Origin: Enterobacter sp. Ag1
Lineage (GTDB): Bacteria > Pseudomonadota > Gammaproteobacteria > Enterobacterales > Enterobacteriaceae
DNA length: 64,000 nt
Direction of reading: 5' to 3'
NCBI GenBank assembly: GCA_000277545.1
Contig: AKXM01000031.1
Coordinates: 124,001-188,000, forward strand
Position 1 is the first letter of the stretch, and each line of letters opens with the position of its first letter. Of the stretch, positions 1-64,000 are shown in pieces. The notes beneath the pieces were generated by a model. The model had not been told where the DNA came from. It saw only the letters and a program-made list of their open reading frames with translations, and made no database searches. The position numbers and the translations under genes were made by a program.

Positions 1-498
1 AATATTGAGCGCCAGCCGTTTGTTCATGTATTTGATGGCTTCCATCGGCGTTTTCGGCGCAGCGCCGGGAATATGGCGGTCAATGCCGGCGACGGAAATA
101 CCCGCTTTGTGCGCTTCATAAAGTGCCCCGGCAACCTTATTTACCCAGGCCTCGCCGTGTTTTGACCAGGCGTTCATGATGAAGTTTTTTGTCGCCTCTT
201 TGCCATGAGCCAGCGCTTCGTGAAACAAGGCGTTATCGCTGTATTTCACAAACTCTACCGCCAGCAGATCCACACCAGCCTTTTTCAACTCGGGAATGGC
301 ATGGCCGACAAATTCAGGGATCTCAAGCTGACCATGCACGTCGCCCAGGTAAGCAAGCTTGTTATCCCGGAACAGGTTAGCCAAGGCCTGAACGGGATCG
401 TTTACCGGCGGCTTAATTTTAATATCAGGGTGGATCCTTCCGCTGGTGTTAAGAGCGGCGGGCTGAACGCGATTTGACTGACCGACTGCAGAAAACAT
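1..498 (-). CDS. EreA/ChaN-like domain protein, possible effector (3' end cut off)
   Basis: An open frame of 166 codons with no stop runs off the left edge, so only the N-terminal part is visible. The ATG at 498 has a good GGAGAT ribosome site. The first 35 or so residues are polar and disordered-looking with no signal peptide. Then comes YLGDVHGQLEIPEF, followed about 25 residues later by LLAVEFV and later by AGIDRHIPG. A G-E/D-x-H motif followed by a strand ending in Glu is the layout of the EreA/ChaN/TIKI-like fold, which also occurs in the C2 region of Pasteurella multocida toxin and in some plant-pathogen effectors. The family call is from motif memory. A secreted-effector role is inference from the disordered N-terminus. 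I know of no such gene left of mutS in E. coli. Confidence 0.5.
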   Translation of the reverse strand, partial: MFSAVGQSNRVQPAALNTSGRIHPDIKIKPPVNDPVQALANLFRDNKLAYLGDVHGQLEIPEFVGHAIPELKKAGVDLLAVEFVKYSDNALFHEALAHGKEATKNFIMNAWSKHGEAWVNKVAGALYEAHKAGISVAGIDRHIPGAAPKTPMEAIKYMNKRLALNI

Positions 499-591
499 GG
501 TTATCTCCGATGTTGGGATGTTTTCTGATAAGTGGGTCACTGAAAATTGAGTTCCTGAAAACAGGGTCAAAAAGATGTGTCTAAACGCAAC

Positions 592-619
592 ATCCGGCAA
601 CTCAAATACGTTGCCGGAT
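592..619. terminator. Hairpin downstream of the lipoprotein gene
   Basis: A perfect 10-base inverted repeat, ATCCGGCAAC and GTTGCCGGAT, with an 8-base loop. It lies 11 bases past the stop of the lipoprotein gene on the minus strand. The following tract (GTTGCGTTT) is only weakly T-rich, so it is either a modest terminator or a REP-like palindrome protecting the 3' end. Confidence 0.5.
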
Positions 620-629
620 CGGGCGGGAT

Positions 630-1046
630 CTATCTTTTATAGTAATTATTAAGGCTTTTAATGTAGTTCATGCAGCCCATCACGCTGGGATCGGTGCTGT
701 TGTATTTATAGTCTTTGATAATGCCTTTGCTGTCGGTAGAGATCTGAATTTTGCAGCTGTAGTTAACCGGCACAAACGTGGTTTGTGTTGTCGTGGCCTC
801 AAACGGTTTACCGTTGACCGTACCGGTGGTCGTTTGCGGCGAAATATAAGGCTCGGCTCCCGTACTGTTCGTTATCCACGTATAAACTTTCGTGTCGTCA
901 AACGTTTGCTGATTATCGGGGTAGCCTAATATTTTAAATGCGACGGTTTTATCCTGGCCCACGAGGCCACGCAAACCCTCATCAAGCTGTTGAAAAGAAA
1001 CGCACCCCGTCACTGCCAGCACGCCCGCCAGTACCCACTTTCTCAT
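630..1046 (-). CDS. Small outer-membrane-type lipoprotein, function unknown
   Basis: A 138-residue product. MRKWVLAGVLAVTGC is a lipoprotein signal with the lipobox Val-Thr-Gly-Cys and Cys at about residue 15. The Cys is followed by Val-Ser rather than Asp, which favours sorting to the outer membrane. The mature part is short, with a Thr-rich middle (about residues 75-95) and two further Cys that could pair. A longer frame starts at 1100, but its extra 18 residues would put charge in front of the signal and it lacks a better ribosome site, so 1046 (AGGGTG upstream) is preferred. I do not recognise the family. It sits alone between the effector-like gene and mutS. Confidence 0.7.
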   Translation of the reverse strand: MRKWVLAGVLAVTGCVSFQQLDEGLRGLVGQDKTVAFKILGYPDNQQTFDDTKVYTWITNSTGAEPYISPQTTTGTVNGKPFEATTTQTTFVPVNYSCKIQISTDSKGIIKDYKYNSTDPSVMGCMNYIKSLNNYYKR

Positions 1047-1328
1047 AGACACCCTGGAATTTAACCGTTTAAACAGAATGAAGGCGAGAACGTTCGCCAA
1101 ACTGCGGTATTACAGCCAGCCGCCGCTAGAACATATCAGAACAGCAACGCGTTGCGAGGCTTTCAGCAATGTCGTTTAACCGCTGTTTTCCTGCCTTTGA
1201 TACTCCGTTATCATGGGCCATCTGCGGGGCGATTCCCGCGTGCAGTTTACGCCGTATTAGTGAGCAATAATGAGAACCAGAAACATCACTAACCACTTAA
1301 AATTCAACGAAATGGATATCATCACTCC

Positions 1329-3890
1329 ATGAGTACTAGCGAAACCTTCGACGCCCACACCCCGATGATGCAGCAGTATCTGCGTCTTAAATCCGAGCAC
1401 CGTGACATCCTGCTGTTTTACCGTATGGGTGACTTCTACGAGCTGTTCTATGACGATGCAAAACGCGCTTCTCAACTGCTGGATATCTCCCTGACCAAGC
1501 GCGGGGCTTCTGCGGGCGAACCGATTCCAATGGCGGGCGTGCCTCATCACGCGGTGGAAAATTACCTGGCTAAACTGGTGAACCTTGGTGAGTCCGTGGC
1601 CATCTGCGAACAAGTTGGCGATCCGGCAACCACCAAAGGGCCGGTTGAGCGTAAAGTCGTTCGCATCGTCACGCCGGGCACCATCAGCGACGAAGCGCTG
1701 CTGCAGGAGCGCCAGGATAACCTGCTGGCGGCAATCTGGCAGGACAGCAAAGGTTTTGGCTATGCGACGCTCGACATCAGTTCCGGGCGCTTCCGCCTGA
1801 CCGAACCGGAAGACCGTGAAACCATGGCCGCCGAACTTCAGCGCACCAATCCGGCGGAGCTGCTGTATGCGGAAGACTTCGCTGAGATGAGCCTGATTGA
1901 TGGCCGCCGTGGCCTGCGCCGCCGCCCGCTTTGGGAGTTCGAGATTGAAACCGCGCGCCAGCAGCTAAATCTGCAGTTTGGCACTCGGGACCTGACCGGC
2001 TTTGGCGTCGAGAACGCCCACCATGGGCTTTGCGCCGCCGGCTGTCTGCTGCAGTACGTCAAAGATACCCAGCGCACTTCCCTGCCGCATATCCGTTCCG
2101 TGACCATGGACCGGCAGCAGGACAGCATCATTATGGATGCAGCCACCCGCCGTAACCTTGAGATCACCCAGAATCTGTCCGGCGGCGTGGAGAACACGCT
2201 GGCCTTGGTGCTGGACTGCACCGTGACGCCGATGGGCAGCCGTATGCTCAAACGCTGGCTGCATATGCCGGTGCGTAACGTCGATGTGCTCACCCGGCGG
2301 CAGCAAACTATTGCGGCCCTGCAGGAGCGCACCGCAGATATTCAGCCTACGCTGCGTCAGGTCGGCGACCTGGAACGTATCCTTGCCCGTCTGGCGCTGC
2401 GCACCGCTCGCCCACGCGATCTGGCTCGTATGCGTTATGCCTTCCAGCAACTGCCCGCCTTGCGCGAGACCCTGTCTGACGTAAGCACCGACTACGTGCA
2501 AACCCTGCGCGAGCAGATGGGTGAATTTGTAGAGCTGCGCGAATTACTTGAGCAGGCGGTTATCGAATCGCCACCGGTGCTGGTGCGCGACGGCGGCGTT
2601 ATCGCTCCCGGCTATAACGAAGAGCTGGACGAATGGCGAGCCCTGGCCGATGGCGCAACTGACTACCTGGATCGCCTGGAAATTCGCGAACGCGAACGCC
2701 TGGGCCTTGATACGCTGAAAGTGGGATTTAACGCCGTGCACGGCTACTACATCCAGGTCAGCCGCGGCCAAAGCCATCTGGTGCCGATCAACTATGTTCG
2801 CCGCCAGACGCTGAAAAACGCCGAGCGCTACATTATTCCTGAGCTGAAAGAGTACGAAGACAAGGTCCTGACTTCCAAAGGCAAAGCGCTGGCGCTGGAG
2901 AAACAGCTTTACGATCAGCTGTTTGATTTGCTGCTGCCGCACCTGGAAGCGCTGCAAAAAAGCGCTACCGCGCTGGCGGAGCTGGACGTGCTGGTGAACC
3001 TGGCCGAGCGCGCTTATACCCTGAACTACACCTGCCCGACGCTGACGGACAAGCCCGGCATTAAGCTGGTCGGAGGCCGCCATCCTGTAGTGGAACAAGT
3101 GCTCAGCGAACCGTTTATCGCTAACCCGCTAAACCTTTCCCCTCAGCGTAGAATGCTGATCATTACCGGCCCGAACATGGGTGGTAAAAGTACCTATATG
3201 CGCCAGACTGCGTTAATTGCTTTGCTGGCCTATATCGGCAGTTTTGTGCCAGCTCAGCAGGCAGAAATTGGCCCGGTTGATCGCATCTTTACCCGCGTAG
3301 GCGCTGCCGATGACCTGGCTTCCGGTCGCTCAACCTTCATGGTGGAGATGACAGAGACCGCCAACATTCTGCACAACGCGACCGAACACAGCCTGGTCCT
3401 GATGGATGAGATTGGCCGCGGCACGTCGACCTATGATGGCCTGTCGCTGGCCTGGGCCTGCGCCGAAAGCCTGGCCAACCGTATTAAGTCGCTGACGCTG
3501 TTCGCTACCCACTATTTCGAGCTGACCACGCTGCCGGAGAAAATGGAAGGCGTGGCTAACGTCCATCTGGATGCCGTGGAGCATGGGGATACCATCGCCT
3601 TTATGCACAGCGTGCAGGACGGCGCGGCGAGCAAGAGTTACGGCCTGGCCGTAGCCGCGCTGGCGGGTGTGCCAAAAGACGTGATCAAACGTGCGCGTCA
3701 GAAGCTGCGCGAGCTGGAAAGCATTTCCGGCAATGCGGCCGCAAGCCAGGTGGATGGGACGCAAATGTCGCTGCTGGCCACGGCGGAAGAGACATCCCCT
3801 GCCGTCGAGGCGCTGGAGAACCTGGATCCAGATTCTCTTTCTCCGCGTCAGGCGCTGGAGTGGATCTATCGGCTGAAGAGTTTGGTGTAG
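1329..3890 (+). CDS. mutS: DNA mismatch repair ATPase MutS
   Basis: MutS binds mismatches and small loops and recruits MutL and MutH. The 853 residues equal the E. coli length. The mismatch-reading motif is visible early ([13 protein letters not shown], with the Phe and Glu that contact the mispaired base). The Walker A motif GPNMGGKST is near residue 615 and the signature DEIGRGTST near residue 693. The C-terminal tail after about residue 800 is intact, including the region used for tetramer contacts. The gene is monocistronic and converges on rpoS with only a terminator between them. In many E. coli and Salmonella strains this junction holds a variable block of genes, which is absent here. 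Confidence 0.98.
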
Positions 3891-3911
3891 CCGTTACCAA
3901 ACGGCAGGCAT

Positions 3912-3945
3912 AAAAAAAGCGGTGATTTGCATCACCGCTTTTTTA
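3912..3945. terminator. Bidirectional terminator between mutS and rpoS
   Basis: The arms GCGGTGAT and ATCACCGC enclose a 4-base loop, with seven A on the left and six T on the right. It can end transcripts from both converging genes. Confidence 0.93.
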
Positions 3946-3958
3946 TTTGAAGAGTCGA

Positions 3959-4951
3959 TTATTCGCGGAACAGCGCTTCGAGGTTCAGCCCCTGAGCCTG
4001 CAGGATTTCACGCAGACGGCGAAGGCCTTCAACCTGAATCTGACGAACGCGTTCACGAGTCAGGCCGATTTCACGACCCACATCTTCCAGCGTCGCAGCT
4101 TCATAACCCAGCAGACCAAAACGACGGGCCAGTACTTCACGCTGCTTAGCGTTCAGTTCGAACAGCCACTTCACGATGCTTTGTTTCATGTCATCGTCTT
4201 GCGTGGTGTCTTCCGGGCCGTTGTCTTTCTCGTCCGCGAGGATATCCAGCAGCGCTTTCTCAGAGTCACCACCTAATGGGGTGTCTACCGAGGTAATGCG
4301 CTCGTTGAGACGCAGCATACGGCTAACGTCATCAACCGGTTTATCCAGCTGCTCGGCAATCTCTTCGGCACTCGGCTCATGGTCGAGCTTGTGGGAGAGT
4401 TCACGAGCGGTACGCAGGTAAACGTTCAGCTCTTTCACAATGTGAATGGGCAGGCGAATCGTACGGGTTTGGTTCATGATTGCCCGTTCGATGGTCTGAC
4501 GAATCCACCATGTGGCGTACGTTGAGAAACGGAACCCACGTTCCGGATCGAATTTCTCAACCGCACGAATCAGCCCCAGATTACCCTCTTCAATCAGATC
4601 CAGCAGCGCCAGACCACGATTGCTGTAGCGACGGGCAATTTTTACCACCAGACGCAGGTTACTTTCGATCATGCGTCGGCGGGAGGCTACATCACCGCGC
4701 AACGCGCGGCGAGCAAAGTAAACTTCTTCTTCGGCTGTTAATAATGGAGAGTAACCGATCTCTCCAAGATAAAGCTGAGTCGCATCTAGTACACGCTGTG
4801 TTGCACCCTGTGACAGCAGCTCTTCTTCTGCAAGGTCGTTATCACTGGGTTCCTCTTCTACAAGGGCTTTTTCGTCAAAAGCCTCAACTCCGTTCTCATC
4901 ATATTCCGCGTCTTCGTTTAACTCGTTAACTTTCAGCGTATTCTGACTCAT
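3959..4951 (-). CDS. rpoS: RNA polymerase sigma factor RpoS (sigma-38)
   Basis: The stationary-phase and general stress sigma factor, 330 residues as in E. coli. Visible parts in order: an acidic N-terminus, region 1.2 ([19 protein letters not shown]), region 2 ([20 protein letters not shown], then the -10-binding [16 protein letters not shown]), region 3, and the region 4 helix-turn-helix ([19 protein letters not shown]). The start at [10 protein letters not shown] has an AGGAG-type site just upstream; the in-frame extension to 4987 has none. nlpD lies 56 bases upstream on the same strand. In E. coli the main rpoS promoter is inside nlpD and the long leader is a target of small RNAs; the same layout is likely here. 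Confidence 0.98.
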
Positions 4952-5007
4952 AAGGTGGCTCCTACCCGTGATCCCTGGGCAATACACTCAATGAATGTTT
5001 TGCCGGT

Positions 5008-6141
5008 TTATCGCTGCGGCAAATAACGCAGCGGGTTTACGGATTTCCCCTTGTAACGAATTTCAAAATGCAATCGTGTAGAACTGGTTCCGGTGCTACC
5101 CATGGTAGCTATTTTTTGCCCCGCCTTAACTTCTTCTTGTTCCCGGACCAGCATTGTATCGTTATGGGCGTAGGCACTCAGATAATCATCGTTGTGTTTG
5201 ATGATGATTAGATTACCGTAACCGCGCAGCGCGTTACCGGCATATACCACGCGCCCTGCGGCGGTCGCGATAATGGCCTGTCCTTTACTGCCAGCGATAT
5301 CGATCCCTTTGTTGCCCCCTTCGGTTGCCGCAAAGTTTTCGATGATCTTACCGTCGGTCGGCCAGCGCCAGGTTGAAATTGGCGAGCTGTTAGACGTACT
5401 GCTGACGGTAGGTTCGGTAGAGCTAACCACAGGTGCCGTCACCGGTGCTGTGACAACAGTCTCAGCTGGCTTATTGCCCGGTAACATTTTAGTAGCACTC
5501 TGTTCACCTGAATCCTCAGAATACGTAATTGTCGGTTTAGAAGCAACTACCCTGGTTGAGTTTTGTTCAACCGGCGTCGCGACGCCCTGCGCGCGGGCAT
5601 CGGCGGCGGTCACCGCGTTCCCACCGGTGATTGGCGTGCCGGAGGCGTTGCCGACCTGGAGGGTTTGCCCTACTTCCAGACCGTATGGCGCCGGTACGTT
5701 GTTGCGCTGCGCCAGGTCACGGAAGTCGTTCCCGGTAATCCACGCAATGTAGAACAGAGTATCGCCGCGTTTAACGGTGTAGGTGCTGCCGCCCGCGTAG
5801 CTTCCTTTAGGGATGTTGCCGTACTGACGGTTGTAGACAATGCGGCCATTTTCAGTCTGTACAGGCTCTGACGCTACGGGCTGGGCCTGAGGCTGGCGAA
5901 CCGGTTGAATTTGTGGCTGCTGCACGGGTTGAATCTGAGGTTGCTGGATCGGAGCGGACATTGTCGGTGGCTTCGTCACCAGCAGGCTGCCGGTTGAAGA
6001 GCCTGAAGAACTGCCATTGCCGCCAACGGAACTGATCGGCGCCTGGGTATTATTGTTGCTTGTACAGCCTGCCAGCCAAAGGCTGGTTAGCGTCAACATC
6101 GCCGCCCGGCGTAAAGTAAAAGTTGGGCTTCCCGCGCTCAT
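5008..6141 (-). CDS. nlpD: NlpD, LysM/LytM lipoprotein that activates amidase AmiC
   Basis: An outer-membrane lipoprotein (377 residues, E. coli 379) that switches on AmiC at the division septum. The lipobox Leu-Ala-Gly-Cys is at about residue 26, followed by a Ser/Gln/Pro-rich linker with repeated Q-P-Q-I/A-Q-P units. A LysM domain ([15 protein letters not shown] onward) starts near residue 120. The C-terminal M23 domain has lost key metal ligands: the usual His of the first motif is replaced (NKGIDIAG) and the last motif reads TRLHFE with only one His. It should therefore be an activator and not a peptidase, as known for NlpD. It is followed by rpoS and preceded by pcm. Confidence 0.96.
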
Positions 6142-6219
6142 TTATCCCCCAAAATGATAACAACCAGATATGCATAAAACACTGTAGAAAAGCGGCGTAA
6201 TCCACGCCAGCTTTTGCTG

Positions 6220-6243
6220 AATTCGGCTACGTTACGCCGAATT
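6220..6243. repeat. Inverted repeat between pcm and nlpD
   Basis: AATTCGGC and GCCGAATT, 8-base arms around an 8-base spacer. It lies in the 130-base gap upstream of nlpD, so it could be a leader hairpin or an operator. Confidence 0.5.
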
Positions 6244-6249
6244 GGCAGC

Positions 6250-6273
6250 AAAAAAACCGGATATTTCCGGGTT
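6250..6273 (-). terminator. Terminator overlapping the pcm stop codon
   Basis: Read on the minus strand, CCGGA, a 4-base loop and TCCGG are followed by at least seven T. The stem starts at the pcm stop. It would partly separate surE-pcm from nlpD-rpoS transcription. Confidence 0.65.
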
Positions 6274-6898
6274 ATGCTAATTCGCCGCGTACTAAGGGCA
6301 CAAAGCGAACAGCTTCTACCGTGTCGATTAAAAATTCATCCCCGTGGCGCCGCACGCGCTTCAAAAACTGCCGGTCGTCCCCCACGGGTAAAACAAGAAT
6401 GCCGCCGTCATCCAGCTGCGACAGCAGCGCAGTGGGAATTTCCGGCGGTGCCGCTGTCACAATGATAGCGTCGAACGGCGCTTTTGCCTGCCAGCCCTGC
6501 CAGCCATCGCCGTGACGGGTCGAAATATTGTGTAAATCCAGCTGCTTCAGGCGACGCCTGGCGTGCCATTGCAGCCCTTTGATACGCTCCACGGAGCAAA
6601 CATGCCCTACCAGATGCGCCAGAATCGCGGTCTGGTAGCCAGACCCGGTGCCAATTTCCAGCACTTTTGACTGCGGCGTCAGCTCCAGCAGCTCCGTCAT
6701 CCTCGCTACCATATACGGCTGAGAGATAGTCTGACCAGACCCAATAGGTAACGCGGTATTTTCCCAGGCTTTGTGTTCAAACGCTTCGTCGACAAACTTC
6801 TCACGCGGCACCTGTGCAATAGCCTCAAGAACCTGTTCATTCTTGATGCCCTGGGCACGTAATTGATCGAGAAGAGCCTGTACGCGTTTGCTTACCAT
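6272..6898 (-). CDS. pcm: Protein-L-isoaspartate O-methyltransferase
   Basis: Methylates isoaspartyl residues in aged proteins, starting their repair. The 208 residues equal the E. coli length. The SAM-binding motif [16 protein letters not shown] is at about residues 79-94, and the upstream [15 protein letters not shown] is the substrate-side motif. The ATG at 6898 overlaps the end of surE by 7 bases, so translation is probably coupled. The surE-pcm-nlpD-rpoS order is conserved across enterics. Confidence 0.97.
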
Positions 6899-7653
6899 TG
6901 CGCCTCAACTCCGGCTTTTTCAAGCCAGTGGCCAACGACTTCATGGGCGCTATGTGCGGTTAAATCGACATGCAGCGGCGTCACAGACACATAGCCTTCG
7001 TCGACGGCGGCAAAGTCGGTGTCCGGTGCAACATCCAGTTTTTCCCCCGGTGGACCAATCCAGTACACCGTGTTGCCACGCGGATCTTCCTGGCGAATCA
7101 CCTGGTCTGCCGGATGACGGCTGCCGCAGCGCGTGACGCGAATGCCTTTGATTTGGTCCAGCGGTAAATCTGGAACGTTGATATTCAGAATGCGCCCGGT
7201 GCGCAGTGGCTCCCGAGCCAGCGCCCGGAGAATAGAGCAGGTGACCGCCGCAGCGGCCTCATAATGCTGATGGCCATCCAGCGAGACGGCCAGCGCCGGG
7301 AGCCCCAAATGACGCCCTTCCGTCGCCGCCGCAACGGTGCCGGAATAGATAACGTCGTCGCCGAGATTTGGCCCGGCGTTGATGCCCGACACCACAATAT
7401 CCGGGCGCGGATGCATCAAAGCATTGACGCCGAGATAGACACAGTCCGTCGGCGTTCCCATTTGAACGGAGATATCCCCGTTGGCGAGGGTAAAGGTTCT
7501 AAGCGATGACTCCAGCGTCAGCGAGTTTGATGCGCCGCTGCGGTTTCTGTCCGGCGCCACCACCTGCACCTCGGCAAATTCACGCAACGCCTTCGCCAGC
7601 ACCTGAATACCAGGCGCATGGACTCCGTCATCGTTACTCAGCAATATTCGCAT
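6892..7653 (-). CDS. surE: 5'/3'-nucleotidase SurE
   Basis: A broad nucleoside monophosphate phosphatase of stationary-phase survival, 253 residues as in E. coli. The metal-binding N-terminus reads [14 protein letters not shown], and [20 protein letters not shown] is the second active-site loop. A GTG two codons upstream is possible, but the ATG at 7653 gives the family N-terminus. It overlaps truD upstream by 20 bases and pcm downstream by 7 bases. Confidence 0.97.
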
Positions 7654-8680
7654 AATCACCCGCTGTGTTCATGAGTTCCCTGACAACGCTGGTGGCAAAA
7701 CTTCCCGCCGGTAACCAGAAGTTCAGCTCGACGGTGACATCATCCCACCAGTTCCAGCTCAGCTCTTTCGGCTGAACCAGCATCGCACGGCGCGCCGCTT
7801 CCACTCGCTCACGCTTCAGCAGCCCCAGCAGAATCTCTTCATCCGCCACGGATTGCTGCTCAAAAGCCAGCGCTGCATTTTGCGTTCCCCACTCGCCATC
7901 GCCCGGGAGCGAAGCGGTGATCAGCAGTTCGCCGTCATTCACTCGCTGTTGCAGGCCAGGAAGTTCTTCCGGGGTCGCCACAAACCAGCTGCCGCGCCCT
8001 GCCAATTGTAGCGCATCGCCATCAACAACTTGATTAAAGTCTGTTTTTTTCAGGCGCTGGCTAACAATCTGATTAAACAACGCGCTGCGGGCTGCCGACA
8101 ACCAAAAACTGCGTTTATTTCTGTCGCGCAACGGCGCATTGCTTTCTGCCCAGCGTTTCGCCTGATGCAGGTTATTACCGCCGATGCCAAAACGCTGGCT
8201 GCCGAAATAGTTAGGCACGCCCTGCTCCGCTACGGCCTGCAGGCGCTGCTCCATCTCGTGGCGATCGCTTACCTCGCGCAGCACGAGGGTAAAGCGGTTT
8301 CCCTTCAGAGCGCCTAAGCGCAGCTTGCGGCGGTGGCGAGCAAACTCCAGCACCTGACAGCCTTCGAGCGTAAAAGCGCTCATGTCCGGCATCTCTTTGC
8401 CCGGCAGGCGAACGCAGAACCACTGTTCGGTCACCGCATGTTTGTCTTTTTGCCCGGCAAAGCTGACTTCGCGCGCATGAACTTTAAGGAATTTCGCCAG
8501 AGCATCGGCCACGAAACGTGTATTGCAGCCGCTTTTCAGAATACGCAGCAGCAGATGTTCACCGTCACCGTCCGGGCCAAAGCCCAAATCTTCGATCACC
8601 ACGAAATCTTCTGGGCTGGCCTTGATGACGCCGCTGCCCTGCGGCTTGCCGTGCAGCCACGTCAGGTTTTGCATGTCCAT
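7634..8680 (-). CDS. truD: tRNA pseudouridine(13) synthase TruD
   Basis: Makes pseudouridine 13 in tRNA-Glu. 348 residues against 349 in E. coli. The motif [14 protein letters not shown] near residue 80 holds the catalytic Asp. NYFGSQRFG is the second conserved motif, and the TRUD insertion domain follows. The ATG at 8680 shares one base with the ispF stop, and the 3' end overlaps surE by 20 bases, so the ispD-ispF-truD-surE run is tightly packed and probably co-translated. Confidence 0.97.
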
Positions 8681-9159
8681 TACTTGCCGGCCTTGTGCAG
8701 CAGCGCCACGGCTTCGCAGGCAATACCTTCGCCGCGGCCGGTAAAGCCGAGTTTCTCGGTGGTGGTTGCTTTGACGTTGACGTCATCCATATGGCAGCCG
8801 AGGTCTTCGGCAATAAACACGCGCATCTGCGGGATGTGCGGGGCCATTTTCGGCGCCTGGGCGATAATCGTCACATCTACGTTCCCGAGGGTAAAACCTT
8901 TGGCCTGAATCCGGCGCCAGGCTTCACGCAGCAGCTCACGGCTGTCCGCCCCTTTAAAAGCAGGATCGGTGTCCGGGAACAGCTTGCCAATATCCCCCAG
9001 TGCGGCGGCACCCAGCAGCGCATCGGTCAGGGCATGCAGAGCAACGTCGCCGTCGGAATGAGCCAGCAGCCCTTTCTCGAACGGGACACGAACGCCGCCA
9101 ATAATAATCGGGCCTTCGCCGCCAAAAGCATGAACATCAAAACCATGTCCAATACGCAT
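8680..9159 (-). CDS. ispF: 2-C-methyl-D-erythritol 2,4-cyclodiphosphate synthase
   Basis: The fifth enzyme of the MEP isoprenoid pathway, forming the cyclodiphosphate from CDP-methylerythritol phosphate. 159 residues as expected. [12 protein letters not shown] gives the zinc ligands Asp and His, and [19 protein letters not shown] the third ligand and active site. It overlaps ispD by one base (TAATG-type junction), the usual ispDF pairing. Confidence 0.98.
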
Positions 9160-9869
9160 TATAAATTCTCCGTTTGGGTTAACCGCGTAAGATAGAAAGC
9201 CGCCAGGGCGAGATCTTCAGGGCGAGTCACCTTGATATTATCCGCCCGGGCGCTAATCAGTTCTGGATGAAAGCCGCAATATTCGAGGGCCGACGCTTCA
9301 TCGGTAATAGTGGCACCTTCATCCAGCGCGCGCAGCAGGCAGCTGCGCAAAAGTTCGAGAGGGAAAAGCTGCGGCGTCAGGGCATGCCAAAGATCTTCAC
9401 GATCAACCGTATGGGCAATCAGCCCTTTGCCTGGCTCGCCCCGCTTCATGGTGTCGCGAACCGGGGCCGCCAGAATACCGCCGACTTTGCTGCCGGTGGT
9501 AATCGCCAGCAGGTTATTCAGGTCGTCCCGGTGAAGGCAGGGGCGTGCGGCATCGTGCACCAGCACCCATTCAGCATTACCTGCGGCCTGCAGGCCAGCC
9601 AGCACGGAATCTGCACGTTGCTTGCCGCCAGTCACCACGGTGACGCGAGGATGGGTTGCCAGCGGTAAAGAGGAAAAATAGGTGTCGTTGGGGCTGAGAG
9701 CCACGATCACCTGGCCCACGCGCGGATGAGCCATCAGGCTAGCCACCGCGTGTTCGATAATCGTTTTGTCGCCGATGTGTAGGTACTGCTTAGGACATTC
9801 CGTTTGCATACGGCTGCCGATACCGGCGGCCGGTACCACGGCAATTACGTCCGGGGAGGAGTCTGCCAT
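9159..9869 (-). CDS. ispD: 2-C-methyl-D-erythritol 4-phosphate cytidylyltransferase
   Basis: Transfers CMP from CTP to methylerythritol phosphate in the MEP pathway. The nucleotide-binding loop [19 protein letters not shown] is near the N-terminus; [11 protein letters not shown] and APVRDTMKR follow. From the ATG at 9869 the length is 236, equal to E. coli; a GTG three codons upstream is less likely. Only 19 bases separate it from ftsB. Confidence 0.97.
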
Positions 9870-9888
9870 GCCTTTCACTTATGCTGAG

Positions 9889-10215
9889 TTATCGATTATT
9901 TTGCCCGGCGTTGGAGGTATTACCGTTGGCTGCGCGTTTGGAGGCATCCGGCACCAGGCGGTAGAAAGTCTCTCCCGGCTTGGTCATGCTGAGTTCGTTG
10001 CGAGCGCGCTCTTCGATCGCTTCCTGGCCGCCGTTGAGGTCGTCAATTTCGGCAAAAAGCTGATCGTTGCGAGATTTTAGTTTGGCATTGGTTGCCTGCT
10101 GCGCAGCGACATCTTCGCTGACGCGCGTGTAATCGTGTACGCCGTTTTTTCCGAACCACAGCGAATACTGAAGCCAGACCAGCAAGGCCAGCAACAGCAG
10201 CGTTAGTTTACCCAT
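9889..10215 (-). CDS. ftsB: Cell division protein FtsB
   Basis: A small bitopic inner-membrane protein of the FtsQLB divisome complex. [22 protein letters not shown] is the single membrane segment. A leucine-zipper coiled coil runs over about residues 28-70 and ends in the conserved ERARNELSM and PGETFYRLV. 108 residues against 103 in E. coli; the extra residues are in the polar C-terminal tail. The start at 10215 is set by the family N-terminus; the frame extends 8 codons upstream without support. Confidence 0.97.
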
Positions 10216-10400
10216 CCTGCCCCCTGAAAAACGGCACAATCATCCCACAACTTTTTCGTCGACTCCACTGCGGCAAGCCACCCTGCGCGCCAAATCGCGC
10301 CAGAATTTACCACATAACGCGAATTCATGCGCGATTGGAGCAAGTTTAGCTTAACGTTGCCCATAAATAGTCTGTTACGGTTTGACGCAGTTCGGCACGG

Positions 10401-10724
10401 CTAACCCATAAGCCACATGAAGAGCACGCCGAACATCAGCGCCACGGAGAGCAGCGTAGCCACACAGCTGAACAGCAGCTTGCCACGCAAGATGGAGTGC
10501 AGGGCAATCCCCACCACCACCGCGACCGGCATCAGCGCCAGGAAGAATGGCCAGGTGTAGAGGAAGAAAAAGAGCGTGTTGGGGCCATAGACCAAAAAGG
10601 GAATACCTAGCGCCAGCAGCCACGACAAAAAGCCGATAAACGCCCCGGGCAGTGACCAGGTTGTTTCCTCGACCGTCGGGCTGGGTTCAGCCTGAGAGAT
10701 AACGATATTCGTGCTGTTGCGCAT
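10401..10724 (-). CDS. ygbE: YgbE, DUF3561 inner-membrane protein
   Basis: 107 residues, as in E. coli YgbE, with three predicted membrane segments (GAFIGFLSWLLALGIPFLVY, TLFFFLYTWPFFLALMPVAV, and a C-terminal one ending FMWLMG). The Glu-Glu-Thr-Thr-Trp-Ser-Leu-Pro-Gly before the first segment is a family signature. The function is unknown. The start at 10724 is chosen from the family N-terminus MRNS; upstream in-frame starts overlap the gap to cysC. It follows cysC by 50 bases and precedes ftsB. Confidence 0.9.
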   Translation of the reverse strand: MRNSTNIVISQAEPSPTVEETTWSLPGAFIGFLSWLLALGIPFLVYGPNTLFFFLYTWPFFLALMPVAVVVGIALHSILRGKLLFSCVATLLSVALMFGVLFMWLMG

Positions 10725-10774
10725 AACTGATTTCATAACCCTGATGGCCGGAAGCGTTGTGCTTCCGGGCGTCT

Positions 10775-11380
10775 TCAGCAATTGATGATATCGTCGCGAC
10801 GCAGCAGGTCTAATATTTGGGCCACTAAATTTGTTACTAATTGTTCGCCGTCTAAGTGAATTTCGGCCCGCAACGGCGCCTCATACGCCGAATCAATCCC
10901 GGTAAAATTCTTCAGCTCCCCAGCCCTGGCCTTCTTGTAAAGCCCTTTAGGATCGCGCGTTTCGCAAATGGCTAACGGCGTGTCCACAAACACTTCGTAG
11001 AAACGCCCTTCCCCGGCCCGCTCGCGCACCATTTGCCTTTCAGCCCGGTGAGGCGAGATAAACGCGCTGAGCACGACCAGGCCCGCATCCACCATCAGGC
11101 CAGCCACTTCGCCAACCCGCCGGATGTTCTCCTTGCGGTCCTCATCGCTAAAGCCCAGGTCGCTGCACAAGCCGTGGCGCACGTTGTCGCCATCAAGCAA
11201 GTACGTGCTGACACCAAGTTTATGCAGCTCTTGCTCAAGGGCGCCGGCTACGGTCGATTTCCCGGAGCCGGACAAGCCGGTAAACCACAGCACCGCGCCG
11301 CGGTGCTTGTGCAAGGCTTCACGCTGCTCACGCTTCACCGGATGAGCATGCCAGACCACGTTTTCATCATGGTCGGCCAT
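10775..11380 (-). CDS. cysC: Adenylyl-sulfate kinase
   Basis: Phosphorylates APS to PAPS, the second step of sulfate activation. 201 residues. Walker [12 protein letters not shown] is at about residues 36-46, and [14 protein letters not shown] with the lid region follows. The ATG overlaps the cysN stop by one base (TAATG), so cysD-cysN-cysC form a translationally coupled operon. Confidence 0.98.
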
Positions 11381-12807
11381 TATTTGCCTCCCAGCAGATC
11401 GCGCGCGCCCCAGTGTGGGAAGTGGCGACGCACCAGGGCGCTAAGCTCAAGCTCAAACGCGCTGTAGGCCGAAGGTTCCTGATAAACCTCTGTCTGCGGC
11501 TCGCGCACCATGCCAGCGCCGACGGTCACGTTGCTCAGTCGGTCAATGAAAATCAGCCCGCCGGTCACCGGGTTGGACTGATATTTATCGAGCACCAGCG
11601 GCTCATCGAAGGTGAGATCCACCAGCCCAATTCCGTTCAGCGGCAAACTTTCTACCACGCGCTGAGTCAGCGAGTTAATTTCAACCTGGTACTGAATATT
11701 GTCGACGCGCGCACGGGTTTTCTTCCCGGCGATTTTGATATCAAAGCTCTGGCCCGGTACCAGCGGCTGTTCCGCCATCCAGACGACATCCACTTTCGCG
11801 CTCTGCACTGCGGCCAGCGATTCCGTCGCTTCCACCAGCAGATCGCCCCGGCTGATGTCGATTTCGTCTTTCAGCACCAGGGTAATCGCTTCCCCCGCGC
11901 CGGCTTGTTGCAAATCTCCATCAAAAGTCACGATTCGGGCGATGCTGGATTCCACGCCAGACGGCAGCACTTTGACGCGCTGGCCTACGCTAACGGTGCC
12001 GGAAGCGAGCGTCCCCGCATAGCCGCGGAAGTCGAGATTAGGGCGGTTCACGTACTGCACCGGAAAGCGCATTGGCTGCTGCTCCACGCCGCGAATAATC
12101 TCTACCGTTTCCAGCACTTCGAGCAGCGTCGGGCCGCTGTACCACGGCATTTGAGCGCTGGCGCTGGCGACATTATCCCCTTCCAGCGCGGAAAGCGGCA
12201 CAAAACGGATATCCAGGTCCGCCGGCAGCTGTTGAGCAAAGGTCAGGTAATCCTGCTTGATCTGCTCGAAGGTCTGCTCGCTGAACGCCACCAGATCCAT
12301 CTTGTTGATCGCCACCACCAGATGTTTGATCCCCAGCAGCGTGGAGATAAAGCTGTGCCGACGGGTTTGATCCAGCACGCCTTTGCGGGCGTCGATCAGC
12401 AGGATAGCCAGGTCGCAGGTTGAGGCCCCGGTAGCCATATTGCGGGTGTACTGTTCGTGCCCCGGCGTGTCGGCAATAATGAATTTGCGTTTCTCGGTGG
12501 AGAAATAGCGGTAGGCCACGTCGATGGTAATGCCCTGCTCGCGCTCGGCCTGCAGGCCATCCACCAGCAACGCTAAGTCGAGCTTCTCGCCCTGCGTGCC
12601 GTGACGTTTGCTGTCGGTATGCAACGACGAGAGCTGATCTTCATAAATCTGGCGTGTGTCGTGCAGCAGGCGGCCAATCAGGGTGCTTTTGCCGTCATCG
12701 ACGCTGCCGCAGGTCAAAAAGCGCAGCAGGCTTTTGTGCTGCTGGGCGTGCAGGTAGGCTTCGACGCCGCCTTCATCAGCGATTTGTTGTGCAATAGTGG
12801 TGTTCAT
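11380..12807 (-). CDS. cysN: Sulfate adenylyltransferase, GTPase subunit 1
   Basis: An EF-Tu-like GTPase that drives ATP sulfurylase together with CysD. 475 residues. The P-loop is [14 protein letters not shown], the G3 motif [17 protein letters not shown], and the G4 motif NKMDL. C-terminal beta-barrel domains follow. It lies 11 bases after cysD and overlaps cysC by one base. Confidence 0.98.
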
Positions 12808-12818
12808 CTGGCGGCTCC

Positions 12819-13727
12819 TTAGAAATAACCCTGGCGTTTTTTCAGCTCCATCGAGCCGGCCTGGTCGCGGTCAATCATGCGTCCCTGGCGTTCACTGGTA
12901 GTGGAAACCAACATCTCTTCGATGATCTCCGGCAGCGTCTGCGCGGTTGACTCCACCGCGCCGGTCAGCGGCCAGCAGCCCAGGGTACGGAAGCGCACCA
13001 TACGTTGTTCAATCACTTCACCCGGCTGCAAATCGATACGATCGTCGTCAATCATCATCAGCATACCGTCGCGCTCCAGCACGGGACGCGGTGCCGCCAG
13101 ATACAGCGGAACGATGTCGATATTTTCCAGGTAGATGTACTGCCAGATATCCAGTTCGGTCCAGTTAGAGAGTGGGAACACGCGAATACTTTCGCCTTTA
13201 TTTATCTGGCCGTTGTAGTTATGCCACAGCTCAGGCCGCTGGTTTTTTGGGTCCCAGCGGTGGAAGCGATCGCGGAAAGAGTAAATACGCTCTTTCGCAC
13301 GGGATTTCTCTTCATCGCGGCGCGCGCCGCCAAAGGCAGCATCAAAGCCGTATTTATTCAGCGCCTGCTTAAGCCCTTCGGTTTTCATGATATCGGTATG
13401 CTTTGCGCTGCCGTGAACGAACGGGTTAATACCCATCGCTACACCTTCAGGATTGCGGTGTACGATAAGATCGCAGCCGTAGGCTTTCGCCGTGCGGTCA
13501 CGGAATTCGTACATTTCGCGGAATTTCCAGCCGGTATCAACGTGCAGCAGCGGGAACGGCAGCGTACCTGGGTAGAAAGCTTTACGGGCCAAATGCAGCA
13601 TGACCGAAGAGTCTTTCCCAATGGAATACATCATCACCGGATTAGAAAATTCGGCAGCGACCTCACGGATAATATGGATGCTTTCAGCTTCCAGTTGCCG
13701 CAAGTGAGTGAGTCGTTTTTGGTCCAT
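12819..13727 (-). CDS. cysD: Sulfate adenylyltransferase subunit 2
   Basis: The catalytic subunit of ATP sulfurylase, forming APS from ATP and sulfate. 302 residues as in E. coli. The PP-loop-type motif [18 protein letters not shown] is near residue 34, and [18 protein letters not shown] lies mid-protein. First gene of cysDNC. Upstream, the 278-base gap to iap should hold a CysB-dependent promoter; a GGAA-N7-TTCC element at 13833-13847 lies there, but I cannot assign it firmly. Confidence 0.98.
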
Positions 13728-14005
13728 AACCTTCCCTTAAGCAGATGCGCCGCGGCCGTTCATCGCAGCCGCTTGAGATTTAATCTAAGGGGACTATAAG
13801 TCTTGGGCTTATTTGTTATGAAATTACGAATTGGAATGACTAGTTCCCTAAAAGAATAACGCCACGGCAAAGCTAACGACAAAATGTGCTTAACCAGTCG
13901 TTTTTTCGCGGGTTTAAGAGCAAATGAAATTGTTTAACCTGGCTCACAGTTTCATACTAACGGCGCTTAAAATTTCCGACTAATAAAGATGAATAAGGAC
14001 GTACT

Positions 14006-15046
14006 ATGTTTTCCGCATTGCGCCGCTCGGTGATTTGCCTGGCGCTGGGCGCGTGCTTTAGCTTTCCCGCAGTGGCGAAGGTCACGCAGCAGGGCGACCT
14101 TGCCGACCAGCAAACCCGCCATATCGCGACTTATTTTCCGGGCCGAATGACCGGCAGCCCTGCTGAAATGCTGGCCGCAGACTATATTCAGCAGCAGTTT
14201 AAAAGCTGGGGATACCAGAGCGATATTCGCCAGTTTAATACCCGCTATATCTACACCACGAAAGCGGGACATCAGACCTGGCATAACGTCACTACCAGCA
14301 GCGTGATTGCCGCCCGTGAAGGTAAACTGCCGCAGCAAATTATTATCATGGCGCATCTGGACACCTATACGCCGCTCAATGATAAAGACGTGGACAATAA
14401 TCTCGGCGGCCTCACGCTGCAGGGCGTGGACGATAATGCTTCCGGCCTTGGCGTCATGCTGGAGCTGGCCGAGCGCCTGAAAGATATTCCTACCCGCTAC
14501 GGCATCCGCTTTATTGCCACCAGTGGAGAAGAAATTGGCTCCCTGGGTGCGAAAAATATTCTGGAGCGCATGAGCAAAGCGGAGCAGGCCAACACGCTGC
14601 TGGTGATCAACCTGGACAGCCTGATCGTTGGCGATAAGCTCTACTTCAATAGCGGGGCATCAACGCCTGCGGCCGTGCGTAAACTGACCCGCGATCGCGC
14701 GCTGACGCTGGCTCATCGCGCCGGGATTCAGGCCACCAGCAATCCGGGACTGAATACGAAATACCCGAAAGGCACCGGCTGCTGTGGCGATGCTGAACCA
14801 TTCGACAAGGCCGGGATCCCGGTGCTGTCCGTGGAAGCCACCAACTGGACGCTTGGGGCGAAAGACGGTTATCAGCAGCGCAGTAAAAACAAGGCATTTC
14901 CAGACGGTACCAGCTGGCATAACGCCACGCTCGACAACCTCGAGTATCTGGATAAAGCGCTGCCGGGCAGAATTAAGCGCCGCAGCCATGACACGGTTCG
15001 TATTCTGCTCCCGCTGGTGAAAGAGTTGGCGAAGGCCGGGAAGTGA
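14006..15046 (+). CDS. iap: Alkaline phosphatase isozyme conversion aminopeptidase Iap (M28)
   Basis: A periplasmic zinc aminopeptidase that trims the N-terminal Arg of alkaline phosphatase. 346 residues against 345 in E. coli. The signal peptide ends ...CFSFPAVA, cleaved before Lys at about residue 25. The metal motifs of family M28 are visible: MAHLDTY, VDDNASGLG, SGEEIGSLGA, and a final His in TSWHNATLDN. A CCG-rich region with paired Cys (GTGCCGDAEPF) is also conserved. In E. coli a CRISPR array and cas genes follow iap; here cysH comes 31 bases later. Confidence 0.96.
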   Translation: MFSALRRSVICLALGACFSFPAVAKVTQQGDLADQQTRHIATYFPGRMTGSPAEMLAADYIQQQFKSWGYQSDIRQFNTRYIYTTKAGHQTWHNVTTSSVIAAREGKLPQQIIIMAHLDTYTPLNDKDVDNNLGGLTLQGVDDNASGLGVMLELAERLKDIPTRYGIRFIATSGEEIGSLGAKNILERMSKAEQANTLLVINLDSLIVGDKLYFNSGASTPAAVRKLTRDRALTLAHRAGIQATSNPGLNTKYPKGTGCCGDAEPFDKAGIPVLSVEATNWTLGAKDGYQQRSKNKAFPDGTSWHNATLDNLEYLDKALPGRIKRRSHDTVRILLPLVKELAKAGK

Positions 15047-15050
15047 TTTT

Positions 15051-15073
15051 CCCCTCGCCGCAATGGCGAGGGG
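15051..15073. terminator. Terminator between converging iap and cysH
   Basis: CCCCTCGCC, a 5-base loop and GGCGAGGGG, directly after the iap stop and before the cysH stop. Downstream on the plus strand is GTATTTATT. It fills the whole gap, so no CRISPR repeat remnant is present. Confidence 0.75.
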
Positions 15074-15077
15074 GTAT

Positions 15078-15809
15078 TTATTCGTGCAAACCGCACTCGC
15101 GTTTCAGGCCAAAGAAGCGCGTCTCTTCTTCTGCCATGCCAGGTTCCCATTTACGGGTGGTGTGGGTATCGCCGACGGACAAATAGCCCTGATCCCAGAG
15201 CGGATGGTACTTCAGCCCGTGCTCGGTCAGGTACTGGTAAACCGTGCGGTTATCCCAGTCGATGATCGGCAGAATTTTAAAGACTTCACGCTGTACGGCC
15301 AGCACCGGCAAATTGGCGCGGCTGCCGGACTGTTCACGACGCAGGCCAGCAAACCAGGTTTGCGCCTCCAGCGTTTTCAACGCGCGGTTCATCGGCTCAA
15401 CTTTGTTGATGTCGTTGTAGCGCTCAATGCCCTCCACGCCCTGCTCCCACAGTTTGCCGTAACGCGCTTCCTGCCAGGCCGGGCTTTCGGTCGCGCGGAA
15501 CACCTGCAAATTCAGCTTCAGCTTGTCGGTAAGCTCGTCGATAAACTGGTAGGTTTCCGGGAACAGATAGCCGGTATCGGTCAGGATCACCGGGATATCG
15601 GGGCGCTGCTGCGTGACCAGATGCAGACACACGGCGGCCTGAATGCCGAAGCTGGACGAGAGCACAAATTCCCCAGGCAGATTTTCCAGCGCCCAGGCCA
15701 CGCGCTGCTGCGCGCTAAGTTTTTCCAGCTGAGCGTTGACTTCGGCGAGCGCCATGACGCGTTCGACTTTAGGAAGGGCGTTCAGTTCGTTTAAATCAAG
15801 TACGGACAT
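15078..15809 (-). CDS. cysH: Phosphoadenosine phosphosulfate reductase
   Basis: Reduces PAPS to sulfite with thioredoxin. 243 residues against 244 in E. coli. [15 protein letters not shown] is the substrate-binding loop, LRREQSGSR the PAPS-contact motif, and the C-terminal ECGLHE carries the catalytic Cys. The extra Cys pairs of the 4Fe-4S APS-reductase type are absent, which supports PAPS as substrate. It is the last gene of the cysJIH group, 133 bases after cysI with a palindromic repeat between. Confidence 0.97.
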
Positions 15810-15834
15810 ACGTGCCTCACTTAGTAATCAATGA

Positions 15835-15937
15835 CCCTTACCCCGGCCCTCTCCCTGGAAGGGAGAGGGGGAAGCGAAGCCAGGCAATCGTTATGCTAAT
15901 CCCCTCTCCCCTTTGGGGAGAGGGTTAGGGTGAGGGG
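15835..15937. repeat. GC-rich double palindrome (REP/REPIN-like) between cysI and cysH
   Basis: Two short hairpins lie in inverted arrangement. The left one contains CCCTCTCCCTGGAAGGGAGAGGG, written here only to show its self-complementarity; its central stem is CCCTCTCCC/GGGAGAGGG. The right one is CCCTCTCCCC with GGGGAGAGGG. The outer flanks (CCCTTACCCC on the left, TTAGGGTGAGGGG on the right) are also roughly complementary. This is how paired REP units look. A related but diverged copy lies at 38341-38412. Confidence 0.65.
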
Positions 15938-15942
15938 AAAAA

Positions 15943-17655
15943 CTAGTCCCACAAATCCCTGGCCGGATCGAGCACCGGGCGAATAATCCCAGCGCGTACG
16001 GTAAAATCACCAAAGCCTTCGTCGGTCTCACGTTCTTTCGCCCAGCGGCCCACCAGCTCATCAATCGAGCTGAGGATCTCCGGCTCGGTGATATTTTCGC
16101 GGTACATGCGCGGAATACGCGTCCCGATACGGTTGCCGCCAATGTGCAGGTTGTAGCGCCCAGGCGCTTTCCCCACGAGGCCAATTTCGGCCAGCATCGC
16201 GCGGCCACAGCCGTTCGGGCAGCCGGTAACACGCATCACAATGTGCTCATCCGGCACTTTGTGTTTATCCATCACCTGCTCAACTTTGGTGACAAACTCC
16301 GGCAGGAAGCGTTCGGCTTCCGCCATCGCCAGCGGGCAGGTCGGGAACGCCACGCAGGCCATTGAGTTCTCACGCTGCGGCGTAACCGCATTCATCAAGC
16401 CAGACTCGGTTGCCAGCTTCTCAATTTTAGCCTTTTCGCTTTCCGGCACACCGGCGACGATCAGGTTCTGGTTTGCCGTCAGGCGGAAATCACCTTTGTG
16501 GATCCTGGCTATCTCCAGCAGACCGGTTTTCAGCGGTCGCCCAGGGTAATCCAGGATGCGGCCATTTTCGATAAACAGCGTCAGGTGCCATTTGTCGTCA
16601 ATGCCCTTCACCCAGCCAATACGATCGCCGCGGCCGGTAAATTCGTATGCGCGGGTTGGCTCAAACTTGATGCCAGCGCGGCGCTCAACTTCCGCCTTAA
16701 ACACGTCAACGCCAACGCGCTCAAGGGTATATTTGGTTTTAGCATTTTTACGGTCGGTACGGTTTCCCCAGTCGCGCTGGGTTGTCACCACCGCTTCCGC
16801 TACCGCCAGAGTATGCTCCAGCGGAATGTAGCCGAATTCGCTTGCCGTGCGGGCATAGGTATTTTTATTCCCGTGCTCGATGGACAAGCCACCGCCGACC
16901 AGCAGGTTGAAGCCAACCAGCTTGCCGTTTTCCGCAATCGCGATGAAGTTCATATCGTTGGCGTGCAGATCCACGTCGTTCTGCGGCGGGATCACTACCG
17001 TAGTTTTAAACTTACGCGGCAGATAGGTCGGCCCCAGAATCGGCTCTTCGTCGGTGGTGGCGACTTTTTCTTTGTCCCACCAAATCTCGGCGTAGGCGCG
17101 GGTGCGCGGCAGCAGGTGCTCAGAGAGCTTTTTCGCCCATTCGTAGGCTTCCTGATGCAGCTCAGACTCTACCGGGTTAGAAGTACACAGCACGTTACGG
17201 TTCACGTCGTTGGCCGTCGCCAGCGCGTCCAGGCCCACCTCGTGCAGCATTTCATGCGCGGGCTTGACGTTCTTCTTCAGAATGCCGTGGAACTGGAACG
17301 TCTGGCGGTTGGTCAGGCGAATGCTGCCGTAGATAGTCTTATCTTCGGCGAACTTATCAATAGCCTGCCACTGCTGGGTGGTGATAATCCCCCCCGGCAG
17401 GCGACAGCGGAGCATCATCGCGTGACGCGGCTCCAGCTTCTGCTCAGCGCGTTCGGCTCGAATATCACGGTCATCCTGCTGATACATGCCGTGGAAGCGG
17501 ATCAGCAGGAAGTTGTCGCCGTTGAAACCGCCGGTCAGGCCATCCTGCAGATCTTCTTTAATGGTGCCGCGCAGAAAATCGCTGTCGCGCTTCAGGCGTT
17601 CGGCGTCGACCAGTTTGCCTTCGACCACCAGAGGGCCAGGGTGTTTTTCACTCAT
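15943..17655 (-). CDS. cysI: Sulfite reductase (NADPH) hemoprotein, beta subunit
   Basis: The siroheme and 4Fe-4S subunit that reduces sulfite to sulfide. 570 residues as in E. coli. The cluster/siroheme Cys motifs are near the C-terminal third: [13 protein letters not shown] and, about 40 residues later, [11 protein letters not shown]. The paired nitrite/sulfite reductase repeats are intact ([26 protein letters not shown]). The start shares one base with the cysJ stop. Confidence 0.98.
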
Positions 17656-19460
17656 TAGTAGACATCTCGCTGATAACGGCGCTCAACGCGCAGCTCACTT
17701 AAAAATTCATCTGCCGCTTCGGTGTCCATGCCACCGTGGACGGCAACCACTTCCAGTAACGCCTGCTCAACGTCCTTCGCCATACGGTTGGCGTCGCCGC
17801 AGACGTAAATGTGGGCACCTTCCTGAATCCAGCGCCACAGTTCCGCGCCTTTCTCGCGCAGTTTGTCTTGTACGTATATTTTATGCTGCTGGTCACGGGA
17901 CCAGACTAAATCGATGTTCGTCAGCAGGCCGTCTTTGACGTAGCGCTGCCATTCCACCTGATAAAGGAAATCTTCGGTAAAGTGCGGGTTGCCAAAGAAC
18001 AGCCAGTTCTTGCCGCCAGCGCCGTCGCTGTCGCGCTGCTGAATAAAGGCGCGGAACGGGGCGATGCCGGTGCCGGGGCCAATCATAATGACCGGGGTTT
18101 CAGGGTTGGCCGGTAAGCGGAAGTTATCGTTATGTTCAATGAACACGCGCACTTCGCCATCTTCCTCAAGGCGGTCGGCCAGGAAACCTGAAGCGCCACC
18201 GCTGCGGGCACGGCCTTCGATGTCATAGCGCACCGCGCCCACGGTAATGTGGACTTCGGTTTCAGCTTCCGCCTGCGAAGAGGCAATAGAATAAAGGCGC
18301 GGTGTGAGCGGACGCAGCAGGCCAGTCAGCTGTTCAGCCGTCAGCTCTGCCGGGGCGTAGCGCACCATGTCCACAATCGGCGTGGTCTGCGCGTAATGCT
18401 GTAATTTGGCTTTATCGCCCACCAGCTCCAGCAGCGCCGTGTTGCGGGTCAGCTGGGCGTAGTTTTCAACGATATTGCCGGTGTTGACCGTCAGCTCGAA
18501 GTGCCACTGCAGCGCTTCGCTTAACGGCAGCGTTTTGCCATCGACGGTGACGCTTTCATCGCCTTTCAGCCATAGCAGATCCGTCAGCTCTTTCACCAGC
18601 GCCGGATCGTTCTGATACCAGACGCCAAGCGCATCGCCCGGCTGATAGCGCATGCCGGAGTCGCCAAGATCGATTTCGATATGGCGCACGTCTTTATCGG
18701 AGTCACGGCCGGTAATTTTCTGGTTCACCGCAAGCGTGGCGGTCAACGGTGATTCTTTGCTGTAAGGGCTGGTGAAGATTTCGTTGCTCACGCCCGTGGC
18801 CGTCGCGGCAGCCTGAGCCGGTGTTTCGGCCGGGACGCGGGATTTCAGCAGTTCAACGATTTGGCTGCGCCATGCCTGGGCGGCAGGCTGGTACTCTACG
18901 TCGGTATCAACGCGATCCAACAGGCGCTCGCCGCCTAATTCAGCCAGTTTACTGTCGAAGTCTTTGCCTGACTGGCAGAAGAATTCATACGAGCTGTCAC
19001 CGAGGCCAAAGACGGCAAACGCGGTGCCGTTCAACTTCGGTGCTTTTTTCGAGAACAGGAATTTGTGCAGGGCCACGGCCTCTTCAGGCGGCTCCCCTTC
19101 CCCTTGCGTGGAACTGACGACAATCAGCAGTTTTTCCTGGGCAATTTGTTTGAATTTGTAGTCGCCCGCGTTCACCAGATTGACGTTCAGCTTCGCCGCC
19201 AGCAGGTCGTCCCGCAGCTGCTCACTCACGCGGCGTGCGTTGCCGGTCTGCGACGCGGAAATTAGCGTAATCACTGGGACTTCTGCCGCAGGGGCCGGAG
19301 CCGCCGCGACAGCACCAGGCTGCTGGTTAATCATTCCCCAGAAATAACCGGATAACCAGGCCAGCTGAGTGGTTGAAAAATCAGTGGTCGCCGCCTGAAG
19401 GCGTGCCAGCTGGTCCGGCGTTAACGGCAGCAAAGCGCTCGGTGGAACCTGAGAAGTCAT
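17655..19460 (-). CDS. cysJ: Sulfite reductase (NADPH) flavoprotein, alpha subunit
   Basis: Passes electrons from NADPH through FAD and FMN to CysI. 601 residues (E. coli 599). After an Ala-rich N-terminus comes a flavodoxin domain ([29 protein letters not shown], about residues 65-200). The FAD domain follows ([10 protein letters not shown]), then the NADPH domain ([26 protein letters not shown]), ending RRYQRDVY. First gene of cysJIH. Confidence 0.98.
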
Positions 19461-19762
19461 ACGTATTTAGCTTCCAGTAGCAAAGGGCAAAAAAGGGCTT
19501 ACAGACTGTAATGAGTCAAGGTTAACCAGCAGGTTATCAACAATTAAAGAAGGGATGGAAATAATAAATAACTAAAACGACTAATCGTTTTTTCAGGTAA
19601 ATCATAGTGTTAAAAGTGATTACCTAACTACCTGATGAATATAAGATTTCAGCGCATTCACCGCTATTTACACCATGCTGCAGGGCAATGCGCCGTTTAG
19701 TTAATGCGAAAAATAGTCCATTCCGCTATCATGCGGCGGTTTTTTGAATTCCAGAGAGTCGA
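19461..19762. promoter_or_regulatory. Divergent control region cysJ / queD
   Basis: A 302-base AT-rich gap with no open frame of note. It holds a small inverted repeat AAAACGA/TCGTTTT (19572-19589) and scattered AGGTA/TACCT elements around 19594-19640. It must contain the cysJ promoter and the CysB sites known for this operon in E. coli, but I cannot place them base by base. A TATCAT-like -10 for queD lies near 19726. Confidence 0.5.
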
Positions 19763-20128
19763 ATGATGTCCACCACCCTGTTTAAAGATTTTACCTTCGA
19801 AGCCGCCCACCGCCTGCCGCACGTCCCGGAAGGTCACAAATGCGGTCGCCTGCATGGCCACTCCTTTATGGTGCGCCTGGAAATCACCGGCGAGGTAGAT
19901 CCTTATACCGGTTGGATCATGGACTTCTCCGAGCTGAAAGCCGCGTTTAAGCCAACCTACGATCGCCTCGATCACTATTATCTGAACGATATCCCAGGGC
20001 TTGAAAACCCCACCAGCGAAGTGCTGGCGAAATGGATTTGGGATCAGATGAAACCTGTTGTGCCGCTGCTGAGCGCGGTGATGATCAAAGAAACCTGCAC
20101 CGCAGGCTGCGTCTACCGCGGCGAATAA
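19763..20128 (+). CDS. queD: 6-carboxytetrahydropterin synthase QueD
   Basis: Converts dihydroneopterin triphosphate to 6-carboxytetrahydropterin, the step before QueE in queuosine synthesis. 121 residues as in E. coli. Zinc ligands are visible as FEAAHRL and GRLHGHSF, with the catalytic Cys in GHKCGRLHG and the C-terminal ETCTAGC. Monocistronic, closed by a strong terminator. QueE and QueF are in the same window; QueC is not. Confidence 0.97.
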
Positions 20129-20131
20129 GCT

Positions 20132-20164
20132 AAAAAAAGTCCGGAAATCACTCCGGACTTTTCC
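20132..20164 (+). terminator. queD terminator
   Basis: AGTCCGGA, a 6-base loop and TCCGGACT followed by TTTTCC, with seven A on the 5' side. Confidence 0.9.
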
Positions 20165-20239
20165 TCTCTGCGTCCCCCATCAAGCTAATTTTCATCCCAC
20201 TTTGGTAAGCTGCGACGTCGCAACTAAAAGGTGCACGGG

Positions 20240-21514
20240 ATGGCCACTACAGATTTCGATATTATCGTCGTTGGCGCGGGGATCGCAGGCTCCTGCTGCG
20301 CGGTAGAGTGCGCGCGCGCCGGGCTAAATGTTCTGCTTGTTGAGCGGGCAGCTCAGCCGGGAGGCAAAAACCTGTCGGGCGGCAGGCTTTACACCGCCGC
20401 GTTTGATGCCCTCTTTCCTGATTTTTCTCGCGCCGCCCCACTCGAACGCTGTATCACCCATGAAAAACTCTCCGCGCTGACGGCAGAAACGTCCACGACG
20501 TTGAGTTTCCAGCACCCTTCGGCAGCGTCATACAGCGTGCTGCGTGCCCGGCTGGATCCGTGGCTGTTCCAGCAGGCTGAACAAGCGGGCGCGCAGTGCC
20601 TGACTGCGACTCAGGTCGATAGCCTGCATGTTGAAAACGGCGCGGTGAGCGGCGTGGTGATCGAAGGCGAAGTGCTGAGCGCCAAAGCCGTGGTTATCGC
20701 CGAAGGGGCCAATACCCTGCTGGCGGAACAGCACAAGCTGTTGCACAAGTTACCCGAGCACAGCGTTGCCGTTGGCGTGAAAGAAATGCTGGCGCTACCG
20801 AAAGAAGATCTCGAGAACCGCTTCTCGCTTGAAGGTAACGCCGGTGCCGCCTGGCTGTTCACCGGCGGCATCTGCGGTGAACAGCCTGCGGGCGGGTTCC
20901 TCTATACCAATCTAGATACGCTGTCTGTCGGCATTGTCTGCCCGCTATCTTCAATTCGGGCTGCCTCTGCTTCGCTTCCCGATCTGCTGGAAAACTTCAA
21001 GCAGCACCCGACGCTGCGCCCGCTTCTGCGCCGTGCCGAGCTGGTGGAATACGGCGCGCATCTGATTCCTGAATGTGGCCTGAACGGGCTTCCCGAGCGC
21101 CTGGCCGGCCCCGGCTATTTGCTGGTGGGCGACAGCGCCCGTTTCTGTATCAATACCGGTTTCACCGTGCGCGGCATGGATTTGGCGGCGTTTTCGGCAA
21201 AAGCGGCGGCGCAAACGCTGATTCAAGCGCTACAAGAAAATATCAGTGTCGATCTTCATCAGGCGTACCGCCACCAGTTGGCGTGCACTTCGCTGTGGGC
21301 GGTGCTGGAGCGCTATCGCAAAATGCCTGATTTTTTACAAACGCCGGGGCTGTTTCAGGACTATCCGCACCTGCTGGCTGAGCTGCAGCGTGATATCTTT
21401 GATCCCCAGCATTCACCGCCGCCACGGCTCAGCAGCCTGCTGTGGAAACATGCCCGCAAAACGGGTATTTCCAGACTGGTTAAAGACATTTTTCGCGGAG
21501 GGCGCAGCCTGTGA
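20240..21514 (+). CDS. ygcN: YgcN, FixC-like electron-transfer flavoprotein dehydrogenase
   Basis: A 424-residue FAD oxidoreductase (E. coli 423). The dinucleotide motif DIIVVGAGIAGSCCAVECARAG is at the N-terminus, followed by PGGKNLSGGRLY typical of the FixC/ETF-quinone reductase family, and YLLVGDSARFCINTGFTVRGMDLA near residue 300 closes the FAD site. The ATG at 20240 has AAGG upstream; a GTG at 20231 is weaker. It overlaps ygcO by 4 bases. With YgcO (FixX-like) and YgcQ/YgcR (FixB/FixA-like) it makes a full Fix-type set. The substrate is unknown. A 12-base palindrome (20211-20222) lies just before the ribosome site. Confidence 0.93.
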   Translation: MATTDFDIIVVGAGIAGSCCAVECARAGLNVLLVERAAQPGGKNLSGGRLYTAAFDALFPDFSRAAPLERCITHEKLSALTAETSTTLSFQHPSAASYSVLRARLDPWLFQQAEQAGAQCLTATQVDSLHVENGAVSGVVIEGEVLSAKAVVIAEGANTLLAEQHKLLHKLPEHSVAVGVKEMLALPKEDLENRFSLEGNAGAAWLFTGGICGEQPAGGFLYTNLDTLSVGIVCPLSSIRAASASLPDLLENFKQHPTLRPLLRRAELVEYGAHLIPECGLNGLPERLAGPGYLLVGDSARFCINTGFTVRGMDLAAFSAKAAAQTLIQALQENISVDLHQAYRHQLACTSLWAVLERYRKMPDFLQTPGLFQDYPHLLAELQRDIFDPQHSPPPRLSSLLWKHARKTGISRLVKDIFRGGRSL

Positions 21515-21783
21515 ACCTGCATGAGAAACTGGCCAGAAACGCCTGGCAACCTGCGGAGAAACCACACATTGTCCCCGCAGATGATCCCGATATCGAACAG
21601 CTTACTCTGCTGGTACGAGCCTGCCCCGCCGGGCTATACCGACAGAAAGAAGACGGCAGCCTGCACATTGATACCGCCGGCTGCCTGGAGTGCGGCACCT
21701 GCCGCCTGCTGTGCGACGAACAAACCCTCAGCCGCTGGCACTACCCGCCCGCAGGCTGCGGCATCCAATTACGCTTTGGTTAA
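21511..21783 (+). CDS. ygcO: YgcO, FixX-like ferredoxin
   Basis: 90 residues with a GTG start inside the end of ygcN (GTGA overlap), so translation is coupled. The iron-sulfur motif C-L-E-C-G-T-C-R-L-L-C is at about residues 59-69, and an earlier Cys-Pro at residues 38-39 completes the single 4Fe-4S site expected for FixX-type proteins. It probably hands electrons between YgcN and the quinone pool or ETF. Confidence 0.9.
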   Translation: MNLHEKLARNAWQPAEKPHIVPADDPDIEQLTLLVRACPAGLYRQKEDGSLHIDTAGCLECGTCRLLCDEQTLSRWHYPPAGCGIQLRFG

Positions 21784-21796
21784 TGGAGTCCAAGCT

Positions 21797-22372
21797 GTGT
21801 CCCTGATGTCCCTACTCAAGCAACACCCGCTGATTGCAGCGGTAAAAGATAACCAGAGCCTGCAGCTGGCGCTGGAATCCGACTGCCAGGTGATTTCCGT
21901 GCTGTACGGCAATATCTGCACCATTACCGGCATCGTGCAGCAAATTAAGAAGGCGAATAAATACGCGCTGGTGCACGTCGATTTACTGGAAGGGACATCG
22001 AATAAAGAGATTGTGATTAACTTTCTGAAACTGGTGACCCAGGCCGACGGCGTGATCAGTACCAAAGCGCCAATGGTGAAAGCGGCCAGGGCGCAGGGGT
22101 TCTTTGCCATTCACCGGCTGTTTATCGTCGATTCCATCTCTTACCACAACATCGATAAACAGGTGGCCCAGTCGAACCCGGACTGCATCGAGATCCTGCC
22201 GGGATGTATGCCGAAAGTGATGAAATGGGTCACAGAAAAAATCGACCTGCCGGTGATTGCCGGTGGCCTGGTGTGCGACGCGGAGGATGCCAACAACGCA
22301 CTCAGCGCCGGGGCGTTGGCTATCTCCACCACCAATACCGGCGTCTGGCAGTTGGCTAAATATCTTCCCTGA
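21797..22372 (+). CDS. ygcP: YgcP, GlpP-family transcription antiterminator
   Basis: 191 residues, as in E. coli YgcP. The family (glycerol-3-phosphate responsive antiterminator) has a TIM-barrel-like fold: VLYGNICTI, HVDLLEGTSNKE, DGVISTKAPMVKAA, FIVDSIS, EILPGCMPKV, and IAGGLVCDAEDA are the conserved loops, the last two forming the expected phosphate-binding face. The GTG at 21797 has GGAG 8 bases upstream; the much longer frame from 21521 overlaps ygcO and is rejected. Bacillus GlpP binds glpD leader RNA when glycerol 3-phosphate is present. Two leaders in this cluster (27740-27803 and 27963-28028) carry a shared terminator/antiterminator module that is its likely target; this link is inference. 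Confidence 0.92.
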   Translation: MSLMSLLKQHPLIAAVKDNQSLQLALESDCQVISVLYGNICTITGIVQQIKKANKYALVHVDLLEGTSNKEIVINFLKLVTQADGVISTKAPMVKAARAQGFFAIHRLFIVDSISYHNIDKQVAQSNPDCIEILPGCMPKVMKWVTEKIDLPVIAGGLVCDAEDANNALSAGALAISTTNTGVWQLAKYLP

Positions 22373-23222
22373 CACAGGTTTGCAGCTCGGTTAGCACCGG
22401 CAGCAGGTCATCGACGATCCCCACATCGGCGTGGCGGAAAATCGCCGCCTGCGGATCGTTGTTGATGGCAACAATGAACCGGCTGTGGGCAATACCGCTG
22501 ATAAAGGCCGGTGCGCCGGAGACACCTGCCGCAATACAAACGTCTGCGGCAACCTGGGTACCGGATATCCCCAGCAGTTTGTCCATGCTGCACCAGGCGT
22601 GCATCACCGCTTCGCGGCTGGCGCCGGTTTCCATGCCCAGACAGCAGGCAATCTCCTCTACCTGCGCCATGGCTTGAGGGCTGCCAACTCCCCGTCCCAC
22701 CGCCAGCACAAGCCTGGCATCGGCCAGGCCGGATTCGGCTTCATCGGCAATTGCCCGGGATTCAAGCAGCCAGGCGGGCTTCTGTGCTGCCACGGGAATC
22801 GGTACATACTCGATCTCCGGTTGCCAGGGTTTGGCTCCCGGCGCGGCGGCTACGCTCAGGCACCAGGGCTTATTGTGCAGTTGAAGCTCAGCCACCAGCG
22901 CGCCGCCATAGGCGTTTTTGCGCACCACCTGCCGGGCAAAATCCGCGTCGTTAATCGCGCTCCACGCCTCCCCTTGCAGCCGGTGAGCCAGCCGGGTGGC
23001 AAGCTCCGCGCCCTGCCAGCCAGAAGGGAATAACAGCATGTCTACTGGGGCAGACACAAAATGGGTATACAACCCCTCCAGCAGCGGCTCGCTGAATTCA
23101 CTCTCCGGCAGCAGCCAGGCTTCGATATGTTCTGGTGCCATTTCACTGCACGCAATGAAATGCCCTATCTCACTGAGCGCCGACGCTTGCCTCGCTTCAG
23201 GCAGAACCAGGGCAATTTTCAT
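22356..23222 (-). CDS. ygcQ: YgcQ, electron-transfer flavoprotein alpha-like (FixB-like)
   Basis: 288 residues (E. coli 286). The C-terminal FAD-binding domain is clear: VLAVGRGVGSPQAM, then ETGASREAVMH, SGTQVAADVCIAAGVSGAPAFISGI and FIVAINNDPQAAIFRHADVGIVDD. It pairs with YgcR, overlapping it by 4 bases. The 3' end overlaps the convergent ygcP by 17 bases, so the two transcripts could form an antisense duplex. Confidence 0.92.
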   Translation of the reverse strand: MKIALVLPEARQASALSEIGHFIACSEMAPEHIEAWLLPESEFSEPLLEGLYTHFVSAPVDMLLFPSGWQGAELATRLAHRLQGEAWSAINDADFARQVVRKNAYGGALVAELQLHNKPWCLSVAAAPGAKPWQPEIEYVPIPVAAQKPAWLLESRAIADEAESGLADARLVLAVGRGVGSPQAMAQVEEIACCLGMETGASREAVMHAWCSMDKLLGISGTQVAADVCIAAGVSGAPAFISGIAHSRFIVAINNDPQAAIFRHADVGIVDDLLPVLTELQTCVREDI

Positions 23223-23998
23223 GATTTCATCCTTTTACGTAGCCAGTCGCGGTAGAGGCTGCGGACCTTTTCGCGCACATCGCTGCCCTGAATAATTAAG
23301 CCGCCGCGCTGCCGCTGAGGGTGATCCAGCCCGACCAGAGGAGAGAATGCCTCCTCATGACCAGGGACTTTCACAGGCAAGACCTCAACATCCGAAGCTT
23401 TCACCGCCAGCTTTTGTCGCAGGCCAGGCGTTCTCAGGCAGTAATCTCCACGGCTTTCAATCATCAGCACCGCAGGCAGCCGCACGGTCAGGCTGCGTTT
23501 TCCTGCGCCGTGCCGCTGTTTCAGGCAAAGCTGCTGCCGTTCAGCATCGAGCGTGAAATCATAGACCTGAGTGAAACACGGCCAGCCCAGCTGTTCGGCG
23601 AGATAAAACCCCGTCTGGCCGCTGTTACCTTCGGCGCTGCGTGAGCCCATGACCACCAGAGATTGAGAATGTTGCTGCTGCCATGCGGCCAGCAAGGCAG
23701 CCACTGAGTCGGGAGAAAAAGTCAGCTCGTCATCCGGCTGCAGCCGAACGGCTCGCAGGAACCCCAGCGCTTTGAACTGGCGAAGAAAGCTGTCCGCCCG
23801 CTCGTGACCAATGCTTAAGGCGGTAAGGTTTAAGCCTTCAGCCTGACGCAGCAGTATCTCCGCGGCAGCAGCCTCATCTTCTCCCAGACAAGGGCGCGTT
23901 ATCGAGGTGTCCAGGCTGCCCTGCCCGGCGGCCAGCCAGTCTTTTTCCGCCAGCATGGCGAGGTCTGGCTCGGCCTTAAAGGCTAACAGAATGTTCAT
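23219..23998 (-). CDS. ygcR: YgcR, electron-transfer flavoprotein beta-like (FixA-like)
   Basis: 259 residues. The ETF-beta fold is recognisable: MNILLAFKAEPDLAML at the N-terminus, LTALSIGHE, and VVMGSRSAEGNSGQTGFYLAEQLGWPC, which corresponds to the nucleotide-binding loop. It forms a heterodimer with YgcQ by family. It overlaps ygcS upstream by 23 bases and ygcQ downstream by 4 bases. Confidence 0.92.
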   Translation of the reverse strand: MNILLAFKAEPDLAMLAEKDWLAAGQGSLDTSITRPCLGEDEAAAAEILLRQAEGLNLTALSIGHERADSFLRQFKALGFLRAVRLQPDDELTFSPDSVAALLAAWQQQHSQSLVVMGSRSAEGNSGQTGFYLAEQLGWPCFTQVYDFTLDAERQQLCLKQRHGAGKRSLTVRLPAVLMIESRGDYCLRTPGLRQKLAVKASDVEVLPVKVPGHEEAFSPLVGLDHPQRQRGGLIIQGSDVREKVRSLYRDWLRKRMKS

Positions 23999-25331
23999 GA
24001 TTCACTCCCGGCGGCTGCTCTTTATTCCCGGACGCGGCCACAAGGCTCATGTTTCGCGTTTCCGGCGCCCAGAAGACGGAAACCAGCAGGCCCAGCATCA
24101 GAACCGCGCTCAGCAACAGCATGGTGTTTTGCACCCCGAAGGAGACCAGCGCCACCGGCAGCAGTCCGGTGCTAATTGCCGAACCCAGGCGGCTCATCGA
24201 CGTCGCAAACCCTACGCCCAGCGAGCGAATATCCGTCGGGAAACTCTCAGCGGGGAGAACGCCGACCAGGTTGCTGACCGCCGAAATGGTCAGCGTAAAA
24301 ACAAAGAACAGCAGCAGGATGAGGGTGCCGTGTTGTTCCGGCACCAGCGCCAGTGCGGTAAGGCTGAAGAACAGCACCAGAAAACCGCCGATCAGGAAGC
24401 CGCGTCTTGAGCAGCGGTGGGTCAGCACCAGGCCCGCGATCGCGCCCACCACCAGCACCACATTCAGCAACAGGCTGGCGGTCAGGCCATCCTGCATACC
24501 CAGCAGCCCGGTAATGGACGGCAGCCAGGTATAAATCGCAAACCACGGGATCACCAGGCAAACAAAGAACAGGCTATTAAACGCGGTACGCCGCCAGTAT
24601 TGCCCGGAAAACAACGTGCGGAGATGGCGGGAAGTTGGCACCGCAATCTCATCGCTAATAACAACATGTTCGCCGAAGCAGCGGCGCACAATCTGATGCG
24701 CTTCGGACACCCGCCCCTGGCGAAGCAGCCAACGAGGAGATTCCGGGGTGCCCCAGCGCAAGAAAGTGATTAACAACGCAGGCAACGCGGCCGACGCCAG
24801 CAGCCAGCGCCAGGCTTCCGGCCCGCTCTCCACTAGCTGATGCCCAATGAGGCTCGCCAGCACATAACCCAGCGTCCAGACCACACTAAAAGCGCCGAGC
24901 AACACGCCACGATGTTTGCGCGGGGCAAATTCGGCCAACATGGTGTGGCCCACGGAGTAGTCGCCGCCCAGCCCGATGCCAATCAGCACCCGCAGCAGAA
25001 TCAACTGCTCTACGTTACTAACGAAAAATTGTAAAAAGGAGGCCAGTGTGATGAGCACGAAGCTGAAGTTAAAGATTTTCTGACGACCAATATGATCGGA
25101 GATCCAGCCCAGCACCAGGCTGCCCAGAAACAGCCCAAACAGCGCCGAGCCGCCCACTAATCCTTCCTGAAGCGGCGTCAGGCTCATTTGCGGCGCAATC
25201 ATCACCAGCGCAAAGCCAATTACGCCGAGCACGTAGCCGTCCGTCAAGTGAGCGCCGAAGGTCAGCCCGGCAATGCGTAAATGAAAGCGATTAAGCGGCA
25301 GGTCATCCATACGAACCGGTTCGGCGTGCAT
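23976..25331 (-). CDS. ygcS: YgcS, major facilitator superfamily transporter
   Basis: 451 residues with about 12 membrane segments. The MFS sugar-porter-like signatures are present: GWISDHIGRQKIF between segments 2 and 3, GIGLGGDYSVGHTMLAEFAPRKHRG in segments 4-5, and PESPRWLLRQGR after segment 6. The substrate is unknown; the family includes aromatic acid, inositol and sugar carriers. It heads the ygcSRQ run, downstream of ygcU with a hairpin between. Confidence 0.92.
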   Translation of the reverse strand: MHAEPVRMDDLPLNRFHLRIAGLTFGAHLTDGYVLGVIGFALVMIAPQMSLTPLQEGLVGGSALFGLFLGSLVLGWISDHIGRQKIFNFSFVLITLASFLQFFVSNVEQLILLRVLIGIGLGGDYSVGHTMLAEFAPRKHRGVLLGAFSVVWTLGYVLASLIGHQLVESGPEAWRWLLASAALPALLITFLRWGTPESPRWLLRQGRVSEAHQIVRRCFGEHVVISDEIAVPTSRHLRTLFSGQYWRRTAFNSLFFVCLVIPWFAIYTWLPSITGLLGMQDGLTASLLLNVVLVVGAIAGLVLTHRCSRRGFLIGGFLVLFFSLTALALVPEQHGTLILLLFFVFTLTISAVSNLVGVLPAESFPTDIRSLGVGFATSMSRLGSAISTGLLPVALVSFGVQNTMLLLSAVLMLGLLVSVFWAPETRNMSLVAASGNKEQPPGVNHEHSVSL

Positions 25332-25362
25332 ACTGATTCCTTTGTCGATCCGTAAATGAAGA

Positions 25363-25384
25363 GGTCGGCTCCTGAGAGCCGACC
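25363..25384 (-). terminator. Hairpin between ygcU and ygcS
   Basis: A perfect stem GGTCGGCTC/GAGCCGACC with a 4-base loop. On the minus strand it is followed by CTCTTCATTT. It probably lowers transcription from ygcW-ygcU into ygcS. Confidence 0.75.
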
Positions 25385-25401
25385 CGTGCGGTTATGTGCG
25401 A

Positions 25402-26856
25402 TTATTTTTCAATCGGCCAAATCGTGCCGGTGTTCATGATGCCGTTCGGATCGTACTGATCTTTCAGGCCCTGCATGATTGGCCAGGCGGTGCCGTGCTC
25501 CAGCCTGGACCAGTGCACGCGGTGCTTGCCGATCCCGTGGTGGTGCACCATCGAGCCGCCGAGGCGAATCGTCTCTTCCACGATGATTTTGTTCAGCGGG
25601 TTGTGGTACTTGTCGATCTCCTCTTCCGGCTTGCAGCCCACCACGTTGTAGTCGTACACAAAGTACATGTTGGTGCCGTTGATGTAGCTGTGGGAAGAGT
25701 GGCCGCCCAGCATAGTGATATCACCCGCATGTGGGAACTCGTTGCGAATGCGCTCGATCACATTGTGGTAAATCTCATTAATGCAGCTCCAGCTGCCAGA
25801 AACTTCCGTGGTAAAGCCCATGTTGCCGGTTTTCAGGATCTGCACACGTTCGGCGGCCACTTTATCTGGCCCCCAGTTCAGGTTGTTGAACCAGGTTTCG
25901 ATGAGCTTGCTGTCCACTTTCTTGCATTCCGGGTGGCGGGCAACAATTTCTTCGATGCCCGCGCCGGTCGCTTCAGCCAGGCGCTTAGAGCCTTCTGCCA
26001 TAAAGATCAGCACGCATTTGCCGTCGGCAAAATGGGTGAAGTGCTGGGTGCCATCTTCGGCGTCATACAGGCGGGCAATCGACGGACGGTAGCCTTCCAC
26101 CATCACTTCACGCAGGATGTTGAACCCGGTCTTCATGTTGTCGAGGATGTAGCCGTAGAACAGGTTGTTTTCCGGCATGTACTTGAAGATTTTTACCGTT
26201 ACTTCGGTGATGTAGCAGAGCGCCCCTTCGTTGCCGATGATCACGTGGCGAATGTCCGGGCCAGCGGCACGGCGCGGCACGTTTTTAATGCGCGTGATGC
26301 TGCCGTCCGGGAACACGGCTTCCAGACCAACCACCATGTCCTCAATCGCCCCGTACAGGGTTGAGAACTGGCCGATGCTGCGGGTTGCCACAAGGCCGCC
26401 CATTTGTGCCAGCGGTTTGGACTGCGGCGAGTGGCCGGTGGTGTAGCCTTTTTCACGCAGGGCGTCTTCCAGCACTTCCAGCGGCACGCCGCACTGGGCG
26501 GTGGCCTGCATGTTTTCAATGTCGATATCGACAATCTTGTTCAGCCCCGAGCCATCCAGCACCACGGAGTTTTTCACCACCGCTTCCAGGCCGCCTTCCG
26601 TTGCGGAAGCGCCGGTTCGCGGGATACAGGTGATGTGGTTGCTGTTGAGAAACGCCAGTACGCTGGAGACTTGCTCAGTGTTCTGCAGTTTCACTACCGC
26701 GGCCGGCAGCGGCTGAGTGTACACGCCATGAATATCCGCATATTTTCTGAACCGGTCGATACTGTTTTTCTGTAATACTTTTTCATCGGTAATAACCTGC
26801 TGTGGACCAACGATTTCTTTTAATTGATCCACAATTGCTTCGCGAGATAAAGACAT
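25402..26856 (-). CDS. ygcU: YgcU, FAD-binding oxidase of the alkyl-DHAP synthase type
   Basis: 484 residues, as in E. coli. The VAO/PCMH-type FAD domain shows PRTGASATEGGLEA (the dinucleotide loop) and ARSIG-like GGLVATRSIGQFSTLYGAIEDMV; the C-terminal cap has GGSMVHHHGIGKHR, the conserved His stretch of alkyldihydroxyacetonephosphate synthase-like oxidases. It may act on a phosphorylated polyol or ketose. The start at MSLSREAI (26856) has AAGGAG upstream; the frame from 26916 runs into the ygcW-ygcU hairpin. Second gene after ygcW. Confidence 0.93.
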   Translation of the reverse strand: MSLSREAIVDQLKEIVGPQQVITDEKVLQKNSIDRFRKYADIHGVYTQPLPAAVVKLQNTEQVSSVLAFLNSNHITCIPRTGASATEGGLEAVVKNSVVLDGSGLNKIVDIDIENMQATAQCGVPLEVLEDALREKGYTTGHSPQSKPLAQMGGLVATRSIGQFSTLYGAIEDMVVGLEAVFPDGSITRIKNVPRRAAGPDIRHVIIGNEGALCYITEVTVKIFKYMPENNLFYGYILDNMKTGFNILREVMVEGYRPSIARLYDAEDGTQHFTHFADGKCVLIFMAEGSKRLAEATGAGIEEIVARHPECKKVDSKLIETWFNNLNWGPDKVAAERVQILKTGNMGFTTEVSGSWSCINEIYHNVIERIRNEFPHAGDITMLGGHSSHSYINGTNMYFVYDYNVVGCKPEEEIDKYHNPLNKIIVEETIRLGGSMVHHHGIGKHRVHWSRLEHGTAWPIMQGLKDQYDPNGIMNTGTIWPIEK

Positions 26857-26905
26857 GACAACTCCTTCCTGACAAATAAGGGAATACGGATATAAATAAG
26901 AGAAA

Positions 26906-26921
26906 GCAGGAACCACCCTGC
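26906..26921 (-). terminator. Weak hairpin between ygcW and ygcU
   Basis: On the minus strand GCAGG, a 6-base loop and CCTGC, then TTTCTCTTATTT, directly after the ygcW stop. The short stem suggests partial read-through. Confidence 0.5.
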
Positions 26922-26926
26922 GAAAA

Positions 26927-27712
26927 CTACCTGACTAAATAACCACCATCAACGACTAACAAATGGCCATTAACATAATCTGAAGCACGGCTGGATAAAT
27001 AAACCATTGCCCCCATAAGATCCTGCGTTTCACCCCAGCGGTTGGCTGGAATATGATCCAGTACGCGCTTGTTGGTTTCCGGGTTTTTACGCGTTTCGGT
27101 AGTAATATCGGTGGCATAATAACCAGGCGCAATACCGTTCACCTGAATATTATATTGGCCTAATTCATCGCAATACGCTTTCGTTAAACCGGCCAGCGCG
27201 TGTTTTGTGGCGGAATAAGCCGGAGACCACTGGCCGCCAAGATAAGAAAATAGCGAACAGATATTAATAATTTTTCCGTGCTTTTGCGGGATCATCACTT
27301 TGGCCGCCTCGTGACTTAATTCGAACGCCGCGGTCAGGTTAATGTTGATCATCGGGTCCCAGTCGGCGCGGCCGAAATCCAGCACCTTGTTGAGCTTACA
27401 GATCCCGGCGTTGTTGACCAGAATATCCACCGAACCAAAGGTTTCCAGGCACTGGGCGATGACCTGAGCCGGGGCACCTTTCTCCGTGATATCCACGGTC
27501 ATAAACGCCACTTTTACGCCTTGTTGTTCAATTAGTTGACGCGTTTCGCCTTTCTCTTCCACCACCGTTGGAATAAACACATTCGCGCCAGCCTTAGCCA
27601 GCGCCATGGCGAAGGCCTGCCCCAGCCCGCTGTTACCGCCGGTGACAATCGCCGTCTTCCCCTTGAGCGAGAAGAAGTCCAGTGAGAATTCGTTGAGTGC
27701 GCTGAGCGACAT
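26927..27712 (-). CDS. ygcW: YgcW, short-chain dehydrogenase/reductase
   Basis: 261 residues, as in E. coli. Classical SDR: the cofactor loop TGGNSGLGQAFA, NNAGIC, the catalytic Ser in INICSLFS, the YSATKHALAGL active-site Tyr and Lys, and the PGYYATDITTE tail. The closest relatives by memory are 2-deoxy-D-gluconate 3-dehydrogenase/KduD-type enzymes. AAGGAG lies 6 bases before the ATG. It is the first gene after a leader holding a terminator, so expression probably depends on antitermination. Confidence 0.93.
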   Translation of the reverse strand: MSLSALNEFSLDFFSLKGKTAIVTGGNSGLGQAFAMALAKAGANVFIPTVVEEKGETRQLIEQQGVKVAFMTVDITEKGAPAQVIAQCLETFGSVDILVNNAGICKLNKVLDFGRADWDPMININLTAAFELSHEAAKVMIPQKHGKIINICSLFSYLGGQWSPAYSATKHALAGLTKAYCDELGQYNIQVNGIAPGYYATDITTETRKNPETNKRVLDHIPANRWGETQDLMGAMVYLSSRASDYVNGHLLVVDGGYLVR

Positions 27713-27739
27713 GATGAACTCCTTAAATTTTTTAAACGC

Positions 27740-27803
27740 AAAAAAAATGAGAAAAGCAAGCTCCCCCCGAAAGGGAAGTTACTTTTCTCATCATCTCTAG
27801 TAA
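27740..27803 (-). promoter_or_regulatory. ygcW leader: terminator with overlapping antiterminator hairpin
   Basis: Read on the minus strand: TTACT (27803-27799), a 15-base loop starting AGAG and ending ATGAGAAA, then AGTAA (27783-27779). The last element is also part of the terminator arm GAGAAAAGTAA (27789-27779), which pairs with TTGCTTTTCTC (27759-27749). Eight T follow after one A. The two structures exclude each other. The same module, with the same loop length, is found in the yqcE leader. Proposed target of YgcP; the structure is seen, the regulator is inferred. Confidence 0.8.
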
Positions 27804-27841
27804 CTGGCTAAAATAAGTATCACAGCGGTGGGGGCATGTTG

Positions 27842-27857
27842 TGTGATCAACATCACA
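27842..27857. promoter_or_regulatory. CRP-type site serving ygcW
   Basis: TGTGA, six bases, TCACA: both half-sites match the CRP consensus. The centre is about 46 bases from the ygcW leader element. With an ATACTT-like -10 near 27815-27820 it would sit near -41.5, a class II position. Confidence 0.75.
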
Positions 27858-27910
27858 ACTCATTAACAAGAGGGTTCTATCGCTAAATTATTCGCCGTGA
27901 AAACCAATAT

Positions 27911-27926
27911 CGTGATATTTCTCACA
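27911..27926. promoter_or_regulatory. CRP-type site serving yqcE-ygcE
   Basis: CGTGA, six bases, TCACA: one mismatch from the CRP half-sites. A TTAATA/TAATAAT -10 lies at 27947-27954, predicting a start near 27960 and placing the site near -41.5. Confidence 0.68.
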
Positions 27927-27962
27927 CTAAAAAAACACGCTGCATGTTAATAATCTCCGCAA

Positions 27963-28028
27963 TTACTAGAGCCCATGAGAAAAGTAATCAGCCCTTAAAA
28001 GGGGATTGGTTACTTTTCTCTTTTTTTT
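27963..28028 (+). promoter_or_regulatory. yqcE leader: terminator with overlapping antiterminator hairpin
   Basis: TTACT (27963-27967), a 15-base loop AGAGCCCATGAGAAA, then AGTAA (27983-27987). That element ends the terminator arm GAGAAAAGTAA (27977-27987), which pairs with TTACTTTTCTC (28010-28020), followed by eight T. The inner stem is CCC/GGG-rich. It matches the ygcW leader module in sequence, loop length and order. The predicted transcript start (about 27960) is right at the module. Confidence 0.82.
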
Positions 28029-28061
28029 GTCTTTAACAATCCTGATTACTGAGAGCACACC

Positions 28062-29360
28062 ATGCGTGATTCAAATTTTCGCCGCTGGCTAACGCTGGCA
28101 ATAATAAGTATCAGTGGTGGTGTAAGTTTTGACCTTGCTTATTTAAGGTATATTTACCAAATCCCCATGGCAAAATTTATGGGGTTTAGCAATACCGAAA
28201 TAGGCTTAATTATGAGTACATTCGGAATAACCGCAATTATCCTTTATGCGCCGAGTGGAATTATTGCTGATAAATTCTCTCACCGCGTAATGATGACGCT
28301 GGCGATGATTGCCACCGGCCTGTTGGGGATTGTGATGGCTTTCTATCCGCCGCTGTGGGTAATGATCGTCATTCAGGTCGCCTTCGCCGTGACCACCATT
28401 CTGATGCTGTGGTCGGTCTCCATTAAGGCGGCTTCCCTGCTGGGGGATCATAGCGAGCAGGGAAAAATCATGGGCTGGATGGAAGGCCTGCGCGGCGTCG
28501 GCGTGATGGCGCTGGCGGTATTCACCATGTGGGTGTTTTCGCGCTTTGCGCCGGAAGATGCCAACAGCCTTAAAGCCGTTATTCTTATCTACAGCGGCGT
28601 TTATATTGCGCTTGGCGTGCTGTGTTGGTTCTTTGTCAGCGACGGCTTTACCGGCCGCACAGAAGGTGCTCAGGCAGCCAAAAAACCGGCCTTCCAGCTC
28701 AAAGATATTCTGTCCGTTTTACGGATAAGTACCACCTGGTACTGCAGTATGGTGATCTTCGGGGTTTACACCATTTATGCCATCCTGAGCTATTCCACCA
28801 ACTATCTGACCGAGATGTACGGCATGTCGCTGGTGGCCGCCAGCTACATGGGCATCGTGATCAATAAAATCTTCCGCGCCTTTTGCGGCCCGCTGGGCGG
28901 CATTATTACGACCTACAGCAGAATTAAATCTCCCACTCGCGTGGTGCAGTTGCTCTCTATTGTTGGCGCAGTCGCACTAATAGCGCTGCTGGCGACCAAC
29001 GCCAATCCTCAGTCCGTTGCGATGGGCATTGGGCTTATTTTACTGCTGGGGTTCACCTGTTACGCCTCACGCGGGTTGTACTGGGCCTGCCCCGGCGAAG
29101 CGAGAACGCCGCCCTATATTATGGGAACCACCGTGGGTATCTGTTCGGTCATCGGCTTCTTGCCGGACGTATTCGTATACCCGCTTGTCGGCCACTGGCA
29201 GGACACCCTGCCCGCAGAAGAAGCCTACCGCAACATGTGGCTGATGGGATTAGCCGCACTGTGCATGGTCATCGTGTTTGCCTTTTTGCTGATTCGCAAA
29301 ATTCGCGCCGCCGACATCGCACAGGAAAAATTGGCATCGCTGGCCGCAACGGGCGAGTGA
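28062..29360 (+). CDS. yqcE: YqcE, major facilitator superfamily transporter
   Basis: 432 residues with 12 predicted membrane segments; the N-terminus enters the membrane around residue 10. GIIADKFSHR after segment 2 is the MFS loop motif. The segment pair around residues 270-300 (GIVINKIFRAFCGPLGG) and the late ASRGLYWACPGEARTPP are conserved in YqcE/UhpC-like carriers. It likely imports the substrate phosphorylated by YgcE, which follows 26 bases downstream. Controlled by the leader terminator just upstream. Confidence 0.9.
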   Translation: MRDSNFRRWLTLAIISISGGVSFDLAYLRYIYQIPMAKFMGFSNTEIGLIMSTFGITAIILYAPSGIIADKFSHRVMMTLAMIATGLLGIVMAFYPPLWVMIVIQVAFAVTTILMLWSVSIKAASLLGDHSEQGKIMGWMEGLRGVGVMALAVFTMWVFSRFAPEDANSLKAVILIYSGVYIALGVLCWFFVSDGFTGRTEGAQAAKKPAFQLKDILSVLRISTTWYCSMVIFGVYTIYAILSYSTNYLTEMYGMSLVAASYMGIVINKIFRAFCGPLGGIITTYSRIKSPTRVVQLLSIVGAVALIALLATNANPQSVAMGIGLILLLGFTCYASRGLYWACPGEARTPPYIMGTTVGICSVIGFLPDVFVYPLVGHWQDTLPAEEAYRNMWLMGLAALCMVIVFAFLLIRKIRAADIAQEKLASLAATGE

Positions 29361-29386
29361 TGAGGGAAAATTGAAGGAGAAAGGCA

Positions 29387-30865
29387 ATGTCGAAGCAATA
29401 CATCATTGGGATTGATGGTGGAAGCCAGAGTACAAAAGTCGTGATGTACGATCTGGCAGGTAATATCGTCTGCGAAGGCAAGGGGCAGCTGCAGCCGATG
29501 TACACGCCGGACGCGGATACCGCCGAACACCCTGACGACGATCTGTGGGACTCGCTGTGCCGCGCCGGGCAGGATTTAATGAGTCACTTCACAGGAGACA
29601 TAAGTGCGATAGTTGGGATTGGCCTCGGCTCCATACGCTGCTGTCGCGCCTTATTAAAGGCCGACGGCACCCCAGCTGCGCCGCTGATCAGCTGGCAGGA
29701 TGCCCGCGTCACCCGCCCCTACGAGCACACAAATCCTGATGTGGCCTGGGTGACTTCATTCTCGGGTTACCTGTCCCATCGCTTAACCGGCGAGTTCAAA
29801 GACAATATCGCCAACTATTTTGGCCAGTGGCCGGTGGACTACAAAACGTGGTCATGGAGCGACGACGGCGAAGTGCTGAAGAAATTTAATATTCCACGCA
29901 CCATGCTGTTTGATGTTCAGATGCCGGGTACGGTCATTGGCCATCTCACAGAAAACGCAGCGAAGGCTACGGGCTTCCCGGCCGGATTACCGGTCGTTTG
30001 TACCACCAGCGATAAGCCGGTTGAAGCGCTTGGGGCCGGGCTGCTGGATGATGAAACGGCGGTGATTTCTCTCGGCACCTATATCGCGCTGATGATGAAC
30101 GGCAAAGCGCTGCCAAAAGCCCCCGTGGCCTACTGGCCCATTATGTCGTCTGTGCCTGAAACGCTGTTGTATGAGGGCTACGGCATCCGCAAAGGAATGT
30201 GGACGGTAAGCTGGCTGCGGGACATGCTGGGCGAGTCGTTGATTCAGGATGCCAAAGCGCAGAATCTTTCCCCGGAAGGGTTATTGAACAAGAAAGCCGC
30301 GCTGGTGCCGCCGGGCTGTAACGGCTTAATGACCGTGCTGGACTGGCTGACCAATCCCTGGGAACCGTTTAAGCGTGGGATCATGATAGGTTTTGATTCC
30401 AGCATGGACTACGCGTGGATTTACCGCTCGATACTCGAAAGCATCGCCCTGACGCTGAAAAACAACTACGACAATATGTGCCATGAGATGGACCACTTTG
30501 CCAAACATGTGATCATCACTGGCGGCGGCTCCAACAGCGACCTGTTTATGCAGATCTTTGCCGACGTGTTTAACCTGCCGGTCAGGCGTAACGCGATCAA
30601 CGGCTGCGCAAGTCTGGGAGCGGCAATCAACACCGCCGTCGGGCTGGGGCTGTATACCAGCTATGAAACCGCCGTCGAAAAAATGGTGCGGGTCAAAGAC
30701 GTGTTTATGCCCGTTGAAAGCAACGCTAAACGCTATGAGGCGCTAAACAAAGGCATTTTCAGGGAGTTAACGCAGCACACTGACGTGATTCTGAAAAAAT
30801 CGTATCAGGTGATGCACGGCGAGTTAGATAACACGGACTCGATTCAAAGCTGGTCCAACGCTTAA
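29387..30865 (+). CDS. ygcE: YgcE, FGGY-family carbohydrate kinase
   Basis: 492 residues, as in E. coli. The N-terminal phosphate loop IGIDGGSQSTKVVMYD and the second ATP domain (AVISLGTYIALMM, ITGGGSNSDLFMQIFADV) are clear. The catalytic Asp of the GDQ-type motif is in SWQDARVT or the CTTSDKP loop. The substrate is probably a polyol or ketose; the family includes glycerol, xylulose and gluconate kinases. It has an AAGGAG ribosome site. Its product could be the ligand sensed by YgcP, which is inference. Confidence 0.92.
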   Translation: MSKQYIIGIDGGSQSTKVVMYDLAGNIVCEGKGQLQPMYTPDADTAEHPDDDLWDSLCRAGQDLMSHFTGDISAIVGIGLGSIRCCRALLKADGTPAAPLISWQDARVTRPYEHTNPDVAWVTSFSGYLSHRLTGEFKDNIANYFGQWPVDYKTWSWSDDGEVLKKFNIPRTMLFDVQMPGTVIGHLTENAAKATGFPAGLPVVCTTSDKPVEALGAGLLDDETAVISLGTYIALMMNGKALPKAPVAYWPIMSSVPETLLYEGYGIRKGMWTVSWLRDMLGESLIQDAKAQNLSPEGLLNKKAALVPPGCNGLMTVLDWLTNPWEPFKRGIMIGFDSSMDYAWIYRSILESIALTLKNNYDNMCHEMDHFAKHVIITGGGSNSDLFMQIFADVFNLPVRRNAINGCASLGAAINTAVGLGLYTSYETAVEKMVRVKDVFMPVESNAKRYEALNKGIFRELTQHTDVILKKSYQVMHGELDNTDSIQSWSNA

Positions 30866-30877
30866 CTCACGGTTTAC

Positions 30878-30902
30878 GCCGGGTGTGATGGCTACACCCG
30901 GC
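30878..30902. terminator. Terminator between ygcE and queE
   Basis: GCCGGGTGT, a 7-base loop and ACACCCGGC, then TTTGCT on the plus strand. It lies between the converging ygcE and queE. Confidence 0.8.
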
Positions 30903-30910
30903 TTTGCTCA

Positions 30911-31582
30911 TCAGGCAATATTCAAATACTTGTGCGTCTGCATCGACAGGCGCCAGTTGCGCGCGATGCAGGTTTCGATGCACAGACGCGTCGCGTCCTC
31001 TTTTTGGCTAATAGGCTGCAACGCGATGATGCGGCTTTTCTCATCCGTCAACGTAGCCAGCAGTTCGTCCAGCGCTTCGACGTCACGCATACGCCCAACC
31101 GGGTGCTTAATTTCATCCGCGCGCTCCAGCGCCTGGGAGAGAATGTCGTACCCGCCGCGCATGTTCACCTTCGGGGAAACCGTCACCCAGGTATTTGCCG
31201 TGCAGCGCACTTCATGCGTGCCGCTGGTTTCTATCTGGCAGCTAAACCCGTTTTTCTCGAGCAAATCTGTCAGCGGCGTGAGGTCGTGAATGCACGGCTC
31301 ACCGCCGGTAATCACCACATGCCTCGCGGTATAGCCCTGGCGGCCAATCACGGTAAGTAGATCTTCGGCGCTTGCCGCGCCCCATTTATCGCTTTCTTTA
31401 GTTTTGGCCAGGATGCTGAACAGCGACACTTCACGATCCGCGAGCTTATCCCAGGTATGTTTGGTATCGCACCAGGCGCAGCCTACCGGGCAACCCTGCA
31501 GGCGAATAAAAATGGCGGGCACGCCGGTAAAATAGCCTTCCCCTTGCAGGGTCTGGAACATCTCGTTAATCGGGTACTGCAT
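30911..31582 (-). CDS. queE: 7-carboxy-7-deazaguanine synthase QueE
   Basis: A radical SAM enzyme turning 6-carboxytetrahydropterin into 7-carboxy-7-deazaguanine. 223 residues as in E. coli. The cluster motif reads C-P-V-G-C-A-W-C at about residues 31-38, followed by HVVITGGEPCIHDL. The ATG at 31582 is taken from the family N-terminus MQYPINEMF. Two more in-frame ATGs lie within 15 bases upstream, and the ribosome site is weak for all of them. Confidence 0.96.
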   Translation of the reverse strand: MQYPINEMFQTLQGEGYFTGVPAIFIRLQGCPVGCAWCDTKHTWDKLADREVSLFSILAKTKESDKWGAASAEDLLTVIGRQGYTARHVVITGGEPCIHDLTPLTDLLEKNGFSCQIETSGTHEVRCTANTWVTVSPKVNMRGGYDILSQALERADEIKHPVGRMRDVEALDELLATLTDEKSRIIALQPISQKEDATRLCIETCIARNWRLSMQTHKYLNIA

Positions 31583-31843
31583 AATCATCTCAGTCATAGT
31601 CACAAAAAGTAATTATCGCAGAACTGGCGATGGAGATCATGCGAAAGCGGCTGCACCACGGCGATACCTGATGCCCATGCCGCGCAAACATTCTCTATTC
31701 TCACGGTTACTGTGTGCCAGTTCTCAACTTTCTTATGGTGATTAAACGTTCGTTCCTCATGTTGATCGTCGTCATAACAGCACGTATTGCTAACTTCTAG
31801 CATCCCTCTGGCTTTCCCCTTAAATTACATAAGGAAATGATAA

Positions 31844-32557
31844 ATGGATGATTCTTCTGTTCCCGGACAACAAAGAGTTGGGCCCGCCGCCTGGTTTAGC
31901 CTGCTGTTTGCGATGGTCTTTTTTTCTGGCCTGTTAGGCGGAAAAAACTGGTACGGGGTGTTTGACTTCACCACGCTAAACGGCGCCTTTGGCAAAGTGG
32001 TCAGCGGCGTTAACCCGGCCGGAGAATCGCTGGATGTTGCCAAAAGCGCCTTCCGCGGCAACGGCGGGTATGGCGCAATGGACGGTTTTCTCTTCGCTTT
32101 CGGCCTGATTCCCGCCGTGATGTTTGCGCTGGGCATGATTAACGTGCTGGAACACTACGGCGCACTGCGGGCCGCAAGAAAACTGCTGACCCCTCTCCTT
32201 CGTCCCCTGATGGGCGTGCCCGGTGCCACGGGCCTTGCGCTAATCGGCAGCCTGCAGAGTACCGACGTTGGCGCGTCACTCACCCGCGTGCTTGCCGATG
32301 AAGGCCAGATTACCGAAAAAGAAAAAACCGTGTTCACTATGTTCCAGTTTTCCGCTGGCGCCATGATCACCAACTTTTTCTCTTCCGGGGCCGTGCTCTT
32401 CACGCTGATCGCCGTTGACGGCAGCCAGGCCGTGCCAAGCTCTATCGGCATGTGCGTCGCCGTGATGTTCATGATGAAAATCGTAGGGGCAAACATGATG
32501 CGCCTGATCCTGAACGTCACAGAACGGAAAACAAAAACGGAGGCGCAACATGGCTGA
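31844..32557 (+). CDS. YjiH-like nucleoside-recognition (gate) membrane protein
   Basis: 237 residues with about five membrane segments (AAWFSLLFAMVFFSGLLGG, then VMFALGMINVLEHYG, LALIGSLQSTDVGASL, FSAGAMITNFFSSGAVLFTL, GMCVAVMFMMKIVGANMM). The QSTDVGASL and SAGAMITNFFS loops are typical of the YjiH/SpmA half of this two-protein family. It overlaps the next gene by 8 bases. In E. coli the pair yjiH-yjiG sits with isoaspartyl dipeptidase iadA; here a different peptidase follows. Likely a peptide or amino-acid derivative carrier, by context only. Confidence 0.82.
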   Translation: MDDSSVPGQQRVGPAAWFSLLFAMVFFSGLLGGKNWYGVFDFTTLNGAFGKVVSGVNPAGESLDVAKSAFRGNGGYGAMDGFLFAFGLIPAVMFALGMINVLEHYGALRAARKLLTPLLRPLMGVPGATGLALIGSLQSTDVGASLTRVLADEGQITEKEKTVFTMFQFSAGAMITNFFSSGAVLFTLIAVDGSQAVPSSIGMCVAVMFMMKIVGANMMRLILNVTERKTKTEAQHG

Positions 32558-33017
32558 TGCAGCAAAACCGATGATCACCGATGTCTTTGTTGCCGGCGCG
32601 CGCAAAGGCTGGACCATCGCCACAACCAGTACGCTACCTAACGTGTTGATGGCATTCATTATTATCTATGCGCTTGAGCTGACGGGCGCGCTGCAGGGCA
32701 TGGCGTGGCTGTTTGGCCCGGTAATGAAACTCTTTGGACTGCCCGGTGAAGCCGCAGCGGTGCTCATCGGCGGCTGGATGTCGATGGGCGGCGGCGTAGG
32801 CGTCGCTATCAGCCTGTTTGAAAGAGGCATTCTCAGCGGCGAACACCTGGCGATTCTCGCACCGGCCATCTATTTGATGGGCTCTCAGGTGCAGTACGCC
32901 GGGCGTATCCTCGGCGTGGTCGGTATTCCGGCGAAACGCATTCCTCTGATGATAGCCCTTTCCGTACTCAACGCATTTTGCGCCATGCTGATCATGCGCG
33001 TGCTTATTTTGGAGTAA
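32550..33017 (+). CDS. YjiG-like nucleoside-recognition (gate) membrane protein
   Basis: 155 residues with three or four membrane segments. VLIGGWMSMGGGVGVAISLFERG and YLMGSQVQYAGRILGVVGIPAKRIP are the gate-domain motifs of the YjiG/SpmB half. The ATG lies within the end of the YjiH-like gene, so the two are probably translated together and assemble as one complex. Three bases separate it from the peptidase gene. Confidence 0.82.
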   Translation: MADAAKPMITDVFVAGARKGWTIATTSTLPNVLMAFIIIYALELTGALQGMAWLFGPVMKLFGLPGEAAAVLIGGWMSMGGGVGVAISLFERGILSGEHLAILAPAIYLMGSQVQYAGRILGVVGIPAKRIPLMIALSVLNAFCAMLIMRVLILE

Positions 33018-33020
33018 CCC

Positions 33021-34133
33021 ATGGATCTGAAAAAGTATCTTCAAGAGTTAAAAAGCGTCGTGAATATCGACTGCGGCACCGCCACCGTTGCGGGCGTGGA
33101 AGAAGTCAGCCGTATCTTTCAGCAATGGTATCTGTCAGAAAACTGGCACTGCGACAGCGTCGACCTGGGGAACAAAGTAGGGCCGGGCTTGTTCGCCACG
33201 AATAAGCCTGACGCCACACAGTACGACGTTTTGCTGGTGGGGCATATGGATACCGTCTTCCCGCCGGGAACCGTCTCAGAGCGCCCTTTCAGCATTGAAG
33301 GCGACCGCGCCTATGGACCAGGCGTGTCAGACATGAAAAGCGGGTTGTTATCTATTCTTTGGGCTCTACGCGGCCTGGACAAAGCCGATCTTGATCGGTT
33401 AGCTATCGCCGTGGCCATGAACCCGGACGAAGAAACGGGTTCAGCCCATTCATACGAATGGATAGGCGGCATAGCAAAACGCAGCCGCTGCGTGCTGGTA
33501 TGCGAGGCGGCAAGAGCCGACGGCTCTCTGGTGAAAGCCAGAAAAGGCATGGCCCGTTACCGCCTGACTTTTAAAGGCGTAGCCGCCCATGCGGGCAACG
33601 ATCCGGAAAAAGGCCGTTCTGCGGTGAAAGCGCTCGCCCACGCGGTGCTGGCAATCAGCGATCTGGCCGATATGACGAAGGGTACCACGTTGAACACCGG
33701 CGTGATTTCCGGCGGCGTTGGGGCGAATATCGTGGCGGATCGCGCGGAGATGATTGTCGATCTCCGCTTCAATGATAACGACGAATATCTGCGGGTTAAC
33801 GAGGCCGTTAAGTCGTTCCGCCACCGCCAGTTCGAGCCTGATGTGTTAACCATCGTCGAACAGCAGGCACAAACGCCCGCGATGTCCCCTTCTGCTGAAA
33901 CGGAAAAGCTGATGAAGCTGGTGGAAAAAGCCGGTCAGGCTGTCGACGTGGAAGTTCGCTGGCAGGCGGTGGGCGGCGGCTCAGACGCCAACCACACGGC
34001 GGCCCTGGGCGTACCTTCCCTGGACGGGTTTGGCCCTGTCGGCGCGGGTTTCCATTCCCCTTCCGAATATCTGGAGCTGAACAGTATCGAGCCTCGGGTC
34101 CGTCTGCTGCGCGAAGTGATCCGTTCGCTGTAA
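33021..34133 (+). CDS. M20-family metallopeptidase (carboxypeptidase G2-like)
   Basis: 370 residues. The di-zinc ligands are visible: GHMDTVFPPG, the Asp of GPGVSDMKSG, NPDEETGSAHS (Glu pair) and VCEAARADG, with the last His in GAGFHSPSEYLE. The dimerisation domain runs about residues 175-290 (RYRLTFKGVAAHAGNDPEKGRSA). There is no signal peptide, so it is cytoplasmic. Family members cleave C-terminal Glu or act on aminoacyl or acyl-amino-acid substrates. In an operon with a membrane pair, it probably hydrolyses what the pair brings in. Confidence 0.88.
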   Translation: MDLKKYLQELKSVVNIDCGTATVAGVEEVSRIFQQWYLSENWHCDSVDLGNKVGPGLFATNKPDATQYDVLLVGHMDTVFPPGTVSERPFSIEGDRAYGPGVSDMKSGLLSILWALRGLDKADLDRLAIAVAMNPDEETGSAHSYEWIGGIAKRSRCVLVCEAARADGSLVKARKGMARYRLTFKGVAAHAGNDPEKGRSAVKALAHAVLAISDLADMTKGTTLNTGVISGGVGANIVADRAEMIVDLRFNDNDEYLRVNEAVKSFRHRQFEPDVLTIVEQQAQTPAMSPSAETEKLMKLVEKAGQAVDVEVRWQAVGGGSDANHTAALGVPSLDGFGPVGAGFHSPSEYLELNSIEPRVRLLREVIRSL

Positions 34134-34220
34134 AAGCAGAATTTTATCCGCATGAGGTTTGTCATCAGCCTGAAGGCCGGTAAGATCCCGGCCTTGTTCA
34201 TTTCGTAAAAACCAAAGACG

Positions 34221-34247
34221 AAAAAAAACCCGCCGAAGCGGGTTTTT
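34221..34247. terminator. eno terminator, also serves the peptidase operon
   Basis: AAAAACCCGC, loop CGAA and GCGGGTTTTT, with an A run before and a T run after, so it can act on both converging transcripts. Confidence 0.92.
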
Positions 34248-34272
34248 CAAAGTCTAAAGCAGCAGTAAGAAC

Positions 34273-35589
<1,317 letters not shown>

Positions 35590-35624
35590 TCAAGTCACAA
35601 CGTTAAACTAAAACTCCAGACAAA

Positions 35625-35649
35625 CAACGCGCGAAAATGTCGCGCGTTG
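35625..35649 (-). terminator. Hairpin between pyrG and eno
   Basis: A perfect 10-base inverted repeat CAACGCGCGA/TCGCGCGTTG with a 5-base loop. On the minus strand it is followed by TTTGTCTGG. Probably an intercistronic attenuator or mRNA stabiliser. Confidence 0.65.
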
Positions 35650-35664
35650 CCGTTCTAACTCTGC

Positions 35665-37317
<1,653 letters not shown>

Positions 37318-37527
37318 TTAGGTTTAAAGACGATGGAATAACCAGGACGGGAAAGTAGTATACCCGAACAGCATGGGCGCCACAAACATTCATTCTGTTC
37401 CCCGGAAATCAATCCGGCCCCACAGTCAGGCTAAGAAAATAGCCCTTCCGTGAGAAATGTTTTTGACGCAAATCAATCGCTTGTTAAATAAAAAGCGCTA
37501 AAAAGTGCAGCTGATAGCAAAAACGCT

Positions 37528-38319
37528 TTAGATTTCAGTTTCCTGGCGTTTCACTTCTTGCCAGGCTTTTTCCATAATTTCCAGCCCGGCCTGCTCCATG
37601 GTTAACCCCTGAGCGGCGACAATCGCCTCCACTTTTCGGAAACGAGCCTCGAATTTTCGGTTAGCTTTTTGTAACGCCACCTCAGCCTTGGTGCCCAAAT
37701 GGCGGGCCAGATTGACGGTGGCGAACAATAAATCACCCACTTCTTCTTCCAGCTTTGCCTCGTCGACCACGGCCTGCTGGGCTTCAAACATGACTTCGTC
37801 GATCTCTTCGTGCACTTTATCCAGCACCGGGCCAAGCGTCTTCCAGTCAAAGCCGACGTTTGAACAGCGTTTCTGGATTTTTTGCGCTCGCATCAACGCG
37901 GGCAGCGCCTCTGGGATGTCGTCCAGCGCCGAGTGTTGTGCCTTCTGCGCGCGCTCTTCAATTTTGATTTGCTCCCACTTCGCCAGCACTTCACCGCTGG
38001 TCGCGGCGTCGCCGTCAGCAAAGATATGCGGGTGGCGGCGCTCGAGCTTGTCGCCAATCTCCTGGCAGATATCTTCAAAATTAAAGCGCCCTTCTTCCTG
38101 CCCCATCTGGGCGTAAAACACCACCTGGAACAGCAGGTCACCCAGCTCGCCGCGCAGGTCGTCAAAATCTTCACGATTAATGGCGTCGAGCACTTCATAG
38201 GTTTCTTCGAGCGTGTAAGGTGCGATGGTGGCAAAGGTTTGCTCGCGATCCCACGGGCAGCCGTTTTCAGGGTCACGCAGACGCTGCATGATCCCGAGCA
38301 GGCGGTCGATTTGAGTCAT
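37528..38319 (-). CDS. mazG: Nucleoside triphosphate pyrophosphohydrolase MazG
   Basis: Hydrolyses NTPs to NMP and pyrophosphate. 263 residues as in E. coli. Two MazG domains: the first carries EETYEVLDAINREDFDDLRGELGDLLFQVVF (the EExxE and ExxD metal motif), the second EEIDEVMFEAQQAVVDEAKLEEEVGDLLFA. In E. coli it lies downstream of relA (there with mazEF between) and is linked to ppGpp levels. Here no mazEF toxin pair lies between relA and mazG. Confidence 0.97.
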   Translation of the reverse strand: MTQIDRLLGIMQRLRDPENGCPWDREQTFATIAPYTLEETYEVLDAINREDFDDLRGELGDLLFQVVFYAQMGQEEGRFNFEDICQEIGDKLERRHPHIFADGDAATSGEVLAKWEQIKIEERAQKAQHSALDDIPEALPALMRAQKIQKRCSNVGFDWKTLGPVLDKVHEEIDEVMFEAQQAVVDEAKLEEEVGDLLFATVNLARHLGTKAEVALQKANRKFEARFRKVEAIVAAQGLTMEQAGLEIMEKAWQEVKRQETEI

Positions 38320-38340
38320 TGTAATTCCTTGTTTTTTTTA

Positions 38341-38412
38341 CCCTCACTAGCCCCCTCCCCCTAAAAGGGAAAGGGGGCTGGATCGAGTAGAATTGTTCTT
38401 AGGGGCGAGGGG
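38341..38412. repeat. GC-rich palindromic repeat between relA and mazG
   Basis: CCCTCAC at the left, an imperfect hairpin (CCCCCTCCCC against GGGAAAGGGGG) and GGGGCGAGGGG at the right. It has the same plan as the element at 15835-15937, though diverged, so both may be copies of one dispersed REP-like family. Confidence 0.55.
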
Positions 38413-38419
38413 CAATCAA

Positions 38420-40651
38420 TTAGCCGTGCAGCCTGCGGGCATCGATAATGTCCGGCACCTGGTTGAGTTTGCCCAGCACGCGGCCAAGCACCTGCAGGTT
38501 ATAGATCTCGATAGTCATATCGATGGTGGCAAGCTGCTGTTTCGTGTCACTGCGGCTGGCCACGCCAAGCACGTTGACCTTTTCGTTCGCCAGAATCGTG
38601 GTGATGTCGCGAAGCAGGCCGCTGCGGTCGTTCGCCGTGACGCGCACCACCAGCGAATAACCGCTGGAGTAGCTTTCCCCCCAAACGGCATCGACGATAC
38701 GTTCCGGCGCGTGGGATTGCAGCTCGGCCAACTGGTCACAGTCGGCACGGTGAATCGAGATCCCGCGCCCCTGGGTAATAAAGCCGACGATTTCATCCCC
38801 CGGAATCGGCTGGCAGCAGCGGGCGATATGGTGCATCAGATTCCCTACGCCCTCAACGACCACACGACCATTGTCTTTACTGCGCGACTGCGGCGGCGAA
38901 TAGCTTTTTTGCGTCAGCTGACGTAGCGCGGCGGCATCCTGCTCCTCGGCGCTTGGCTTATTAAACTGCGCCTGCAGGTAGTTGCTCATCTGGTTGAGGC
39001 GGATGTCGCCCCCGCCGATGGCCGCCAGCAGCTCTTCAATTTCGTTGAAGTTGTAGCGCGGCAGCAGCGTTTTCTCTGCTTCCTTCAGGCTGATGCCCAG
39101 ATGCTCAATTTCGTCGTCCAGGATCTGGCGTCCGGCAAGAATGTTCTTGTCCCGGTCCTGTTTGCGGAACCAGTTGTGGATCTTCGCACGCCCGCGGCTG
39201 GTAGTGATGTACCCGAGGTTAGGGTTCAGCCAGTCGCGGCTAGGGTTCGGCTGCTTCTGGGTGATGACCTCGATCTGGTCACCCATTTGCAGCTGATAGG
39301 TAAACGGCACGATGCGCCCGCCAATTTTCGCCCCGATGCAGCGGTGCCCGACATCACTGTGAATATGGTAGGCAAAGTCCAGCGGCGTCGAGCCAGCAGG
39401 CAGGTCAACCACGTCCCCTTTCGGCGTAAACACATACACGCGGTCGTCAAAGACCTGGCTGCGGACTTCGTCAAGCATTTCGCCCGAGTCGGACATCTCT
39501 TCCTGCCAGGCGATAAGCTTACGCAGCCACGCAATGCGGTCTTCATGGCCGGAACTGCCGCTGCGCGCATTGCCTTCTTTGTACTTCCAGTGCGCGGCCA
39601 CGCCCAGCTCAGACTCTTCATGCATCTGCTTGGTGCGGATCTGAATCTCTATGGTTTTGCCGTTCGGACCAAGCACCACGGTATGAATAGACTGGTAGCC
39701 GTTCGGTTTAGGGTTTGCGACATAGTCGTCAAACTCATCCGGCAAATGGCGGAAGTGAGTATGCACTATCCCCAGCGCCGCGTAGCAATCCTGCAGGCGC
39801 TCGGCGACGATACGCACCGCACGCACGTCAAACAGCTCGTCAAACGCGAGGTGCTTTTTCTGCATTTTGCGCCAGATGCTGTAGATGTGTTTTGGTCGGC
39901 CATAAACTTCAGCCTTTACGCCCTCTTCTTTCATCGAAGAACGTAATGTGCCGACAAAGTCGTCGATGTACTGCTCGCGATCGATCCGGCGTTCGTGCAG
40001 CAGCTTCGCGATACGCTTATATTCTTCCGGGTGCAGGTAGCGGAAACAGTAATCTTCCAGCTCCCATTTGAGCTGGCCAATACCAAGGCGGTTCGCCAGC
40101 GGGGCGTAAATGTTGGTACATTCTTTGGCCGCCAGTACGCGCTCATCTTCCGGCGCATCTTTCACTTCACGCAGATGGGCGATACGTTCCGCAAGCTTGA
40201 TGACCACGCAGCGGAAATCATCCACCATCGCCAGCAGCATGCGGCGAACGTTATCCACCTGGTCGGAAGAAACGGAGTCGTTATGGGTCGCTTTCAGGTG
40301 GCGGATCGCGTCCATGTCGCGCACGCCGTGAATCAACGTCACCACCTGCTTGCCGACGCTTTCCAGCATCACTTCTTCACTGACTACGCCAGCATCCGCC
40401 AGCGGGAACAGCAGCGCGGCACGCAGCGTATCGTTGTCCATGCTCAGCATAGAGAGGATTTCGACCATCTCCACGCCGCGCCACAGCAATAATTCAGCGT
40501 CAGGATGACCTTTGGTCTGGCGTTCACAATACGCCCAGGTTTCGGCTAAGCGTTCACACGATTGCTGGTTGGAAATCCCGAGGCTTGCAATCCATTTTTC
40601 GGGCGCAAATTCGCCAGCTTTGTTGAGATGTGCACTTCTTACCGCAACCAT
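38420..40651 (-). CDS. relA: GTP pyrophosphokinase RelA
   Basis: Ribosome-bound (p)ppGpp synthetase of the stringent response. 743 residues (E. coli 744). The N-terminal hydrolase-like domain lacks the HD catalytic pair, as in other RelA. The synthetase region shows RPKHIYSIWRKMQKKH and the catalytic ELFDVRAVRI. The TGS domain (VYVFTPKGDVVDLPAGSTPLDFAY) starts near residue 405, and the C-terminal ACT/RRM domain ends DIIDARRLHG. It is followed by mazG and preceded 51 bases upstream by rlmD. Confidence 0.98.
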   Translation of the reverse strand: MVAVRSAHLNKAGEFAPEKWIASLGISNQQSCERLAETWAYCERQTKGHPDAELLLWRGVEMVEILSMLSMDNDTLRAALLFPLADAGVVSEEVMLESVGKQVVTLIHGVRDMDAIRHLKATHNDSVSSDQVDNVRRMLLAMVDDFRCVVIKLAERIAHLREVKDAPEDERVLAAKECTNIYAPLANRLGIGQLKWELEDYCFRYLHPEEYKRIAKLLHERRIDREQYIDDFVGTLRSSMKEEGVKAEVYGRPKHIYSIWRKMQKKHLAFDELFDVRAVRIVAERLQDCYAALGIVHTHFRHLPDEFDDYVANPKPNGYQSIHTVVLGPNGKTIEIQIRTKQMHEESELGVAAHWKYKEGNARSGSSGHEDRIAWLRKLIAWQEEMSDSGEMLDEVRSQVFDDRVYVFTPKGDVVDLPAGSTPLDFAYHIHSDVGHRCIGAKIGGRIVPFTYQLQMGDQIEVITQKQPNPSRDWLNPNLGYITTSRGRAKIHNWFRKQDRDKNILAGRQILDDEIEHLGISLKEAEKTLLPRYNFNEIEELLAAIGGGDIRLNQMSNYLQAQFNKPSAEEQDAAALRQLTQKSYSPPQSRSKDNGRVVVEGVGNLMHHIARCCQPIPGDEIVGFITQGRGISIHRADCDQLAELQSHAPERIVDAVWGESYSSGYSLVVRVTANDRSGLLRDITTILANEKVNVLGVASRSDTKQQLATIDMTIEIYNLQVLGRVLGKLNQVPDIIDARRLHG

Positions 40652-40702
40652 TATCCTCTCCTGTTGGGCTAACGCTCAGGCCAATACGCCTGATTAACCC
40701 TT

Positions 40703-42016
40703 TCAATTACGCTCAAAGAGCGCCATAGACTCCAGATGCCCGGTGTGGGGGAACATATCGAGCATGGCCAGTCGTTTAATGTGGTACCCGGCGGCCAGCA
40801 ACGTTTCGCTGTCGCGCGCAAGCGTGGTGGGGTTGCAGGAAACGTACACCACGCGGCTCGGCGCCAGTTTGATGACGTGCTGCATAACACCCGCCGCACC
40901 GGCACGCGCCGGGTCGAGCAATATTTTAGTAAATCCTTGTTGCGCCCAGGGCTGACGCGTCACGTCATCTTCCAGGTTTTCATGGAAGAATGTCACGTTT
41001 TTCAGCGCATTACGCTGAGCATTATATTCACCTTTCGCCACCAGCGCAGCAACGCCCTCGACCCCCACGACCGCGGTGGCTCGTTTTGCCAACGGCAGGG
41101 TGAAATTCCCCATTCCGCAGAACAAATCTAGCACCCGATCCTCAGGCTGCACCTCCAACCACTCGATCGCCCGCGCCACCATTTGCTGATTCACCGCGTC
41201 GTTAACCTGGATGAAATCTCGTGGACTAAAGGTTAAGCGTAGCCCGTCTGAATGATACCAGGGCTCTTCCTCGGCCAGGGATTCCAGACTGTCGCTGTCC
41301 GGGGCGAGGAATAACGCCACCTGATGGGAATGCGAAAACTGTTCCAGTTTTTCCCGATCGTCTTTGCTGAGCGGGGCCAAATGGCGCAGCACCATCAGCG
41401 GCCCACCGTCGGCCAGAACCAGTTCCACGTGCCCTAACCGGTGCACGATACTTAATTCAGACAAGCACTGGCGTAAAGGATTCAGTAATGCTTCAAGCCG
41501 GGGCGCCAGGACGGGGCAATGATGAATATCCACCAGCGCTTTATCGCTCGCCTTACGAAAACCCATCTGTAAGGTTTGCGTGCGGGGCAGATAATTCAAC
41601 CCCAGCCGCGCGCGACGCCGGTATCCCCATGCCCCGGCAGAAATAATTTCATCCACCTGACGAGGCTGTTCGCGCTCGCCCATCATCCGCCCAAGCGCCT
41701 TTGATTTTGCCTCTTGCTGCAGCGCCACGCTCGCGTGCTGCTGCTGGCAGCCGCCGCAAACCCCAAAATGCGGGCAACGCGGCTTCACCCTTTCCGGGCT
41801 GTCGTTTAAACGGCGCTTTACCTCAGCCTGAGCGTAGCTACGCTTATCTTCGGTAATGCGAACCTCAACCTGTTCGCCGGGCAGTGCCCCACGAATAAAG
41901 AGCGCTTTGCCTTTGTGGCGCGCGACGCCCTGACCGAATGGATCGAGGTCGGTGACGGTCACGGTAAGTAATTCACGATTCGTATCGCGTCGCTTTGCAG
42001 AGTAGAATTGCGCCAT
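40703..42016 (-). CDS. rlmD: 23S rRNA m5U1939 methyltransferase RlmD
   Basis: 437 residues (E. coli 433). The N-terminal TRAM domain runs to about residue 70. The iron-sulfur motif follows as [14 protein letters not shown] (about residues 81-94). The SAM motif is [14 protein letters not shown], the catalytic Cys is in [13 protein letters not shown], and the C-terminus reads [15 protein letters not shown]. The start at 42016 ([10 protein letters not shown]) is set by the family. It diverges from barA, whose ATG is 61 bases away. Confidence 0.97.
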
Positions 42017-42077
42017 GATGTAAGTAGATGTGTTCTCAAATGTCACTGTTGCTTTTATTGTCCCATATCGGAACCCC

Positions 42078-44834
42078 ATGACCAACTACAGCCTGCGCGC
42101 ACGTATGATGATCCTGATTCTGGCCCCGACGCTGTTGGTCGGTTTGCTGCTCAGCATCTTTTTCGTTGTCCATCGTTACAATGACTTACAGCGTCAGTTG
42201 GAAGATGCCGGCGCCAGTATTATTGAGCCCCTGGCGGTCTCCAGCGAATACGGTATGAACTTCCACAGCCGGGAGTCGATTCGCCAGTTAGTCAGCGTGC
42301 TGCACCGCCGCCATTCGGATATCGTGCGGGGCATTTCAATTTACGATGACAGTAACAAGCTGTTCGTCACCTCTAATTTTCAGCATAACGCCGCTCGCCT
42401 GAAGCTGCCCGACGGGGAAAAGCCCCCGAAAGATCTCACCGTCACCCGCGCGGGCGACATTATGATCCTGCGAATGCCGATTATTTCCGAAAGATACTCA
42501 CCGGATGAGTCCGCTGAAACCAACGTCAAACAAAGCAACAGCACCCTCGGCTACGTCGCCATGGAGCTGGATCTCAAATCCGTTCGCCTGCAGCAATACC
42601 GCGAAATCTTTATCTCCACTTTGATGATGCTGTTCTGTATCGGCATTGCGATGCTGTTTGCCTATCGCCTGATGCGAGACGTGACCGGGCCGATCCGCAA
42701 TATGGTAAATACCGTGGACCGCATTCGCCGCGGGCAGCTCGACAGCCGCGTGGAAGGGTTTATGCTGGGCGAGCTGGATATGCTGAAAAACGGCATTAAC
42801 TCGATGGCAATGTCGCTGACGGCGTATCACGAAGAGATGCAGCACAACGTCGACCAGGCCACATCCGATCTGCGTGAAACCCTTGAGCAGATGGAAATTC
42901 AGAACGTGGAGCTCGATCTTGCCAAAAAGCGGGCTCAGGAAGCCGCCCGTATAAAATCTGAGTTTCTGGCAAATATGTCCCACGAGCTGCGAACGCCGCT
43001 CAACGGCGTTATTGGCTTCACTCGTCTGGCCTTAAAAACCGACCTGACCCCGACCCAGCGCGATCACCTCTACACGATTGAACGCTCGGCCAATAACTTG
43101 CTCACCATCATTAATGACGTGCTGGACTTCTCCAAGCTCGAAGCGGGCAAGCTGCTGCTGGAATCCATTCCCTTCCCGCTGCGCAACACGCTGGATGAAG
43201 TGGTAACTCTGTTGGCACATTCCGCCCACGACAAAGGCCTTGAGCTGACGCTAAACATCAAAAATGACGTGCCGGATAATGTGATTGGCGACCCTCTGCG
43301 CCTGCAGCAGGTGGTCACCAATCTGGTGGGTAACGCGATTAAATTCACCGAAACCGGCAACATCGACCTGCTGGTGGAAAAAAGGGCGGAAGGGAACAAC
43401 AAAGTTCAGATTGAAATGCAGATCCACGACACCGGCATCGGCATTCCTGAACAGGAACAATCGCGTCTCTTCCAGGCCTTCCGCCAGGCGGATGCCAGTA
43501 TTTCCCGCCGCCACGGCGGCACCGGGCTGGGGCTGGTGATCACCCAGAAGCTGGTGAATGAAATGGGCGGTGATATCTCCTTCCACAGTAAACCGAATCG
43601 GGGCTCAACGTTCTGGTTCCACATCAGCCTGGATCTTAACCCGAACGCCGTAAACGACAGGCAAGTGCTGGACAAACTGGCAGGTAAACGCCTCGGCTAC
43701 GTCGAGCCGAACGCGACCGCCGCGCAGAGCACCCTGAATTTGCTGCAAAATACGCCGCTGGACGTCGTGCACAGCCCGTCCCTCACCGGACTGCCCGATG
43801 AGCACTACGATATTCTGCTGTGTGGCATTCCCGTCACCTTTACAGAAACGCTCACGCTGGCAAACCCTAAGCTCGCCAAAGCGGTCACCATGGCAGATTG
43901 CCTGATTCTGGCCTTGCCCTGCCATACCCAGGTCGGTGCAGAAGAGCTTAAGCGCCAGGGCGTGGCGGGCTGCCTGTTAAAACCGATCACCTCTACGCGC
44001 CTGTTCCCGATGCTGCTTGAAAGCTGCCCGAAAGCTAATCTGGCTCTGCCGTTCGTTGAACATAGCGATAAGCTGCCGATGGCCGTCATGGCGGTGGACG
44101 ATAACCCGGCCAACCTGAAGCTGATCGGCGCGTTACTCGAAGACAGGGTTCAGCAAGTTGTGCTGTGTGAAAGCGGCACGCAGGCGCTGGAGCGCGCCCG
44201 ACAAATGAACATCGACATTATCCTGATGGACATTCAGATGCCGGAAATGGACGGCATCCGCGCCTGCGAGCTGATTCGCCAGTTGCCGCATCACCAGCAA
44301 ACCCCGGTGATTGCTGTTACCGCCCACGCGCTGGCGGGGCAAAAAGAGAAACTCATGAGCGCCGGCATGAACGACTATCTCGCCAAGCCGATTGAAGAAG
44401 AAAAGCTGCATCGCCTGCTGATGCGCTACCATCCGGGCAATATCGGCCAGCTTCCCGTTCAGCAGGAAGACCCCGTCCCGCCGGCAATTAATATCAATAA
44501 GACGCTGGACTGGAACCTGGCGCTGCGGCAGGCCGCCAACAAAGCCGATCTCGCCCGGGAGATGCTTGACATGCTGCTGGCGTTTTTACCGGAAGTGAGA
44601 AATGTTCTCGAAGAACAGCTGGTGGGCGACAAGCCCGAAGGATTAATTGATATTGTGCATAAACTGCACGGAAGCTGCAGCTACAGCGGTGTCCCTCGGA
44701 TGAAAAAACTCTGCCAGACGCTCGAGCACGAGCTGCGTCACGGCGTAGCACCAGAGGAGATGGAGCCTGAAATTCTGGAGCTACTGGACGAAATGGATAA
44801 TGTCGCGCGGGAAGCGAAGAAGTATCAGATTTGA
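42078..44834 (+). CDS. barA: Hybrid sensor histidine kinase BarA
   Basis: Sensor of the BarA-UvrY two-component system, which turns on csrB and csrC RNAs. 918 residues as in E. coli. Two membrane segments (about residues 10-31 and 176-198) bracket a periplasmic loop, then HAMP. The phosphorelay residues fall at His302 (MSHELRTP), Asp718 in the receiver ([12 protein letters not shown]) and His861 in the Hpt domain (HKLHGSC), the same positions as in E. coli. The start at [11 protein letters not shown] is used; the frame extends 16 codons upstream. csrB lies 4 kb downstream in this window. Confidence 0.98.
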
Positions 44835-44847
44835 GCTTAAATCGGAT

Positions 44848-44882
44848 GCGAAGAGGGATCCCGCACGCCCTCTTCGCTTTTA
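44848..44882 (+). terminator. barA terminator
   Basis: GCGAAGAGGG, a 10-base loop and CCCTCTTCGC followed by TTTTA. It lies between converging barA and the RamR-like gene. Confidence 0.88.
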
Positions 44883-44890
44883 CAAAAATG

Positions 44891-45463
44891 TTAGCCTTTA
44901 GTCATGCCGCGCCACATCACGTCAAAGCCGGCAGATTTGTATTCATCCCTGCGTGAAGGATCGCGTCCGGCAAATTCCATCGTGGTTTCGGCCAGGCCAA
45001 AGAAAATAGCGTCGGCAAATGCCGACTCAATGCCGGTCAGCGCCTCGTTGGTGATACATTCCTTCGACAGGTCACGCAGATCCGGGTAAGCAAGGTAAAC
45101 CATTTCCAGCGTTTCGGACGTGATCTTGCCGGAAACCGCCAGCTGGCGCATCGCTTTACGCGCATTCATATTCACCAGCCCCCAGTCGATGTAATTCCCC
45201 CACACCGTCCTGGTACGCTCTTTGCTTGAGGCATGTCGATCGTAGGTCTTCATCAGCTCGTTGCCAAGATCTTGCTTATGATGAAGATAAACGGCGTTCA
45301 GCAACTCGTCTTTAGTCGGGAAATAACGGAACAATGTCCCTTCGGCAACGCCCGCCTTTCTGGCAATTAAAGAGGTCGCCGCCCCTAATCCCAGTTCCGC
45401 TATCGCATCGGTTGCCGCATCGAGTAATGCTAATCGTTTATCTTCACTTTTTGGACGAGCCAC
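44891..45463 (-). CDS. TetR-family repressor, RamR-like
   Basis: 190 residues. The N-terminus MARPKSEDKRLALLDAA and the helix-turn-helix ATSLIARKAGVAEGTLFRYFPTKDELLNAVYLH match RamR of Salmonella and Klebsiella closely, as does the late AETTMEFAGRDPSRRDEY. RamR represses ramA and is relieved by bile salts and other ligands. Here it is divergent from a RomA-like and a RamA-like gene, the Klebsiella layout, and the operator expected for RamR lies between them (45588-45607). The location beside barA differs from the nfsB-linked ramRA of Salmonella, so it may be a paralogue; I leave the symbol open. Confidence 0.85.
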   Translation of the reverse strand: MARPKSEDKRLALLDAATDAIAELGLGAATSLIARKAGVAEGTLFRYFPTKDELLNAVYLHHKQDLGNELMKTYDRHASSKERTRTVWGNYIDWGLVNMNARKAMRQLAVSGKITSETLEMVYLAYPDLRDLSKECITNEALTGIESAFADAIFFGLAETTMEFAGRDPSRRDEYKSAGFDVMWRGMTKG

Positions 45464-45561
45464 GGTTCCTCACAAGCCAGTTATCTGAGTGGATAGGATT
45501 TCAGCCATCGGGATCGCCGCGATCGCTGAATGTCATGTTCTTTATCATACCGTAAATTTTG

Positions 45562-45589
45562 TTGACGGTTGACCTTGCCTGCTTATAAT
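45562..45589 (+). promoter_or_regulatory. Promoter of the RomA/RamA-like pair
   Basis: TTGACG at 45562-45567 and a consensus TATAAT at 45584-45589 with 16-base spacing. The operator overlaps its -10. Confidence 0.8.
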
Positions 45590-45607
45590 GAGTGTTTACT
45601 CACTCAA
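45588..45607. promoter_or_regulatory. RamR-type operator
   Basis: ATGAGTG, six bases, then CACTCAA: the known RamR site is ATGAGTG-N6-CACTCAT, so only the last base differs. It starts inside the -10 element and covers the likely transcription start, so a bound repressor would block the promoter. Confidence 0.82.
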
Positions 45608-45645
45608 TAGCAATATAACCCGCACAGTTTCTACGAGAATTCTTT

Positions 45646-46773
45646 ATGGCTGCCGCGCAATCTGGCAAGCGTTCGTTAACCCTAAAATTCATGGTCGTGA
45701 TTATGTTATTAGGCCTTACTGCCACTAGTGCTGCGCTGTTCCCGATGACTGAATTTGGCAAACTGCCGCAGGGCAGCCGCCTTGAACGCATCCAGCAATC
45801 CCCCCAGTACCGCGACGGCAAGTTCCACAATCAGCAGGACACGCCAATGATGACCGACAAACGCGGTCGCATTGCGGCGCTGTGGGATTTCTTTTTCGCC
45901 CGGCCAGATACGGTAAAACCCGATCGTCCCCTGCCGCTGATCAAAACCGATCTGGCAAAGCTTGATAAACAGCAGGATCTGGTGGTGTGGCTGGGCCATT
46001 CCTCCTGGTTTATTCAGCTTGGCGGCAAACGCATTCTTATCGATCCGGTGTTCAGCCACTATGCCGCCCCGTTCGCCTTTCTGAACAAAGCGTTTGCGGG
46101 CGATTATCCGTGGCGAGCGGAAGATATGCCGGACATAGACACTTTGATCATCTCTCACGATCACTGGGATCACCTGGACTACCCCACGCTGCGGGCGCTT
46201 AAGCCAAAGATTAAGCAGGTAGTCACCCCGCTTGGCGTTGGCGCACATTTTGAAGCCTGGGGCTTCGATCCCGCGCTTATCCACGAACTGGACTGGCAGG
46301 AAAAAGTCGCCATTGACGATGAATTAACGATTCACGCCCTGCCGGCACGCCACTTCTCTGGCCGCGGGTTAACCGGCAACAAAACGCTGTGGGCAAGTTT
46401 TATGTTCGTCACGCCGCAGCGAAAAGTTTATTACAGCGGCGATTCCGGCTACGGCCCGCATTTCAAACAGATCGGTGAGCAATTTAGCGATATCGATCTC
46501 GCGATCATGGAAAACGGCCAGTATGACGAAGGCTGGAAATACATCCACATGATGCCAGAAGAAGCCGCTCAGGCGACGGAAGACCTGGGGGCGAAAACCA
46601 TGGTGCCAGGGCACGCAGGCCGGTTTGCATTGGCGAACCACAGCTGGGACGAGCCTTTCCGCCGCATAGCCACCGCCAGCAAAGGCCGCAGCTATCAGCT
46701 GCTCACGCCGGAAATGGGACAAATACTGGAAGTCAGTCAACCGCGCCAGGCCTTCGATGCCTGGTGGGAATAG
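45646..46773 (+). CDS. Metallo-beta-lactamase-fold hydrolase, RomA-like
   Basis: 375 residues. An N-terminal hydrophobic stretch (residues 12-32, FMVVIMLLGLTATSAALFP) suggests membrane attachment or a signal. The MBL motif HDHWDHLD is near residue 170, with WLGHSSWFIQLGGKRILIDP before it, later PARHFSGRG, YSGDSGYGPHF and GHAGRFALANHSWDEPF. This is the UlaG/NAPE-PLD-like branch, to which RomA belongs. It lies 42 bases before the RamA-like gene in the order seen at romA-ramA. The substrate is unknown. Confidence 0.86.
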   Translation: MAAAQSGKRSLTLKFMVVIMLLGLTATSAALFPMTEFGKLPQGSRLERIQQSPQYRDGKFHNQQDTPMMTDKRGRIAALWDFFFARPDTVKPDRPLPLIKTDLAKLDKQQDLVVWLGHSSWFIQLGGKRILIDPVFSHYAAPFAFLNKAFAGDYPWRAEDMPDIDTLIISHDHWDHLDYPTLRALKPKIKQVVTPLGVGAHFEAWGFDPALIHELDWQEKVAIDDELTIHALPARHFSGRGLTGNKTLWASFMFVTPQRKVYYSGDSGYGPHFKQIGEQFSDIDLAIMENGQYDEGWKYIHMMPEEAAQATEDLGAKTMVPGHAGRFALANHSWDEPFRRIATASKGRSYQLLTPEMGQILEVSQPRQAFDAWWE

Positions 46774-46804
46774 CGTTATCAATTATCGAACGAGCAAGAT
46801 GTAG

Positions 46805-46815
46805 AAGGAGGTGAT
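46805..46815 (+). promoter_or_regulatory. Full-length Shine-Dalgarno of the RamA-like gene
   Basis: AAGGAGGTGAT, an 11-base complement of the 16S rRNA 3' end, ends right at the ATG at 46816. GGAGG is 4 bases from that ATG and 10 from the next in-frame ATG at 46822, so either could be used. Confidence 0.85.
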
Positions 46816-47157
46816 ATGTCCATGCCTAAAGATTTTATGGAATCTCTGCTTGAGTGGGTCGATGGCAACATGCAGCGCCCGCTGCGTATTGAAGAAGTCG
46901 CCAGGCAGTCCGGCTACTCTAAGTGGTACCTGCAGCGGATGTTCTCAGACTGGGCGGGGAAAAGCCTCGGCGCCTACATTCGTGAACGTAAATTGCAGTT
47001 AGCGGCAGAAGATCTGAAAAATACCGAGGACAAAATCCTCGATATCTCAGTGCGCTACGGTTTTGATTCGCAGCAATCTTTTACCCGCACGTTCGGGAAA
47101 CGGTTCAATACCTCTCCCGGCGCCTACCGTCGCGAGCACGAACCCCCGCTTAATTAA
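46816..47157 (+). CDS. AraC-type activator of the RamA/MarA/SoxS group
   Basis: 113 residues, a stand-alone DNA-binding unit with two helix-turn-helix motifs: IEEVARQSGYSKWYLQRMF (residues about 26-44) and ISVRYGFDSQQSFTRTFGKRF (about 76-96), then SPGAYRREH. By eye about half its residues match Salmonella RamA; YIRERKLQLAAEDL is RamA-like and SKWYLQRMF is SoxS-like. Such proteins switch on acrAB-tolC and lower porin levels. It follows the RomA-like gene and probably shares its repressible promoter. Its own gene name is left open because of the divergence and the unusual locus. Confidence 0.86.
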   Translation: MSMPKDFMESLLEWVDGNMQRPLRIEEVARQSGYSKWYLQRMFSDWAGKSLGAYIRERKLQLAAEDLKNTEDKILDISVRYGFDSQQSFTRTFGKRFNTSPGAYRREHEPPLN

Positions 47158-47167
47158 GGCCTTTTCT

Positions 47168-47199
47168 GGGTGGGTATGCGCCGCTTACCCACCCTGTTT
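47168..47199. terminator. Terminator between the RamA-like gene and yqcA
   Basis: GGGTGGGT, an 11-base loop and ACCCACCC followed by TGTTTTC. Confidence 0.82.
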
Positions 47200-47203
47200 T
47201 CAC

Positions 47204-47653
47204 TTACTTCAGTAAAGTCGCCCACCGCTCAACCCACGGGCCGGAAACCACTTCAGGCTCCGGATGGTCGTTGGCGTCAATCGTTAAAACCTCAGCAATG
47301 CGGGTTGCGCCCTGCTCCTGCAATAAAGCGTCAAACTGCTTGCCGCCGCCGCAGAAGTGGTCGTAGTTGCTGTCACCCAGCGCAATCAAGCCGTAATGCA
47401 GTTCAGGCTGGTAACCCAACTGATCTTTGATGGCCTGAAAAAGCGGAACAATGCTGTCCGGCAGATCGCCCTGCCCCGTCGTGGACGTGACCACCAGCGC
47501 ATAATGGTTGCGGTAATATTGCCACTCGGTCAGGTCGGGATCTTCAAACACCTTTGCCTGATGGCCGTGTTTTTTCAGAATAGTTTCGGCTTCTTCCGCC
47601 ACTAACAGCGCATTGCCGTACATCGTGCCTACAAAAATACCCACTTCGGCCAT
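47204..47653 (-). CDS. yqcA: YqcA flavodoxin
   Basis: 149 residues as in E. coli. The FMN phosphate loop [15 protein letters not shown] is at the N-terminus, and [12 protein letters not shown] and [18 protein letters not shown] form the isoalloxazine loops. A short MioC-like flavodoxin; the partner is unknown. The start is at MAEVGIF (47653); a 9-residue extension to 47680 overlaps the truC stop region and is less likely. Confidence 0.95.
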
Positions 47654-47670
47654 CGGTAACTCCTTAAGAA

Positions 47671-48450
47671 TTAGAGACAAGGCTTATCCTGGCAGCTCGC
47701 CGGATCATACTCACTATTTTCAACATCCGGTAGCTGACCACGCCAGCCAAATTGTGTCAGCATTTGCATCCAGGTCTCATCCAGCCCCGCTTTTAGCGTC
47801 AGCGGTTCCCCGGTAACAGGATGCTTTAAAGAGAGCTGGCTGGCATGCAGCATCAGGCGCTGGCAACCGAAATGCTCCGCCGCCCCACGATTCTGACGCA
47901 AATCGCCGTGTTTGGAATCGCCAATAATGGGATGCCGAAGATGCGCCAGATGCCGCCGAAGCTGGTGTTTACGGCCAGTCTTTGGCTCAAGCTCCACCAG
48001 GCTGTAGCGCGCGCTTGGATAGCGCCCCACCGCCACCGGCATTTCAACCGTTGCCAGCCCGCGATAATGCGTCACTGCGGGCTGTGGCCCTTTGTCCTGG
48101 TCGCTAAATTTATCGGCGATTTTATCCAGCTCTTCAACCAGCGGATAATCCAGCACGGCTTCGTCCTGCAGCCAGCCGCGCACCACGGCATGGTAGCGTT
48201 TCTGCATTTGATGCTGCTCAAATTGCTGTGACAGCAGACGACCTACTTCGCTGGACAGCCCCATCAGCAGCACGCCAGAGGTTGGTCTGTCGAGGCGATG
48301 AACGGTAAAAACGTGCTGGCCAATCTGGTCGCGGACGGTTTGCATCACCACGACTTTTTCGTGCCTGTCCAGCCAGCTGCGGTGAACCAGCCAGCCGGAC
48401 GGTTTGTTCACGGCAACCAGCCATTCATCCTGGTAAATAATCTCCAGCAT
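47671..48450 (-). CDS. truC: tRNA pseudouridine(65) synthase TruC
   Basis: A RluA-type pseudouridine synthase for U65 of tRNAs. The catalytic Asp is in [37 protein letters not shown] is the second family motif. From the ATG at 48450 the product has 259 residues, close to E. coli. The ATG shares a base with the yqcC stop. It ends 17 bases before the yqcA start. Confidence 0.96.
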
Positions 48451-48779
48451 CAACCCTGTTCCGCGTCAAACAGTGCATCCAGCTCAAGCAGCACGGCAAG
48501 GAGAGGTTCACGCACGGCATGCGTCGCATCCAGCGCCATCTCATAATAAGGGGCGATAGCAAAGGCGTCAGGCAGAGGATGCTGGCTGTCCAGCAGCGCG
48601 TGCATACGAGGGATCAGGACCCATTGTAACCATTCGTGGGGCTGCAGCGTATCCATGCAGAAAGGCTGCGTGCTCTCGAATGCTGTGGGATCGGGAGGCA
48701 GGCCCTGCCAGAGGGAATGATCGCGCAGGATCTGCTCAATGGTGAGTAAATGATGGCGAACCAGCGTCTGGCGCTCCAT
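48450..48779 (-). CDS. yqcC: YqcC, DUF446 protein
   Basis: 109 residues, all-helical by composition, with the family motif FCMDTLQPHEWLQWVLIPRM at about residues 41-60. No catalytic residues are recognisable. It has no signal or membrane segment. First gene of yqcC-truC-yqcA, starting about 70 bases after the csrB terminator. Confidence 0.92.
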   Translation of the reverse strand: MERQTLVRHHLLTIEQILRDHSLWQGLPPDPTAFESTQPFCMDTLQPHEWLQWVLIPRMHALLDSQHPLPDAFAIAPYYEMALDATHAVREPLLAVLLELDALFDAEQG

Positions 48780-48850
48780 GAAAACCTCATTCGTCAGTGG
48801 AAAAGAGCGGTACAGAATAACACTTCTTCGCTGCCCGTGAAAAAGGCATA

Positions 48851-49222
48851 AAAAAAGGGAGCACTGTTTACACAGTGCTCCCGGTTCGTTTCGCAGCTAA
48901 TCCAGCTACTTTTTATGCTCCCTGCTCATCCATGACAACTTTGTCCTCTGGTCTCCTGACCAGCAATCCATCGCCAGGGCTTCCTGCTGCCATCATCCTG
49001 ATGGGTGTCCAACATCATCCTGACGCGAAATCCTTAAGTCTTCCTGACCCACCGCACTCCTGTTACGGCTCTCATTCTCCGTCCTGGAGGTGTCCTTTAA
49101 CTCTGCCTGAGTTATCCATGCTTCATCTGTGAAGCCTTCCTTGTTCGCCATCCCGGCGGGTTCCTTTTGTAAGAAGCGACATCATCCTAATGTCTCCTTC
49201 ATTACGTCGACATCCTGTCGAT
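48851..49222 (-). ncRNA. csrB: CsrB regulatory RNA
   Basis: An untranslated RNA of about 370 bases that binds and titrates the translation regulator CsrA. On the minus strand it contains about two dozen GGA motifs, many as AGGA or CAGGA in short hairpin loops. The 5' end is near ATCGACAGGATG and the 3' end is the terminator GGGAGCACTGT/ACAGTGCTCCC followed by a T run. A TATATC-like -10 lies just upstream. Position between yqcC and syd is the E. coli one. The exact 5' end is estimated. Confidence 0.93.
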
Positions 49223-49394
49223 GGATATAGAATCCCCTATTTGCCCGCATGTGACAAGGGATGCAGCGGTGCTGCGGGCAAAAACTTTCATTCGGAACTT
49301 TCCTAAAACAAAAATAACTCATTGTTTTATAAAGGTATCGACAAATGAGAGTCGCTTTCATCTGCCGTCAAATGTAGCGATCTCTCACATGGCT

Positions 49395-49412
49395 TGTAAG
49401 AGATCTCTCACA
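49395..49412. promoter_or_regulatory. UvrY/SirA/GacA-type box upstream of csrB
   Basis: TGTAAGAGATCTCTCACA is nearly the 18-base palindrome known for UvrY-family binding upstream of csrB (one mismatch). It is about 175 bases upstream of the estimated csrB start, as expected for this promoter. Confidence 0.85.
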
Positions 49413-49430
49413 AGGCCTTGGGCAAAAAAG

Positions 49431-49976
49431 CTAGATCACCTGTGGCGTTAAGGCATTCAGAAAGTCAGGAAGAGAGGCGGAAAGCACGGTCCGCTGCGGG
49501 GTGCCGATTCTTTCAAGCACCACTTCACCTGTCAAGTTGCACAGTGAGACAACTTCCATTTCATCGTCAGTCGTCGCTAAAAATAGCGTCGGAGATAACT
49601 TCAAACGCTTCTGCGTCACCAGATGACCAATCAAATTTTCCTGCACGCGAACAAAGTCGTCCTCGCTCCACGCCTGCAGCAGCGTCAGCGCAGTATTCCC
49701 ATGTTCGGCGGGCATATCGCCGGCAAATTGCGTGGTGTAAAACGCTTCAACGGCAGGTTGGAGGGAAATATCCAATGCTCGCTCTACGGCGCTTAAATCC
49801 GCTTCGGGTATAAACGGCTGGGGCTGCCAGCGCACGTCTCCCCCGGTGGTCGTTACAATGCACGGCGAAGGAATGCCGTACAGTGCTTCACTGGCAGGCC
49901 AGCCTCCCGTTTCCTCCTGCCACTGGTCGCAAAAACGGCGGGTAAACTCTTTAAGGGCAAAGGCGACTTCGTTCAT
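49431..49976 (-). CDS. syd: Syd, SecY-interacting protein
   Basis: A cytosolic-face membrane-associated protein that binds SecY; 181 residues as in E. coli. The conserved parts are [31 protein letters not shown], and [29 protein letters not shown]. The start at [11 protein letters not shown] (49976) is the family start; a longer frame to 50042 would cover the divergent queF promoter. Confidence 0.95.
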
Positions 49977-50000
49977 TAATTTCTCACTCGCGTAGGCTGG

Positions 50001-50024
50001 GGTACAATAAAAGCCAATTGTACC
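50001..50024. promoter_or_regulatory. Inverted repeat in the syd-queF control region
   Basis: GGTACAAT and ATTGTACC, perfect 8-base arms around 8 bases. TACAAT within the left arm could be a -10 for queF. Possible operator or leader hairpin. Confidence 0.5.
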
Positions 50025-50040
50025 TTTATCTCGGTGAAAC

Positions 50041-50883
50041 ATGTCCTACGAAAATCACCAGGCTCTAAGTGGCCTGACGCTGGGTAAGCCCACGGCTTAT
50101 CAGGATCAATACCAGCCTTCGCTACTGCAGGCCGTACCGCGCAGCCTGAATCGCGACCCGCTTGGCCTCCACGCCGACAGCCTGCCATTCAGCGGCGGCG
50201 ACATCTGGACGCTCTACGAACTCTCATGGCTGAACAGTAATGGCCTGCCTCAGGTCGCCGTGGGCCATGTGCAGTTAGACGCCAACAGCGTCAATCTTGT
50301 GGAGTCCAAAAGCTTTAAGCTCTACCTGAACAGCTTCAACCAGACCCGCTTCGCCGACTGGGAAACCGTCCAGGTAACGCTGAAGCGTGATTTAAGCGCC
50401 TGCGCCGAAGGCGACGTCAGCGTGGTGCTGTTCCGCCTGCATGAGCTGGAAGGCCAGGAAATCGCAGCGTTCAGCGGAGAATGCATCGATGAGCAGGACA
50501 TCACCATCGACAGCTACGACTTCAATGCAGATTATCTGCAACAGGCCGCGGGGGATGAGATCGTGGAAGAGACGCTGGTTAGCCACCTGCTGAAGTCCAA
50601 CTGCCTGATCACCCACCAGCCAGACTGGGGCTCCGTACAGATTCGCTATCGTGGTCCAAAAATCGATCGCGAAAAGCTGCTGCGCTATCTGGTTTCCTTC
50701 CGCCATCACAACGAGTTTCATGAGCAGTGCGTAGAGCGCATCTTTAATGACCTGCAGCGCTTCTGCCAGCCGCACTCGCTCAGCGTCTACGCACGCTACA
50801 CGCGTCGGGGCGGGTTGGACATTAACCCGTGGCGGACGAATACCGATTTCCATCCTGCTTTTGGCCGCCTGACCCGCCAATAA
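50041..50883 (+). CDS. queF: NADPH-dependent 7-cyano-7-deazaguanine reductase QueF
   Basis: Reduces preQ0 to preQ1 in queuosine synthesis. 280 residues (E. coli 282), the long two-repeat (YqcD/bimodular) type. The N-terminal half has [20 protein letters not shown], and the C-terminal half the catalytic Cys in [19 protein letters not shown] and [17 protein letters not shown]. The ATG follows a GGTGAAAC site. Confidence 0.97.
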
Positions 50884-50998
50884 GTGCGAAATAGCTCCCA
50901 GCGCCAAAAGTGAATGTGGTTTACGGGTTGTTAAAGTGAACAAGCCAGGGCTATTGTAATCTGTGAGAACGGCACTTTTCGTTCCGTAAGGAGTTCAC

Positions 50999-52363
50999 TT
51001 GATTACACATATTAGCCCGCTTGGCTCAATGGATATGTTGTCGCAGCTGGAAGTCGATATGCTTAAACGCACCGCCAGCAGCGACCTTTATCAACTGTTT
51101 CGTAACTGCTCACTGGCGGTCCTTAATTCCGGTAGTCAAACCGACAGCAGCAAAGAGCTGCTTTCTCGCTACCAGAACTTTGACATCAATGTGTTACGCC
51201 GTGAACGTGGCGTAAAACTCGAACTGATTAACCCCCCGGAAGACGCCTTTGTTGACGGCCGAATCATCCGCGCGCTGCAGGCTAACCTGTTTGCAGTCCT
51301 GCGCGATATTCTGTTTGTTAACGGCCAGATTACCAACGCAGGCCGTTTTCAGCATTTGAACAAAGAAAACTCTATTCATATCACCAACGTGGTGTTTTCT
51401 ATTTTACGAAATGCCCGCGCGCTGCACGTGGGTGAAGCCCCGAACCTGGTGGTTTGCTGGGGCGGGCACTCCATTAACGAAAACGAATACCTGTATGCCC
51501 GCCGTGTGGGCACTCAGCTCGGCCTACGCGAGCTGAATATCTGCACCGGCTGCGGGCCGGGGGCGATGGAAGCACCGATGAAAGGTGCTGCCGTCGGCCA
51601 CGCCCAGCAGCGCTATAAAGAAGGGCGTTTTATCGGCCTGACGGAACCTTCGATTATCGCCGCCGAGCCGCCTAACCCGCTGGTCAACGAGCTGATCATC
51701 ATGCCGGATATTGAAAAACGCCTTGAGGCGTTCGTGCGTATTGCCCACGGCATTATTATCTTCCCTGGCGGGGTCGGTACCGCAGAAGAGCTGCTCTACC
51801 TGCTTGGCATTCTGATGAATCCGCACAACCACGATCAGGTACTGCCGCTGATCCTCACCGGGCCGAAAGAGAGCGCGGATTACTTCCGTGTGCTGGATGA
51901 ATTCATCGTTAGCACCCTGGGCGAGAAAGCACGACAGCATTATAAAATCATCATCGACGACGCAACTGAAGTCGCCCGCCTGATGAAAAAAGCGATGCCA
52001 CAGGTGAAAGAGAACCGCCGTGAAACCGGTGATGCCTACGGCTTCAACTGGTCCATTCGCATCTCGCCGGATCTGCAGATGCCGTTTGAACCGACCCACG
52101 AAAACATGGCTAACCTGCAGCTCTACCCTGATCAGCCTGCGGAAAAGCTGGCCGCCTCGCTGCGGCGCGCCTTCTCAGGCATCGTTGCCGGCAACGTGAA
52201 GGAGCCAGGTATTCATGCCATCGAAAAATACGGCCCGTACAAACTGCACGGGGACCCGGACATGATGAAACGCATGGATGTTCTGCTGCAGGGCTTTGTC
52301 GCCCAGCACCGCATGAAGCTGCCCGGCAGCGCCTACATTCCCTGCTACGAAATAGTGCGTTAA
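50999..52363 (+). CDS. ppnN: Pyrimidine/purine nucleotide 5'-monophosphate nucleosidase PpnN
   Basis: Cleaves NMPs to base and ribose 5-phosphate; known to be stimulated by ppGpp. 454 residues as in E. coli. The LOG-type nucleotide motif is near the centre: [14 protein letters not shown] and [13 protein letters not shown]. The start codon is TTG with AAGGAG upstream, giving the family N-terminus [14 protein letters not shown]. It is closed by a hairpin after the stop. Confidence 0.96.
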
Positions 52364-52370
52364 CCTTCCA

Positions 52371-52397
52371 GGGCGGCCAGCGGTCGCCCTTCTTTTT
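52371..52397 (+). terminator. ppnN terminator
   Basis: GGGCGGCC, a 3-base loop and GGTCGCCC (one G-T pair), then TTCTTTTTCCTC. Confidence 0.82.
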
Positions 52398-52774
52398 CCT
52401 CTTCCACGTTCATTATTTACAATGAAGATAACCATTTAAAACCGCGTCTAAAATGCTTCTGCAATATATTTGTTAAGCTCTCCCCCCTGATTTATATCGT
52501 GCTTTTAAATAAATAACGCTCTGGTTTTACATATTACTCTATATAATCTCATTCACATTAATGGCAATGGCCTAATAGCTCCCCCATTTCAATAATATAA
52601 AATCATCATCTGCCGCCCCCAAGAAATATCAAGTCTCATAGAGTTGTTGTCTTTCGTACTAAACCAATCATTTACAATGCTTACAACTATTTATCAAATA
52701 TGCATTATCATAATGAAAACAAGCTCGCAGCACCTCGCCGCACATCTCTTTATTCAGAAGTATTAAAACAAACG

Positions 52775-52796
52775 ATCGCACTATAATCGCACTATA
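52775..52796. repeat. Exact tandem duplication of an 11-base unit
   Basis: ATCGCACTATA occurs twice head to tail with no mismatch. Eleven bases is about one helical turn, so two copies of a binding half-site would face the same side of the DNA. Confidence 0.8.
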
Positions 52797-52824
52797 TTTA
52801 AAACATCATTGCAGCATGCGCAGT

Positions 52825-52865
52825 TTAATTAAGAGAGAAAAAACATTAATTAAGAGAAAAAAACA
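52825..52865. repeat. Tandem AT-rich repeat, two units
   Basis: Two units beginning TTAATTAAGAGA and ending in an A run and CA, 21 and 20 bases long, differing by one G and one A. They end about 20 bases before the longest chaperone start, so length change by slippage could alter spacing. Confidence 0.75.
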
Positions 52866-52928
52866 CTGAGCAGCCTGTAAACCATGCTCAAATACGCTCC
52901 CAATCAAAACTTTGCAGTGGTGGCTTTT

Positions 52929-53684
52929 ATGCCTGCTCGTGGCCTAACTCATAACTTGCTCTTAGCTGTTTTCATCGCTCTGCCCATGCACGCTTTTGCT
53001 GGCCCGGTGATCAATGTGGGTCCGTTAAATGAGTATATCTATTCCGGTAAAAATACCCTCGCCAAACGCATTTATAACTCCGGGGATGCCACGGCATTTG
53101 TACGCGTTGAGGTTAGTGAAATAGTTTATAACGAGCATAGCCCGGCAAAGGAAATTCCGCTTGATAATGCGGCCATTGTTAACGGGCAGGGCGCCGGGGT
53201 TATTTCGTCCCCGCCGCGGCTAATTATCCCTGCGGGCGGAATGCAAACCAACAGACTGGTCTATACCGGCGCCCGGAATAAAGAGTCTTATTATCGCGTG
53301 CGTTATATTCCCGTCGTGCCGAAAAACAGGGATGAATTTACGCTCAGCAAGGACGAAGTTGAAAAGTATCAGGATGCCATCAACGCCAGCGTCAGCGTAC
53401 TCACCGGGTTTGGCACCATTGTGACCGTTCATCCCGATAGTGTTCGCTTCGATACGCAAATTACGGATAAAGGTAAAAAACTGCGTATCAGCAACAGGGG
53501 GAATGCCTCCGTGGTTATCAGCGACCTGAAATCCTGCGATGCAACACTTAAAGACTGTAGCCCCCCCGTCAATATTCAATTAAGGCCCGGCCGGAGCCTG
53601 GAGCGGGACATTGTGCCGCAAAAAATCTGGCACTACACGCTGAATGAAGGTAGTCAAAAAAAGGCGCTGAAATCAGGTTCGTAA
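52929..53684 (+). CDS. Periplasmic fimbrial chaperone, CS1/CFA-I (alpha) type
   Basis: Donates a strand to and protects pilin subunits in the periplasm. The signal peptide ends ...LPMHAFA before Gly-Pro. The Ig-like chaperone domain shows AFVRVEVSEIVYN, SPPRLIIPAGGMQTNRLVYTG and SYYRVRYIPVVP, which is the CfaA/CooB-like pattern rather than PapD. I chose the ATG at 52929 (251 residues) because it gives a normal signal peptide with GGTGG upstream; the frame begins at 52884. First gene of the operon. Confidence 0.85.
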   Translation: MPARGLTHNLLLAVFIALPMHAFAGPVINVGPLNEYIYSGKNTLAKRIYNSGDATAFVRVEVSEIVYNEHSPAKEIPLDNAAIVNGQGAGVISSPPRLIIPAGGMQTNRLVYTGARNKESYYRVRYIPVVPKNRDEFTLSKDEVEKYQDAINASVSVLTGFGTIVTVHPDSVRFDTQITDKGKKLRISNRGNASVVISDLKSCDATLKDCSPPVNIQLRPGRSLERDIVPQKIWHYTLNEGSQKKALKSGS

Positions 53685-53727
53685 TTTGAAGTAACCCTGT
53701 TCTCTCTCTTATCAAAAGGAATGATAT

Positions 53728-54216
53728 ATGTACGCAAAAAAAATCACTTTACTCGGTGCCCTTCTGGCGACGGCATCGGCGGTTCACGCTGCCCCTCTGC
53801 AGGTTGATTTCAACGTAGAGGCGGCGATCCCTGCTACTGATTTCTTCGTCACGCCAGTTAACGGCTGGAATGCCCAGACGCAAAAAATGGCATGGAATGC
53901 GGCGACGGGCTCTCTGGATGGGTTTTCTCAGCAGCTGCAAATGAAAAATTCCGGCGGGAGCATCAAAGCCTATCTGTCCGGGCAGCCTGTGCTCAGCTCG
54001 GCCAGCGGTACGGATACCATCGATCTCCAGGTGGCCATTGCCGGCCAGACGTTGCCGGTTGACGCCGTGTCAGCGGTCACGCTGTACAACACGACCGAAG
54101 CCGCAGCAGAGAAAACGGCCACCCTGACGGTAAGCCAGAAAGCGGCTGGCTCTAAACCAACGGCCGGGACCTACATCGGGGCCGTGACCATGATGTTTGA
54201 TACCGATACGCCTTAA
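53728..54216 (+). CDS. CS1-type fimbrial major pilin
   Basis: 162 residues. The signal peptide MYAKKITLLGALLATASAVHA is cleaved before Ala-Pro. The mature protein starts LQVDFNVEAAIPATDFFV, the donor-strand-like N-terminus of CFA/I and CS1 pilins, and ends TYIGAVTMMFDTDTP, the family's last strand. No Cys is present, as in class 5 pilins. It has a strong AAAAGGAA ribosome site, and a hairpin follows that could raise its mRNA level over the usher. Confidence 0.88.
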   Translation: MYAKKITLLGALLATASAVHAAPLQVDFNVEAAIPATDFFVTPVNGWNAQTQKMAWNAATGSLDGFSQQLQMKNSGGSIKAYLSGQPVLSSASGTDTIDLQVAIAGQTLPVDAVSAVTLYNTTEAAAEKTATLTVSQKAAGSKPTAGTYIGAVTMMFDTDTP

Positions 54217-54239
54217 TTTTAGCGGCAGCAGTATTCATG

Positions 54240-54262
54240 GATTGTTCGGTTACCGAACAATC
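54240..54262 (+). repeat. Intercistronic hairpin after the pilin gene
   Basis: GATTGTTCGG, loop TTA, CCGAACAATC: perfect 10-base arms. No T run follows, so it more likely stabilises the 3' end of pilin mRNA or slows read-through than ends all transcription. Confidence 0.75.
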
Positions 54263-54335
54263 GTGCATTGAGGAGAAAAGAGAGAGGGATTTCTCTTTTC
54301 TTTCTTCGGAAAGAAAATTTCAGGCGTTTGATATT

Positions 54336-56828
54336 ATGGGATTCTTGCGTCCATTAACAGGGTCGTTATTTCTGCTTTTCAGCAGTGTAAATGTTTTGGC
54401 TCAGCCTGCGACGCTTGCCAGCCAGGCAGCGGCTATGCCGGATGATTTTCAGGCGTATTTCTTCAATGCCCCGCTTTCAGCCCGCATCATGGTAGATAAC
54501 CGGGTCCTGGGCGATGCCATGATCATCGTGACGGAGGATAACCGGGCCAGGATTATCCATTTTACTGATAACGGCGACAGTGAGTTTAGCGAGGCCGAAC
54601 GCCAGCGCTGGTTAAAGGCGTTCACTGACTTTGTTCCGCTTGGGAAGTGCAGTGACCATGCCTGCCCGCCGGGGCTGCTGGCGGCGGATTACAGCCTGAG
54701 CGATGCCCGCCTCGTTTTACTCACGCAGCAACCGGGAAACGACGCGAATAAATACTGGTATACCTTACCCGAAGATGGGGATTCAGGCCTGCTGCTGAAT
54801 AACCAGCTTAACCTCAGCGGCAGCGAGCAGCAGTCAAGCATGAGCTGGAACGGGGGCCTGGAGGCGGCGCTGGGGAGCTGGACATTAATGAGCCAGTTTC
54901 AGCATGACCAGACCCGCAGCAACAGCCTCGGCAGCACTTCCCGCCATGCCATAACCTCTCTCTACGTTCAGCGTGAATTTCAGCAACACTTTCTCCGTAC
55001 CGGGCTATTTACGCCGGACAGCCAAGGCCTGATGCGCCAGCTTTATACGCCGGGAGGCGGTATCAGCACGCTGGCGGGCATGATGGCGGGCAGCGGCGAT
55101 GCACTACTGAAGGGCGGGGATATTCCGGCGCTTTATCCCGTCTACGTCTCCGCCAACCGTGAAGGTGTGGCTGAAATTTACCGCGACGGTACCCTGATAA
55201 ATTCTCAGCCTGTTGAACCCGGCCTGCAAATGTTAGACACCGTGCCGCTGCCGGCCGGTATCTATGAAGTTGAAATTCGCCTCATTGAAGACGGCCGTGA
55301 GAGCAGCAGGGTCACTGAAACGATCAATAAACCCACCCGCTGGCGAACGCCGGGCCAGCGCCTGCGCTATAACGTGTTCGCCGGGCAGCAGCAGACGCTG
55401 TGGAACAGTGACAAAAATGAAGATAACGGTGAATTTGCGGCCGGGGCCAGCGTCAATTACCTGCTGCATCCGCTGGCGACGGTCGGCGTGGCCGTGCAGA
55501 AGACGGGGGAAGAGCGTCAGGCCGGGGTTTCACTCGACTGGCAGGCGGCAAAGCCGGTGCAGCTGTACGGTAATATCTGGCGGAGCAATCTCACCGGTCA
55601 CGGGTTTGATACCCAGGGAATATGGTCGCACGCAAAGGGTAACGTCGCCCTCAGCCACAGCCGGAGCTGGTATCGCCAGGAAGATGAACCCTACCGGTAT
55701 ACGGCTCGCCCTTCGCTGGAACACAGCAGCGTGCTGTCCACCACCTGGCGCCTGAACAGCGAGAACAGCCTCACCGCCCGTCTGACGCACAGAAGCCGTC
55801 ACAGCGGTATCGGTGCCGACGTGGGCTTTAATACCCGCACCGTACTTGCCGGGAACGCCATTAACTGGCGGCTGGCCGCGTTTGATCGCCCCTACGGCAA
55901 TGGCAGCACGTTACGCAACCGCGGCGTGAGTCTCTCCGCCAGCTTCGCGCTCGGCGGGCAGAAACGCAGCGGCAATATCAGCGTCGGCAGCCGAACGGAT
56001 ACCAGCGGCAGCCGGGATCTCTATACCTCCGCCTCGGTCAATCAGACCTGGGACAAAGGCCCCGTGAAGATGACGACGGCGACGCTGACGGCGGACCGCC
56101 ACGGCGCAGGGTTCAGCACTTACAACCAGTTTGATACGCCGATGATGGCGGGCACTTTCTGGGGGCAGAGCTCAACGCTGGACGGCAGGCTGTCCGGCGG
56201 CCTCAATACCGGCAGCCTGCTGGCGTTGGGTGGCGGGCGGGTCACAATGTCGAAACAGGCGGCACATTATCAGGGCGGCGGCATGATAGTGGATGTCTCC
56301 TCCGACGATAAAAATGCCGAACTGGTGGCGCTTTATCCGGGCGGTGCCGTGCCGCTCAAGCCGGGCAGGAACTTCATTCCGGTCGATGCCTGGCAACCCG
56401 GCACGGTGCAGATTGACTTCCCCGGCACGGAAGCCCCGGCGCTGAAAGTCGAGCCTGAATACCTGAGCTACCAGCATATTCGCGGGGGCGTCAGTGCGTA
56501 TTCCGTGAAAGTGATGAAAACGGTGACGGTGATGGGGCGCCTGGTGGACGGCAATGGCCACGCCCTGGGCGGTGCTCAGGTGGTGAATCATGCCGGCAGG
56601 ACGGTCACCGAATCCGACGGGCTGTTCACCCTCGAAGTGCATGAAAACAACCCGGTGCTGGCGGTGGAATACCGCGCAATGAACCAGTGTGAAATACGCC
56701 TGAATCCCACCACGCAGAAAACGGCCGATGAGATTATTTTCCTCGGCAATCTGACCTGTGACGAATTACCGCTGGCGGGGAACGCAGGCTATGCGGCCAG
56801 CAAAGCAGCCAGGAATAAGGACATATAA
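54336..56828 (+). CDS. Outer-membrane fimbrial usher, CS1/CFA-I type
   Basis: Secretes and assembles pilins through the outer membrane. From the ATG at 54336 it has 830 residues and a signal peptide (GFLRPLTGSLFLLFSSVNVLAQ). The family start is unsure: the frame opens at 54237, but that ATG lies within a hairpin. The N-terminal domain, the plug (VYVSANREGVAEIYRDG...LPAGIYEVEIRLIEDG), the barrel and a C-terminal carboxypeptidase-like domain (MGRLVDGNGHALGGAQVVNHAG) are recognisable. CfaC/CooC/TcfC are the nearest by pattern. It overlaps the adhesin gene by one base. Confidence 0.88.
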   Translation: MGFLRPLTGSLFLLFSSVNVLAQPATLASQAAAMPDDFQAYFFNAPLSARIMVDNRVLGDAMIIVTEDNRARIIHFTDNGDSEFSEAERQRWLKAFTDFVPLGKCSDHACPPGLLAADYSLSDARLVLLTQQPGNDANKYWYTLPEDGDSGLLLNNQLNLSGSEQQSSMSWNGGLEAALGSWTLMSQFQHDQTRSNSLGSTSRHAITSLYVQREFQQHFLRTGLFTPDSQGLMRQLYTPGGGISTLAGMMAGSGDALLKGGDIPALYPVYVSANREGVAEIYRDGTLINSQPVEPGLQMLDTVPLPAGIYEVEIRLIEDGRESSRVTETINKPTRWRTPGQRLRYNVFAGQQQTLWNSDKNEDNGEFAAGASVNYLLHPLATVGVAVQKTGEERQAGVSLDWQAAKPVQLYGNIWRSNLTGHGFDTQGIWSHAKGNVALSHSRSWYRQEDEPYRYTARPSLEHSSVLSTTWRLNSENSLTARLTHRSRHSGIGADVGFNTRTVLAGNAINWRLAAFDRPYGNGSTLRNRGVSLSASFALGGQKRSGNISVGSRTDTSGSRDLYTSASVNQTWDKGPVKMTTATLTADRHGAGFSTYNQFDTPMMAGTFWGQSSTLDGRLSGGLNTGSLLALGGGRVTMSKQAAHYQGGGMIVDVSSDDKNAELVALYPGGAVPLKPGRNFIPVDAWQPGTVQIDFPGTEAPALKVEPEYLSYQHIRGGVSAYSVKVMKTVTVMGRLVDGNGHALGGAQVVNHAGRTVTESDGLFTLEVHENNPVLAVEYRAMNQCEIRLNPTTQKTADEIIFLGNLTCDELPLAGNAGYAASKAARNKDI

Positions 56829-58093
56829 TGTTTACCCGACAGATGTATATTATCGACTTCATTAATAACGCCCTGTTTCGCAGAAGAAATACGGCAGCAC
56901 TGTCCGCGCTGCTTTTATTGGCGATGATATCCACAGTCAACGCTGCAACGGTGGACGTCACTACGGAGTTTATCGCCGACCTGCAGCAGCCGCAGAAGAA
57001 TGCGTTTGTGAATACTACCCCGGTCTCAGGATTTTGTTCTCAGTACTCTAAGTATTGTAATGTGGGAGAGTTCAGTATTTTGATTCCTGGGGTATCGGCG
57101 GAAAAGTATTTTGACTCTACGAGTGATAACCCACGCAATTATACATCAATAACACTTGATGGCACGGCAAGGAATATTGTTTTAAGAGATGGTAAAACAG
57201 GGAATCAAATTACTGGGGTATTTCGTCTGGCTTTTTTTGGTATGCAACACACGTCGTTAGATGGATATAACATATTTAATGCAATGAATGGCACGGGTAT
57301 TTATCCTCAGGGCGGGTGCTCAGGGCGGATTGGCGTTGGTATTGGTTCTTCGAATAGTCAGTTCAGACATGGATGGGGAGTGCCAGAAAAAAAGCTGACC
57401 TGCTACAAGGAGCTTGGTAACTCTTTTCAAGGTTATGTTCGTGTTTCCGATTTTAGCTTTGGCTATACGTTAGAAACACTCAATCCATTAGGTGTTTATA
57501 GCGGTGACTACGAAGGTGAAGTGGTTTATACCGTTGGTGAAGGCGAAGATATTGACTTTAATGCCGAAACAACCTCTGACACTGAAATTAGAATAAAAAT
57601 AAAGGCGACCGTACGCCATGCCTTCCAGGTGAAGTTTCCCTCCGACGCGGAATTTATCAAGGTCAGCCTGGCCCCGAAAGGCGGCTGGAGCCAGTGGGCA
57701 AACGGTGGGCGTGTCCCTGATTCCCTGAGTCAGGAGGTCCCCTTCACCCTGTCGTCCACGTCCGGCTTCACTGTCAATATGCGCTGTGAGTATGATTTGG
57801 AGGGGGCCTGTGCGTTACGCGAAACAACATCCCCCACCGGAGAAAAAATACCGCTGGAGGTTTCTCTGACCTTACCGGGTTATAAAACGGAAAACGGAAG
57901 AGAAGCCAGAAATCTGCTGTTGAATTCGTTACCGGCTGGCCATGTTATTTTACCTCCCGGCGAGTTTGTTGTTCATCGTCGCTCACAGGTTGATTTTAAA
58001 GTCCGGAAACCCGGCGTTGAAACGATGGTGAAATCCCCAGGTTCAACCTGGAAGGGAGTCGTGACGCTATTGTTTGATGCTCAGGCGGACTAG
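56828..58093 (+). CDS. CS1-type fimbrial tip adhesin
   Basis: 421 residues in the position of CfaE/CooD. The signal peptide has a long basic N-region (to RRRN) and a core ALSALLLLAMISTVNA. The N-terminal half (about residues 60-250) should be the receptor-binding domain; its DNA is clearly more AT-rich than the rest of the operon. The C-terminal half is pilin-like and ends TWKGVVTLLFDAQAD, matching the pilin end. The Cys pattern (FCSQYSKYCN, GGCSGRI, LTCYKE, MRCEYDLEGACAL) suggests disulfides. The receptor is unknown. Confidence 0.85.
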   Translation: MFTRQMYIIDFINNALFRRRNTAALSALLLLAMISTVNAATVDVTTEFIADLQQPQKNAFVNTTPVSGFCSQYSKYCNVGEFSILIPGVSAEKYFDSTSDNPRNYTSITLDGTARNIVLRDGKTGNQITGVFRLAFFGMQHTSLDGYNIFNAMNGTGIYPQGGCSGRIGVGIGSSNSQFRHGWGVPEKKLTCYKELGNSFQGYVRVSDFSFGYTLETLNPLGVYSGDYEGEVVYTVGEGEDIDFNAETTSDTEIRIKIKATVRHAFQVKFPSDAEFIKVSLAPKGGWSQWANGGRVPDSLSQEVPFTLSSTSGFTVNMRCEYDLEGACALRETTSPTGEKIPLEVSLTLPGYKTENGREARNLLLNSLPAGHVILPPGEFVVHRRSQVDFKVRKPGVETMVKSPGSTWKGVVTLLFDAQAD

Positions 58094-58673
58094 GGAACGG
58101 AGAACCGAACGTTCTGTCGAAGATGGGTTATTCGGCGTATTGCGCGATAGCGCTGCTGAAGGATCCGTCTTCCTTTTCACCCCCACAAACTTGATAAACA
58201 GATCTTCTCTGCCAACCGCCAGCGTTTGAAGCCATCCCTCAGCACCAATACTAAGCTGCCATTTAATCGATTGCGCTCACACTTAAAAGCACAAACATTG
58301 CGACCTGAAGCAAATACTCGTTGAAAAATGCTGTTTTAGGCACTTTCTTTGGCAAAAACCGAGTTATTTGGTCAGGTTTAATTTATTGCATCATCCACAA
58401 GTGCTAGGCTTCGCGACCATAAATGTCATGTTGATGTCTATGAACAGACTGTTATGCGGATTTGTTGCTTAACAAACGTAGATTATCGCATTTGGGATCG
58501 CGATCACTGATACAGTGATGACATAAATGTATCTTTCCGCCCGCCGATAGTTACGGGCCACAACTACTTCAAAAACGCGCCCGGCCAGAATTTAGTTTCA
58601 GCAGTTATGCCTCACACATCGCGTTAACTGCGAATTTTTAAACATTGCACGAAACTTTCCTTTGGAGATGTAG
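58094..58673. promoter_or_regulatory. Long gap before sdaC
   Basis: About 580 bases without a credible gene. It must hold the sdaC promoter. Two palindromes are visible: TTTGTT-gctt-AACAAA (58461-58476) and ATCACTG-ATA-CAGTGAT (58503-58519). An open minus-strand stretch (about 58067-58290) lacks a start and overlaps the adhesin end; it may be a remnant or chance. No clear terminator for the fimbrial operon was found. Confidence 0.5.
58503..58519. promoter_or_regulatory. Palindrome upstream of sdaC, candidate operator
   Basis: ATCACTG and CAGTGAT separated by ATA, about 155 bases before the sdaC ATG. The regulator is unknown; it is not a clear CRP site. Confidence 0.45.
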
Positions 58674-59963
58674 ATGGAAACCACTCAAACCGGCAGTATT
58701 GTCTCTGCTGAGAAAAAAGGCGCATGGCGCAAGACCGACACCATGTGGATGCTGGGCCTGTACGGTACAGCTATCGGTGCAGGCGTCCTGTTCCTGCCAA
58801 TCAACGCCGGCGTTGGTGGCCTGATCCCGCTGTTCATCATGGCGATTCTGGCTTTCCCAATGACGTTCTTCGCACACCGCGGTATGACCCGCTTCGTGCT
58901 GTCCGGTAAAAACCCGGGCGAAGATATCACCGAAGTTGTAGAAGAGCACTTTGGTGTTGGCGCAGGTAAGCTCATCACCCTGCTGTACTTCTTTGCTATC
59001 TACCCGATCCTGCTGGTTTACAGCGTGGCTATCACCAACACCGTGGACAGCTTCATCACCCACCAGTTGGGCATGACTGCACCGCCGCGCGCTATCCTTT
59101 CTTTGATTCTGATTGTCGGCATGATGACTATCGTGCGCTTCGGCGAGCAGATGATCGTCAAAGCGATGAGCATCCTGGTATTCCCATTTGTTGCGGCTCT
59201 GATGATTCTGGCGCTGTACCTGATTCCAAACTGGAGCGGTGCGGCGTTTGAAACCCTGTCCTTCAGCGCAACCCCGGCAACCGGCAGCGGCCTGTGGATG
59301 ACCCTGTGGCTGGCAATTCCGGTCATGGTGTTCTCCTTCAACCACTCCCCTATCATCTCCTCCTTCGCCGTGGCTAAACGCGAAGAGTACGGCGATGGCG
59401 CTGAGAAAAAATGCTCCAGCATCCTGGCTCGTGCACACATCATGATGGTGCTGACCGTCATGTTCTTCGTGTTCAGCTGCGTGCTGAGCCTGAGCCCTGC
59501 TGACCTGGCCGCGGCAAAAGCGCAGAACATCTCTATCCTGTCTTACCTGGCTAACCACTTTAATGCACCGGTTATCGCCTGGATGGCGCCAATCATTGCG
59601 ATGATTGCCATCACCAAATCCTTCCTCGGCCACTACCTGGGTGCACGTGAAGGCTTTAACGGCATGGTCATTAAGTCTCTGCGCGGCAAAGGTAAGAGTA
59701 TTGAAATCGGTAAACTGAACAAAATTACCGCGCTGTTTATGCTGGTGACGACCTGGGCAGTGGCGACGCTGAACCCAAGCATCCTCGGGATGATTGAAAC
59801 CCTGGGCGGCCCGGTTATCGCGATGATTCTGTTCCTGATGCCGATGTATGCTATTCAGAAAGTACCGGCGATGCGTAAGTACAGCGGCCATATCAGCAAC
59901 GTCTTTGTTGTGATTATGGGCCTGATCGCTATCTCCGCTATCTTCTACTCGCTGTTCAGCTAA
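58674..59963 (+). CDS. sdaC: Serine transporter SdaC
   Basis: An inner-membrane proton/L-serine symporter of the HAAAP family, 429 residues as in E. coli, with 11 predicted membrane segments. [22 protein letters not shown] is the first segment pair with the unwound GAG motif. [19 protein letters not shown] is a conserved cytoplasmic loop. It has a GGAG ribosome site and strong codon bias. sdaB follows after a hairpin, so uptake and deamination of serine are co-expressed. Confidence 0.97.
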
Positions 59964-59972
59964 GCAAGCTAA

Positions 59973-59996
59973 AGAGTCGCCCGCCAGGGCGACTCT
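59973..59996 (+). terminator. Intercistronic hairpin between sdaC and sdaB
   Basis: AGAGTCGCCC, loop GCCA and GGGCGACTCT, followed by CTTCCCCC. The 10-base stem lacks a good T run, so it probably attenuates or protects mRNA rather than stopping it. Confidence 0.65.
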
Positions 59997-60028
59997 CTTC
60001 CCCCAAGTCACTTACGCAGGGAAATCTT

Positions 60029-61396
60029 ATGATTAGCGTATTCGACATTTTCAAAATCGGTATTGGCCCCTCCAGCTCACATACCGTCGGCCCGATGAAG
60101 GCCGGTAAACAATTTTCCGATGACCTGATTGAGCAAGGGATCCTGCGCGATGTCACTCGTGTAGTTGTGGATGTCTATGGCTCTCTGTCCCTGACAGGTA
60201 AAGGCCACCATACCGATATAGCCATTATTATGGGCCTGGCGGGTAACCTGCCGGATACCGTCGATATCGACGCTATTCCGCACTTCATCCAGGATGTAAA
60301 CACCCACGGGCGCCTGATGCTGGCCAACGGTCAGCATGAAGTTGAATTCCCGGTGGACTGCTGCATGAACTTCCATGCCGACAACCTGGCGCTCCACGAG
60401 AATGGTATGCGCATCACCGCTCTGGCTGGCGACAACGTGCTGTATTCTCAGACCTATTACTCTATCGGCGGTGGCTTCATCGTTAATGAAGCCCATTTTG
60501 GTGCGCAGAGTGAAAACCCGGTCAGCGTGCCCTATCCGTATCAGAATGCTGCAGACCTGCAAAAACACTGCCGTGAAACGGGCTTATCGCTTTCCGGCCT
60601 GATGATGCAGAACGAACGAGCCCTGCATAGCCAGGAAGAGATCGACGCCCACTTTGCGGCGGTCTGGGAAGTCATGAGCAGCGGAATTGAACGCGGTATC
60701 ACTACAGAAGGCGTGCTGCCGGGTAAAATGCGCGTTCCGCGCCGTGCTGCAGCCCTGCGTCGTATGCTGGTGACCACCGATAAAAACAACTCTGACCCGA
60801 TGGCAGTTGTGGACTGGATCAATATGTTCGCGCTGGCGGTGAACGAAGAAAACGCAGCCGGTGGCCGTGTGGTCACCGCGCCAACAAACGGGGCCTGCGG
60901 TATTGTTCCGGCTGTGTTGGCGTATTACGACAAGTTCATTCGTCAGGTGAACGCTAACTCCTGCGCCCGCTATTTCCTGGCCGCCGGTGCTATCGGTTCT
61001 CTGTATAAAATGAACGCATCTATCTCCGGCGCGGAAGTAGGTTGTCAGGGAGAAGTCGGCGTAGCCTGTTCAATGGCTGCGGCAGGCCTTACTGAGCTGC
61101 TGGGCGGTAGCCCTACTCAGGTGTGTATCGCTGCGGAAATCGGCATGGAGCATAATCTGGGGCTGACGTGTGACCCGGTTGCAGGCCAGGTTCAGGTTCC
61201 GTGCATCGAGCGTAACGCCATTGCGGCAGTTAAAGCCGTGAATGCTGCACGTATGGCTATGCGCCGCACCAGCGAGCCTCGCGTCTGTCTGGATAAGGTT
61301 ATCGAGACAATGTATGAAACGGGCAAGGACATGAACGCCAAGTATCGCGAAACCTCTCGCGGTGGCCTGGCGCTGAAAATTGTCGCCTGTGACTAA
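60029..61396 (+). CDS. sdaB: L-serine dehydratase SdaB
   Basis: An oxygen-sensitive 4Fe-4S enzyme turning L-serine into pyruvate and ammonia. 455 residues as in E. coli. The N-terminal beta domain starts ISVFDIFKIGIGPSSSHTVGPMKAG. The catalytic domain carries NGACGIVPAV, ANSCARYFLAAGAIG, GCQGEVGVACSMAAAGL, and the cluster Cys region GMEHNLGLTCDPVAGQVQVPCIERN. Second gene after sdaC. It is followed by two copies of the same terminator. Confidence 0.97.
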   Translation: MISVFDIFKIGIGPSSSHTVGPMKAGKQFSDDLIEQGILRDVTRVVVDVYGSLSLTGKGHHTDIAIIMGLAGNLPDTVDIDAIPHFIQDVNTHGRLMLANGQHEVEFPVDCCMNFHADNLALHENGMRITALAGDNVLYSQTYYSIGGGFIVNEAHFGAQSENPVSVPYPYQNAADLQKHCRETGLSLSGLMMQNERALHSQEEIDAHFAAVWEVMSSGIERGITTEGVLPGKMRVPRRAAALRRMLVTTDKNNSDPMAVVDWINMFALAVNEENAAGGRVVTAPTNGACGIVPAVLAYYDKFIRQVNANSCARYFLAAGAIGSLYKMNASISGAEVGCQGEVGVACSMAAAGLTELLGGSPTQVCIAAEIGMEHNLGLTCDPVAGQVQVPCIERNAIAAVKAVNAARMAMRRTSEPRVCLDKVIETMYETGKDMNAKYRETSRGGLALKIVACD

Positions 61397-61401
61397 AAAT
61401 T

Positions 61402-61427
61402 AAGGCTCCCGGCTGGGAGCCTTTCAG
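61402..61427 (+). terminator. sdaB terminator, first copy
   Basis: AAGGCTCCC, loop GGCT and GGGAGCCTT, then TCAGACG. Its arms are identical to those of the hairpin at 61563-61584. Confidence 0.8.
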
Positions 61428-61515
61428 ACGACTGACCAACTTCCGGTGAAAAAGAAAGATCCGCCGACTGGTTAAAAAACAGGAAAATCACTTTATTGAT
61501 TTTCGGCTGATAACC

Positions 61516-61551
61516 ACAAAGAGGGAAAAACCACGTTTTTTTCCTCTTTGT
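61516..61551. terminator. Large hairpin between sdaB and the aminotransferase gene
   Basis: ACAAAGAGG and CCTCTTTGT with an inner AAAAA/TTTTT part. It lies between two copies of another hairpin. It may act as an extra barrier between converging genes. Confidence 0.55.
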
Positions 61552-61562
61552 CAGCAACCTTT

Positions 61563-61588
61563 AAGGCTCCCGCTTGGGAGCCTTTTTC
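61563..61588. terminator. Bidirectional terminator, second copy
   Basis: AAGGCTCCC, loop GCTT, GGGAGCCTT then TTT. It ends one base before the aminotransferase stop, so it also serves that gene on the minus strand, though with fewer T there. Confidence 0.82.
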
Positions 61589-62773
61589 TTAGAGCGCCGC
61601 TTTCAAACGCTTCACGGCTTCCACCAGTTGCTTATCCGTTGCCGTCGCGTAGGAGAAACGCAGCGTGCGTTTATCCGCATGATCGCTAAAGAAGAACTCT
61701 CCCGGCACGTACACCACGCCTTTCTCCAGCGTTTTTTGTAGCCAGGCCGTGGTATCAAAGTCGTAGCGGAAAGCGGCCCAAAGGAACATCCCACCCTGCG
61801 GCTGGTTAAAGGTAATGTGCTCACCAAGCTCTTCTTCCAGCAGACGCGACAGCGTCAGGCACTTCTGCTTATAAGCCTCACGAATCAGCTCAATCTGCGG
61901 CTCAAGACGCCCCAGTTTCAGGTAAGCCGCCGCCAGCGCCTGCGTAAACGAGTTAGCGTGTAAATCAGTCGCCTGCTTAATGATGGCGACCTTTTGCTTC
62001 ATCCACTCCGGGAGAATAATCCAGCCGACACGCAGCCCCGGAGCCAGAATTTTCGAGAACGTTGAGGTATAGACCACGTGATCTTCATGCCCTAACTCTG
62101 TGGCGACCTGAATCAGGGTCTTCTCGCGGCGATCGGTAAAGCTAATCGCCCCGTACGGATCGTCTTCAATAATCACAAAATCATGTTCGGCAGCCAGTTT
62201 CACCAGCTTTTCACGACGCTCAGCGCTCAGCGTTGTGCCGCTTGGGTTACCAAAGGTTGGCACCAGATAAACGCCTTTCACTCGCGTAGTTTTCAGCAAA
62301 GCTTCCAGCTCATCGACAATCATGCCGTGCTCATCCCCACCTACGGATTCAACCTTCGCGGCGGTCAAACTGAGGATTTGCAGCGTGGCCAGGTAGGTCG
62401 GGCGTTCAACGACGAAAACGTCACCTTCGTCTGCCAGCGCACGAATCAGCAAATCCAACGCCTGCTGGGAACCAGAGGTGATGAGCAACTGGTCGCTGCG
62501 CGTAGTAATCCCGCGAGCCTTGCACAGCTCAACTAGCTGGTCACGCAGCTCGGAATTGCCTTCGGTCAGGCCATACTGAAAAGCGTCGTTAAAGTTCTCT
62601 TCCAGCACTTTACGGGTCGCCAGCTCCAGCCCTTGTCTGTCAAACAGCTCACTGGAAGGAATGCCGCCAGCCAGTGAAATCACGCCGGGCATTTTGCTGT
62701 GCTTAAGAAGTTCGCGGATGGCCGAGGGTTGCAGGTTTTGAATGCGTTGCGCGAGGTGTTTAGTATTACTCAT
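61589..62773 (-). CDS. PLP-dependent aminotransferase (fold type I, LysN/2-aminoadipate-like)
   Basis: 394 residues. The family N-terminus SLAGGIPSSELFD, the PLP phosphate site TSGSQQALDLL, the Asn in TFGNPSGTTLS, the IIEDDPYG Asp, and the catalytic Lys in TSTFSKILAPGLRVGWI are all present; the final Arg is in KRTLRFSYA. It lacks a GntR-type DNA-binding domain, so it is an enzyme only. The start is at MSNTKHLAQRI with AGAGAA upstream; the frame opens at 62875. The nearest well-studied relatives act on 2-aminoadipate, kynurenine or branched-chain and aromatic amino acids, so the substrate is open. I do not recall it at this site in E. coli. Confidence 0.88.
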   Translation of the reverse strand: MSNTKHLAQRIQNLQPSAIRELLKHSKMPGVISLAGGIPSSELFDRQGLELATRKVLEENFNDAFQYGLTEGNSELRDQLVELCKARGITTRSDQLLITSGSQQALDLLIRALADEGDVFVVERPTYLATLQILSLTAAKVESVGGDEHGMIVDELEALLKTTRVKGVYLVPTFGNPSGTTLSAERREKLVKLAAEHDFVIIEDDPYGAISFTDRREKTLIQVATELGHEDHVVYTSTFSKILAPGLRVGWIILPEWMKQKVAIIKQATDLHANSFTQALAAAYLKLGRLEPQIELIREAYKQKCLTLSRLLEEELGEHITFNQPQGGMFLWAAFRYDFDTTAWLQKTLEKGVVYVPGEFFFSDHADKRTLRFSYATATDKQLVEAVKRLKAAL

Positions 62774-62955
62774 ATTGATGTTCTCTATTTTTTTATGCGT
62801 TAGAAATATACATAGCCCGCTAACAACTACGCAATGGCTTTCCACCCGGCCCCGATAAGGTTTTGCGAGAGGCATTCCTGAATGCTGCGATGAGAATAGC
62901 TCATCATGGCGGGAAGTGTTAGGGTAGGCCCATCAGAGTGACGAGTTAATTTCTT

Positions 62956-63726
62956 ATGGCTATTCATTTACTTATCGTCGATGCCCTGAACCTGATTCGC
63001 CGCATACATGCGGTGCAGGGTTCGCCCTGTGTCGATACATGTCTGCATGCGCTGGACCAGCTTATTGGCCACAGTCAGCCTACTCATGCGGTGGCAGTGT
63101 TTGATGACGAAGAACGTCGCGAAGGCTGGCGGCATCAAGTTCTGCCCGACTACAAAGCGGGCCGTTCGCCAATGCCAGACGACCTGCATGCCGAAATGCC
63201 AGCTCTGCGGGATGCTTTTACCCGTCGTGGCGTTCAGTGCTGGCATTCAAAAGGCAACGAGGCGGATGATCTTGCGGCCACGCTGGCGGTGAAAGTCGCC
63301 TCCGGCGGCCATCGGGCAACCATTGTGTCCACCGACAAAGGCTATTGCCAGCTGCTGGCCCCAACGCTGCAAATTCGCGATTACTTCCAAAAACGCTGGC
63401 TGGATGCGCCCTTTATTGCTCAGGAATATGGCGTTCAGCCGGAACAACTGGGGGACTTCTGGGGGCTGGCGGGCATCAGCAGCAGCAAAATTCCCGGCGT
63501 GCCCGGTATTGGCCCTAAAAGCGCCACACAGCTCATTAACCAGTTTTCTGACCTGGAAACGCTCTATCAGCGGCTCGATGAAGTCCCGGAAAAATGGCGT
63601 AAGAAGCTGGAGCTGCACAGAGAAAGTGCGTTTATCAGCCGCCAGGTGGCAAGGCTTGAGACGGATTTACAGCTCGACGGGAACTTACAGCAGCTAAGGT
63701 TGCCTGGTGCATTGCCTTCTGCATAA
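62956..63726 (+). CDS. xni: Flap endonuclease Xni (ExoIX)
   Basis: A FEN/PolA 5'-nuclease homologue, 256 residues (E. coli 251). The motifs [47 protein letters not shown] and [11 protein letters not shown] give the metal-binding Asp/Glu cluster. The helix-hairpin-helix [16 protein letters not shown] follows. As in E. coli Xni, some acidic residues of the second metal site appear absent, consistent with a shorter active site. Monocistronic and convergent with rlmM. Confidence 0.95.
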
Positions 63727-63738
63727 CGCAAAAGAAAT

Positions 63739-63762
63739 CCCCTTGCCCGGATGAGCAAGGGG
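63739..63762. terminator. Terminator between xni and rlmM
   Basis: CCCCTTGC, an 8-base loop and GCAAGGGG. On the minus strand it is followed by ATTTCTTTT, so it best serves rlmM. Confidence 0.78.
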
Positions 63763-63769
63763 TTGGTCA

Positions 63770-64000
63770 TTAACGTTCGTCGCGACGGCCACCCACGGCC
63801 GCCCACCAACGGCGGATGTGAACGGTCACTTCTTCACGATCGTGGTAAAGCTGGCGGGCTTTGATTTCCGCGTTAATCCCGTTGCTCTCGAGGATTTCGC
63901 GGATCTGCGCCAGGTTTTGCGACACCTCTTCGTAGCGCTTTTTCATCGGCAACTTGAGGTTAAAGATAGTCTCACGGCACCAGCCGTTTACCAGCCAGGT
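63770..64000 (-). CDS. rlmM: 23S rRNA C2498 2'-O-ribose methyltransferase RlmM (5' part cut off)
   Basis: Only the last 76 codons are in the window. They read [24 protein letters not shown], then the C-terminus ending [10 protein letters not shown], which is the conserved RlmM end. Lys in [11 protein letters not shown] belongs to the 2'-O-methyltransferase KDKE set. The missing N-terminal part lies to the right. In E. coli fuc genes lie between xni and rlmM; here they are directly adjacent. Confidence 0.93.

Follow-up and report, generated by a model that had tools for sequence, protein, structure and literature searches.

The window, a 64-kb stretch of Enterobacter sp. Ag1 DNA, contains a ygc gene cluster arranged as in Escherichia coli. 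On the plus strand, queD, ygcN, an open reading frame in the ygcO position and ygcP follow one another. The minus-strand genes ygcQ-R-S-U-W come next, and then the plus-strand pair yqcE-ygcE (Table 1). ygcS and ygcQ were named by Pfam and ygcR by its match to the E. coli namesake; gene order and strand suggest that these three genes belong to the ygcW operon. YgcP matches PF04309 (G3P_antiterm) with an E value of 8.4e-64 and 214.6 bits, against a cut-off of 27, and the solved Listeria GlpP chain 3kts with an E value of 2.7e-32. Proteins of the GlpP family are TIM barrels. Among the eight cluster proteins scanned, we found no BglG-family antiterminator.

Table 1 Features of the ygc cluster and its two leaders (positions in the window)
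Feature	Position	Strand	Description
ygcP	21797..22372	+	GlpP-family protein, proposed reader of both leaders
ygcS, ygcR, ygcQ	22356..25331	-	Transporter (ygcS) and ETF-like proteins (ygcR, ygcQ); presumed remainder of the ygcW operon
ygcU	25402..26916	-	FAD-linked oxidase; follows ygcW
ygcW	26927..27712	-	SDR oxidoreductase; first gene after the minus-strand leader
ygcW intrinsic terminator	27740..27789	-	5′ arm GAGAAAAGTAA... begins within the antiterminator loop; 3′ arm CTTTTCTC 27756-27749; T run down to 27740
ygcW antiterminator hairpin	27777..27805	-	AGTTACT 27805-27799, loop AGAGATGATGAGAAA 27798-27784, AGTAACT 27783-27777; 7 bp; covarying stem
CRP-like site, ygcW promoter	27842..27857	-	TGTGATGTTGATCACA; centre 44.5 nt before the antiterminator
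CRP-like site, yqcE promoter	27911..27926	+	CGTGATATTTCTCACA; centre 42.5 nt before the antiterminator
yqcE antiterminator hairpin	27961..27989	+	AATTACT 27961-27967, loop AGAGCCCATGAGAAA 27968-27982, AGTAATC 27983-27989; 6 pairs
yqcE intrinsic terminator and T run	27977..28028	+	3′ arm CTTTTCTC 28013-28020; T run to 28028
yqcE	28062..29360	+	MFS transporter; first gene after the plus-strand leader
ygcE	29387..30865	+	FGGY-family kinase; second gene after the plus-strand leader

Between ygcW and yqcE, the 289-base stretch 27740..28028 holds two copies of one shared module on opposite strands, which form the divergent leaders of ygcW (minus strand, 27740-27805) and yqcE (plus strand, 27961-28028). 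In both leaders, the 5′ arm of the terminator starts within the 15-nt loop of the upstream hairpin, and both folds need the segment GAGAAA-AGTAA, making the antiterminator and the terminator mutually exclusive. The terminators are predicted at -27.4 kcal/mol for ygcW (z -4.9) and -25.0 kcal/mol for yqcE (z -4.2), energies that none of 200 shuffles equalled in either case. The upstream hairpins alone reach -4.5 kcal/mol (ygcW) and -2.7 kcal/mol (yqcE) and are not more stable than shuffles, of which 53 of 200 and 97 of 200, respectively, fold as well; such weakness is expected if a protein must stabilise the fold. The pattern TTACTAGAGNNNATGAGAAAAGTAA, allowing at most three mismatches, occurs twice in the 64 kb and in none of 100 shuffles, and its two matches in the whole 4.75-Mb genome are these two leaders. 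The first-pass annotation had described twin terminator/antiterminator modules with incompatible folds, and both strands bear this out; it gave the first stem 5 bp, where we count 7 bp in ygcW and 6 bp in yqcE. It had also placed a GlpP-family gene near the leaders in the same cluster, correctly except for the distance, which is about 5.4 kb rather than 6 kb.

Leader position and mutually exclusive folds would also suit a riboswitch in which the RNA itself binds a metabolite. We consider this highly improbable and rejected it: no Rfam family reaches its gathering score at the leaders, the conserved part is merely a 15-nt loop on a stem of 6-7 bp, and the module accompanies a protein gene across phyla. 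In a riboswitch-prediction paper, two rows for ygcW lie 3.5-4.2 kb away, outside the leader (PMC4448311). The only family to pass in the Rfam scan of the window was CsrB, at 48847-49212 (RF00018, 266.5 bits).

Distribution of the module and of YgcP in the family

We sought PF04309 in 294 genomes of the family and found 40 above the cut-off, comprising 35 with a YgcP orthologue (at least 202 bits), four with only a distant, type-2 protein (G207, G280, G074 and G027) and one with a stop-containing fragment (G190). In 247 genomes drawn from the order, three exceeded the cut-off, all of them from the window's own family. Loci of 11-19 kb were then compared, namely 34 YgcP-orthologue loci besides that of the window, six type-2 loci and one E. 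coli locus. With a strict pattern, the count was exactly two modules per locus for the window and for 31 of the 41 loci, giving 64 modules, 58 of them distinct.

Ten loci were missed by the strict pattern (L034, L039, L046, L062 and L068-L073), L062 owing to a contig end and L068-L073 as type-2 GlpP loci. In L034 (15850-16000; genome G155) and L039 (15848-16000; G243), ygcP and the other genes are kept, and both divergent promoters and antiterminators are lost; one fused terminator, flanked by A and T runs, lies between ygcW and yqcE, as if inverted repeats had recombined. In L046 (G148), ygcP is unlinked, lying on a different contig from the ygc cluster and its modules, with an apparent metH and a flavodoxin gene as neighbours, judged by reading. 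In the rearranged cluster of G180, the modules precede ygcW and ygcE. Separately, yqcE of G238 (L036, 16257-17539) is read in two overlapping parts, each in its own frame, as a frameshift would leave it.

A covariance model of the module (R1; 58 rows, enterobacterial training only) was run on the same 294 genomes. At E<1e-9 it matched 35, identical to the 35 that carry YgcP orthologues, although G155 and G243 were matched solely through the terminator remnant; in the other 259 genomes nothing appeared at E<1e-5, and weak matches (E 1e-4 to 0.008) were seen in the YgcP-less G112, G191, G255, G265, G274 and G287. Because the training rows come from most of the 35 positive genomes, and none from G195 or G148, the information is carried by the negatives and by these two genomes. 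Orthologues of yqcE occur in 34 genomes, every one with ygcP, and in none without it. As ygcP, the target genes and the module are co-inherited in the family, linkage alone could explain their co-occurrence there. The match would then also arise if the attenuators were read by another protein, for example of the BglG/LicT type or some other RNA-binding protein, with ygcP a mere neighbour.

Sequence constraint and covariation

Pair counts were taken from a model alignment of 66 rows, 61 of them distinct (A2), because a MAFFT alignment (A1) had shifted the stems by three columns in five modules with long loops; one such row (L067 5910) remains shifted in A2. This alignment was fitted to the terminator rather than the antiterminator. 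In it, the antiterminator stem is paired in 93.2% of cells, compared with at most 54.6% for slid versions. Four of its seven pairs are changed on both sides, a count reached by 17 of 500 shuffles, and neither its covariation score nor its percentage paired was reached by any of the 500. The number of further pair types in the antiterminator carries no signal (500 of 500 shuffles reach it). The terminator is 98.1% paired, both sides have changed in 10 of its 15 pairs, and none of the 500 shuffles comes as high on any measure, although this count leans to the terminator's own structure because A2 was fitted to it. The base common to all three arms is T/A/T in 43, C/G/C in 13 and C/A/T in two of the 58 distinct modules; pair 7 of the antiterminator is C-A in two of the 58, and 24 of 61 rows lack the outermost pair. 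Many rows share ancestry, so independent covariation events are few, and we estimate three or four in the antiterminator. Two expectations raised by the first-pass annotation thus hold: both stems of the module covary, and the module is restricted to ygcP genomes (35 of 35 with a YgcP orthologue, G155 and G243 as remnants, and 0 of 259 others at E<1e-5).

The first unit of the loop is GAGA in 60 of the 64 modules and GAGC or GAGT in four, including the yqcE leader of the window (GAGC); it is separated from the second unit by four bases in 55 modules and by three in nine. These positions bear on whether the leaders are plain terminators with no regulated switch, there to insulate the two divergent CRP promoters or to tune them. 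Such a role would agree with terminators far more stable than the upstream hairpins, and with G155 and G243, which keep just the fused terminator. However, large parts of the upstream arm and of the first loop unit are at least 90% conserved although the terminator does not use them, the antiterminator pairs covary, and in other phyla the module is again found next to GlpP genes. Together these results make plain terminators very unlikely.

A ribosome-mediated attenuator, with the loop ATG (ATGAGAAA...) as the start of a leader peptide, is hardly credible. Of the 64 leaders, 38 have ATGAGAAA at the end of the loop, the two window leaders among them, but the ATG is missing in the other 26, including E. 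coli yqcE, and on this count we rejected the leader peptide. What is kept is GAGAAA, which the search pattern required, and the GAGA unit is found in Streptomyces and Bacilli leaders as well.

Another argument, that E. coli-type ygcW terminators skip the second GAG, was dropped: the G still makes a G-U pair. In three loci (L035, L036 and L038), the two terminators match each other exactly within a genome but vary from one genome to the next, a pattern suggestive of gene conversion between the inverted leaders; the promoter segment that they enclose could possibly invert.

GlpP loci in other phyla

The enterobacterial model R1 also found the module beside GlpP genes in two further phyla, with E values of 7e-10 in Streptomyces clavuligerus and 1e-6 in Enterococcus raffinosus in a search of 33 loci. 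In S. clavuligerus, AGTTACT-AGAGACCAGAGAAC-AGTAACT and a terminator lie upstream of a ygcW orthologue; identities are 66% for YgcW, 60% for YgcU, 49% for YgcE and 50% for YgcP. In E. raffinosus, GTTACT-GGAGACCAGAGAGA-AGTAAC precedes an MFS gene (31% to YqcE) that adjoins glpP, and a second R1 match (E 0.0065) lies just past glpP, towards a ygcW orthologue (62%), with an IS110 element intervening. The modules of both species adjoin GlpP genes 48-50% identical to YgcP, near ygcW/ygcU orthologues of 60-66%. In a 38-row tree, YgcP lies outside the Bacillus/Listeria glycerol branch, in a group with the proteins of E. raffinosus, E. gilvus, Streptomyces and L148; support is moderate (90/93), and the tree program flagged long branches.

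The S. clavuligerus cluster, of the form ygcP-ygcW-ygcU-ygcE and with the same leader module, is on a plasmid (L155, 7962-13128). In Peptoclostridium (L152, 8500-8560), GGT-GGAGACTAGAGAAA-ACC lies between glpP and a HAD hydrolase gene, with the same loop and no obvious terminator arm.

In Bacilli, a GAGA-N3-5-GAGA repeat whose second unit stands at the start of the terminator occurs in the Cytobacillus glpF and glpD leaders and in the Paenibacillus leaders before glpP-glpK and glpD. Three leaders of L144 (Bacilli) carry the repeat likewise, with the second unit opening the terminator, as do eight of eight Listeria glpD leaders; Listeria glpF deviates, with a spacer of 1 between the units. The flanking stems are short, with 2-5 pairs as scored, and the exact enterobacterial stem pattern has no match in 348 Bacilli genomes. 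R1 scores most of these glp leaders weakly (E 0.02-5.6, among chance matches of similar score), so what links the Bacilli leaders to the module is the motif and its place rather than the model score. Upstream of the GAGA repeat, the Bacilli glp leaders have a conserved AAGTTAATA. In L120, L121, L123-L131 and L144, AAGTTAATA, or AAGTTAAT with a varied last base, is at the expected RNA start.

A composite scan for GAGA-N2-6-GAGA, a stem of at least four pairs and a terminator was applied to 67 loci (1,236,904 bases). Because these loci were chosen around GlpP genes, the scan tests position within them. It gave 67 matches at 67 places, namely 58 of the 62 enterobacterial modules there, the four others having GAGC or GAGT and being unable to match, and nine more, all in glp/ygc-type leaders or directly adjoining glpP; a Markov control gave two matches in 3,710,712 bases. 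No match fell in the enterobacterial L034, L039, L046 and L062, in the seven loci of type 2 or in 11 other loci with GlpP. The eight Listeria glpP loci gave none either, the glpD and glpF leaders of Listeria being located elsewhere.

The type-2 GlpP proteins of enterobacteria (L068-L073 and L132) are 27-29% identical to YgcP, and none of their seven loci has the module. Their neighbours include kinase, SDR, aldolase and PTS genes (L132, 9189-15241) and a YgcU-like gene (L068 and L071); the L132 operon is preceded by a terminator hairpin with one GAGA unit.

These comparisons return us to a reader other than YgcP. YgcP is the putative reader, and in the family linkage could account for the match. 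Against another reader, GlpP genes accompany the same module in both Streptomyces and Enterococcus; besides them, the shared neighbours that we matched there encode enzymes and a transporter. In addition, glp leaders orthologous to known GlpP targets have the loop core too. We therefore regard another reader as unlikely.

Promoters, proposed mechanism and related systems

The best CRP-like site within 90 nt upstream of the module has nine or ten of ten consensus bases in 61 of 64 leaders, compared with one of 64 after shuffling, and its centre lies 41.5-44.5 nt upstream of the hairpin in 62 of 64. Such spacing is that of class II sites, so the RNA should begin at the hairpin or within a few bases of it, and the putative promoters of both leaders are placed by this spacing. 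In E. coli, CRP has been reported by SELEX to bind between ygcW and yqcE (PMC3105977), a genome-wide binding table for an ETEC strain includes CRP at ygcW<>yqcE (PMC4287617), and PhyloScan predicted a CRP site between the two genes (PMC1794230). A small RNA upstream of yqcE and on its strand was reported in E. coli MG1655 by RNA-seq and Northern blot, the RNA coming from LB and M9 glucose cultures (PMC4681348). Its position fits a terminated leader, which it may well be.

Taking these observations together, we propose that the leaders are very probably protein-dependent transcription attenuators, with YgcP the GlpP-type antiterminator of both. We computed the exclusion of the folds, co-occurrence, covariation, CRP spacing and recurrence across phyla; binding of the RNA by YgcP, a ligand and read-through in vivo are inferred. 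CRP-cAMP would set the RNA start at the first hairpin or a few bases from it, as the class II spacing suggests. Without inducer, the nascent RNA would form the strong terminator and stop after about 65 nt. Ligand-bound YgcP would read the loop GAG(A)-N3-4-GAGAAA and stabilise the first hairpin, withholding GAGAAA-AGTAA from the terminator, so that polymerase could read into ygcW-ygcU-ygcS-ygcR-ygcQ and, on the opposite strand, into yqcE-ygcE. Gene content prompts the guess that the ligand would probably be a phosphorylated metabolite, either the product of the FGGY kinase YgcE or a compound like it.

The RAT hairpin of the BglG/LicT/SacY systems overlaps the 5′ arm of a terminator and is stabilised by a protein; the ygc hairpin likewise overlaps the terminator 5′ arm. 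LicT reads two stem bulges and the minor groove between them (PMC7430163), whereas in the ygc module it is the loop that is conserved, and the protein linked to it belongs to the GlpP family. HutP, a different protein, reads short repeated RNA motifs, clusters of NAG, in a ligand-dependent manner (PMC7430163), as YgcP would. The closest comparison is with GlpP, which together with glycerol 3-phosphate is described as disrupting leader terminators (PMC9604022). As in B. subtilis GlpP control of glpD, glpFK and glpTQ, the ygc system has a PF04309 protein and leaders in which an intrinsic terminator follows directly on the promoter (PMC9604022, PMC7430163). Among the Bacilli compared, orthologous glpD/glpF leaders of Cytobacillus, Paenibacillus (glpD) and Listeria share the GAGA repeat at the terminator start. 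In contrast to the GlpP system, the ygc targets are not glycerol genes but encode an SDR, an FAD oxidase, transporters, ETF-like proteins and an FGGY kinase, the leaders are divergent twins with CRP-type promoters and no AAGTTAATA at the RNA start, and the stem is longer and sequence-constrained (GTTACT/AGTAAC). In the open-access papers of PMC, we found no paper describing these leaders as YgcP targets and none assigning a function to YgcP or the ygc cluster; the ygc leader gene names are absent from the main text of an attenuator survey (PMC2965389).

The interpretation as GlpP-type antitermination is well supported, and it brings a regulon and a host range that are new, together with a common RNA signal that we propose. 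Whether it extends further seems to us evenly balanced: GAGA-N3-5-GAGA in a loop, with its 3′ half opening the terminator, could be a general GlpP-family RNA signal in at least three phyla, with stems that vary and are re-tuned for each regulon. YgcP would then have been re-purposed to a metabolite other than glycerol 3-phosphate, the YgcE product, giving E. coli a glycerol-independent regulon whose terminated leader is the reported small RNA. Because these leaders can serve directly as a reporter, one can screen for the ligand and hence for the substrate of the pathway. E. coli, which has ygcP and the ygc cluster in the same gene order, gains a testable mechanism, a defined RNA target and a regulon of two operons, and a terminated leader offers an explanation for the small RNA reported upstream of yqcE.
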